Made by a program: the position numbers and the translations under genes | Assembly: GCA_012520975.1 (NCBI GenBank) | Contig: JAAYNF010000091.1 | Span: 1-35,230, forward strand | Reading direction: 5' to 3' | DNA from: Clostridiaceae bacterium | Lineage (GTDB): Bacteria; Bacillota; Clostridia; Saccharofermentanales; UBA5734 | DNA length: 35,230 bases | Shown here: positions 1-35,230 of the stretch, one piece after another | Layout: each line of letters starts with the position of its first letter | How positions within the stretch are numbered: the stretch's first letter is position 1 | The notes under the pieces: generated by a model | Told to the model about the DNA's origin: nothing | Databases searched by the model: none | What the model saw: the letters and a program-made list of their open reading frames with translations, nothing else

Positions 1-49
1 AAAAAGTATTGAAATGTCCCCGGTTCTTGTTTATAATATGAAAGGACTT

Positions 50-125
<76 letters not shown>

Positions 126-130
126 AATCA

Positions 131-176
131 GAAACACCGAATTGATACCTTGTGTCAGTTCGGTGTTTCGTTATTT
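131..176 (+). terminator. Rho-independent terminator after tRNA-Ala
   Basis: A perfect 11-bp inverted repeat, GAAACACCGAA at 131-141 and its complement at 159-169, is followed by GTTATTTTA. It lies 6 nt after the CCA end, as expected for a tRNA transcription terminator. Confidence 0.85.
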
Positions 177-179
177 TAT

Positions 180-345
180 GCCCATAAACGCTTATGGCAC
201 GAGGCTTTCTGAAATGCGTCTGTGCATTTTAGTCTGCCTTGTGCCAGTATTTTGTGGTTTCATAGCTTCTGAATCCCCGGAACCACTACCAATTGTGCTA
301 TGCAATCGTTAAAAGACCGCTAATCGTTATACAGCCAATTGTAAA
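180..345. repeat. Repeat-rich gene-free strip, candidate left end of the element
   Basis: No gene is visible between the tRNA terminator and the recombinase operon. The strip holds a nested hairpin: outer arms at 195-205 and 236-246 match over 11 positions with one G-T, and inner arms AAATGC/GCATTT lie at 212-217 and 224-229. It also holds a 6-bp inverted repeat GTGGTT/AACCAC at 254-259 and 281-286. Two interlaced pairs of direct repeats follow: CCAATTGT at 289-296 and 335-342, and AATCGTTA at 304-311 and 322-329. Large serine recombinases act on attachment sites of about 40-50 bp carrying symmetric repeats, and this is the DNA next to the recombinase genes. Assignment as an attachment region is inference. 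Confidence 0.4.
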
Positions 346-406
346 AAAATATAGGTAAGGTTGCAAAGACCGGGGAGAGAAAATGCATTGCAATCTTGCA
401 ACCTTA
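341..406 (-). terminator. Terminator of the recombinase operon
   Basis: On the minus strand, a perfect 11-bp stem (positions 396-406 with 356-366) starts at the stop codon of the last recombinase. It encloses a 29-nt loop and is followed by CCTATATTTTTTTAC. The T run directly after the stem supports intrinsic termination. The stem sequence contains GGTTGCAA, the same octamer that recurs in the 9.6-kb control region. Confidence 0.7.
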
Positions 407-1996
407 GATTTCGACGGTTATATCCTTGCCGACGAAGAAAGTGAAAACCAACCTGCCATCGCTGAATACGGTGATGTGGTCGACAGTCTTTCCGAATCGG
501 TTCTCGTTGAATACCAAATCCATATCCGGCAGCTCCATGATTTCAAACAGGAATCCGCTTAACACGTCGGCCTTGAAATCCCGCTCATCCTTCTCGGCCT
601 GCAGCAGGTCAAGCCCCTCTTTTGTTTTTTCGTAGCGCTCTACCAGACCGTTGTAATGAGCATTGTATTCTTCCTGATCTATGGCGCATGAGGCATTGTC
701 GTCGATGCATTTCTTGATGAGGCCGGCAACAACCTCCATTTCCTGCTGGACTTCGGCCATCTGCTTTGTAAGCTTTGTCGTGTCCGCAAGCTCTGCCTTT
801 AGCAATCTACCGTCCTCGATAAACCGTTCCCGGTCAACTATCAGGAGGCTGAGCGCCATTATATAGGCATCCTTTATCTGCTCCTCCGTTAAGTGCGGTG
901 TGGAGCATTTTTTGTCTTTATCCTTGAACTTGGCATTGCACTGCCAGATGACTTTCCGGTACGGGTCATTGGAATGCCAAACCTTAGGGCCGTAGGCTTC
1001 ACCGCAGTCACCGCAGATAATCTTTCCGGAAAAGATGCTTCCCGTGAACCGGCCTTTTGACGAGTGCTTTCGTCTGCGCATCTCTTTGTCGACTTGATCC
1101 CATTCTTTAGGATCGATGATTGCCGGATGTGATGCCGTCACATAATACTGTGGAACTTCGCCTTCGTTTACCTTCATGGTTTTCGTGAGGAAATCCGTTG
1201 TAAATTTCTTTTGAAGTCTTGCATCGCCTTTGTACTTTTCGTTTGTCAGAATGCTTTCCACAACTCTGGTCTGCCACACAGACTTGCCGGCCGGAGTGGG
1301 TATACCTTCCTTCGTAAGTGTTTTAGCAATACGGCTGGGTGAACTTCCATCAAGGAACATCCGGTAAATTCGTTTCACAATTTTCGCCTGTTCCGGATCA
1401 ATCTCCATCTGCCCCTCGGCACCTTTGCGGTAGCCAAGGAACTGGCTGTACGCGACACTGTATTTGCCATCAGAGAATTGCTTTCGTTTACCCCATGTGA
1501 CATTCTCCGAAATGCTCCGACTTTCCTCTTGAGCTAATGAACTCATAATAGTAAGCAGAAGTTCACCTTTACTATCAAAGGTCCAAATCTGCTCCTTTTC
1601 AAAATAGACCTCAGTTCCGTTTTCTTTCAGTTTACGAATGGTAGAAAGGCTGTCCACAGTATTTCGAGCGAACCGGGATACAGATTTTGTGATTATTAAG
1701 TCTATCTTTCCGGCAATAGCGTCGGAAATCATTTCATTGAAACCAGTACGGTGTCGTGTGTTAGTGCCGCTGATGCCTTCATCCGTATACACCGTAACGA
1801 ACTCCCATTCCGGATTGGCCTGGATGTAATTGGTGTAATAATCGACCTGAGCCTCATAGCTTGTGAACTGTTCGTCACTGTCTGTGCTGACACGAGCGTA
1901 ACCGGCCACCTTCCTCCGGGAAAGCTGCTTGATATGTCTCCGGGTCTGAGGATTGAATGTGGCAGGGATAACCGTCACATTTCTTGTTGTTGCCAT
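404..1996 (-). CDS. Large serine recombinase (site-specific integrase family), 530 aa
   Basis: DNA strand exchange enzyme expected to integrate and excise the element. The N-terminal resolvase-type catalytic domain (about residues 28-175) shows YARVST with catalytic Ser37, the arginine motif SVSRFARNT, and the ESRSISENV helix region. A recombinase domain follows (LGYRKG onward), then a zinc-ribbon-like part with CGDCG and a later pair of cysteines near residues 330-365. A charged, coiled-coil-like segment near residues 400-470 and a C-terminal tail complete it, as in serine integrases. The start at 1996 is supported by AAGGAGGTG 5 nt upstream. It is the last gene of the minus-strand operon, 51 nt after the second recombinase, and ends at a terminator. 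The catalytic motifs look intact. Confidence 0.93.
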   Translation of the reverse strand: MATTRNVTVIPATFNPQTRRHIKQLSRRKVAGYARVSTDSDEQFTSYEAQVDYYTNYIQANPEWEFVTVYTDEGISGTNTRHRTGFNEMISDAIAGKIDLIITKSVSRFARNTVDSLSTIRKLKENGTEVYFEKEQIWTFDSKGELLLTIMSSLAQEESRSISENVTWGKRKQFSDGKYSVAYSQFLGYRKGAEGQMEIDPEQAKIVKRIYRMFLDGSSPSRIAKTLTKEGIPTPAGKSVWQTRVVESILTNEKYKGDARLQKKFTTDFLTKTMKVNEGEVPQYYVTASHPAIIDPKEWDQVDKEMRRRKHSSKGRFTGSIFSGKIICGDCGEAYGPKVWHSNDPYRKVIWQCNAKFKDKDKKCSTPHLTEEQIKDAYIMALSLLIVDRERFIEDGRLLKAELADTTKLTKQMAEVQQEMEVVAGLIKKCIDDNASCAIDQEEYNAHYNGLVERYEKTKEGLDLLQAEKDERDFKADVLSGFLFEIMELPDMDLVFNENRFGKTVDHITVFSDGRLVFTFFVGKDITVEI

Positions 1997-2047
1997 AGTA
2001 GCACCTCCTTGTGCGAAAAATGCAGTAATGAAATTATTGATGTATAT

Positions 2048-3352
2048 TTAAGTGGATGAATCCAGCTTTGTCTTCGATTGTCGTTTAAGCGTTTTCTCCC
2101 TGGCTGACGCTTTCATGTCATCCGTCCAGCTTTCTGCTCTGGAACGGTCCTGCCATCGTTTAACGGTTTCTCTACCGTCGGCAAGGCAGAATACCAGTCT
2201 ATTGTCGTTCTTTGCTCTGATTGCCGTTATTTTGTCGTGAATCGTTTCTATGTTGCCGATAACCTCTTCGGTTACTGCAATAAGCGTTTCCTCCGGGATC
2301 TGTTTTGATGGGCAGGATGTTTTTCCTTTTATGTTGAAGGTGCTGCAAATCCAAACCACACCGGAACGAGTGACTTTCCTGCGATAATGCTTTCCGCAGT
2401 TGTCACAGACTATGAGGCCGGAGAAGGGATAGCGGTTAGTGTATACTTTGTCTTTGGGAGCGTATTTCCCTGCGCGGCGTTCAATTTCAGCCTGCACCGC
2501 ATCGAACTCTTTTGCGCTGATTATTGCCTCATGAGTTCCGGTGGCACTGTATTTAGGAAGCTCCCCATTGTTTTTCAGTGTACGCTTTGTAAGGTGGTTT
2601 TCGCGGTATGTCTTCTGCAGGAGAAGGTTTCCCGTATAGGTGCTGTTTCTGAGAATTCCTCCGACAGTATGTTGGTGCCATTCATTCCCGTATCGGGTTT
2701 TGATGCCGTCAGCATTCAGCCCGTTCATAATGGCCACGACGCCTTTGCCCGAAAGGTATTCTCGGTAAATGCGGCGTACGATTTCAGCTTCTTCCGGGCG
2801 AATCACATATGCTCCGTTTTGATAGCGATAACCGAGAATTGTGCCGTCCCAGGGACTGCCTTCTTCGAATTTCTTTTTGATTCGCCATTTCATATTCTCA
2901 CTGGCAGACCGGCTTTCAGCTTCTGCATATCCGGCGAGGATCGTCATCATCAGTTCACCGTCTGCGGAGAGTGTGTGGATATTCTGTTCTTCAAAGAAAA
3001 CGTCCACCTCAATCGCTTTCAGTTCCCGTACAGTGTTCAGCACTGTTACTGTATTTCGGGCAAAGCGTGAGATAGACTTCGTAATGATCATATCCACTTT
3101 TCCAGACCGGCAGTCTGCAAGGAGCCGTTGGAAATTCTCTCTTGAATCTATCGTTCCGGTCTTGGCTTCGTCGGCGTATACACCGACATACTGCCAGCCT
3201 GGGTGCTTCTGTATCATTTCACTGTACGCACTGACCTGGGCAGATAACGAATGGAGCATTGCGTCTTTGCCGGATGAAACTCTCGCGTATGCAGCAACCC
3301 GTTTCAGCCTCGGCGCTTGTTCAGGGAATGAAACCTGTTCAATCTTTGCCAT
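2048..3352 (-). CDS. Large serine recombinase, shorter paralogue, 434 aa
   Basis: Second member of the same family. YARVSS carries the presumed catalytic Ser26, SISRFARNT is the arginine motif, and AESRSASENM closes the catalytic domain. A recombinase domain (LGYRYQNGAY onward) and a zinc ribbon (CDNCG with a later WICS and SCP) follow. Unlike its neighbour, it ends soon after the ribbon with a short basic tail and lacks the long coiled-coil segment. The start at 3352 has AAGGAGG upstream. The two proteins are clearly paralogous but well diverged. Adjacent serine recombinase pairs are common in clostridial mobile elements and may act together or in opposite directions. Which one integrates cannot be told here. 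Confidence 0.92.
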   Translation of the reverse strand: MAKIEQVSFPEQAPRLKRVAAYARVSSGKDAMLHSLSAQVSAYSEMIQKHPGWQYVGVYADEAKTGTIDSRENFQRLLADCRSGKVDMIITKSISRFARNTVTVLNTVRELKAIEVDVFFEEQNIHTLSADGELMMTILAGYAEAESRSASENMKWRIKKKFEEGSPWDGTILGYRYQNGAYVIRPEEAEIVRRIYREYLSGKGVVAIMNGLNADGIKTRYGNEWHQHTVGGILRNSTYTGNLLLQKTYRENHLTKRTLKNNGELPKYSATGTHEAIISAKEFDAVQAEIERRAGKYAPKDKVYTNRYPFSGLIVCDNCGKHYRRKVTRSGVVWICSTFNIKGKTSCPSKQIPEETLIAVTEEVIGNIETIHDKITAIRAKNDNRLVFCLADGRETVKRWQDRSRAESWTDDMKASAREKTLKRQSKTKLDSST

Positions 3353-3413
3353 GTAGGTATCCTCCTTGTATCAATTTGGGGTTAGTATATATATCCATAG
3401 ATTTCGGAGGATA

Positions 3414-3635
3414 TCAAGCTATTTCTGTAAATATACTTCCCGGCGGGAAACCGTATTTTTTAGAGAGAATTTTGACTGATTTTCGATAATCCGCAGGGGT
3501 TAAAAGTTCTTCCTGCACCATACGTTCCACTAGTGACAACGACGTGTGGTACATCAGTAGATTCTCATAACTGTAAGGGTCTGCGGGAATCGAGATAACA
3601 TTCACGGCAGCAGAATTTGCGGTCTTTGTTGCCAT
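3414..3635 (-). CDS. SHOCT-like small protein, 73 aa
   Basis: The body matches the short helical SHOCT-like pattern found beside recombinase genes: LSLVERMVQEELLTPADYRK, then a lysine-rich helix ending in KKYGF. The N-terminal MATKTANSAAVNVISIPA resembles the leaders of the recombinases. The ATG at 3635 is chosen because AAGGAG lies about 10 nt before it; a GTG at 3656 would extend the frame by 7 residues but lacks a site. It overlaps the end of the upstream HTH/zinc gene by 71 nt in another frame and is 61 nt before the 434-aa recombinase, so it is translated from the same operon. A role as recombinase accessory or directionality factor is only an inference from position. Confidence 0.7.
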   Translation of the reverse strand: MATKTANSAAVNVISIPADPYSYENLLMYHTSLSLVERMVQEELLTPADYRKSVKILSKKYGFPPGSIFTEIA

Positions 3636-3945
3636 ACGATATAAACTCCTTTCCACACTGACTGCAGGTCAGCGTATAAAATGCTTTGCGTTTAACTTCA
3701 TCCTGATGGGAATTCCACCAGGCCATCCTGCACTTATCGGAGCAGTATTTCTTTGCTTTGTGGCCATCGAACTGCTTGACTGGTTTCCCGCAATTCAAAC
3801 AGGTACGGGCGTTCGGCAGCTTGGGGTGCCTTCGGATATGGGAATACACGGTATTGGGTGACAAATGCAGCCGGGAGGCAATCTCGGCAGGAGTAATGCC
3901 GTCCAGACGCATATTTTCTATTGCAAGCTTATCCTGTGGTTTCAT
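3565..3945 (-). CDS. HTH and double zinc-ribbon DNA-binding protein, 126 aa
   Basis: Residues 1-42 form a helix-turn-helix of the sigma/resolvase type (ITPAEIASRLHLSPNTVYSHI). Two short cysteine clusters follow: CLNCGK with CSDKC, then CSQCGKEF with CCREC, each like a small zinc ribbon. The start at 3945 has GGAGG 6 nt upstream; a longer frame up to 3987 has no ribosome site. It is placed after the capsid gene and before the recombinases, which suggests a regulator or DNA-structure protein of the satellite. The overlap with the 73-aa gene is large (71 nt), but both frames look genuine. Function beyond DNA binding is unknown. Confidence 0.75.
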   Translation of the reverse strand: MKPQDKLAIENMRLDGITPAEIASRLHLSPNTVYSHIRRHPKLPNARTCLNCGKPVKQFDGHKAKKYCSDKCRMAWWNSHQDEVKRKAFYTLTCSQCGKEFISYGNKDRKFCCRECYLDSRRPLQL

Positions 3946-4004
3946 ACTGTTCCTCCAATAAATGAGGAGGACAGCCGAAACAGCCATCCTCCCCGAAATG
4001 GTCC

Positions 4005-5042
4005 TTATACGGTTTCTTTTACTTTCAGTACCTTTATTGCTTCCGGACGGACCAGCTTACCGTCCACACGCTGCGTTGCAATGAATCCGACTTGTCCGTA
4101 ATCGGCATATCGCTCTGTGAGGCGCTTGATGATACGTTTGCCACGGTCACCGATCCAGAAAAAGCTGAAGTCACCGAATAAAATCGGATAAGTGCTGAGG
4201 GAAAATCCGGGTTCAGTGCTGTCGAGATGATTGGAAAGATATACTCGGTAACCGAACAATGTATCGTAACCGTCGGCCTTGATGTTGGAGTTCCAGATCA
4301 AGCGGCCACTGGCGGTGCGGGTCTTCCTGAGCGTCTGGTATACCTTTTCGGACATTATGAAAGCTGTGTTTTTCCCGTGACGGTACGGCTGCTTAAGTGA
4401 ATAAACGAGGTCGATGACATCATCGATACACACTTTCCCGGCTTCAGCGGTTTCGGTTCCGAGCTGTGCCTGATAAATCAAGCCCGTAGGCTTTCCGACA
4501 CCGTCTCCGGTAAGAAAGGCTTCCTCCTCGGTACGCCCCATATCCTCTCCGAAACGCTTTTTAATATATGCCTCGAGATCAATGCCGGAATCCTCGAGGA
4601 GCTCATCGGATACGAGAATCTTCGTACCAAGCTTATACGCTTTCAGCGTAATCTGACCGAATGTTAAGTCCGAATCCGGATAAGCATGAGACTCGTCGAC
4701 CCATTGAGCGGAACCTCCGTCCTCAGTTCTTGTAATTTTCAAATCGTGGTCGGTATGTTTGATCGTGGAAATGCCACGAAGAATGTTGTTCTCGTACATA
4801 GCCTCGACCAGCTTCATATTGTATTCATCCGGCACAAGATATCCGCCCGAGCCATCACTCCCTTCACGGAGAGCATTTTCAGGAAGTCCGGTGTACATAT
4901 GCTCCCAGTATGCCTTGCTGTAGGCAGCGTCTTTCTTGCGCTTAGCCTCTGTCGCTCTTGTAGCTTTGATCTCGGGTGTGATTCCGTCCATTTCTTCCTT
5001 CATGGCCTGAAGGCGGGCGCTGTATTTTTCTACTGTATTCAT
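4005..5042 (-). CDS. HK97-family phage major capsid protein, 345 aa
   Basis: Shell-forming subunit with the HK97 fold. An alpha-helical, charged N-terminal stretch (about residues 1-60) resembles a short delta/scaffold region. It is followed by GSGGYLVPDEYN, the usual start of the mature fold. Further typical segments are LGTKILVSDELLEDS, the EEEAFLTGDGVGKPTGL loop, AFIMSEKVYQTLRK, the YRVYLSNHL strand, and the late IGDRGKRIIKRLTERYADYGQVGF region. The start at 5042 has GGAGG 8 nt upstream; the in-frame ATG at 5057 has none. The delta region is shorter than the roughly 100 residues usual in HK97-like proteins, and no prohead protease or portal lies nearby. It sits 26 nt after the terminase small subunit, so the pair is co-expressed. 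In this context it probably belongs to a phage satellite, not a full prophage. Confidence 0.92.
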   Translation of the reverse strand: MNTVEKYSARLQAMKEEMDGITPEIKATRATEAKRKKDAAYSKAYWEHMYTGLPENALREGSDGSGGYLVPDEYNMKLVEAMYENNILRGISTIKHTDHDLKITRTEDGGSAQWVDESHAYPDSDLTFGQITLKAYKLGTKILVSDELLEDSGIDLEAYIKKRFGEDMGRTEEEAFLTGDGVGKPTGLIYQAQLGTETAEAGKVCIDDVIDLVYSLKQPYRHGKNTAFIMSEKVYQTLRKTRTASGRLIWNSNIKADGYDTLFGYRVYLSNHLDSTEPGFSLSTYPILFGDFSFFWIGDRGKRIIKRLTERYADYGQVGFIATQRVDGKLVRPEAIKVLKVKETV

Positions 5043-5068
5043 TTTGTATTCCTCCATAATGTAGTTTG

Positions 5069-5620
5069 TTATATGCCTCTGCGGGCGCGGAGCAAACGCT
5101 CCATGACGTCGTCCTGCGGAGTGGGACCGCTGTAGTCAACAGTGCAGTTTTCCTTTACCACCTGATAAATATGAAACCAGGCATTATTGGCCTGTTTCAT
5201 ATACTCCCTTGCGATGGTGACATAGGGAGAGGAAATTACCGTTCCGGTGGGTTTCTTTGCAAGGAAACCATATTCGGAAACTGCTTCCTCGCACTGTACC
5301 CAGCGTCCTACACACATGGCGTACTGTTCAATCAGAAGCGGGGAAATAAGGTGGTCGCATTTGCGCTCATGCAGCCATTCCCAGGTTTCTTTGAAAATCT
5401 CTTCAGCACAGGTGACGCTGCCGTCCTTTTGCTTGGCTTTGAGATAATCCTTAACGGGTGGCATTTCCGCGCCTTTCAGACATTCGGCTTCATCACCGAA
5501 GTCAATATGGGTGAGTTTTCTGCCGCCGGGGTTCCCGGATTCGATTTTTTCAGAGATCGCTTTCGGTTTTCTGCCCGCTCCGGGACGGGAACCTCCGCGA
5601 TTTGTTCCGTCTTTCGACAT
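5069..5620 (-). CDS. Phage terminase small subunit, P27 family, 183 aa
   Basis: DNA-recognition subunit of the packaging motor. The N-terminal GGSRPGAGRKPKAISEK basic motif is the signature of P27-type TerS proteins. It is followed by the helical body with EIFKETWEWLHERKCDHLISPLLIEQYA and a C-terminal segment with PVPT-like SGPTPQDDVMERL. The start at 5620 has GGAGG 7 nt upstream. No large terminase subunit is encoded in the window. A lone TerS next to a capsid gene fits a satellite that redirects a helper phage's large terminase to its own DNA. The 149 nt between this gene and the HNH gene contain no further convincing gene. Confidence 0.88.
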   Translation of the reverse strand: MSKDGTNRGGSRPGAGRKPKAISEKIESGNPGGRKLTHIDFGDEAECLKGAEMPPVKDYLKAKQKDGSVTCAEEIFKETWEWLHERKCDHLISPLLIEQYAMCVGRWVQCEEAVSEYGFLAKKPTGTVISSPYVTIAREYMKQANNAWFHIYQVVKENCTVDYSGPTPQDDVMERLLRARRGI

Positions 5621-5769
5621 GCTTCTACCTCCATTTTGGTATAAGTTTCTTTTTTTTTGCGTTTGATTTCGCTATTTTTGCGTACGTGACCCTGCGCCGT
5701 TTCTGAAGGAAAAGACCTGTAGAGATTTATATCCCCCCACCCGGTCACAGCAGTCGTTTAACGCTTATT

Positions 5770-6117
5770 TCACCTGTCACCGAGAGCAATATGCCTTTTG
5801 TTATGACAGGAGCGGCAGAGAGCGCGAAGGTTACTGTCGTCATGAGCCCCGCCACAGGACAGTGGAAGAATGTGGTGAACCTCAGCTGCCGGAGTGAGCC
5901 GACCGGAATCAAGACAGTCCTCACAAAGAGGATGCATTCTGACATACCGTTCACGTATCTTCTGCCATGCGCCGTGATACTGCTTCATTACATCCGGATT
6001 GCGCTGATACTTGTCGTACTTCCTCCGTTGCGGGATTCGATGCAGTTCACAGTACTGGCTCTCAGTTAGATTCGGACAACCGGGATAGCTGCATGGTTTC
6101 AAAGGTTTACGAGGCAT
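5770..6117 (-). CDS. HNH endonuclease, 115 aa
   Basis: Phage-type HNH nuclease. An N-terminal zinc-binding pair (CSYPGC with SQYC) is followed by the tyrosine-rich KYDKYQRNPDV segment. The nuclease core has CEDC, EVHHILPLSCGGAHDDSNLRALCRSCHNKRH; the two histidines of VHHI and the CRSCHN motif are the beta-beta-alpha metal finger. In tailed phages such proteins sit next to terminase and stimulate cos-site cleavage, and the position here directly before TerS fits that. The start at 6117 is chosen for GAGG 9 nt upstream and overlaps the end of the previous gene by 11 nt. Longer in-frame starts would run deep into that gene. Confidence 0.88.
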   Translation of the reverse strand: MPRKPLKPCSYPGCPNLTESQYCELHRIPQRRKYDKYQRNPDVMKQYHGAWQKIRERYVRMHPLCEDCLDSGRLTPAAEVHHILPLSCGGAHDDSNLRALCRSCHNKRHIALGDR

Positions 6118-6469
6118 CTGCACCATCCTCAAAAAAGATCGTGCGCTTCTCATTCTTGAGATAACCGTAGCGATCAAAATCTTCAGGCTTGATGGATTCA
6201 GCCTTTTGACGGAGCCATTCGGCCCACTTGCCAATCTCTTCCTGAGGAACGGATTTCACAATCTTAATCATGCGATTTTTATCGTGCCAGAGATAAAGCG
6301 TGGCTCTTTTACGAAGGCTTAACGTGTTGACACCGGAAATCTCAAGGTCAAAGCCGTTTCCAAAATCACGATAAATTACTTGAGATAAATCGATAACTGT
6401 AATTCTGTATTCTGGCCCGAGTTCTTTGCACAGCGATTTCATGTGCTGGCTGGGTTTTGAAATGTTCAT
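6107..6469 (-). CDS. Conserved satellite protein of unknown function, 120 aa
   Basis: I do not recognise the family. The protein is soluble, with a beta-rich first half (RITVIDLSQVIYRDFGNGFDLEISGV, TLYLWHDK) and a helical second half (EIGKWAEWLRQKAESI). The start at 6469 is well supported by GAGGAGG 8 nt upstream. The gene lies between the replication protein and the HNH/TerS/capsid block and overlaps the HNH gene by 11 nt, so translation is probably coupled. Position suggests a replication or packaging accessory role, but nothing in the sequence proves this. Confidence 0.75.
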   Translation of the reverse strand: MNISKPSQHMKSLCKELGPEYRITVIDLSQVIYRDFGNGFDLEISGVNTLSLRKRATLYLWHDKNRMIKIVKSVPQEEIGKWAEWLRQKAESIKPEDFDRYGYLKNEKRTIFFEDGADAS

Positions 6470-6707
6470 TGAATTAACCTCCTCGTTTTTTTTTTGCTTA
6501 TATAATTATCACCGGATGATTATCCGGCGCGGATTTTCATGTTGTCTCAGATTTACGGCATTTGTCTATGCTTCTGTGACTTTTGTCCTTTCTGTCACGC
6601 TGTCCCCGTAGGAAGCAGAGAATATATATAAAGAAGAAAAAGCTGTTTTCTTTCTTTTATTGCTCATCTGCGTTACATAAAGGACAAAAGGACAAAAAGG
6701 ACGAAAG
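6470..6707. other. AT-rich repeat-bearing spacer, candidate replication origin
   Basis: This is a gene-free spacer between the replication protein and the next gene. It holds three direct copies of AAGGAC at 6680-6685, 6688-6693 and 6697-6702, embedded in A runs. An opposite-strand copy, TTTTGTCCTTT, lies at 6581-6591 and matches AAAGGACAAAA at 6679-6689. A GTGAC/GTCAC pair flanks the inverted copy (6576-6580, 6594-6598). Other elements are a perfect CCGGAT/ATCCGG hairpin at 6512-6527, an AT-rich run at 6620-6631 and an A/T-rich inverted repeat at about 6630-6657. Satellite and plasmid origins often sit next to the replication gene with such iterons and an easily melted stretch. The hairpins could instead be transcription attenuators. 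Confidence 0.4.
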
Positions 6708-9212
6708 TCAGCAAGCAGTCTCATTTTCGTAGATACAAGGATTGACAATATAGGACTGCGCAGGCGGCCTACCTTTTCCGGAGTATATTCCGGACTCTTT
6801 TATGGCGATGTAACCATAATCGACAAGGTGGTCAAGTACCGGCTGAAGGTCATCCGCCTTTTTGAAGCTGCGACAGAGACGCATGATGTCACGCTTATTG
6901 AACTCTGCCAGCCCGGAATTCTTAATTGCATTCAGAACATATTTGCTCTGCTTGATGGTGTTATCTGCTCCCATCAGGGAAAAAGCGGCTTTTGCGTGTG
7001 AGATAAAATATCGTGCTATGCGGATTGCGTTTGCCATTGTAGCGGCGTCTATTACCAGCGGCTCCGGCACGTCAAGAAAATCATGACTGCGGAATACAGA
7101 TGCCCGACACAGCAGTCCGGCGATGCGGTGCGTATTACCGATAAGCTTTCCTGCCCAGTCACTGATGTCGGAATACTCTTCTTTAAGCTTAGGCTCCAGT
7201 TCACCGGCGAATGTTTCTATCATCCTGTCCGATTCCGGTGAAAGCGTAATGATCTCAGGTTCATTGGAATACTCGTCTTCCAGCATATTTCTGATCTGTA
7301 TTTCATACGCCCGGCTGACTTCGTCGGGGACCGGAGCGGAGCGGTATTTCCTGCTTCCGACATAAGAAGCGGGAATGCAGTACAGAAATCTGGCTGTAAG
7401 ACCACGACCGCGGAAAGTGTCATTCTTCATCAGCCCGGACAGTACGCTCGGCTGTGCCATCAGAAGTATCGTCAGCGCCGGGTCCATGACACTTTCGCTG
7501 CATCTGCCGATTCTGTCGACCTTGATACAGTCCCCGGAGTATCCCTTGAGAATCACATCGATATTGACATTCCTGGTATAAATACCGGCAAGAGTATCGA
7601 AGATACCGCCTTCAGTTGAGAGGATCGCCGCCCTGCCGTCATTGTCGGACAGAACCTGTGTAAGTTTTTCCGTAGTGACATCGTCTACATACAGCCGGAG
7701 AGGTTTCTTTTCTCTGTGAGCTGTGATTTCCTGAACGATACTGTCAAGTTCTGCTTTGACATCTTTGCCCTTGGCTGCTTGATCTTCAAGTGCTTTCTGC
7801 CTGCGCTCCATGATACGACCACGCATTTTACTGGATTCGATCTCTGCAGCGTTCTGCGTATTGATCTCGGACTCAAATTTGTTTATGGGTCGCACCATTG
7901 CATTTTCCACAGCGGATTTTCTCTCGGACGGTTCCATGATATTCAGAACAAAGGTGTTCACAGGCTCATACCAGTCTGCCTTTGCACGGACTTTGTATTT
8001 ACCTTGAATGCAGACCGAAATGACCGGTAGCGCTGACGAGGCTGCCATATCTACAGGAGTCTGGGTACTTTCTGCCAGTGCAACCACGTAATCTGCAATC
8101 ACTTTCGGTAGAGCGTCAACCGGAAACTCCGGCAGTGAACACTCATCGAACGGAATTGGTTTTTCCCATGCGCTTTCTGCCTGCTTTTCGGTATGTACAA
8201 GTGTGACCGGGGTTTTTACACCGCAGTCCCTACCGCAGTTAAAGCGAAGATGATTCTTGATGTACTCGCAGGTCACCGGCTTGTTTTCCTGTGCGGCGTG
8301 GATGTATTTTCTCTGCGTTTCTGCGTGTGTATAGCCGGGATACGGACTGCTGATCTCATGGATGACACTCTCGCCATCGGCTGTCTGCGCAAGGTTCGTG
8401 ATAGCCGCATACCAAACGGGCTCCGGCAAATTCTCGGCATCATCCCTACAATGCTGCAGAAATACGCAACTTTCAATCAGATCTCGTCCGCTGCCTGTTC
8501 CCATAAGAGCAAAGCTATCCGTTTCGGTTGACCCGGCGGACTTTTTTACGGGCTGCACAGAAGTGTATTCATCAAAATCCGAAGGACTAAACCTGTTCTC
8601 CGAAAAAGAGGTTACCTTACATACAGGCAGTTCAGCTGTTTTGTGGTTTAGAGTGCCGACAGCACGAAGCATTCGGGGAAGGTCGCTGACACTGTCGAAT
8701 TTCCAGCCATACTCCCGGAAGGCTTCTTCTTTTACGAAGCTCTCCCATCCCTTGAGGATTCGCTCAGCATAGACCCGGTCGGATTCGTTGCGGATATAAT
8801 AGATCTCATCAAACAGCCAGTAAGTATGGATTCCGTTTCCGGATTCTACGATTGCTGTCGGAACTTTCGGCAGCGACATAAGGAAAGCCATAAGTTCTTC
8901 CTTTGTTTCCGGAAGATTCTTCTCCTTATGGGCATCGCCTTTGATATCGAAATCTGTGTATGTTCCTATAACCGCAGCGATATCTTTATTGCTTCCGCGC
9001 AGGTGTTCACCGAGATTCTTCACACGGGGATTGACGCCGAAATAGGTGTTATATGTTTTTCCGGATTCGACAGCATATGCAGCCATCTCGTCAAGCTGCC
9101 CGAAATCGAACCATTTTGTTCTGGCTTTTCCGTCTTTCTCCAGCGTGGTTACGGACAGATATCCGCCATGCAACGTGCCGTAGACCTTCAGCAGAAATTC
9201 ACTTGTCTCCAT
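6708..9212 (-). CDS. Primase-like/DUF3987 replication protein, 834 aa
   Basis: Large replication protein of the satellite. The N-terminal third looks like an archaeo-eukaryotic-type primase domain: TDFDIKG near residue 92 supplies an acidic pair and ESGNGIHTYWLFD near residue 130 the conserved histidine block. From about residue 360, a DUF3987-type domain follows (LPKVIADYVVALAESTQTPVDMAA, then NIMEPSERKSAVENAM), whose P-loop has the non-canonical form EPSERKS. The C-terminal 80 residues form a winged-helix-like region (NSGLAEFNKRDIMRLCRSFKKADDLQPVLDHLVDYGYI). ATG 9212 is preferred; a GTG at 9221 is also possible. It overlaps the excisionase-like gene by 14 nt. A role in element replication follows from the family and position. 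Confidence 0.85.
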   Translation of the reverse strand: METSEFLLKVYGTLHGGYLSVTTLEKDGKARTKWFDFGQLDEMAAYAVESGKTYNTYFGVNPRVKNLGEHLRGSNKDIAAVIGTYTDFDIKGDAHKEKNLPETKEELMAFLMSLPKVPTAIVESGNGIHTYWLFDEIYYIRNESDRVYAERILKGWESFVKEEAFREYGWKFDSVSDLPRMLRAVGTLNHKTAELPVCKVTSFSENRFSPSDFDEYTSVQPVKKSAGSTETDSFALMGTGSGRDLIESCVFLQHCRDDAENLPEPVWYAAITNLAQTADGESVIHEISSPYPGYTHAETQRKYIHAAQENKPVTCEYIKNHLRFNCGRDCGVKTPVTLVHTEKQAESAWEKPIPFDECSLPEFPVDALPKVIADYVVALAESTQTPVDMAASSALPVISVCIQGKYKVRAKADWYEPVNTFVLNIMEPSERKSAVENAMVRPINKFESEINTQNAAEIESSKMRGRIMERRQKALEDQAAKGKDVKAELDSIVQEITAHREKKPLRLYVDDVTTEKLTQVLSDNDGRAAILSTEGGIFDTLAGIYTRNVNIDVILKGYSGDCIKVDRIGRCSESVMDPALTILLMAQPSVLSGLMKNDTFRGRGLTARFLYCIPASYVGSRKYRSAPVPDEVSRAYEIQIRNMLEDEYSNEPEIITLSPESDRMIETFAGELEPKLKEEYSDISDWAGKLIGNTHRIAGLLCRASVFRSHDFLDVPEPLVIDAATMANAIRIARYFISHAKAAFSLMGADNTIKQSKYVLNAIKNSGLAEFNKRDIMRLCRSFKKADDLQPVLDHLVDYGYIAIKESGIYSGKGRPPAQSYIVNPCIYENETAC

Positions 9213-9393
9213 CCTTTTCACCGCCTTCCGCTGCCCGATTGAGCCAGGCGCGGAAGCTATCGACCGGAATCAAGAATCTTGTTCCGACGCGCAAGACAGG
9301 AAATCCCGGCTGTTTGACAAGTCCGTACGCTTTAGCAAGGCTGATGCCCATATAGGCAGATAATTCCTGTACGCTTATCGTTGATTTTTCCAT
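9199..9393 (-). CDS. Excisionase-like helix-turn-helix protein, 64 aa
   Basis: A small winged-helix protein of the excisionase/MerR-like DNA-binding family (SVQELSAYMGISLAKAYGLV, then FPVLRVGTRFLIPVDSFRAWL). The pattern helix, turn, recognition helix, then VGxRxLIPxxxFxxWL is characteristic. The start at 9393 has AAGGAG 9 nt upstream. It is the first gene of the minus-strand satellite operon and follows a structured leader. It probably directs excision together with the serine recombinases, or regulates the operon; serine integrases usually use unrelated directionality factors, so a regulatory role is equally likely. Confidence 0.82.
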   Translation of the reverse strand: MEKSTISVQELSAYMGISLAKAYGLVKQPGFPVLRVGTRFLIPVDSFRAWLNRAAEGGEKDGDK

Positions 9394-9425
9394 CGTGTTA
9401 TTCTCCTTTCTAAATTATTGTTTTT

Positions 9426-9553
9426 GCATTCACCATACGTTATCGTTCCTAAGGTAGCCCCTTGCTTGAGGTCTCCTCGTGTTCGCTGCAGAAGCGCTCC
9501 GGTTGCACCATCATGGCGTCAAGCTTGCAGTGTTATCTTTGGCGGGTGAACTA
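9426..9553 (-). ncRNA. Structured leader RNA upstream of the satellite operon
   Basis: On the minus strand this strip folds into a compact multi-branched structure by simple pairing. The outer stem is UUCACC/GGUGAA (9545-9550 with 9429-9434). An inner stem GCUU/AAGC (9521-9524 with 9464-9467) encloses three hairpins: 9506-9518 (CGCC, loop AUGAU, GGUG), 9484-9496 (CGCU, loop UCUGC, AGCG) and 9468-9478 (GAGG, loop AGA, CCUC). A fourth hairpin, AAGG-GGCUA-CCUU, lies at 9451-9463. The strip lies between a predicted minus-strand promoter and the excisionase-like gene and has no coding frame of note. It may be an attenuator, an antiterminator or a separate small RNA. I could not assign it to a named family. 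Confidence 0.5.
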
Positions 9554-9578
9554 TTTAATTTTCAAGGTGCAAAAGTTG

Positions 9579-9608
9579 TTGACATTCTGTGTTCCAGCGT
9601 GATATTAT
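9579..9608 (+). promoter_or_regulatory. Rightward sigma-A type promoter
   Basis: TTGACA at 9579-9584 and TATTAT at 9603-9608 are separated by 18 nt. Transcription would begin near 9615 and read into the gene at 9740. The start region lies inside the first GGTTGCAA-type inverted repeat, so a bound repressor would block it. Confidence 0.6.
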
Positions 9609-9612
9609 TTGC

Positions 9613-9727
9613 TTGCAACCGATTGTAATTATTATTGGTTGCAAATGTATGATAGCAGATCGCTGCAACTGTTTCAATATACAAACGGTTGCGATTACCC
9701 CTTTATCAGTTACAAAAACGGTTGCAA
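9613..9727. promoter_or_regulatory. Cluster of GGTTGCAA-type operator sites
   Basis: Five related sites lie within 115 bp. TTGCAACC at 9613-9620 and GGTTGCAA at 9637-9644 form an inverted repeat whose arms extend to 11 bp with one mismatch. TGCAACTGTTT at 9664-9674 and AAACGGTTGCG at 9683-9693 form a second, imperfect one. ACGGTTGCAA at 9718-9727 repeats the right arm 33 bp further on and overlaps the ribosome binding site of the 9740 gene. The sites span both predicted promoters. They probably bind a dimeric regulator that controls lysogeny-like maintenance versus excision of the satellite; the identity of that regulator is not shown by the sequence. Confidence 0.6.
9649..9677 (-). promoter_or_regulatory. 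Leftward sigma-A type promoter of the satellite operon
   Basis: On the minus strand TTGAAA (9672-9677) and TATCAT (9649-9654) are separated by 17 nt. Transcription would begin near 9642, run through the structured leader and into the excisionase-like gene at 9393. It faces the rightward promoter, and the two starts are about 27 bp apart on either side of one operator. Confidence 0.55.
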
Positions 9728-9739
9728 GGAGAATGGAAT

Positions 9740-10507
9740 ATGAATACAGATTTATTTGTTGATGCGCATCCGACACAGTGCTTTTCTTGCATAGTGAATA
9801 ATTGCTCGGAATATAAATCAGAAGTCATTGATAATCAACTTTTTATCGTTGGGACGAAACCTAAAGAAGATAAAAAGCTCTGTACATTTAAGAGGACAGA
9901 CCGCACCAACATTCTTAGCTCACTGCTTTTGCTGTATGAGCAACTCACTGACGGCGTTTATGGGCACCCGGAAAAACTAACAGGTGCTGACATAGAAAGA
10001 ATATGCAAATGGTGTATTGCTTACGGGATGCCAGCTGAAGCTTCCGGGGATGCTGATATTTGGATGAAATATGGTAAGGTTGGTTTCCTGGCATCTTCGT
10101 TTGTGAACAGGCTTCATGATATTTACACATGCTATCTTCTTTGGAGAAAGGTCTATTTGCACGACACGGATATCAGAAACTTTTATGTAGAAAAAAATAT
10201 TTCAGACGAACAATGCATCGAATTCTTAAAATTCCACATGATGCAGCTCAATATCAAACTTGCTCCTGATTTCTCGGTTAGCCCTCCAACCTTCTTTTTG
10301 ATGTGCGATGATTTATTGGAGGTTGCAAAAGCACAGCTATTCTTTGAATGCATGTCGACAGACAGTTATTCGGTCGGGGTTTGTGTAGCGTGCGGAGCAC
10401 CATTTCCGAAAAAGCGAAAGAATAACACTCTTTGCGAAGCATGCCAAAAGACAAAGTATCAGCGCTCACGTGAAAAACAGCGCATGCTCAAAAGCAGTGA
10501 ACAATAA
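9740..10507 (+). CDS. Cysteine-rich zinc-finger-like protein of unknown function, 255 aa
   Basis: No family is recognised. The N-terminus carries CFSCIVNNC, and the C-terminus a zinc-ribbon-like CVACGAPFPKKRKNNTLCEACQ followed by a basic helix (KYQRSREKQRMLK). The middle is helical. This layout, a helical body plus a C-terminal zinc ribbon, suggests nucleic-acid binding. AAGGAG lies 8 nt before ATG 9740, and one operator copy overlaps that ribosome site, so the gene is probably controlled at that point, perhaps by its own product. It is the only gene transcribed rightward from the switch region and has its own terminator. A role as master repressor of the satellite, like Stl of staphylococcal islands, is inference from position only. 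Confidence 0.75.
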   Translation: MNTDLFVDAHPTQCFSCIVNNCSEYKSEVIDNQLFIVGTKPKEDKKLCTFKRTDRTNILSSLLLLYEQLTDGVYGHPEKLTGADIERICKWCIAYGMPAEASGDADIWMKYGKVGFLASSFVNRLHDIYTCYLLWRKVYLHDTDIRNFYVEKNISDEQCIEFLKFHMMQLNIKLAPDFSVSPPTFFLMCDDLLEVAKAQLFFECMSTDSYSVGVCVACGAPFPKKRKNNTLCEACQKTKYQRSREKQRMLKSSEQ

Positions 10508-10556
10508 AAAGCACCGATTCAAGCAGAAAATAACTGTTTGAGTCGGTGTTTTACTG
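10508..10556 (+). terminator. Rho-independent terminator after the 255-aa gene
   Basis: Arms at about 10510-10526 (AGCACCGATTCAAGCAG) and 10534-10550 pair over about 17 positions with two G-T pairs and a short A-rich loop. The right arm continues into TTTTAC. It separates the satellite control gene from the defence operon. Confidence 0.8.
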
Positions 10557-10565
10557 TGTTTAAAA

Positions 10566-10603
10566 TTCAATTTATAGGGTTCAATTTATAGGCAATTTAT
10601 AGG
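10566..10603. repeat. Three tandem AATTTATAGG repeats
   Basis: AATTTATAGG occurs at 10569-10578, 10583-10592 and 10594-10603; the first two share the longer unit TTCAATTTATAGG at 10566-10578 and 10580-10592. They lie between a terminator and the defence promoter. They may be binding sites or a recombination junction; no gene covers them. Confidence 0.65.
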
Positions 10604-10625
10604 CAGAACATTAAATCACGTAGAC

Positions 10626-10703
10626 TATTCGTGCGTATTAACGAATAAACTCTTGTTATTTGGAGAATTTTGCTGTATAATGTAAACGATGTTATGTTTA
10701 TTC
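10626..10703 (+). promoter_or_regulatory. Defence-operon promoter with flanking palindromic operators
   Basis: TTGTTA at 10653-10658 and TATAAT at 10676-10681, 17 nt apart, form a good sigma-A type promoter about 40 nt before the XRE gene. A perfect 7-bp inverted repeat TATTCGT/ACGAATA (10626-10632, 10641-10647) lies upstream of the -35. GAATAAAC (10643-10650) and its exact complement GTTTATTC (10696-10703) bracket the promoter. Such paired half-sites are expected for a dimeric XRE repressor, so autoregulation by the first gene product is likely. Confidence 0.65.
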
Positions 10704-10721
10704 ATTCATGAGGTGCATGTT

Positions 10722-10955
10722 ATGAAAGCAAGTTATAAAAAGCTATGGAAGATGCTGATTGACAAGGATATGTTGAAGAAAGATCTTCAAGCGAAAGCCC
10801 ATATCAGCTGGACATCCGTAACCAAAATGTCAAAGGGAGAGGATGTCAGCATGGAGGTACTGAGAAAAGTATGCAAGGCGCTGGAGTGCGATATTGGAGA
10901 TATTATTGAGATGATTCCTGACGATGAAGACGATCAGGCCCGAGGAGGTATATAA
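10722..10955 (+). CDS. XRE-family (Cro/CI-type) transcriptional regulator, 77 aa
   Basis: A compact helix-turn-helix of the Cro/CI type covers almost the whole protein: LWKMLIDKDMLKKDLQAKAHISWTSVTKM with a second half MEVLRKVCKALECDIGDIIEMI, the usual five-helix repressor-like fold. ATG 10722 is chosen for GAGGTG 6 nt upstream; an upstream in-frame TTG at 10689 has no site. It is the first gene of the plus-strand operon, and its last codons contain the ribosome site of the helicase gene 1 nt downstream. Small XRE regulators of this type head many defence loci and usually repress their own promoter. Confidence 0.9.
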   Translation: MKASYKKLWKMLIDKDMLKKDLQAKAHISWTSVTKMSKGEDVSMEVLRKVCKALECDIGDIIEMIPDDEDDQARGGI

Positions 10956-10956
10956 A

Positions 10957-13773
10957 ATGGTTGAATACTCTCCCGGAATGCGCGTAATCATCCGCGATGA
11001 GGAATGGATGGTAAAAAAGGTTGAGCGAAATAACATAGATATACAGAGCCTGCATTGCATTGGAGTCTCTCCTCTGGTGAGATACCGTAGTGCGATATTT
11101 TTAACCGACTTGGAAGAAATCATTCAGGTAAACCCTGCAGAAATTAGGCTTGTACCGGATGATTCTCAGTATTTCAAGCGTTCTCGACTTTACATAGAAA
11201 GCCAGTGGCGTCAGCAGATACCGACAGACAACAGACTTCACATCGGGAATCAAGCCGCAATGGATCTGATGAACTATCAGCTGGTACCTGCGCAGATAGC
11301 TCTACGCCGTCCAAAGCAGCGGATTCTAATAGCTGATACAGTTGGCCTCGGCAAAACGCTGGAGGCCGGTATCCTTATGTCCGAACTGATAGCTCGAGGT
11401 AAAGGCAAGCGTATTCTTGTAGTTACTGTAAAGAGTATGATGCTGCAGTTTCAGAAAGAAATGTGGAATCGCTTTACCATCCCGCTCATTCGTCTGGACT
11501 CAAAAAAAATCCAGGATATACGTGCAAAATTACCATCCAACTATAATCCGTTCTTTTATTATGATAAGACTATCGTCTCTATTGACACTTTGAAAAGGGA
11601 TGTGGAATATCGCACCCATCTCGAGAATGCAACATGGGATATTATCGTTATTGATGAGGCTCATAACGTAGCTGAGCGCGGAGGACATCAGGCACAACGT
11701 GCAAGATTGGCAAAGCTGCTCGCCGGTAGGTCGGACGCCTTGATCATGCTTTCGGCTACACCGCATGATGGCCGGAGTGAGAGCTTTGCATCTCTGATGA
11801 ATATGCTCGATCCTACAGCTATAGCGGATATTCATAACTACACAAAAGAAGATATTCGAGGATTGTGCATCCGCAGGTTTAAGAAAAACATAAAAAGTGA
11901 AGCTCACGGAGCATTCCAGGAACGTAGCGTAAAGATTGAGCATTGTTCCGCTTCTGATGTCGAAGAACGTGCATTCAGAATTTTTGCTGATATGACGCTT
12001 GAAATGGATGCAGGAGCGAATCATATCAAAGGTACACTTTTCAAAACAAGTTTGGAAAAATCTCTGTTTTCCAGTCCGTTTGCCTGTATAAAAAGTCTTG
12101 ATGAACGTCTGCGCAAGCTCGTAAAGAAATATGGAGAAAACGGTTTTCCAGATATAGCAAAGCTGAAAGAGCTCCGGGATGCTTTGCAAAAGATAGATGC
12201 TGATTCTTTTTCCAGATACAAAAAACTTCTGCAGCTTTTACAAAGCCCCGAGTATGCATGGTATGGAGATACCGATGACCGTATCGTTATTTTTACGGAG
12301 CGTATTGAAACAATGCGCTTTATTGCAGCACAACTTCGTAAGGATCTTCATTTAAGTGATGGAGCTGTTCGTGAAATGTATGGCGGTCTCAGCGATGAAG
12401 AACAACAGCGCATAGTTGATGAATTCGGAAGAATGGAATCACCTATCCGTGTGTTGGTAGCCTCCGATGTTGCTTCGGAAGGTATAAACCTGCATTATTT
12501 GAGCCACAGGCTTATTCATTTCGATATTCCATGGTCGCTCATGGTGTTCCAGCAGAGAAACGGCCGTGTCGACAGATATGGACAGACAAAGAAACCGGAC
12601 ATTCGTTACCTGATGATTGAAAGCAAGAACGACCGCATCAAGGGTGATGTTCGTATTATGGAAATTCTCGTTACCAAAGAGGAACAGGCATACAAAAATA
12701 TCGGAGATCCTGCTCTCCTAATGGGTAAGTTCAATATTGAAGAAGAAGAACAGATTACCGCAGCCGCCATTGAAAGAGGATTATCTCCGGATGATTTTAA
12801 CGCTCAGATTGATGACAGCACCGATGACTTTGACCCGTTTGAGGCACTCATGGCTTTAGAGAAAAATGATGTCGAACAGCCTGAGGTATATTCGGACGAG
12901 ACATTATACAGGGATATTGACTATATCAAGAGTGCTTTATCCTATTTTGCCAAAGATCAGCGTTATCCCGTTCGTGATATGCAGAGTGTTAATGGGATTG
13001 AGATTGAAATTACTCCTGACCTCAAACGCAGGCTTGATGCAGTACTCCCAGATGAGGTAAAACCTGAAGACGAGTACCTTCGCCTGAGTCCGGACAAGGA
13101 GTTCTGCATGTCAGAAATGAAACGCAGTATGAGTGTCAGCCTTGCATATGCAGCATGGCCTACCACACAGTACCTGTGGAAACTACATCCAATTTTTGAC
13201 TGGGTTAATGATAAAGCCAGCCTCCTCTATAAACGTGGCGAAGCACCTATCTCCGGCATTTCCGGCAGCATTGGTAAGAATGAACTTATTTATATAGTTT
13301 CCGGAATCATTCCAAATAGAAAATCCACTCCTGTGGTGGATGAATGGTTTGGTTTACATTTCATAAACAATGTCTTTTCAGGTGTTCTGACAATGGAAGA
13401 ACTCATTACAAAGAGCCGATACGGAAGAAATGATGTGCCAAATAGAAATCTGCTGACTGAAGATGATATTAGCATGGCCGAAGCACTTCTTCCTATCGTT
13501 ATTACTGAAGCACAAAAGGTCATGTCCAACAAGAGTGCAGAATATCGTACCCGTATTAGTCCGCAAATTGATGAGGAGCTGGATAAACTGATTGAGCTGG
13601 AAGGCAGGCATAAAGAGGTTATTCAGCAGCTTTCTCTGTTCGACAGCATAAAAAGTCGTAAAGAAAGGGAAACAGAAGAACTGTTCAACAGGCTTTCAAC
13701 TTGGGTAAAGGATACTCTGGAAATTGAAGATAAACCGTATCTGCGCGTTATTGCAGTTCTTAAGGGGGTGTAA
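10957..13773 (+). CDS. SNF2-type helicase, DrmD-like, 938 aa
   Basis: A superfamily 2 ATPase of the SNF2/RapA type. The Walker A motif ADTVGLGKTLEAG is near residue 130, the DEAH box IVIDEAHN near 232, and motif III LSATPHDG near 265. The second RecA lobe (about residues 440-550) ends with SDVASEGINLHYLSHRLIHFDIPW and QQRNGRVDRYGQ. About 390 further residues without a recognised domain follow. ATG 10957 has GAGGAGG 8 nt upstream. The methylase gene starts 2 nt after its stop codon. A SNF2 helicase directly before a large adenine methylase is the drmD-drmMI order of class 1 DISARM, in which DrmD is thought to translocate on DNA. Confidence 0.9.
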   Translation: MVEYSPGMRVIIRDEEWMVKKVERNNIDIQSLHCIGVSPLVRYRSAIFLTDLEEIIQVNPAEIRLVPDDSQYFKRSRLYIESQWRQQIPTDNRLHIGNQAAMDLMNYQLVPAQIALRRPKQRILIADTVGLGKTLEAGILMSELIARGKGKRILVVTVKSMMLQFQKEMWNRFTIPLIRLDSKKIQDIRAKLPSNYNPFFYYDKTIVSIDTLKRDVEYRTHLENATWDIIVIDEAHNVAERGGHQAQRARLAKLLAGRSDALIMLSATPHDGRSESFASLMNMLDPTAIADIHNYTKEDIRGLCIRRFKKNIKSEAHGAFQERSVKIEHCSASDVEERAFRIFADMTLEMDAGANHIKGTLFKTSLEKSLFSSPFACIKSLDERLRKLVKKYGENGFPDIAKLKELRDALQKIDADSFSRYKKLLQLLQSPEYAWYGDTDDRIVIFTERIETMRFIAAQLRKDLHLSDGAVREMYGGLSDEEQQRIVDEFGRMESPIRVLVASDVASEGINLHYLSHRLIHFDIPWSLMVFQQRNGRVDRYGQTKKPDIRYLMIESKNDRIKGDVRIMEILVTKEEQAYKNIGDPALLMGKFNIEEEEQITAAAIERGLSPDDFNAQIDDSTDDFDPFEALMALEKNDVEQPEVYSDETLYRDIDYIKSALSYFAKDQRYPVRDMQSVNGIEIEITPDLKRRLDAVLPDEVKPEDEYLRLSPDKEFCMSEMKRSMSVSLAYAAWPTTQYLWKLHPIFDWVNDKASLLYKRGEAPISGISGSIGKNELIYIVSGIIPNRKSTPVVDEWFGLHFINNVFSGVLTMEELITKSRYGRNDVPNRNLLTEDDISMAEALLPIVITEAQKVMSNKSAEYRTRISPQIDEELDKLIELEGRHKEVIQQLSLFDSIKSRKERETEELFNRLSTWVKDTLEIEDKPYLRVIAVLKGV

Positions 13774-13775
13774 TC

Positions 13776-16700
13776 ATGAGCATGGATCTCACCGGTATCA
13801 ACAACATTAACGAATATTACACCAACCACTATTTTGCATCCATTTTTGCTGAAAATGCCGAAGAAACCATATCTGTATGGCGTGTAAAAGCCAAGGATTC
13901 CAATGAGTACAGAACACCGTGGGCAAGGCTGCGTGATTGTGGTCGTCAGTACTATGTATATCATGATAAGGAACAGCGTGGTCGTAGTGTTGCTCAGATT
14001 CCTGCTATGGTAAAAAACATGGCGGATATGTTCCTCGCCGCACTGGATTATCCCGAAGCCGCTCCGAAAATTGAGCTGATCAATGATGTTCTCTCTGCAC
14101 CGGTGTATCTGGAAGTCACAAAGGCAAACGGTGCACCGCTGCTGTGGGTGATTCTTACGAAGAACACAGAGGACGAACCCGCTATTCTGGACGGCTGCGC
14201 TATCTCTGCACCTGTCGGAGACGACGAAAACGCTGTTTCCGCTTTCTCTGCGGAGCTTGACAATGAGGAGTTGGCAACAAAAATCCTCTTTGCTATGGAC
14301 GAGCCTCCTCGCTGGCTGGTTTTCATCGGGCTGCATCAGATTGCGTTGATTGACCGCAACAAGTGGAATGAGAAACGCTATCTCAGCTTTGACCTTGCAG
14401 ACATTTTTTCCCGACATGAGGAAAGCACGCTGCAGGCTATGTCAGTTCTGCTGCATAAGGATAATCTATGCCCTGCTGAAGGCGGTAGCCTTCTTGATCA
14501 GTTGGATGAAAACTCCCATCGCCATGCATCCGGCGTGTCACAGGATCTTAAATACGCTCTGCGTGAGAGCATTGAATTACTCGGTAATGAAATTCTTTAT
14601 GACCTTTCTCACCGTCAAGGGCGTGACTTGGATGCAAATCCGGTCGATGCCGGAGAATTGACAATTCAATGTCTACGCTATATGTACCGGATGCTCTTCA
14701 TGCTGTTCATAGAAGCCCGTCCGGAGCTTGGCTACGCCCCAATGAAGGCGCAGTCCTACGTTCAGGGCTATTCTCTGGAGAGTCTGCGCGATGTGGCCGA
14801 TTCCGTGCGTGAGGAGACCTCTGCTGTCGGTGACGGATATTATCTGCATGAAACATTGTCCAAGCTGTATGATCTGATTTATTCCGGCTATCCTTCTACG
14901 GAAGAAGAACTGCACAAATTGCAGGAATCGGAGTCTCTAAACGATATTTTCATCATTGAGCCGCTGAAAGCCCATATCTTTGACCCGGAATTGACTCCGC
15001 TGATCACGGCGGCGAAGCTCCGCAATAGCGTCATGCTCCGCATTATCGATCTGATGAGCGTATCCCGTCCCTCCGGGCGCAGGAACGAACGCCGTGGACG
15101 CATTTCTTACTCCACCCTCGGTATCAACCAGATGGGCGCGGTGTATGAAGCCCTGCTCAGTTACCGCGGTTTTATCGCCGAGGACGATCTGTATGAGGTC
15201 AAGCGTGCCGGTGATCGTTTCAACGAGCTGGATGTCGGTTATTTTGTAAAAGAAAACGAGTTGAGCCAGTATACCGAGGACGAGCGTGTTCGCTATGAGT
15301 CCGGTGAAAATGCCGGCAAACTTCGTATGCATAAAAAAGGCACTTTTATCTATCGCCTTGCCGGTCGTGAGCGGGAAAAATCCGCTTCCTATTATACACC
15401 GGAGGTTCTGACAAAGTGTCTGGTGAAATATGCCCTGAAGGAGCTCTTAGAGGAAAAAACAGCGGATGAAATACTCCACCTTACGATCTGCGAACCGGCA
15501 ATGGGCAGCGCGGCTTTCTTGAATGAGGCGATCAACCAGCTTGCGGAGGCATATATTGACCGCAAACAGAAGGAGCTCGGTGAGACGATCTCTTATGAAA
15601 AACGTTTTGACGAGCTTCAGCGCGTCAAAATGTATATTGCCGACCGTAATGTCTACGGCATCGACCTGAACCCGGTTGCCGTTGAACTGGCAGAAGTATC
15701 CCTGTGGCTGAATACGATCTTCAGCGGCGGTTTTGTACCTTGGTTCGGTATGCAGCTTGTCTGCGGCAACTCCCTCATTGGCGCACGCCGGCAGTGCTAT
15801 ACGGTCTCTCAGCTTCAGGCAAACGGCAGTCATTGGTACGACTCCGCCCCGGAGCGTGTTCCCGTCGGCACAAAGCGCAAGCCGAAATCGCAGGTTTATC
15901 ACTTCTTCACCGGTGATACCGGTATGTCCAATTATACCGATAAAGTCATCAAGTCCCTCGCCCCGGACGATATCAAGGCGATCAAGAGCTGGAATAAGCA
16001 GTTTACCAAGCCCTTTACGGATGACGATGTCAAGACCGCGCTGCGCCTGTCCGAGGTCGTGGACAAGCTATGGGAGCAGGTCATTGCTCTGCGCCGTGAG
16101 ATCGACGAAAAGACCTCCGACCCGCTCACGGTTTACGGACAGCCTGCGGAGACTGCCGCAAGCCATACCACCATCCGCGAGAAAGATATGATCTATAAAA
16201 AGCTTTATCTTTCTGAAGAGATGCGTAATGCTGGTCCCTATGCCAGATTGAAGTTTGCGATGGACTACTGGTGCGCTCTGTGGTTTTGGCCTATTGAAAA
16301 AGCAGATCTTCTTCCTTCCCGTAGTGAGTTCCTCGCTGACATGGGCTTTATTCTGGAAGGCACGATCGACACCTTCGCTGCAGTATCGAAAGAAATTAAA
16401 ATGGGACAGCTTTCTCTGTTTCCGTCAGAGGCAGAGCAACTTGTCATGGACATGACCGAGCAGTACCGCGGAATGGGCGTTGTGGATATTCCGAAGCTCT
16501 GCGAGCAGCAGCCGAGACTTGCATTGGTGCGCCAAATTGCAGAGCAGAACCATTTCATGCACTGGGAGCTGGAGTTTGCCGATCTATTTGCTGATCGTGG
16601 CGGATTTGATTTGATGATTGGGAATCCACCTTGGATCAAGACAAACTGGAATGAAATGAACTTGCTGGCAGACATGCAACCTTTGTTTGCTGTAAAGAAG

Positions 16701-18560
16701 TTTTCTTCTGCAAAGACGAACGAACAGCGATCTTCTTTGCTCAAAAATAGCAATAACATCTGCCAATATATGCGTGAGTATGAAGGAGCAGCTGGAATAC
16801 AAAATTTCTTCAATTCAGCATGTGTTTATAACATTTTGGCGGGTGTTCAAACCAATTTATATAAGTGTTTCTTGCCGAAGGCTTGGACATTTACAAAAGC
16901 CGATGGTTTCTTTGCGTTTGTTCATCCGGATAGTATTTTTGACGATCCCGGTGCTGGAAGAATGCGCGAAATTCTTTATCGAAAGATGCGATATCATTTT
17001 CAATTTATTAATGAAAAGCTACTGTTTCAGGAGGTAAGTGATACTGGAATTTTTGGCCTCAATGTATATTCAAACGTTGAGACAAAAACCTTTGATATGA
17101 TTTCCAACTTGTATGCTCCCTCAACGATAGACCAGTGTTATTCTGGGGAAAATGCATATTCTTCAATTCCGCTGATTAAAGATTCAAACGGTGATTGGAA
17201 TACGCAAGGACATCCCAAAAGAATTGTCAAAATAGATGCTAGACTATTAAAAAGCATTGCAACCGTATATGATGATCCCAATGAGTATGAACAGACACGT
17301 TTGCCTGCTATTTATTCTGACGAATTACTTAGTATTATTGCACAATTCGCTAAAGTCAAACTGCATATCGCTGATTTTGGTGAAAATGTTTTCATGACTC
17401 AATTCCTAGATGAAACGGGTTCTCAAAAAGATGGGATTATATCACGCTATACTCATTTTGTTGATGATTTAAGTGATTTTGTATATTCAGGGCCTCATAT
17501 CTCGATCGCCAACCCTCTTTTCAAAACACCTCGTGCGGTATGTATTGAAAAGGCTGATTTTGATCGAATTGATTTGGAATTTGTTTCTCGATATTATATG
17601 CAACGGAGTAACTACGAGGTCAATCAGAAGCTTTGTGCTAAACGAACGCCAATTACTCCATGGGGAGAAAAGTATACAGAGAAATTCCGTGTAGTTACTA
17701 GAAGAATGTTAGGGCTGAATCAGGAGCGTACATTGATGTCAGCTATTGTTCCACCAAAAGCAGTCCACATTATAGGTGTGTTTGGAATTTGCTTCTCAAA
17801 TGATCGCAATACCGTGCTTGCGTCAGCATTATTTAATTCTTTGCCTTATGATTATTTGATCAGAGCGCTTGGGCGGGCTAGTTTTTTAAACGACTCAGCG
17901 AAAAAAATGCCGTTCATCGATAACGAGTACTCACATCTCCTTGTTTGCAGAGCGCTTTTGCTTAATTGCTTAACGGCAAGATATGAAGCTCTATGGAAAA
18001 AATGCTTCGATAATCGCTTTTTAGAAGACGGCTTTTTTAAACAAGACAAGAGACTACATAGCAAGCACTTTGAAGCATTAACCGCTGTATGGAATGAAGA
18101 TATTCCTGTCCGGAGTGATTTTGCAAGGAGACAACTACTAATTGAAATAGATGTTATTGTTGCGAAGTCTTTAGAGCTAACCATATATCAATTGAAAAAC
18201 TTGTATAAAGCCCAATTTCCGGTTCTCAATAAGTATGAAGAGGACACGTGGTATGATGCGAACGGAAGAATAGTTTTCACCATCAATAAAGGATTACCTG
18301 GCGTCGGTTTTACCCGCCCAGAATTTGAGAATTCCAATGTCGTTACCCCCATTCACCGCAGTGACGCTCCGTGGGACGGTATTATGAAGCACGCCCCCGC
18401 CGGCTATGTCTTTGCCCGCACCATCACCGATGACACCATGCCCGGCGGCCCCATCGAGCGCACCATCGAATATGTCGCTCCATTCGACCGCTGCGACCGC
18501 GAACAAGACTACGAAACCGCATGGAAGTTCTTTGAGGAGAAATACGGAGGACAAGCATGA
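13776..18560 (+). CDS. Large N6-adenine DNA methyltransferase, PglX/DrmMI-like, 1594 aa
   Basis: Adenine methylase expected to mark host DNA. Motif I appears as EPAMGSAAF near residue 573, an acidic motif as NVYGIDLNPVAVELAEVSLWL near 625-645, and the catalytic NPPW motif as MIGNPPWIK near residue 949. The N-terminal 500 residues are an Eco57I/PglX-like extension and the C-terminal half carries the likely target-recognition region. AAGGGGG lies before ATG 13776. The length and pairing with the SNF2 gene fit DrmMI or BREX PglX. From about 16640 to 18290 the DNA is visibly more AT-rich than the code before it and the last 260 bases, which suggests an exchanged specificity region. Its stop overlaps the next ATG by 4 nt. 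Confidence 0.9.
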   Translation: MSMDLTGINNINEYYTNHYFASIFAENAEETISVWRVKAKDSNEYRTPWARLRDCGRQYYVYHDKEQRGRSVAQIPAMVKNMADMFLAALDYPEAAPKIELINDVLSAPVYLEVTKANGAPLLWVILTKNTEDEPAILDGCAISAPVGDDENAVSAFSAELDNEELATKILFAMDEPPRWLVFIGLHQIALIDRNKWNEKRYLSFDLADIFSRHEESTLQAMSVLLHKDNLCPAEGGSLLDQLDENSHRHASGVSQDLKYALRESIELLGNEILYDLSHRQGRDLDANPVDAGELTIQCLRYMYRMLFMLFIEARPELGYAPMKAQSYVQGYSLESLRDVADSVREETSAVGDGYYLHETLSKLYDLIYSGYPSTEEELHKLQESESLNDIFIIEPLKAHIFDPELTPLITAAKLRNSVMLRIIDLMSVSRPSGRRNERRGRISYSTLGINQMGAVYEALLSYRGFIAEDDLYEVKRAGDRFNELDVGYFVKENELSQYTEDERVRYESGENAGKLRMHKKGTFIYRLAGREREKSASYYTPEVLTKCLVKYALKELLEEKTADEILHLTICEPAMGSAAFLNEAINQLAEAYIDRKQKELGETISYEKRFDELQRVKMYIADRNVYGIDLNPVAVELAEVSLWLNTIFSGGFVPWFGMQLVCGNSLIGARRQCYTVSQLQANGSHWYDSAPERVPVGTKRKPKSQVYHFFTGDTGMSNYTDKVIKSLAPDDIKAIKSWNKQFTKPFTDDDVKTALRLSEVVDKLWEQVIALRREIDEKTSDPLTVYGQPAETAASHTTIREKDMIYKKLYLSEEMRNAGPYARLKFAMDYWCALWFWPIEKADLLPSRSEFLADMGFILEGTIDTFAAVSKEIKMGQLSLFPSEAEQLVMDMTEQYRGMGVVDIPKLCEQQPRLALVRQIAEQNHFMHWELEFADLFADRGGFDLMIGNPPWIKTNWNEMNLLADMQPLFAVKKFSSAKTNEQRSSLLKNSNNICQYMREYEGAAGIQNFFNSACVYNILAGVQTNLYKCFLPKAWTFTKADGFFAFVHPDSIFDDPGAGRMREILYRKMRYHFQFINEKLLFQEVSDTGIFGLNVYSNVETKTFDMISNLYAPSTIDQCYSGENAYSSIPLIKDSNGDWNTQGHPKRIVKIDARLLKSIATVYDDPNEYEQTRLPAIYSDELLSIIAQFAKVKLHIADFGENVFMTQFLDETGSQKDGIISRYTHFVDDLSDFVYSGPHISIANPLFKTPRAVCIEKADFDRIDLEFVSRYYMQRSNYEVNQKLCAKRTPITPWGEKYTEKFRVVTRRMLGLNQERTLMSAIVPPKAVHIIGVFGICFSNDRNTVLASALFNSLPYDYLIRALGRASFLNDSAKKMPFIDNEYSHLLVCRALLLNCLTARYEALWKKCFDNRFLEDGFFKQDKRLHSKHFEALTAVWNEDIPVRSDFARRQLLIEIDVIVAKSLELTIYQLKNLYKAQFPVLNKYEEDTWYDANGRIVFTINKGLPGVGFTRPEFENSNVVTPIHRSDAPWDGIMKHAPAGYVFARTITDDTMPGGPIERTIEYVAPFDRCDREQDYETAWKFFEEKYGGQA

Positions 18561-19483
18561 GAGGGAAAAAGTGGCTGACTATTATCACCTTTTTATTCGC
18601 TGTGATTGCTCTCATAATTGCAGTTGTAATCGGCAAAGGCTGTGCCTGTATCGCTTATGATGTCGCCATGGCGATCTTCGGCAGCGCACTTCTTGGGTTT
18701 ATCATGTCGCTGACGGAATACTTTGTTGAACGGCGCAGTGCAATGGAGTGGTTTTGGCAGGAATCCAGGAATGTATTGAGCAAGCTCCGCAAAGTCAAAT
18801 ATATCAATATCGATGCCCCTCTTGACCTTGTCCACGCTTGTTTTCAGGAGGAATGGAGCAACGACTTAAGAAAAATTATTGACCCAACAGCGAAAGATGT
18901 TGCCAAAAATGTCCTGATAAGTTGGTATGAAGAGAACATTCCCATGTCATGGACAGAGGACGATGATATCGATGCCGAACTCGATAAAATGTATAATAGT
19001 CAGATGCAAGGTTACCGGGAAGAATACATGCAATGTATTGATAGCTGCATTGAAGCATCGACGATTGATTTAGGATCGCTCGGCAACGCATATGGGAATC
19101 TTGATTTCATATTTCGGAACAAGGGCATCAGAGATACTGCGTATTCCGAAATATATGAAAAAATAAGGGACTTTCGTAATCTTCTGTTATCCGAAAGCTA
19201 TCATTTTATTCCTTTGAAAAGCGGGAAAGGAAACTTCCCCGTGTGTGCGGGAAAGGCTGACGATATTTGCCGAAAGGTTTTTGATGTACAGTACAAGACA
19301 GAAGGCGGATTCAAAACAAAGCTTGTCTATCAAAAAGCTTTCGATGACATTGATAAAGCACTTGAAGACTTCCGGCTAAAGATATACAGGAATGCGACCC
19401 CTGATTACCCGGAACGGGTTCCTGTTCTCGGCAATACTCATATAGTGGATTTTGAGCACAAATCAAGTGATGAGGGGAAGTAA
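18557..19483 (+). CDS. Two-helix membrane protein of unknown function, 308 aa
   Basis: No family is recognised. Residues about 6-25 (TIITFLFAVIALIIAVVIG) and 32-52 (YDVAMAIFGSALLGFIMSL) are two hydrophobic helices joined by a very short loop, so both ends should lie on the same side of the membrane. The remaining 250 residues are soluble and mostly helical, with an acidic patch WTEDDDIDAELDKMY and a helical C-terminal half. GGAGG lies before ATG 18557, which overlaps the methylase stop (ATGA), so translation is coupled. Membrane proteins in defence operons are often effectors or anchors, but nothing here shows which. It has no counterpart in canonical DISARM. Confidence 0.8.
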   Translation: MRGKKWLTIITFLFAVIALIIAVVIGKGCACIAYDVAMAIFGSALLGFIMSLTEYFVERRSAMEWFWQESRNVLSKLRKVKYINIDAPLDLVHACFQEEWSNDLRKIIDPTAKDVAKNVLISWYEENIPMSWTEDDDIDAELDKMYNSQMQGYREEYMQCIDSCIEASTIDLGSLGNAYGNLDFIFRNKGIRDTAYSEIYEKIRDFRNLLLSESYHFIPLKSGKGNFPVCAGKADDICRKVFDVQYKTEGGFKTKLVYQKAFDDIDKALEDFRLKIYRNATPDYPERVPVLGNTHIVDFEHKSSDEGK

Positions 19484-19591
19484 TGTTTTTCATTGATTTA
19501 AAACACGCCGGACAATCATGAATACAATGAAACCCTGCAAATCCTCATGGAACGCTGGTATTACGAAGTTGTAGAATTAAGGAGGCTTAGT

Positions 19592-22500
19592 ATGTTACCA
19601 TCCATACTTGCTAAACAACTGCAGCAAGGGCTGTCAGACTATATAGAAACAACATTCCCGATGACGAACCCATCTTTCCATGGGTCGTTAGAGAGAATGT
19701 TGAAAACACCGGATGCGGTTTTTCATGAACCGTATGCTGCAGTGCGCCTCCCGTTCCGCGTTGCGGAAGATGAAGATGATCGTTTTGAGTCAATACATTA
19801 CCAGTTCAAGCCGTATGTCCATCAGCAGAGGGCTTTTGAGCGCTTAACCGGAAGTGATGGACGGTCTACACTTATCGCAACGGGCACCGGCTCCGGAAAA
19901 ACCGAATGCTTCCTCTATCCGATTCTGGAATACTGCTATCAACATCGTGGTGAAAAGGGCATCAAAGCAATTATCATATATCCCATGAATGCGCTTGCTA
20001 CAGATCAGGCAGGGCGTATCGCTAAGCTGATTTATAGTAGCCCGGAACAGAAGGGTAATGTTACGGTTGGTATGTATGTCGGCGGTGTTGACTCCGGTTC
20101 CGGCAGAGTAATGGGAGAAGACTCTGTTATTACAGACCGTGAGACCATGCGTTCTTCACCTCCCGATATTTTGATGACTAATTACAAAATGTTGGACTAT
20201 CTGCTTGTCCGACCCGGCGATGCACCGCTTTGGGATGATAACAGACCGGATACGTTAAAATACATAGCAGTCGACGAACTACATACTTTTGATGGTGCAC
20301 AAGGTACAGATCTTGCGTGCCTGCTTCGCCGTCTCAAAGCAAGGCTTTATACGCCACAAGGGTATCTCTGTTGCATAGGAACATCCGCAACAATGGGCTC
20401 CAAAGACTCTGCCGAAGGCATTCGTGAATTTGCGGAGAAGGTTTTTGGAGAGCCGTTTGAGAAAGATGCAATTATAACCGAGGATCGTCTCTCTGCCACA
20501 GAGTTCTTTGCTGGATATGAGCCATCGGATTTCACTGTGCCTACCCAAGAGCAAATTAATATACTAAACCAACTCGTTGATGAAGATAATGAACCGAAAT
20601 ACCTAAACGCCGCTGCGAAAGCATGGCTGATGGATGTAGCTGCAGAGGATATGACAACACCGGAAGCACGGCTTGCTTTGGGAAAGCAACTGATGATTCA
20701 CAGCTTCTGTCAGAATATGCTTATACTTATGGACGGCAATTATATGCAGGCATCATACATTGCAGATGAATTGTCGACCAGATATCCTCAGATAAAAGAA
20801 CTTGCTGATCCTATCGCTGCAGTCAATGCACTGTTAGCGTTGATTTCACATGCCCGTATCGGAACGGAAGCAAAGCTGCGGCCCTTCTTGACAGTCCAGA
20901 TTCAGTTGTGGTTCCGTGAACTCCGTCGTCTTGTTGCCAAAGTCGCAAAGGGTGAGGATATTACATATGCTCTCTCTTCGGATCTGAACAAAAACCAGGC
21001 AAAGCACTATCTTCCGATAGTAAACTGCCGTGACTGCGGAGAAACCGGATGGGTATCCCTGAAAAATGAGCGTAGCGGTGTGGAGATTTCCGATATCCAG
21101 ACTTTCTATAATTTATATTTCCGTTGTGACAGCAAAGTAATTATGATGTTCCCACACAGCCGTGAGGATAATATTCCGTACAATATGGCTCGTGGTGACC
21201 TTTGCCCGGAATGTCTGCACCTGAACATTACTAAAAACGATACAGACGAATGCGAATCTTGCGGAAGCGCAAAGCCGATTCCTATCGTTTTCCCGATTTC
21301 TCAGAACACCACCGGTTCCAAGGATAATAAACAGTTTGTTTGCCCGTTTTGTGGGAGTAGACGTGGCCTTGCTTTGATGGGTGTCCGTAGTGCGACGGCA
21401 ATCAGTGCAAGTATTTCTCAGCTATTTGCATCTCAGTTCAATGATGACAAGAAGACACTTGCATTTTCTGATAATGTACAGGATGCGGCGCACCATGCAG
21501 GCTTTTTCAACGCCAGAACATGGCGATTTGGTCTTCGCAGTGCGATTCAACGTTACGCACAAAACGGCGGTGACGGAAAATCCCTTGCGGATTTCCAGGA
21601 TGGTTTTATTGATTACTGGAAGTCTGGGTGGACTACGGAAGAATATGTTGGCAGGCTTATCGCCCCGAATATGGTCTGGATGAAAGCATATGAAGATATG
21701 ACTGAATCCGGTACTTTCGGCACAGGGCGACTTGAAAAGAAGCTCCTGAAAGATATTGAACTACGTTCTAAGTACGAAATTATGCTGGAGTACGGGCTCT
21801 CCAGCCGTATCGGTCGTACCCTTGAAAAATCCGGATGCTCTACACTTGCGTTTGACACGTCTGAAATAGAAAAAGTCGCTGCCGTTGTTCAGGAGCGTGT
21901 TATTAATGAACTCGGTGCGCTAACAAAAACGAATACGGGCTTCTTTGAACGTATGGTATTGGGTTATGTAAATATTATGCGCCAGAACGGTGCCTTTGAT
22001 GACCGTGCTTTCGATATTTATTCCGGTACCGGGCAGTCGTTTGACCTATCCAATAATCAAAAGACAAAAAGAGACTGGATGCCTGGAGTCCAGACCGGGC
22101 GTAATACTCCGAGGTTTATTTATGTACCCTCCAAGCCCGGACAGCGTATAGGTGCTTTTGACCAGCCAGCATCTCGTAAATACACAGATTGGCTTTCCGG
22201 CTGCACGGATGAATTTCTCATTGGCGAAGGCGTCTTTGACGACGTAGCTCTCATTATCTTTGATGAACTGAAGAAAGCCGGAATCATCGTCCAGCTTCCG
22301 GGAAATCCCGATTACACCGTATGGGCGTTAAGTAAAAAGCATATTTTTGTAACGACTGAGGTCAGGCAGTTCGTTTGCGATGACTGCGGTACCATGATGT
22401 CTGTTGCAGCTGAAAACGCTGATATTTGGGAGAACGCTCCATGTATCAGATCAAAGTGCGGGGGTCGTATGCACGATGCTCCTACTGCGTCTCTTGGGTA

Positions 22501-25500
22501 TTACGGGAAACTGTATAGTACCGGAGATATGGTGAGAGTAGTAGCGCAGGAGCATACCGGTCTTCTGGAACGTGCTGACCGTGAAAAGGTTGAAAAGATC
22601 TTCAAGCGCAGCAGTTCAGAACAAAAGCCGTGGGATACGAACGTCCTTTCCTGCACTCCTACACTTGAAATGGGTATTGATATCGGTGACCTGTCCACAG
22701 TCATAATGTGTAGCGTACCTCCGGCACAATCGCAGTTCCTGCAGCGTGCCGGACGAGCTGGCAGAATCGATGGTAACGCGCTTACGATTGCCGTTGCAAA
22801 CGCCAGACCGCATGATCTGTACTTCTATGCTGATCCTATGGATATGATTGCCGGTAAGGTGGAGCCGCCGACAGTATTTCTGCAGGCTTCCGCAGTTCTT
22901 GAACGTCAGTTCGTAGCCTATTGTATGGACTGCTGGATCAGACACGGCATTCCTGAAAAAGCCATCCCGGACAAAGTCAAGACCTGCCTGGCAAAGATAG
23001 ATAAGCACTCACCGGATCGGTTCCCGTTCAATTTCCTGCAATATGTTCAGAATAATCTTTCCAGCCTTATCCGTACCTTTGTACAGATGTTCTCTTCGCA
23101 ATTGGATGAGGATACGGTTGCTGAGTTGCGCACTTTTGCACAGGGCAGTAGACTTCAGAACAGCCCGATGCACATGAAGATATACGAGGCGTTTTCCGGT
23201 CTGAAGCTTCAGAGAGATGCTCTTGCTGCCAATATCAAGCAACTTTCGAAAATGATCAAGGACCTTGAGGCAAAGCCGCAGGACTCTTCTTATGCTGAAG
23301 AAATCAAAGAATTAAAGATTGAGCGCACAGCTCTTGGCAATGTTGTGCGTGCGATCAACAGCAAAGATATATTCAATTTCCTCTCGGATGAGGGACTGCT
23401 GCCGAACTATGCTTTCCCTGAAGCGGGCATCATTTTGAAAGCCATTCTTCGTAGGAAAGATGAAGAGTCTGCCATTGAGGAAGCTGAGGAGGAAAAGCCT
23501 CGCAGACAAAAGTATCAGAAGATGGTGTATGAATACAGTCGGAGTGCTGCATCCGCCATCAGCGAGTTTGCCCCGATGAACAGTTTCTATGTTGACGGAA
23601 GAAAGCTCACCATTGACCAGGTTGACCTTACAACCGCACAGACCGAATTGTGGCGTCTTTGTCCGAACTGTTCACATGCCCAGCAAGAGGTTCATAGTCA
23701 GGCTGTTGCCGCTTGTCCTCAATGCGGCAGCCCGGCATGGGCAGATTCCGGTCAGCTCAGAAGTATGCTGAAAGTCCATATGGTCTATTCCAACGATGAC
23801 TGGAAAAACAGTCTTATTGGCGATGACAGCGATGACCGTTCGACCGTATTTTACACGAAGCAAATGCTTGTCGATGTGGATGAAGCTCATGATATATCCA
23901 AGGCGTATCGCATGGATAACGATGAATTCCCGTTTGGCTATGAGTTCGTTCGCAAAGCCACTATGCGTGAGATCAACTTCGGCGAAAGCGACATAGTTGG
24001 TGAACGGCTGATGGTTGCAGGTACAGAAGATGTTCGTAAAGGCTTCAAAATTTGTAAGCACTGCGGAAAAATTCAACCGTCAAGCGGGAAACCCGAACAT
24101 ACATATACATGCAAAGCGAAAAACGATCCCGCCGACAGTGATGATCCTTATGAAGAGTGCTTGTTCCTGTATCGCGAGTTTGCTACCGAGGCGCTTCGTA
24201 TTTTGATTCCGGCAACTACTATGGACAGTACGACCGTTCGTCTGGAATCCTTTACTGCCGCATTTATGCTCGGCATGAAAGAGCGTTTCGGAAACGTTGA
24301 TCATCTCCGCGCTACAGTCAGCGAAGTTCCCGTTGCGGATGCGGACTACCGGAAACAGTATCTTGTAATTTACGATTCTGTTCCCGGCGGCACAGGCTAT
24401 CTGAAGCAGCTGATGCAAAGACAGGACTCTCTCGTAGACATCTTTGAAAAAGCACTCCATGTACTCGAAAACTGCACCTGCAAAGATGATCCGCAGAAAG
24501 ACGGCTGCTACCATTGCCTATATGCGTATCGCCAGAGTAATCAGATAGGTCAGATCTCCAGGAAGACCGCTATCAGTCTTCTGAAGGCAATCATCAGCGG
24601 AAAAGAAAATATTGAAGAAATTCCTATGCTTGGTAATATCCCGGTAAACTCGCTGTTTGAAAGCGAACTGGAACGCCGCTTCATTGAGGCTCTTGACCGC
24701 ATTCATACAGAAAACGGCTCTCTCAATCCGGTCAAGACTTTAGTAAACGGCATAGAAGGATACCGGATGAAAGCCGGGAATACAGTATGGGAAATCGAAC
24801 CGCAGGTAGTGTTGGATGCTTCCTCTGGTGTCTCCGTGACATCCCGTGCAGATTTTGTTCTTTGGCCTGTCAGAGAGGCAGGTAAACGCAAACCTGTGGT
24901 CATCTTCACAGATGGTTTCCAGTACCATAAAGACCGCGTGGCAGATGATACCTTAAAACGAGAAGCAATCCTCAGGAGCGGTAAGTTCCGAGTGTGGATT
25001 CTGAGCTGGAAAGATGTTCAGTCCGTATTCCAGGCGCAGGGAGATTATGCTACACAGACACTCACTCCGCAAAGTATGCCTTCCGGAGCACTGATGTATC
25101 AGCCTTCTGTAGCAAGCTGGCATGCAGAGGAACTGCATACAGATAAGTTGTCTCCTATGGAGCTTCTTGTAAAATATCTTGAAATGGATAATGCAGAGGA
25201 CCTTTTTACGGCTCATGCGAAAGCATATGCATTTTCGCTCCTGGAGCCGAGGAAACGAACAGATGCTCATGCATTTGGAGCGTGGAAGAACATCGTTGAA
25301 TCCATTACGGATGCACTGAACAGTCAAACCGATTCTTTTGTACAGAATGATACTGTTTTCGGAGCATGGTCTCCGAGGCAAAGCAGTTCTCATGTGTCGA
25401 TTTATTCAGGGGTTTCCGCTTCGGAAATGAAGGTAAAGAAAACGAATGCAGAGGTATCCGTGTTTGCTACGCTTCTCGACAGTGAGGATACCCGTACCGA

Positions 25501-25954
25501 TAAATATGAGGTTGAATGGAACGGTTACTGGCAGTTCTTTAATGTAATGCAATTCCTTGGTTCTTTTGCTGCTGTGACTGCCAACGGACTGGCACAGAAT
25601 ATTTATGACGCCATACCGGTTGTGGCTGACAGCAACCATGCCTCGGCAGTATCCGGACAGGCTGTAAGCAGTGAATGGGCAGATACCCTTGAATACATCA
25701 ACGATTCGGCAAAGGCGATGGCGGATAAGATGATTGCCATCGGCGTTCCGGTACCGTCTTCCGTTGGATTTGAACTGGAAGACAATATGGGAGCGGTTAT
25801 TGCCGAAGCAGAAATGGCATGGGAAGAAAGAAAGATTGCTTACCTGCTTCCTGAGCAGGAAGAATATCGTACAGTATTTGAAAATCAAGGCTGGGCTGTT
25901 ATTACTGACTGCACAGAACTTGCAATCACCATCTTTGAAGGGAGGAATAGTTAA
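19592..25954 (+). CDS. Giant DUF1998/MZB helicase, DruE-like or DrmA-DrmB-like fusion, 2120 aa
   Basis: A multidomain SF2 helicase. Walker A IATGTGSGKTECF is near residue 96, the DEAD-type box is DELH near 228, and the SAT motif is TSATMG near 264. Zinc-binding cysteine pairs follow at about 480, 537, 553 and 586, then the FSDNVQDAAHHAGFF block near 624. The second lobe has CTPTLEMGIDIG near 1020 and QRAGRAGR near 1050. More cysteine pairs precede a DUF1998/MZB region (YDSVPGGTGYL near 1594; CTCKDDPQKDGCYHC near 1630). Residues about 1730-1812 resemble a Vsr-like nuclease fold (SRADFVLWP, VVIFTDGFQYH), without a clear ExK. ATG 19592 has AAGGAGG upstream. The size fits Druantia DruE, and the domain pair also matches DISARM DrmA plus DrmB. 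Confidence 0.88.
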   Translation: MLPSILAKQLQQGLSDYIETTFPMTNPSFHGSLERMLKTPDAVFHEPYAAVRLPFRVAEDEDDRFESIHYQFKPYVHQQRAFERLTGSDGRSTLIATGTGSGKTECFLYPILEYCYQHRGEKGIKAIIIYPMNALATDQAGRIAKLIYSSPEQKGNVTVGMYVGGVDSGSGRVMGEDSVITDRETMRSSPPDILMTNYKMLDYLLVRPGDAPLWDDNRPDTLKYIAVDELHTFDGAQGTDLACLLRRLKARLYTPQGYLCCIGTSATMGSKDSAEGIREFAEKVFGEPFEKDAIITEDRLSATEFFAGYEPSDFTVPTQEQINILNQLVDEDNEPKYLNAAAKAWLMDVAAEDMTTPEARLALGKQLMIHSFCQNMLILMDGNYMQASYIADELSTRYPQIKELADPIAAVNALLALISHARIGTEAKLRPFLTVQIQLWFRELRRLVAKVAKGEDITYALSSDLNKNQAKHYLPIVNCRDCGETGWVSLKNERSGVEISDIQTFYNLYFRCDSKVIMMFPHSREDNIPYNMARGDLCPECLHLNITKNDTDECESCGSAKPIPIVFPISQNTTGSKDNKQFVCPFCGSRRGLALMGVRSATAISASISQLFASQFNDDKKTLAFSDNVQDAAHHAGFFNARTWRFGLRSAIQRYAQNGGDGKSLADFQDGFIDYWKSGWTTEEYVGRLIAPNMVWMKAYEDMTESGTFGTGRLEKKLLKDIELRSKYEIMLEYGLSSRIGRTLEKSGCSTLAFDTSEIEKVAAVVQERVINELGALTKTNTGFFERMVLGYVNIMRQNGAFDDRAFDIYSGTGQSFDLSNNQKTKRDWMPGVQTGRNTPRFIYVPSKPGQRIGAFDQPASRKYTDWLSGCTDEFLIGEGVFDDVALIIFDELKKAGIIVQLPGNPDYTVWALSKKHIFVTTEVRQFVCDDCGTMMSVAAENADIWENAPCIRSKCGGRMHDAPTASLGYYGKLYSTGDMVRVVAQEHTGLLERADREKVEKIFKRSSSEQKPWDTNVLSCTPTLEMGIDIGDLSTVIMCSVPPAQSQFLQRAGRAGRIDGNALTIAVANARPHDLYFYADPMDMIAGKVEPPTVFLQASAVLERQFVAYCMDCWIRHGIPEKAIPDKVKTCLAKIDKHSPDRFPFNFLQYVQNNLSSLIRTFVQMFSSQLDEDTVAELRTFAQGSRLQNSPMHMKIYEAFSGLKLQRDALAANIKQLSKMIKDLEAKPQDSSYAEEIKELKIERTALGNVVRAINSKDIFNFLSDEGLLPNYAFPEAGIILKAILRRKDEESAIEEAEEEKPRRQKYQKMVYEYSRSAASAISEFAPMNSFYVDGRKLTIDQVDLTTAQTELWRLCPNCSHAQQEVHSQAVAACPQCGSPAWADSGQLRSMLKVHMVYSNDDWKNSLIGDDSDDRSTVFYTKQMLVDVDEAHDISKAYRMDNDEFPFGYEFVRKATMREINFGESDIVGERLMVAGTEDVRKGFKICKHCGKIQPSSGKPEHTYTCKAKNDPADSDDPYEECLFLYREFATEALRILIPATTMDSTTVRLESFTAAFMLGMKERFGNVDHLRATVSEVPVADADYRKQYLVIYDSVPGGTGYLKQLMQRQDSLVDIFEKALHVLENCTCKDDPQKDGCYHCLYAYRQSNQIGQISRKTAISLLKAIISGKENIEEIPMLGNIPVNSLFESELERRFIEALDRIHTENGSLNPVKTLVNGIEGYRMKAGNTVWEIEPQVVLDASSGVSVTSRADFVLWPVREAGKRKPVVIFTDGFQYHKDRVADDTLKREAILRSGKFRVWILSWKDVQSVFQAQGDYATQTLTPQSMPSGALMYQPSVASWHAEELHTDKLSPMELLVKYLEMDNAEDLFTAHAKAYAFSLLEPRKRTDAHAFGAWKNIVESITDALNSQTDSFVQNDTVFGAWSPRQSSSHVSIYSGVSASEMKVKKTNAEVSVFATLLDSEDTRTDKYEVEWNGYWQFFNVMQFLGSFAAVTANGLAQNIYDAIPVVADSNHASAVSGQAVSSEWADTLEYINDSAKAMADKMIAIGVPVPSSVGFELEDNMGAVIAEAEMAWEERKIAYLLPEQEEYRTVFENQGWAVITDCTELAITIFEGRNS

Positions 25955-28044
25955 TGGCAACAGTCGCAATATCATCCGACTTTTTGACAGCGTTTGCTGC
26001 GCTTCCGCGTCATGTACAGGGTAAAGTCACGGACTTCGTTAATAAGTTCCGCAATGACCCCACCTCTCCCGGTATTAACTATGAAAAAATAAATGATGCC
26101 GCAGATAAGAAAATGTGCTCTGTGCGGATAGATGACACGTATCGCGGCATTGTTGTTCGTCAGCAGGAAACCGGCGTATACCTTCTCTTATGGGTTGATC
26201 ACCATGATGAAGCATACGGCTGGGCCAGACGGAAAAAGTGTGAGGTAAACTCTGCTACCGGCAACATTCAGGTTTTCGATATCCAGCATGCAAACGATGA
26301 AGTGCAACCCATTGCACCCGAGTTCTGCCTTTTCGCAGAATATTCTGACGAAGAATTGCTGAAAATCGGTGTGCCTGAAGAACAGCTCACCTTTGTAAAA
26401 AACATTCCTCACCTGACTGATTTCTATGCAAGTAAGGATCTGCTGCCGGAAGATGCTTATGAAAATCTGGAATGGCTTGCAAATGAATTCCCCATCGAGG
26501 ATGTTCTGGCCATGATAGAGGAAAACAAAAAAAACGCCACCAATACAGACAACCTGGGAGAGGCGCTGCAGACGGCTGGCAGCCAGAAATCGTTCGTCGT
26601 TGTCGATGGCGAAGAAGAACTTCTGCGTATCATGGCAGAGCCGCTTGAAAAATGGAGAGTATTTCTACATCCCACTCAAAGGCGCATTGTTGAAAAAAAC
26701 TGTTCTGGTCCTGCCCGAGTCCTCGGCGGAGCAGGTACAGGAAAGACCGTGGTTGCAATGCACCGCGCCAAGTGGCTTGCATCGAAGCTTGGTGAAAAGC
26801 AGTCGATCCTTTTCACAACATTTACCGCAAATCTGGCGGCAGACATCAAGGAAAACCTCCGCAAAATATGTACGACCCAGGAACAGCGGCATATCGAGGT
26901 CGTTAATCTTGATGCGTGGGTTTCACAGTATCTCCGTGAGCAAGGCTACAACTCCAATATTGTGTATGATGATACTCTTTCTGGTATTTGGGAAGAAGCT
27001 ATTGCCCTCGCAGGTGATACAAGCGGACTAACGGCACAGTTTTATGCTGAGGAGTGGGCAAAGGTTGTTGCTTCACAAGATGCATTTACACAGGATGCAT
27101 ATCTGAAAGCTTCCCGGCTTGGCCGTGGTACAAGGCTCGATCGTAAAAAACGCGTGCAGGTATGGCACGTTTTCGATGAATATCTAAACATCCTCCGTGA
27201 CAGAGCAGTCCGCGATGTCGATACCGCATATTACGAATGCAGAAAGATTGCGGAAAAGAATCTTCCGAATGCTGTATTCCCTCATATTGTGATTGATGAA
27301 GGCCAGGACTTGAGTCCCAACGCCTATCGCTTGCTTAGAGTACTTGCCGGGCCGGAACATCAGAATGACCTGTTCATCGTTGGCGATACACATCAACGCA
27401 TTTATAAAAATAAAGCTACACTCTCCAAGTGCGGTATCAAAGTGCGTGGCCGGAGCAGTTATCTGAAAATCAACTACAGAACCACAGAAGAAATCAGGAA
27501 ATACGCATTTGCGCTTTTGAAGGGTATTCCGTTTGACGATCTGGACGAGGATTATGATGACGGAAAAGTATGCCAATCCCTAACACACGGAGATATGCCG
27601 ACCGTTCAGAACTTCAAAGATGCCGCTGGTGAATGTGCGTATATCGTGTCCGAAATAAAGGCTCTCATTCAAAGCGGTGTTGATGCAAAGAGTATCTGTG
27701 TGGTTGCCAGAACCCATAAGCTTTTGAACGATTACACAGCACAACTGACGCAGGCAGGACTTCGTGTATATGAGATTAAGCGCAGCAAGGTCGATGACCG
27801 CAATTACGATGGCATTCGTGTCGCGACGATGCACCGTGTTAAGGGTCTTGAATTCTCCTATATGTTTGTGGCAGCAGTAAACAAACGCATCGTTCCGCTT
27901 GCTTCAGCAATAAATCATACAGATGCCCCATCGGAAGCGGAATCCATTACCGCTGAAAAGTGCCTTCTTTATGTCGCTCTTACGCGAGCACAGAAAAGAG
28001 CATATATTACATGCTATGGTACGCCATCTGAATTTTTGGAATAA
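25954..28044 (+). CDS. RelE-like domain fused to a UvrD-type helicase, 696 aa
   Basis: Residues about 1-95 look like a RelE/ParE-fold toxin (FLTAFAALPRHVQGKVTDFVNKF, then CSVRIDDTYRGIVV and LLLWVDHHDEAYGWARR), with the small beta-sheet core and basic C-terminal strand typical of the fold. A UvrD-type superfamily 1 helicase follows: Walker A GGAGTGKTVVAMHR near 260, Walker B as IDEGQDLS near 447, GDTHQRIY after it, MHRVKGLEF near 623 and LLYVALTRAQKRA near 671. It begins on the TAATG overlap with the giant helicase stop and has GGGAGG upstream. Whether the N-terminal domain is an active RNase or only a ribosome- or partner-binding fold is not known. Confidence 0.87.
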   Translation: MATVAISSDFLTAFAALPRHVQGKVTDFVNKFRNDPTSPGINYEKINDAADKKMCSVRIDDTYRGIVVRQQETGVYLLLWVDHHDEAYGWARRKKCEVNSATGNIQVFDIQHANDEVQPIAPEFCLFAEYSDEELLKIGVPEEQLTFVKNIPHLTDFYASKDLLPEDAYENLEWLANEFPIEDVLAMIEENKKNATNTDNLGEALQTAGSQKSFVVVDGEEELLRIMAEPLEKWRVFLHPTQRRIVEKNCSGPARVLGGAGTGKTVVAMHRAKWLASKLGEKQSILFTTFTANLAADIKENLRKICTTQEQRHIEVVNLDAWVSQYLREQGYNSNIVYDDTLSGIWEEAIALAGDTSGLTAQFYAEEWAKVVASQDAFTQDAYLKASRLGRGTRLDRKKRVQVWHVFDEYLNILRDRAVRDVDTAYYECRKIAEKNLPNAVFPHIVIDEGQDLSPNAYRLLRVLAGPEHQNDLFIVGDTHQRIYKNKATLSKCGIKVRGRSSYLKINYRTTEEIRKYAFALLKGIPFDDLDEDYDDGKVCQSLTHGDMPTVQNFKDAAGECAYIVSEIKALIQSGVDAKSICVVARTHKLLNDYTAQLTQAGLRVYEIKRSKVDDRNYDGIRVATMHRVKGLEFSYMFVAAVNKRIVPLASAINHTDAPSEAESITAEKCLLYVALTRAQKRAYITCYGTPSEFLE

Positions 28045-28059
28045 CGGAGGAGATATTTG

Positions 28060-29667
28060 ATGTATATTCTCATTTCCGATTTTTACTATCAGAGTAACCC
28101 TAGCTATTTTTCCGCCCGGGGAGAATGGCTTGAACGTATAAAAAAGTATTATCCGAACTATGCTGATATTTCCACTGATGATGTCGAGGAAATATTGCTC
28201 TATTCATCGAAAAAGGCTGATGCTGGGTTGTACGCGAAAACTATTCGCTGCGCGGAGTATTCGGCAGACGAGAATTATCTTCGGATTAACTATGGCGATG
28301 TATTGTCTGACTCAGAAATGAACTGTGATTTTGTGAGAAAAAATATCTATACAATTCTTCGGCGAAAAAGAATTCTTACCGGAAACGAATTTGCACCCTC
28401 CGTTGTTTTCCTTGATGATATCCGGGATTATAAGTATGTTAAAAACGGAGGTAACAAAAATCTGGTCAATCAGAATTTGCTGGATAAACTAACAGGGCTT
28501 GTTAGTAATAATGATTGGATCGGAGTTTTAAAATGCTGTCCTCGAGCTAATCTTATTGAAAATGATAAAATATGGAACGATCCGGAATGCCTGTCAAAAC
28601 TTGCTTTTTCCCTGAGCAAACTGGCAATGAGAAGCATGAAACACCCATCAGCACAGGACTTGCAGCGTAAGGAAGAAAACACAGCTTTCTTTTTCAAAGT
28701 CTGTGAGCGCTGTATTGAATTGGATCCATACAGCAGTATGCATAAGAGTACGCTGGCTTATTTCCTCTATGACCGATATAAAACTGGCTGCCGCCAGGAG
28801 GATTTTGACAGGGCAAAAAGCCTGTATGAAGAGTTGATAGACACCTCTACATACAGTTTCAAAGAACAATATAGATATGCAAATCTGTTGAGAAAACATT
28901 ATGAACTTCCGGATAACCGTTTCAGTCCTGAGTTCTATAAGGAATTCTCACGGGTTATCAGGCAGTATGAAATTGTAATAGAATCATACGAGCAATTATC
29001 TGAAAAAGAAAAGAAGAATCAGAAGAACAACTATCGAAAAGCGCTTTATCAATATGTCGGACTTCAATATGATCGGCAAATCGGCCGCTACTGGGATATA
29101 TATTTCGATCATAACTTCCGTGGAGATGATGTTCCAGATTATATGATAGATAATCAGGCTGCAGATCTTATTAAAAGGTGTGTATTCTATATTGATTCTG
29201 TTAAGGAGATGAGCCCGGATGTCCCAACCGCTGAAAACATCAACGAGAAGCCCGGTTATTTCGACATCCGCTATAGGGCGGCTCAGCTGACAATGGCAAA
29301 AGGTTACTGGCTCCTATTACAAAACTATCCTTCGGAAAAGTATCTGCCGTTCTTTGATGTGGCCGTAGAAATGTTAACTTCTGCACTGGCTATAGCAAGA
29401 CAACTGAGAAATGATGGTGCCCGTTTTATGTTCCCGGATCATATCAAGTTTCCTTTGGCAATCTGCTATTATTTAAAAAACAAGCCAAACGAATGTAGCA
29501 GATGCTTTGAGCGTGCACAGCCATGGATGCAATTCGAGCATGCTCGAATCTGTTTACTTCAGGGCAATATTGGAGACGCAATCGATATTTTGGAGCAAAT
29601 ACCAGAAAAAGATTTGTGTAAGCGAAAGGCCAACGACCTGCTCAAACAGATAAGAGGAGAAATATGA
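28060..29667 (+). CDS. TPR-like helical repeat protein, 535 aa
   Basis: No precise family is recognised. From about residue 160 the chain is a series of paired helices in TPR-like style (WNDPECLSKLAFSLSKLAMRSM; FFFKVCERCIELDPYSSMHKSTLAYFLYD; DFDRAKSLYEELI; and a last unit FEHARICLLQGNIGDAIDILEQI). The N-terminal 130 residues are of mixed structure with no recognised motif. ATG 28060 has GGAGGAG 7 nt upstream; a TTG one codon earlier is less likely. It follows the UvrD fusion by 15 nt and overlaps the next gene by ATGA, so it is part of the operon. Scaffold or sensor roles are plausible for TPR proteins in defence loci. Confidence 0.8.
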   Translation: MYILISDFYYQSNPSYFSARGEWLERIKKYYPNYADISTDDVEEILLYSSKKADAGLYAKTIRCAEYSADENYLRINYGDVLSDSEMNCDFVRKNIYTILRRKRILTGNEFAPSVVFLDDIRDYKYVKNGGNKNLVNQNLLDKLTGLVSNNDWIGVLKCCPRANLIENDKIWNDPECLSKLAFSLSKLAMRSMKHPSAQDLQRKEENTAFFFKVCERCIELDPYSSMHKSTLAYFLYDRYKTGCRQEDFDRAKSLYEELIDTSTYSFKEQYRYANLLRKHYELPDNRFSPEFYKEFSRVIRQYEIVIESYEQLSEKEKKNQKNNYRKALYQYVGLQYDRQIGRYWDIYFDHNFRGDDVPDYMIDNQAADLIKRCVFYIDSVKEMSPDVPTAENINEKPGYFDIRYRAAQLTMAKGYWLLLQNYPSEKYLPFFDVAVEMLTSALAIARQLRNDGARFMFPDHIKFPLAICYYLKNKPNECSRCFERAQPWMQFEHARICLLQGNIGDAIDILEQIPEKDLCKRKANDLLKQIRGEI

Positions 29668-30890
29668 ATACATCGTCCATTGAATCGAAAATTGAATATC
29701 TGTCAGATATCCCGGAAACCATACAGCGCGGTTTACTTGACCTGTTTAGTATTCGTACCATAGACGAACTGACACAAGAAAAGAAGTCGCTTTTGAAGAA
29801 TAGTATTGCACAGCTTTTTTCTACAACTGCGCTGACTGAATATGATGAATATTGTCGTGCATATGCGCTATACTACTTACCCGTAAACATGCAAAAGATC
29901 TGGCGTCCGCTTTTGGACTTGACGATTACCGACAGCCTTGAACCATCTTGCCGTGTTCTTGAATTAGGTTCCGGGCCGGGCTCAGCAACGATTGGGCTGA
30001 TTGAGTTTTACAAGTATCTGGCATACGACAACTATTCGACAGAGTTTTACATAGATATCACGGTTGTAGAACGTGAATCCGCGTTTCTAAGAATCTTTGA
30101 TTTGCTTATGGAACAATATACTCGTTCTCTGCCATCCAATCTCAACGTCTCAATAAAAACGATAAATGCTGATGCAGTTGATTTTCTCGACCATAATGAG
30201 AATAGTGACTATAACCTCATTATTGAGAGTAACATGCTTAACCCCAATGAACATATATCTGTTTACTATCTGGAAGGTATAGCTCATAATTTGATAAGAG
30301 CCCTAGGAAAGCATTCTAGTCTTATTTTTATCGAGCCAGCTAAACAGGGACTTACTGATTTTCTTAGAACAATAAAAGCTATTTTGCTGCGCGAAGGTTT
30401 GTGCTGCTACAGTCCGTGTTGCTGTGAGAACCAAATATGTGGTCAATTCGCGTCTGCGCAGTTAAATATCAAAGGGATCAGTTTATGCAAGAAATTGTAT
30501 GAAAACGATATTATTACCCGTCTGCCGGACTATCATGCGTTTGAGTATGCTGTGTTCCGTAACGATACGCTTCAAAAATACGATTACTCAGGATCAGACA
30601 GCATTTTATGTGACCTTCGTAATCATGGTGGAGAGTTAATCAGTTTTAAGGCTTTCGTATGTGCAATTGCTCATCCGGACGATGATGTATTCGCTCTGAA
30701 AGTATGTGATGGAAACATCCCAGAAAACAAATCTGTATGGATGAACATACCAAGAAAGTCACTTCTTGAGCCTCAAATTAATACCCTTACCTGCGGAAGG
30801 GGTGGCATGATTGATATCAAAAATGCCGTTGTTGAGGCGCCGAACAAACTTGGCGTTTGCCGCAAAACCAGAATAAGGATATATAAATAA
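29664..30890 (+). CDS. Rsm22-like SAM-dependent methyltransferase, 408 aa
   Basis: A Rossmann-fold class I methyltransferase. The SAM-binding motif VLELGSGPGSATIGL is near residue 98, an acidic segment IDITVVERESAFL follows as motif II, and IIESNMLNPNEH lies near the expected catalytic strand. A cysteine cluster near residues 247-260 (CCYSPCCCENQICG) resembles the metal-binding cysteines of the Rsm22 family of mitochondrial and bacterial small-subunit proteins. The C-terminus is a beta-rich tail. It shares a 4-nt overlap with the preceding gene. The target could be rRNA, tRNA, a protein or phage nucleic acid; the family assignment is moderate because the sequence is divergent. Confidence 0.75.
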   Translation: MNTSSIESKIEYLSDIPETIQRGLLDLFSIRTIDELTQEKKSLLKNSIAQLFSTTALTEYDEYCRAYALYYLPVNMQKIWRPLLDLTITDSLEPSCRVLELGSGPGSATIGLIEFYKYLAYDNYSTEFYIDITVVERESAFLRIFDLLMEQYTRSLPSNLNVSIKTINADAVDFLDHNENSDYNLIIESNMLNPNEHISVYYLEGIAHNLIRALGKHSSLIFIEPAKQGLTDFLRTIKAILLREGLCCYSPCCCENQICGQFASAQLNIKGISLCKKLYENDIITRLPDYHAFEYAVFRNDTLQKYDYSGSDSILCDLRNHGGELISFKAFVCAIAHPDDDVFALKVCDGNIPENKSVWMNIPRKSLLEPQINTLTCGRGGMIDIKNAVVEAPNKLGVCRKTRIRIYK

Positions 30891-30892
30891 CT

Positions 30893-31828
30893 ATGATTTT
30901 AAGTGTCAGCAGAAGAACAGATATTCCGGCGTTTTACACGGAATGGTTTATGAATCGAATACACGAGAAATATGTTCTGACCAGAAATCCAATGAATTAT
31001 CATCAGGTCAGCCGGACTCCTATTACACCGGATGTAGTGGACTTCATTGTGTTCTGGTCGAAAAATCCAGCACCATTACTTCCTTATTTGGATGAAATAG
31101 GTAGGGATTATCCGTTCTATTTTCAGTTCACACTTAATCCTTACAATCAAGATCTTGAACCAAATCTCCCTGCACAGGAGGAAAGAATTGATACTTTCCG
31201 ACGCATATCTGAAATCTATGGGAAAGAGCGGGTAATATGGAGATATGACCCAATCATACTGTCACAGAAATATGATTTGTCATGGCACATGGATCAGTTT
31301 GAAAGACTTGCTGACAGGCTATTTCTATACACAGATACATGCGTTTTCAGCTTTGTTGATATCTACGATAAAATTAAGAGCAACCTTGCTGCGGCTGAAT
31401 ACATGTCAATTACTTCCGTTCAGGAAGAGAACTTTGCCAGGTGCTTTTCAGTGATTGCTTCAAACCGTCAGATCAAACTTAAGACCTGTGCAGAAGATAT
31501 TGAGTTGGATCAATTCGGAATTGAGCACTCATGCTGCATTGATTCTGATTTAATTGAACGGATTACGGGATACAAGCTTTCTGTGAAAAAAGATAATACG
31601 CAGAGAAGTCAATGCCACTGTGCTGAAAGTATCGATGTTGGTCAATACAACACATGTAAGCACATGTGTAAATACTGCTATGCGAATTACAGCATAGCAA
31701 GCGTTAAAAACAGCTATGCCAGACATGACCCTAAGTCACCTTTGCTTATTGGAAATCTTGAGGCAAATGATAAGGTGAATGAACGAAAAGTTAAGAGTTT
31801 TAAGCAGGATCAGCTTTCTCTTTTTTAA
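30893..31828 (+). CDS. DUF1848 protein with C-terminal cysteine cluster, 311 aa
   Basis: It matches the DUF1848 pattern: an N-terminal ILSVSRRTDIPAFYTEWF, the VFWSKNPAPLLPYLDEI block, RVIWRYDPIIL, and a C-terminal cluster CHCAESIDVGQYNTCKHMCKYCYAN (residues about 241-266) that probably binds an iron-sulphur cluster. The overall pattern is reminiscent of radical SAM TIM-barrel proteins, although the CxxxCxxC motif lies at the C-terminal end. It begins 2 nt after the methyltransferase stop. Members are scattered through bacteria and the activity is unknown. The pairing with an Rsm22-like methyltransferase suggests an RNA or nucleotide modification pair. Confidence 0.85.
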   Translation: MILSVSRRTDIPAFYTEWFMNRIHEKYVLTRNPMNYHQVSRTPITPDVVDFIVFWSKNPAPLLPYLDEIGRDYPFYFQFTLNPYNQDLEPNLPAQEERIDTFRRISEIYGKERVIWRYDPIILSQKYDLSWHMDQFERLADRLFLYTDTCVFSFVDIYDKIKSNLAAAEYMSITSVQEENFARCFSVIASNRQIKLKTCAEDIELDQFGIEHSCCIDSDLIERITGYKLSVKKDNTQRSQCHCAESIDVGQYNTCKHMCKYCYANYSIASVKNSYARHDPKSPLLIGNLEANDKVNERKVKSFKQDQLSLF

Positions 31829-32010
31829 TTTTTGCTTACTTATGAAGAATAGGCGTGTTTGGCGTTAGAAAAGTAGAGCTCAAAATTCAGTGCAGAAGAC
31901 ATATTCTTCGTTTTACTTTTACCTATTTTAAAGAACACGATTTCGATCTGAACGAAGAATTATCTGGTACAAGATTGGGGTTTGAATTGGCCAGCTTGCC
32001 GGAGGAGTAT
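31829..32010 (+). other. Spacer before the primase-helicase gene, possible longer N-terminus
   Basis: This is the longest gap within the defence cluster (182 nt). The frame of the next gene stays open back to a GTG at 31855, which would add 52 residues of protein-like sequence (LASLPEEYM at its end), but no ribosome site precedes that GTG. I see no convincing promoter. A short GAAGA/TCTTC inverted repeat lies near 31887. Either the gene has a longer N-terminus or this is decayed coding DNA. Confidence 0.4.
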
Positions 32011-35007
32011 ATGGAACGCACGGTTGAAAATAGTACATTATTAAACCGGATTACGGAACTTGAACAGGAAAATTCTTATCTCAAAACGCTCCTGCAGAAT
32101 GCCGGCATAGAATATGCGCTGTCGATTGTAGGTGGTGTATCTGAGGCTGAACCGATTTTTGTTCCGGACCAGGGTTCCCGCATCATACCGGAAGAAATCA
32201 CGCGGAATCACGCGAGGCAGTTTTACTCGTACTTCTGGGGACGCATAGACGTTTACAGCAAGCGCTCTCAGAATAAAACCACAGGAAAAGCAGGCTATTA
32301 TCCGCAGTGTGATAATTTCTGGAGGCACGGCGTTTGTCCGAAAGTATCCGGTGTTAAGGTGAAATGCAAGGATTGTAATAACCGATGCTGGACCAAACTG
32401 GAAGGCACCCAGATTGAGAATCATCTGCGTGGATTGCGAGAAGACGCGTCTGATGTTATTGGCATCTATCCACTTTTTCCGGATGGAACTTGCCGTTTCC
32501 TTGTCTTTGATTTCGATAATCACGATAATGGTGCAGACGAACATGACTACGCCAATACCGATAACAGCTGGATTGGCGAGGTGAACGCGCTGCGTGAAAT
32601 CGGCAAGCAGAATGGGATTCCTATGTTGGTTGAGCGTTCCCGCTCGGGTAAAGGCGCTCATGTTTGGATATTCTTCGATTCTCCAGTTTCTGCGGCCCTT
32701 GCCAGAAAATTCGGATTTGCGCTTTTGGATAAAGGCGCTGAATCCGTCAACATGACTTCGTTTCGGTTTTATGACCGGATGCTTCCTGCACAGGATTATC
32801 TTGAGGACGGTGAGCTTGGTAACCTCATAGCATTGCCTCTTCAAGGGCAGGCACTTAAACAGGGAAACAGTGCCTTTATCGATGAAAATTGGAATGCGTA
32901 TCCGAATCAGTGGGCCACGTTGCAAAAGATGGAAAAGCTGTCTGCTGCAAAGATGGACGATCTGATGTTTTCCTGGAACATCGCGATGGAAGATAATCCT
33001 TCAGATAACATCGATACCGCTGAAACTGACACCACAAAACCGTGGGAAAGAAGCAAACGGCTACACAAGGAAGATGTATCCGGCAAAGTATCCATTACCG
33101 TTTCAAATCTTCTTTACATATTAACAGACAACCTGAAACCGCGGATTCAAAACCAAATCAGACGGATTGCGGCTTTTTCGAATCCGGTATTCTTCCGCAA
33201 TGATGCCATTGGCTTATCGAATTATACTAACTCAAGGTACATCTACCTTGGCGAAGATGACGGCGACTATATTTGCATTCCTCGGGGATTACTTGAACAG
33301 CTGACTGAGAAATTGAAAGCCGCAGGGATCCTGTTTATGATTACAGACAAACGCTGCAACGGTACTGCAATTAAAGTGGAATTTACTGGAGAACTGAGGG
33401 TCAGTCAGAAAAAAGCAATTGACGCGCTTATGAAATACGACAACGGTATTCTGAGCGCAGCGACCGCGTTCGGTAAGACCGTGGCCTGCGGCAATCTGAT
33501 TACCAAACGGCGCGTCAACACGCTGATTCTTCTTGAATCATCATCTCTGATTGAGCAATGGGAGAAATCACTTTCCACATTCCTTGCGATTGACGAGGAG
33601 TTGCCGGAATATAAAACGAAGACTGGACGCACCAAGAAACGCAAAAGCATAGTTGGTGTTATTCAAGGAGCCAAGGACACATCCACCGGCATCGTAGATA
33701 TTGCTATGGTAGGCTCATTGTATAAAAAGGGGGAACTTCACCCACGGCTGAAGGATTACGGAATGGTGCTCGTTGATGAATGCCATCACAGCGCCTCCGC
33801 CACCGTCAGCAGAATCCTGCGGGAAATTCCCGCGAAATATGTTTATGGCGTAACGGCCACACCTTTCCGCGGCGATGGCCTTGAGAGAATAAATGAGATG
33901 CTGCTTGGGCCGGTCCGCTTTGAATATACTGCAAAGGAAAAAGCTGAAGAGCAAGGCATTGACCATCTGATTGTGCCACGTTTCACGCGCGCGGTCAGTC
34001 CTCACGGTCGGGATAAGCTCCATATTAACGAGGCTTATGAAATCATCCGTAACAACGAGTTCCGAAATGAGCAAATCGTTGATGATATCAAGGAATGTAT
34101 CGCGGCAAAGCGCACTCCGGTTGTCCTGACTCGTTTCACCGACCATGCAGACGTGCTCTACGAATTGCTCAAGGGCTGCGCGGACAATGTATTCTTGCTG
34201 ACTGGTAATAAATCAAAAAAAGAACAGAGAGGGTTGCGCACTCAAATGGACGCAGTCCCGATTGCCGAAACGCTCATACTGATTGCCACCGGGCAACTAA
34301 TCGGAGAAGGCTTTGACTATCCGAGGCTGGATACATTGATTATGGCAGATCCGGTTGCGTGGAAAGGTGTCGTGGAGCAATATGCCGGCAGATTGAACCG
34401 TGACTTCGAAGGTAAGCAGAATGTCATGATTTATGACTATATCGATGCCAACATTCCCGTGTTCGACAATATGTATGCTAAGAGGATGAAGGCGTATAAG
34501 CGCATCGGTTACAAGCTTTACGATGATAATCCTGTTGGAAAGCAATCTGTGAATGCAATATTCGATTCCGACAGCTATAGTCCTGTATATGAACAGGATC
34601 TAAAAGAGGCGCTCAGCGATATTGTTATTTCGAGTCCTACGCTTGGCAAGCGCAAGGTTATGCGAATGCTGAAATTACTGCGTGAACGGCAGGACGCCGG
34701 CGTTAGAGTGACAATTGTTACCTGGCATCCAAATGCGTATATATATGGTTCCGATGAACATCGGATTGAGTTGATGGAGGATTTACGCAACGCCGGTATA
34801 AACATTCAACTCGTAGAAGACAACTGCGAGCACTATGCCGTTATAGACAATAAGATCGTATGGTACGGCAGTATGAATCTTCTATCCAAGGATGATGTTG
34901 AAGATAACATTATGCGCGTTGTGAGCGAGCGGATTGCCGCAGAGCTGTTGGAGTTGACCTTCAAGAAAGGAAATCAGCTTCAGCAGTATGCATTGCCTTT
35001 GGAATAA
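32011..35007 (+). CDS. TOTE-type primase-helicase with PLD-like tail, 998 aa
   Basis: A three-part protein. A short coiled coil (residues about 5-30) precedes an archaeo-eukaryotic primase domain of the TOTE conflict-system type (about 70-305): CPKVSGVKVKCKDCNNRCW zinc-like cysteines, the catalytic acidic pair FDFDNH near 166, SRSGKGAHVWIFFD, YDRMLPAQD and LGNLIALPLQG. An SF2 helicase follows (Walker A ATAFGKT near 483, DECHH near 588, TATPFRGDG, QYAGRLNRD). The last 120 residues look like a phospholipase-D-type fold with EHYAVIDNKIVWYGSMN, in which the lysine of the usual HxK is absent, so it may be inactive. ATG 32011 has GGAGG 5 nt upstream. TOTE proteins are linked to conflict with foreign nucleic acids. 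Confidence 0.88.
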   Translation: MERTVENSTLLNRITELEQENSYLKTLLQNAGIEYALSIVGGVSEAEPIFVPDQGSRIIPEEITRNHARQFYSYFWGRIDVYSKRSQNKTTGKAGYYPQCDNFWRHGVCPKVSGVKVKCKDCNNRCWTKLEGTQIENHLRGLREDASDVIGIYPLFPDGTCRFLVFDFDNHDNGADEHDYANTDNSWIGEVNALREIGKQNGIPMLVERSRSGKGAHVWIFFDSPVSAALARKFGFALLDKGAESVNMTSFRFYDRMLPAQDYLEDGELGNLIALPLQGQALKQGNSAFIDENWNAYPNQWATLQKMEKLSAAKMDDLMFSWNIAMEDNPSDNIDTAETDTTKPWERSKRLHKEDVSGKVSITVSNLLYILTDNLKPRIQNQIRRIAAFSNPVFFRNDAIGLSNYTNSRYIYLGEDDGDYICIPRGLLEQLTEKLKAAGILFMITDKRCNGTAIKVEFTGELRVSQKKAIDALMKYDNGILSAATAFGKTVACGNLITKRRVNTLILLESSSLIEQWEKSLSTFLAIDEELPEYKTKTGRTKKRKSIVGVIQGAKDTSTGIVDIAMVGSLYKKGELHPRLKDYGMVLVDECHHSASATVSRILREIPAKYVYGVTATPFRGDGLERINEMLLGPVRFEYTAKEKAEEQGIDHLIVPRFTRAVSPHGRDKLHINEAYEIIRNNEFRNEQIVDDIKECIAAKRTPVVLTRFTDHADVLYELLKGCADNVFLLTGNKSKKEQRGLRTQMDAVPIAETLILIATGQLIGEGFDYPRLDTLIMADPVAWKGVVEQYAGRLNRDFEGKQNVMIYDYIDANIPVFDNMYAKRMKAYKRIGYKLYDDNPVGKQSVNAIFDSDSYSPVYEQDLKEALSDIVISSPTLGKRKVMRMLKLLRERQDAGVRVTIVTWHPNAYIYGSDEHRIELMEDLRNAGINIQLVEDNCEHYAVIDNKIVWYGSMNLLSKDDVEDNIMRVVSERIAAELLELTFKKGNQLQQYALPLE

Positions 35008-35230
35008 TGGAAAATGCACAGCCCCCGGATTAATCTGTGCATTGTATCAATTTGATGTGCCTCACACAAAATTAAAATCTCTATAAACCGCTAAAAATAA
35101 TTATTAGCGGTTTTTTATTGCATTTAGATAATCCCAATAAAATATAAAAGCGCAAGTACCCAAACCATATAATAGTTCAATTTTCAGTTTGGTGTGACAA
35201 ATCCATAATTACAGAGCTGGCAGTAAAAAT
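35008..35230 (+). terminator. Terminal hairpins after the defence operon
   Basis: A perfect 9-bp hairpin (35013-35021 with 35035-35043, loop of 13 nt) follows the stop codon, without a T run. A stronger one, AAACCGCTAA at 35085-35094 with its complement at 35104-35113, continues into TTTTTT and is a good intrinsic terminator. The remaining 113 bases hold no gene; a TATAAT-like hexamer near 35168 has no convincing -35. Confidence 0.75.

Follow-up and report, generated by a model that had tools for sequence, protein, structure and literature searches.

A chromosomal island of Bacillota with a terminase small subunit and a capsid protein of shortened N-terminus, a candidate helper-dependent satellite

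A clostridial chromosomal island that encodes an HK97-fold major capsid protein (MCP) and a terminase small subunit (TerS), in a genome where neither portal nor large terminase (TerL) was found, is described here. With moderate confidence, the island is considered a helper-dependent satellite in which TerS would redirect packaging and the MCP would act as a capsid remodeller and interference protein similar to Ccm of SaPIbov5, alongside a defence cargo. The window, i.e. the whole stretch of DNA analysed, comprises 35,230 nt from a Clostridiaceae bacterium (GCA_012520975.1, contig JAAYNF010000091.1, positions 1–35,230, forward strand).

Gene content and extent of the island

The minus-strand operon consists of genes for two large serine recombinases, a SHOCT-domain protein, an HTH/zinc-finger protein, the MCP, a P27-type TerS, an HNH endonuclease, a primase-helicase and an excisionase. 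As read from the sequence, the island has genes for integrating and excising itself (the two recombinases and Xis), a replication module, a TerS–HNH pair and an HK97-type capsid protein. Every gene named for this operon in an earlier sequence-only reading was found on the minus strand, and profile searches matched each to the expected family. The features are as follows.

404–1996, minus: large serine recombinase 1, 530 aa, final gene of the operon (Resolvase, Recombinase and Zn_ribbon_recom domains)
2048–3352, minus: large serine recombinase 2, 434 aa (domain profile search)
3414–3656, minus: small SHOCT-domain protein, 80 aa (PF20612, E 3.7e-7), position kept in relatives
3565–3987, minus: HTH and zinc-finger protein, 140 aa (phrog_2308, E 6e-37), 55–62% identity in relatives
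4005–5057, minus: HK97-fold MCP, 350 aa as listed (TIGR01554, E 3e-87); the start is probably at 5042, with GGAGG in front, giving 345 aa
5069–5620, minus: TerS of P27/Terminase_4 type, 183 aa (phrog_83, E 3e-31; Terminase_4, E 4e-8)
5770–6234, minus: HNH endonuclease (PF01844, E 8e-14); coordinates are those of the listed ORF, which likely starts near 6117
6107–6469, minus: conserved protein of unknown function, 120 aa (49–52% identity in L035, L175, L181 and L290)
6708–9221, minus: primase-helicase of DUF3987 type, 837 aa (PF13148, E 6e-100; phrog_2373/2478), 58–65% identity in relatives
9199–9393, minus: excisionase-like HTH protein, 64 aa (TIGR01764, E 4.5e-8)
9500–9735, unstranded: iteron-like GGTTGCA/TGCAACC repeats, read directly from the sequence; a putative replication origin
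9740–10507, plus: protein of unknown function with a C-terminal Cys cluster, about 255 aa (sequence reading)
10689–10955, plus: Cro/CI-type regulator heading the cargo operon (PF13443, E 4e-20)
10924–35007, plus: defence cargo (PADLOC matches)

The cargo includes a DrmD-like SNF2 helicase, a IIG/DrmMI-like methyltransferase, a 2135-aa DruE-like helicase, a UvrD/GajB-like helicase and a PrimPol-DEAD-PLD protein (PADLOC). Judging from the relatives, it would belong to the island: Cro/CI-type homologues lead the cargo in L035–L041, L045, L083, L084, L287 and L289, and a defence or restriction-modification system is present in nearly every island cargo looked at. The sequence-only reading had confined the island to 3414–9393. 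Its account of the gene content stands, but the two recombinases lie outside this interval, at 404–3352, and an end at 9393 is improbable because the relatives continue with a Cro-type gene and defence cargo, as at 10689–35007 here; the island thus probably extends further. Since the contig stops at 35230, the apparent size of at least 34 kb, cargo included, is a lower bound. A tRNA-Ala forms the left flank. That it is a split insertion target was rejected, as both tRNA and terminator appear intact, which places the left end between about 170 and 404. No convincing direct repeats at the island ends were seen in the window sequence.

Absence of other head genes

The portal (profile PF04860) is absent from the whole genome (1.99 Mb, 96% complete), and so is TerL, as searched with profile PF03354 and by a direct query with the phi1605-type homologue; the portal profile and the TerL query recover prophages in other genomes. 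Both genes had been reported missing from the operon, with their presence just outside the window named as possible counter-evidence, and the claim holds at genome scale. Protease, tail and lysis genes are not among the annotated island genes, and the window's genome yielded no resident helper prophage.

A shortened capsid protein N-terminus

The predicted structure of the MCP (AlphaFold, pLDDT 85) has HK97-fold matches in the PDB, including the EcCI2 capsid 9gyi. Ahead of the conserved core, the window MCP has 71 residues, versus at least 126 in phage-context MCPs. This pre-core region is never shorter than 126 residues among phage-context MCPs (103/103) and never longer than 108 among those in island context (32/32); the two ranges are disjoint, and the length rule separating the groups is new here. 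An artefact of start-codon choice was rejected because the ranges stay disjoint when the most upstream start is taken in both groups. The phage scaffold domain (delta domain) appears to be shortened or no longer recognisable in island MCPs: a profile made from the phage delta domain matched no island MCP N-terminus. A separate scaffold gene was also looked for 5′ of the MCP in islands that carry an MCP only, where the small upstream ORFs are unlike the delta domain.

In the tree, island MCPs fall into two exclusive clades, each with 100/100 support. Their dN/dS ratio is near 0.09 for MCP-only islands; for W-type relatives it lies mostly at 0.07–0.23. The window MCP is 46% identical to those of the phi1605 group and 42–46% identical to those of the candidate helpers. 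The TerS proteins of islands form a clade of their own (support 90/93), and the window TerS is 74–83% identical to those of other islands, against about 60% for phage TerS. The position of the HNH gene before TerS is common to the window island and phage phi1605.

Relatives and the MCP-only family

The gene order of the window, without head genes, is repeated in L035, a single-contig chromosome from another family of the same class, and in rumen contigs L163–L170, L174 and L175, and similarly built islands are found in numerous bacteria of gut and rumen. The earlier reading had asked whether the order is kept without other phage genes; the island it described as satellite-like, with TerS and MCP but neither TerL nor portal, proves conserved and standalone. 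Recombinase 1 is 58–61% identical to copies in W-type island contigs, and recombinase 2 shows 54–71% identity in W-type relatives, where recombinase 1 directly follows. An empty site for the L035 island was sought within its genus, and no homologous flank was found there. TerS islands of the same family without MCP also exist (L171–L173 and L176–L180); the MCP is therefore not essential to the TerS-island family.

The second island clade has the MCP and lacks TerS; it is spread across the phylum, with insertion often in terminator loops. Complete MCP-only islands measure 11.6–13.4 kb (n=9), although their cargo differs. A strictly constant size was not upheld (about 14.3 kb in G580, and 16.9 kb in G387c, which contains insertions), while a ceiling near 13.4 kb holds for the nine. 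Genomes G300, G303, G431 and G484 are examples that combine an MCP-only island with a phi1605-like prophage. In the phylum sample, full-length phage MCPs of the same family occur in 5/12 island-bearing genomes versus 26/386 others (p=0.001, kinship ignored); in the class sample, the same co-occurrence (3/13 versus 38/378, p=0.15, kinship ignored) is not significant alone. A literature search on gut satellites and terminator-targeting recombinases returned nothing relevant.

Proposed mechanism and alternatives

The best-studied satellite capsid-protein homologue turned on its helper is Ccm of SaPIbov5, a protein of 355 aa with a delta domain 44 residues shorter than that of the helper. It enters the helper's shell, imposes small capsids and blocks the helper, is the only island protein needed for small T=4 capsids and, expressed alone, cuts helper titre 10^3–10^4-fold (PMC5052747, PMC8569155). 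It retains its shorter delta domain and alone cannot build capsids (PMC5052747). This precedent, taken with the short or absent delta domain, is why the island MCP is read as a Ccm-like remodeller. The mechanism is an analogy, since a PDB search with the profile of the window-MCP family returned nothing from SaPIbov5 at E 0.01. A phi1605-like phage would infect or be induced, and the island would then excise and replicate. Its TerS would team with helper TerL to select island DNA. The island MCP would co-assemble with the capsid protein, portal and protease of the helper, which would alter the geometry of the capsid and, as with Ccm, poison the helper's heads; a shell of such mixed origin, also put forward in the earlier reading, is plausible by analogy with Ccm. 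Particles would leave via helper tails and lysis, and the DISARM/Druantia-like cargo would shield the host from other phages. For this member, size reduction is doubtful, since its apparent length of at least 34 kb, cargo included, would be too great for a one-third-size capsid.

That very length suits an alternative in which the satellite travels in full-size capsids, its MCP replacing that of the helper (for example to escape satellite-resistant or defence-sensing capsids) with capsid size unchanged, much as large capsids serve for SaPIbov2 (27 kb; PMC5052747). This is considered improbable: with its scaffold domain lost, the island MCP is unlikely to assemble by itself, given that even Ccm, with its shorter delta domain, forms no capsids alone (PMC5052747), and the MCP-only relatives measure 11.6–13.4 kb. 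Somewhat less improbable, though still unlikely, is that the MCP serves as a stand-alone, scaffold-less anti-phage weapon poisoning the heads of incoming phages, with the island moving by its recombinases or other elements rather than in particles. The defence or restriction-modification systems of nearly all examined cargos, the many islands with MCP and without TerS, and the ability of Ccm to block its helper by itself (PMC5052747) are in its favour; yet TerS is kept as an island clade in W-type islands, with no evident use except packaging, the islands possess a replication module and excisionase, and MCP-only islands are narrow in size.

The kinship of TerS, HNH and MCP with phi1605-group phages would also fit what is left of a decayed prophage after its genes for TerL, portal, tail and lysis had disappeared. 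This origin, which relatives in the form of decayed full prophages would have betrayed, was rejected as highly improbable on the conserved order, identical in independent genomes and metagenomes, the low dN/dS pointing to purifying selection in relatives, and the exclusive MCP clades. In addition, the delta region is short in all island copies and further phage remnants were not seen.

Implications

Two ancient, separately formed satellite lineages of Bacillota may have independently domesticated a scaffold-stripped phage coat protein, which would act as a dominant switch of capsid form and as a subunit that poisons phages; one of the lineages also has TerS. This proposition is considered about evenly balanced. 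If true, capsid-subunit piracy would be a common satellite strategy and not a staphylococcal oddity. The islands suggest that the capsid-homologue trick arose at least two further times and is common among Bacillota of gut and rumen. Such satellites can be sought in any genome by a rule read from sequence, namely that a phage-type scaffold domain and adjoining head genes are both lacking. Whether capsid size is set by how long the internal scaffold domain is becomes open to testing. A proposed phage-borne vehicle would also be linked to anti-phage cargo (restriction, DISARM/Druantia-like systems).

Comparison with known satellites and phages

The satellite family is absent from the literature searched, which took in no original papers on tycheposons, VEIMEs or cf-PICIs. 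The closest parallel is with cos-type SaPIs (SaPIbov4/5), likewise chromosomal islands with an orphan HK97-type capsid homologue, a shortened delta domain and neither portal nor TerL. The earlier contrast with classic islands, said to carry TerS only, overlooked this group, whose Ccm is such an orphan (PMC5052747, PMC8569155); MCP homologues are also recorded in EcCICFT073 and PmCI172 (PMC6092414). However, SaPIbov5 lacks TerS, has a helper-like cos site and redirects phi12, whereas the window island has TerS and HNH; Ccm is 19% identical to the phi12 capsid protein, against 42–46% between window and candidate-helper MCPs; and the window has serine-type recombinases, no recognisable phage-type delta domain and a large defence cargo.

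Excisionase, primase and TerS are shared with pac-type SaPIs and other PICIs, as would be the proposed helper dependence. Pac SaPIs redirect size by CpmA/CpmB, which are not related to the capsid protein, and PICIs differ in integrase position and type and in island size. In the window, nothing resembling a divergent Stl-like master repressor was recognised. With regard to PICI criteria (PMC6092414), which include a set order of integrase, replication module and master regulator, recombinases, primase and xis are conserved in the window family, but the recombinases are of the serine and not the tyrosine type and lie at the opposite end; an MCP is present where no phage structural gene is expected, an exception known in Ccm-bearing PICIs; and the length, counting the cargo, comes to about 34 kb or more instead of about 12–15 kb, with the MCP-only sister family at 11.6–13.4 kb. 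The serine-recombinase pair, earlier called unusual for PICIs, is less exceptional, since the published detection model for PICMI satellites accepts the serine-recombinase profiles PF00239/PF07508 (PMC10803314). PICMI itself is inserted beside fis and has no capsid gene, in contrast to the window with its MCP and left-flanking tRNA-Ala.

Like the window, cf-PICIs (e.g. EcCI2, whose capsid is among the fold matches) have their own MCP; they encode every protein for their small capsid and its packaging (PMC12409344), a complete set of TerL, portal, protease and MCP, whereas the window's genome is without portal and TerL. Finally, phi1605-like prophages and phages of Bacillota share with the window the same-family HNH–TerS module (TerS 60%) and MCP (46%) but possess complete gene sets for head, tail and lysis as well as an entire delta domain, and are candidate helpers.

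Organization of the island

The window is one entire contig of a 1.99-Mb genome (176 contigs, 96% complete), and the features considered here are the following.

50-125, intact tRNA-Ala, with its terminator adjoining the left edge of the island
9393 down to 404, minus strand, island operon
10689, plus strand, Cro-type regulator leading into the defence cluster
10924-35007, plus strand, defence cluster behind this regulator

From 9393, the operon encodes an excisionase-like protein, a DUF3987 primase-helicase, a conserved 120-aa protein, an HNH nuclease and a P27-type small terminase subunit (TerS), followed by an HK97-type major capsid protein (MCP), an HTH/zinc-finger protein (phrog_2308), a SHOCT protein and two large serine recombinases. 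All genes named in the sequence-only reading (excisionase-like, primase, HNH, TerS, HK97-type capsid and both recombinases) are therefore present. The TerS-MCP gap is 11 bp as listed, and an ATG behind a GGAGG makes 5042 the likely MCP start. The right edge was not found on reading the window contig to its end. GGTTGCA/TGCAACC motifs are repeated at 9500-9735 (upstream of the excisionase-primase operon) and at 356-406 (beside the left end), and look like replication-origin iterons or recombinase binding sites.

The large defence cluster mixes DISARM-like (DrmD-like helicase, IIG/DrmMI-like methyltransferase), Druantia-like (2135-aa DruE-like helicase) and UvrD/GajB-like helicase parts with a PrimPol-DEAD-PLD protein, and may be a distinct hybrid system.

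The sequence-only reading had also claimed that the large terminase subunit (TerL) and the portal are missing, and this is borne out genome-wide: in the window's genome, no portal was matched by profile PF04860 and no TerL by profile PF03354 or by a direct query with the TerL type of phi1605, a phage of Bacillota with HNH-TerS and MCP of the same families. In other island-bearing genomes, PF04860 and the direct TerL query do pick up prophages, on other contigs or far from the islands. No helper phage was found in the window's genome.

TerS-type relatives

The gene order is conserved without other head genes in L035 and in ten IMG/VR contigs. Locus L035, on a 3.585-Mb chromosome (G387), reads cargo, Cro, repressor, xis, primase, orf120, TerS, MCP and serine recombinases, with identities to the window of 65% (primase), 75% (TerS) and 49% (MCP). 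The IMG/VR contigs (L163-L170, L174, L175), presumably of rumen origin from their sample numbers, share the window order (TerS 78-83%, MCP 44-47%). They also carry the HTH/zinc-finger and SHOCT genes, and both recombinases on contigs that extend that far. L171-L173 and L176-L180 are the same island without MCP, TerS immediately preceding the HTH/zinc-finger gene, which makes MCP an optional module, like cpmB in SaPIs. L044 (G258) has a broken MCP.

In some TerS islands (L164, 10500-10700; L177/L178, after recombinase 1), the insertion point is the start codon of a small gene (MQVIKEGQLKQLREQYPAGTRVELIQ...). This gene resembles DUF4314 genes of conjugative elements, so such islands may ride on ICEs.

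MCP-only and other islands

A second family, common across the phylum, combines a D5-type primase, an MCP of ~300-335 aa and a serine recombinase or tyrosine integrase, without TerS, TerL or portal (L036-L043, L045-L047, L049, L083-L085, L277-L290, L002, L003). In one subfamily both ends are readable, with conserved end sequences, and at least three of its islands interrupt a host intrinsic terminator at its loop, a target choice for which no description was found in the literature searched. L036, L037 and L039 (G387, G232) encode a 550-aa serine recombinase and split the terminator arms, e.g. AAAACCGGC, island, GGGCCGGTTTTTT. Nine complete MCP-only copies measure 11,601-13,389 bp (mean 12,917), with outliers of 16,922 bp with insertions (G387c) and ~14.3 kb (G580). 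Cargo varies by copy (type I, type III and IIG restriction-modification systems).

Three loci (L002, L085, L283) represent a compact island of ~7-8 kb. Besides a scaffold-less MCP and a D5 primase it encodes a tyrosine integrase, repressor and xis, together with a homologue of the phi1605 'virulence-related protein', most genes being 74-89% conserved between independent sources. In three IMG/VR contigs of 12.9-13.6 kb (L274, L275, L276), a single island is flanked by ~122-125 bp at nearly every end (215 bp at one), a pattern suggesting assembly nodes, the element occupying more than one site in the sample. MCP is interrupted in L043 (G052), as it is in L044 (G258) above, and the recombinase is also broken in L043; by these broken copies, islands decay in place.

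Evolution and shortened N-terminus of the island MCPs

In a maximum-likelihood tree of 52 MCP cores, whose overall bootstrap is not fully settled and whose finer branching is unreliable, the 22 island lineages form exactly two clades, TerS-type (8) and MCP-only (14), each at 100/100. Island TerS forms one clade (90/93) inside which MCP-less islands are nested, implying that these lost MCP. Mean MCP dN/dS is 0.09 in MCP-only islands, with values mostly of 0.07-0.23 in TerS-type relatives of the window. Exclusive clades and low dN/dS in relatives rule out the reading of island MCPs as debris; by these sequence measures they are selected, island-resident genes.

The count of residues before the GGYLVPDE core, taken from the most upstream start codon, covered 135 distinct MCPs whose upstream sequence was 1.6 kb or longer; phage context was defined by TerL, portal or protease upstream. 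All 103 phage-context MCPs have at least 126 residues (126-133 in all but one; phi1605, 127), and all 32 island-context MCPs have at most 108, mostly 38-76 (window, 71). The profile of the phage delta domain, the built-in N-terminal scaffold region, matched none of the island MCP N-termini. The window MCP is confidently modelled as an HK97 fold with two helices in front (pLDDT 85), and its top PDB neighbours are capsids of a gene-transfer agent, Mycofy1, the cf-PICI EcCI2 and HK97.

Proposed mechanism and candidate helpers

The closest tested precedent is SaPIbov5, whose 355-aa capsid-protein homologue Ccm has a delta domain 44 residues shorter than that of its helper phi12, is the sole island protein needed to turn phi12 capsids into small T=4 shells, sits at pentamers, forms no capsids alone and, expressed alone, lowers phi12 titre 10^3-10^4-fold (PMC5052747, PMC8569155). 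The Ccm delta domain is shortened, whereas island MCPs have no recognisable phage-type one. Because this reduction of the scaffold region recurs in two further lineages, a Ccm-like role is, by analogy, the best reading for island MCPs. Gene content, conservation, scaffold-region loss and selection in relatives are observed; induction, packaging, co-assembly and interference are predicted steps, in which island TerS and HNH of the window would direct the helper's TerL onto island DNA.

phi1605-like phages are candidate helpers because their TerS and MCP belong to the same families and because full-length MCPs of this type are enriched in island-bearing genomes of the phylum sample (5/12 versus 26/386, p=0.001); in the class sample the difference is not significant (3/13 versus 38/378, p=0.15), and both tests ignore phylogeny. 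The absence of MCP from some family members and of a detected helper from the window's genome does not fit this mechanism, nor does the size of the window island: with cargo it reaches at least ~34 kb and would overfill a one-third-size capsid. This leaves a large-headed helper, an MCP that serves mainly for interference, or a separate insertion making up part of the cargo.

Comparison with known satellites

The Bacillota island families have no description in the literature searched, outside which lay the tycheposon, VEIME and cf-PICI originals; partial overlap with marine satellites is possible. Lacking the full head set of cf-PICIs, the window island is not one of them, nor is it a PICMI, and it departs from canonical PICIs in size and integrase. 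By analogy it would work like cos-type SaPIs, but has TerS.
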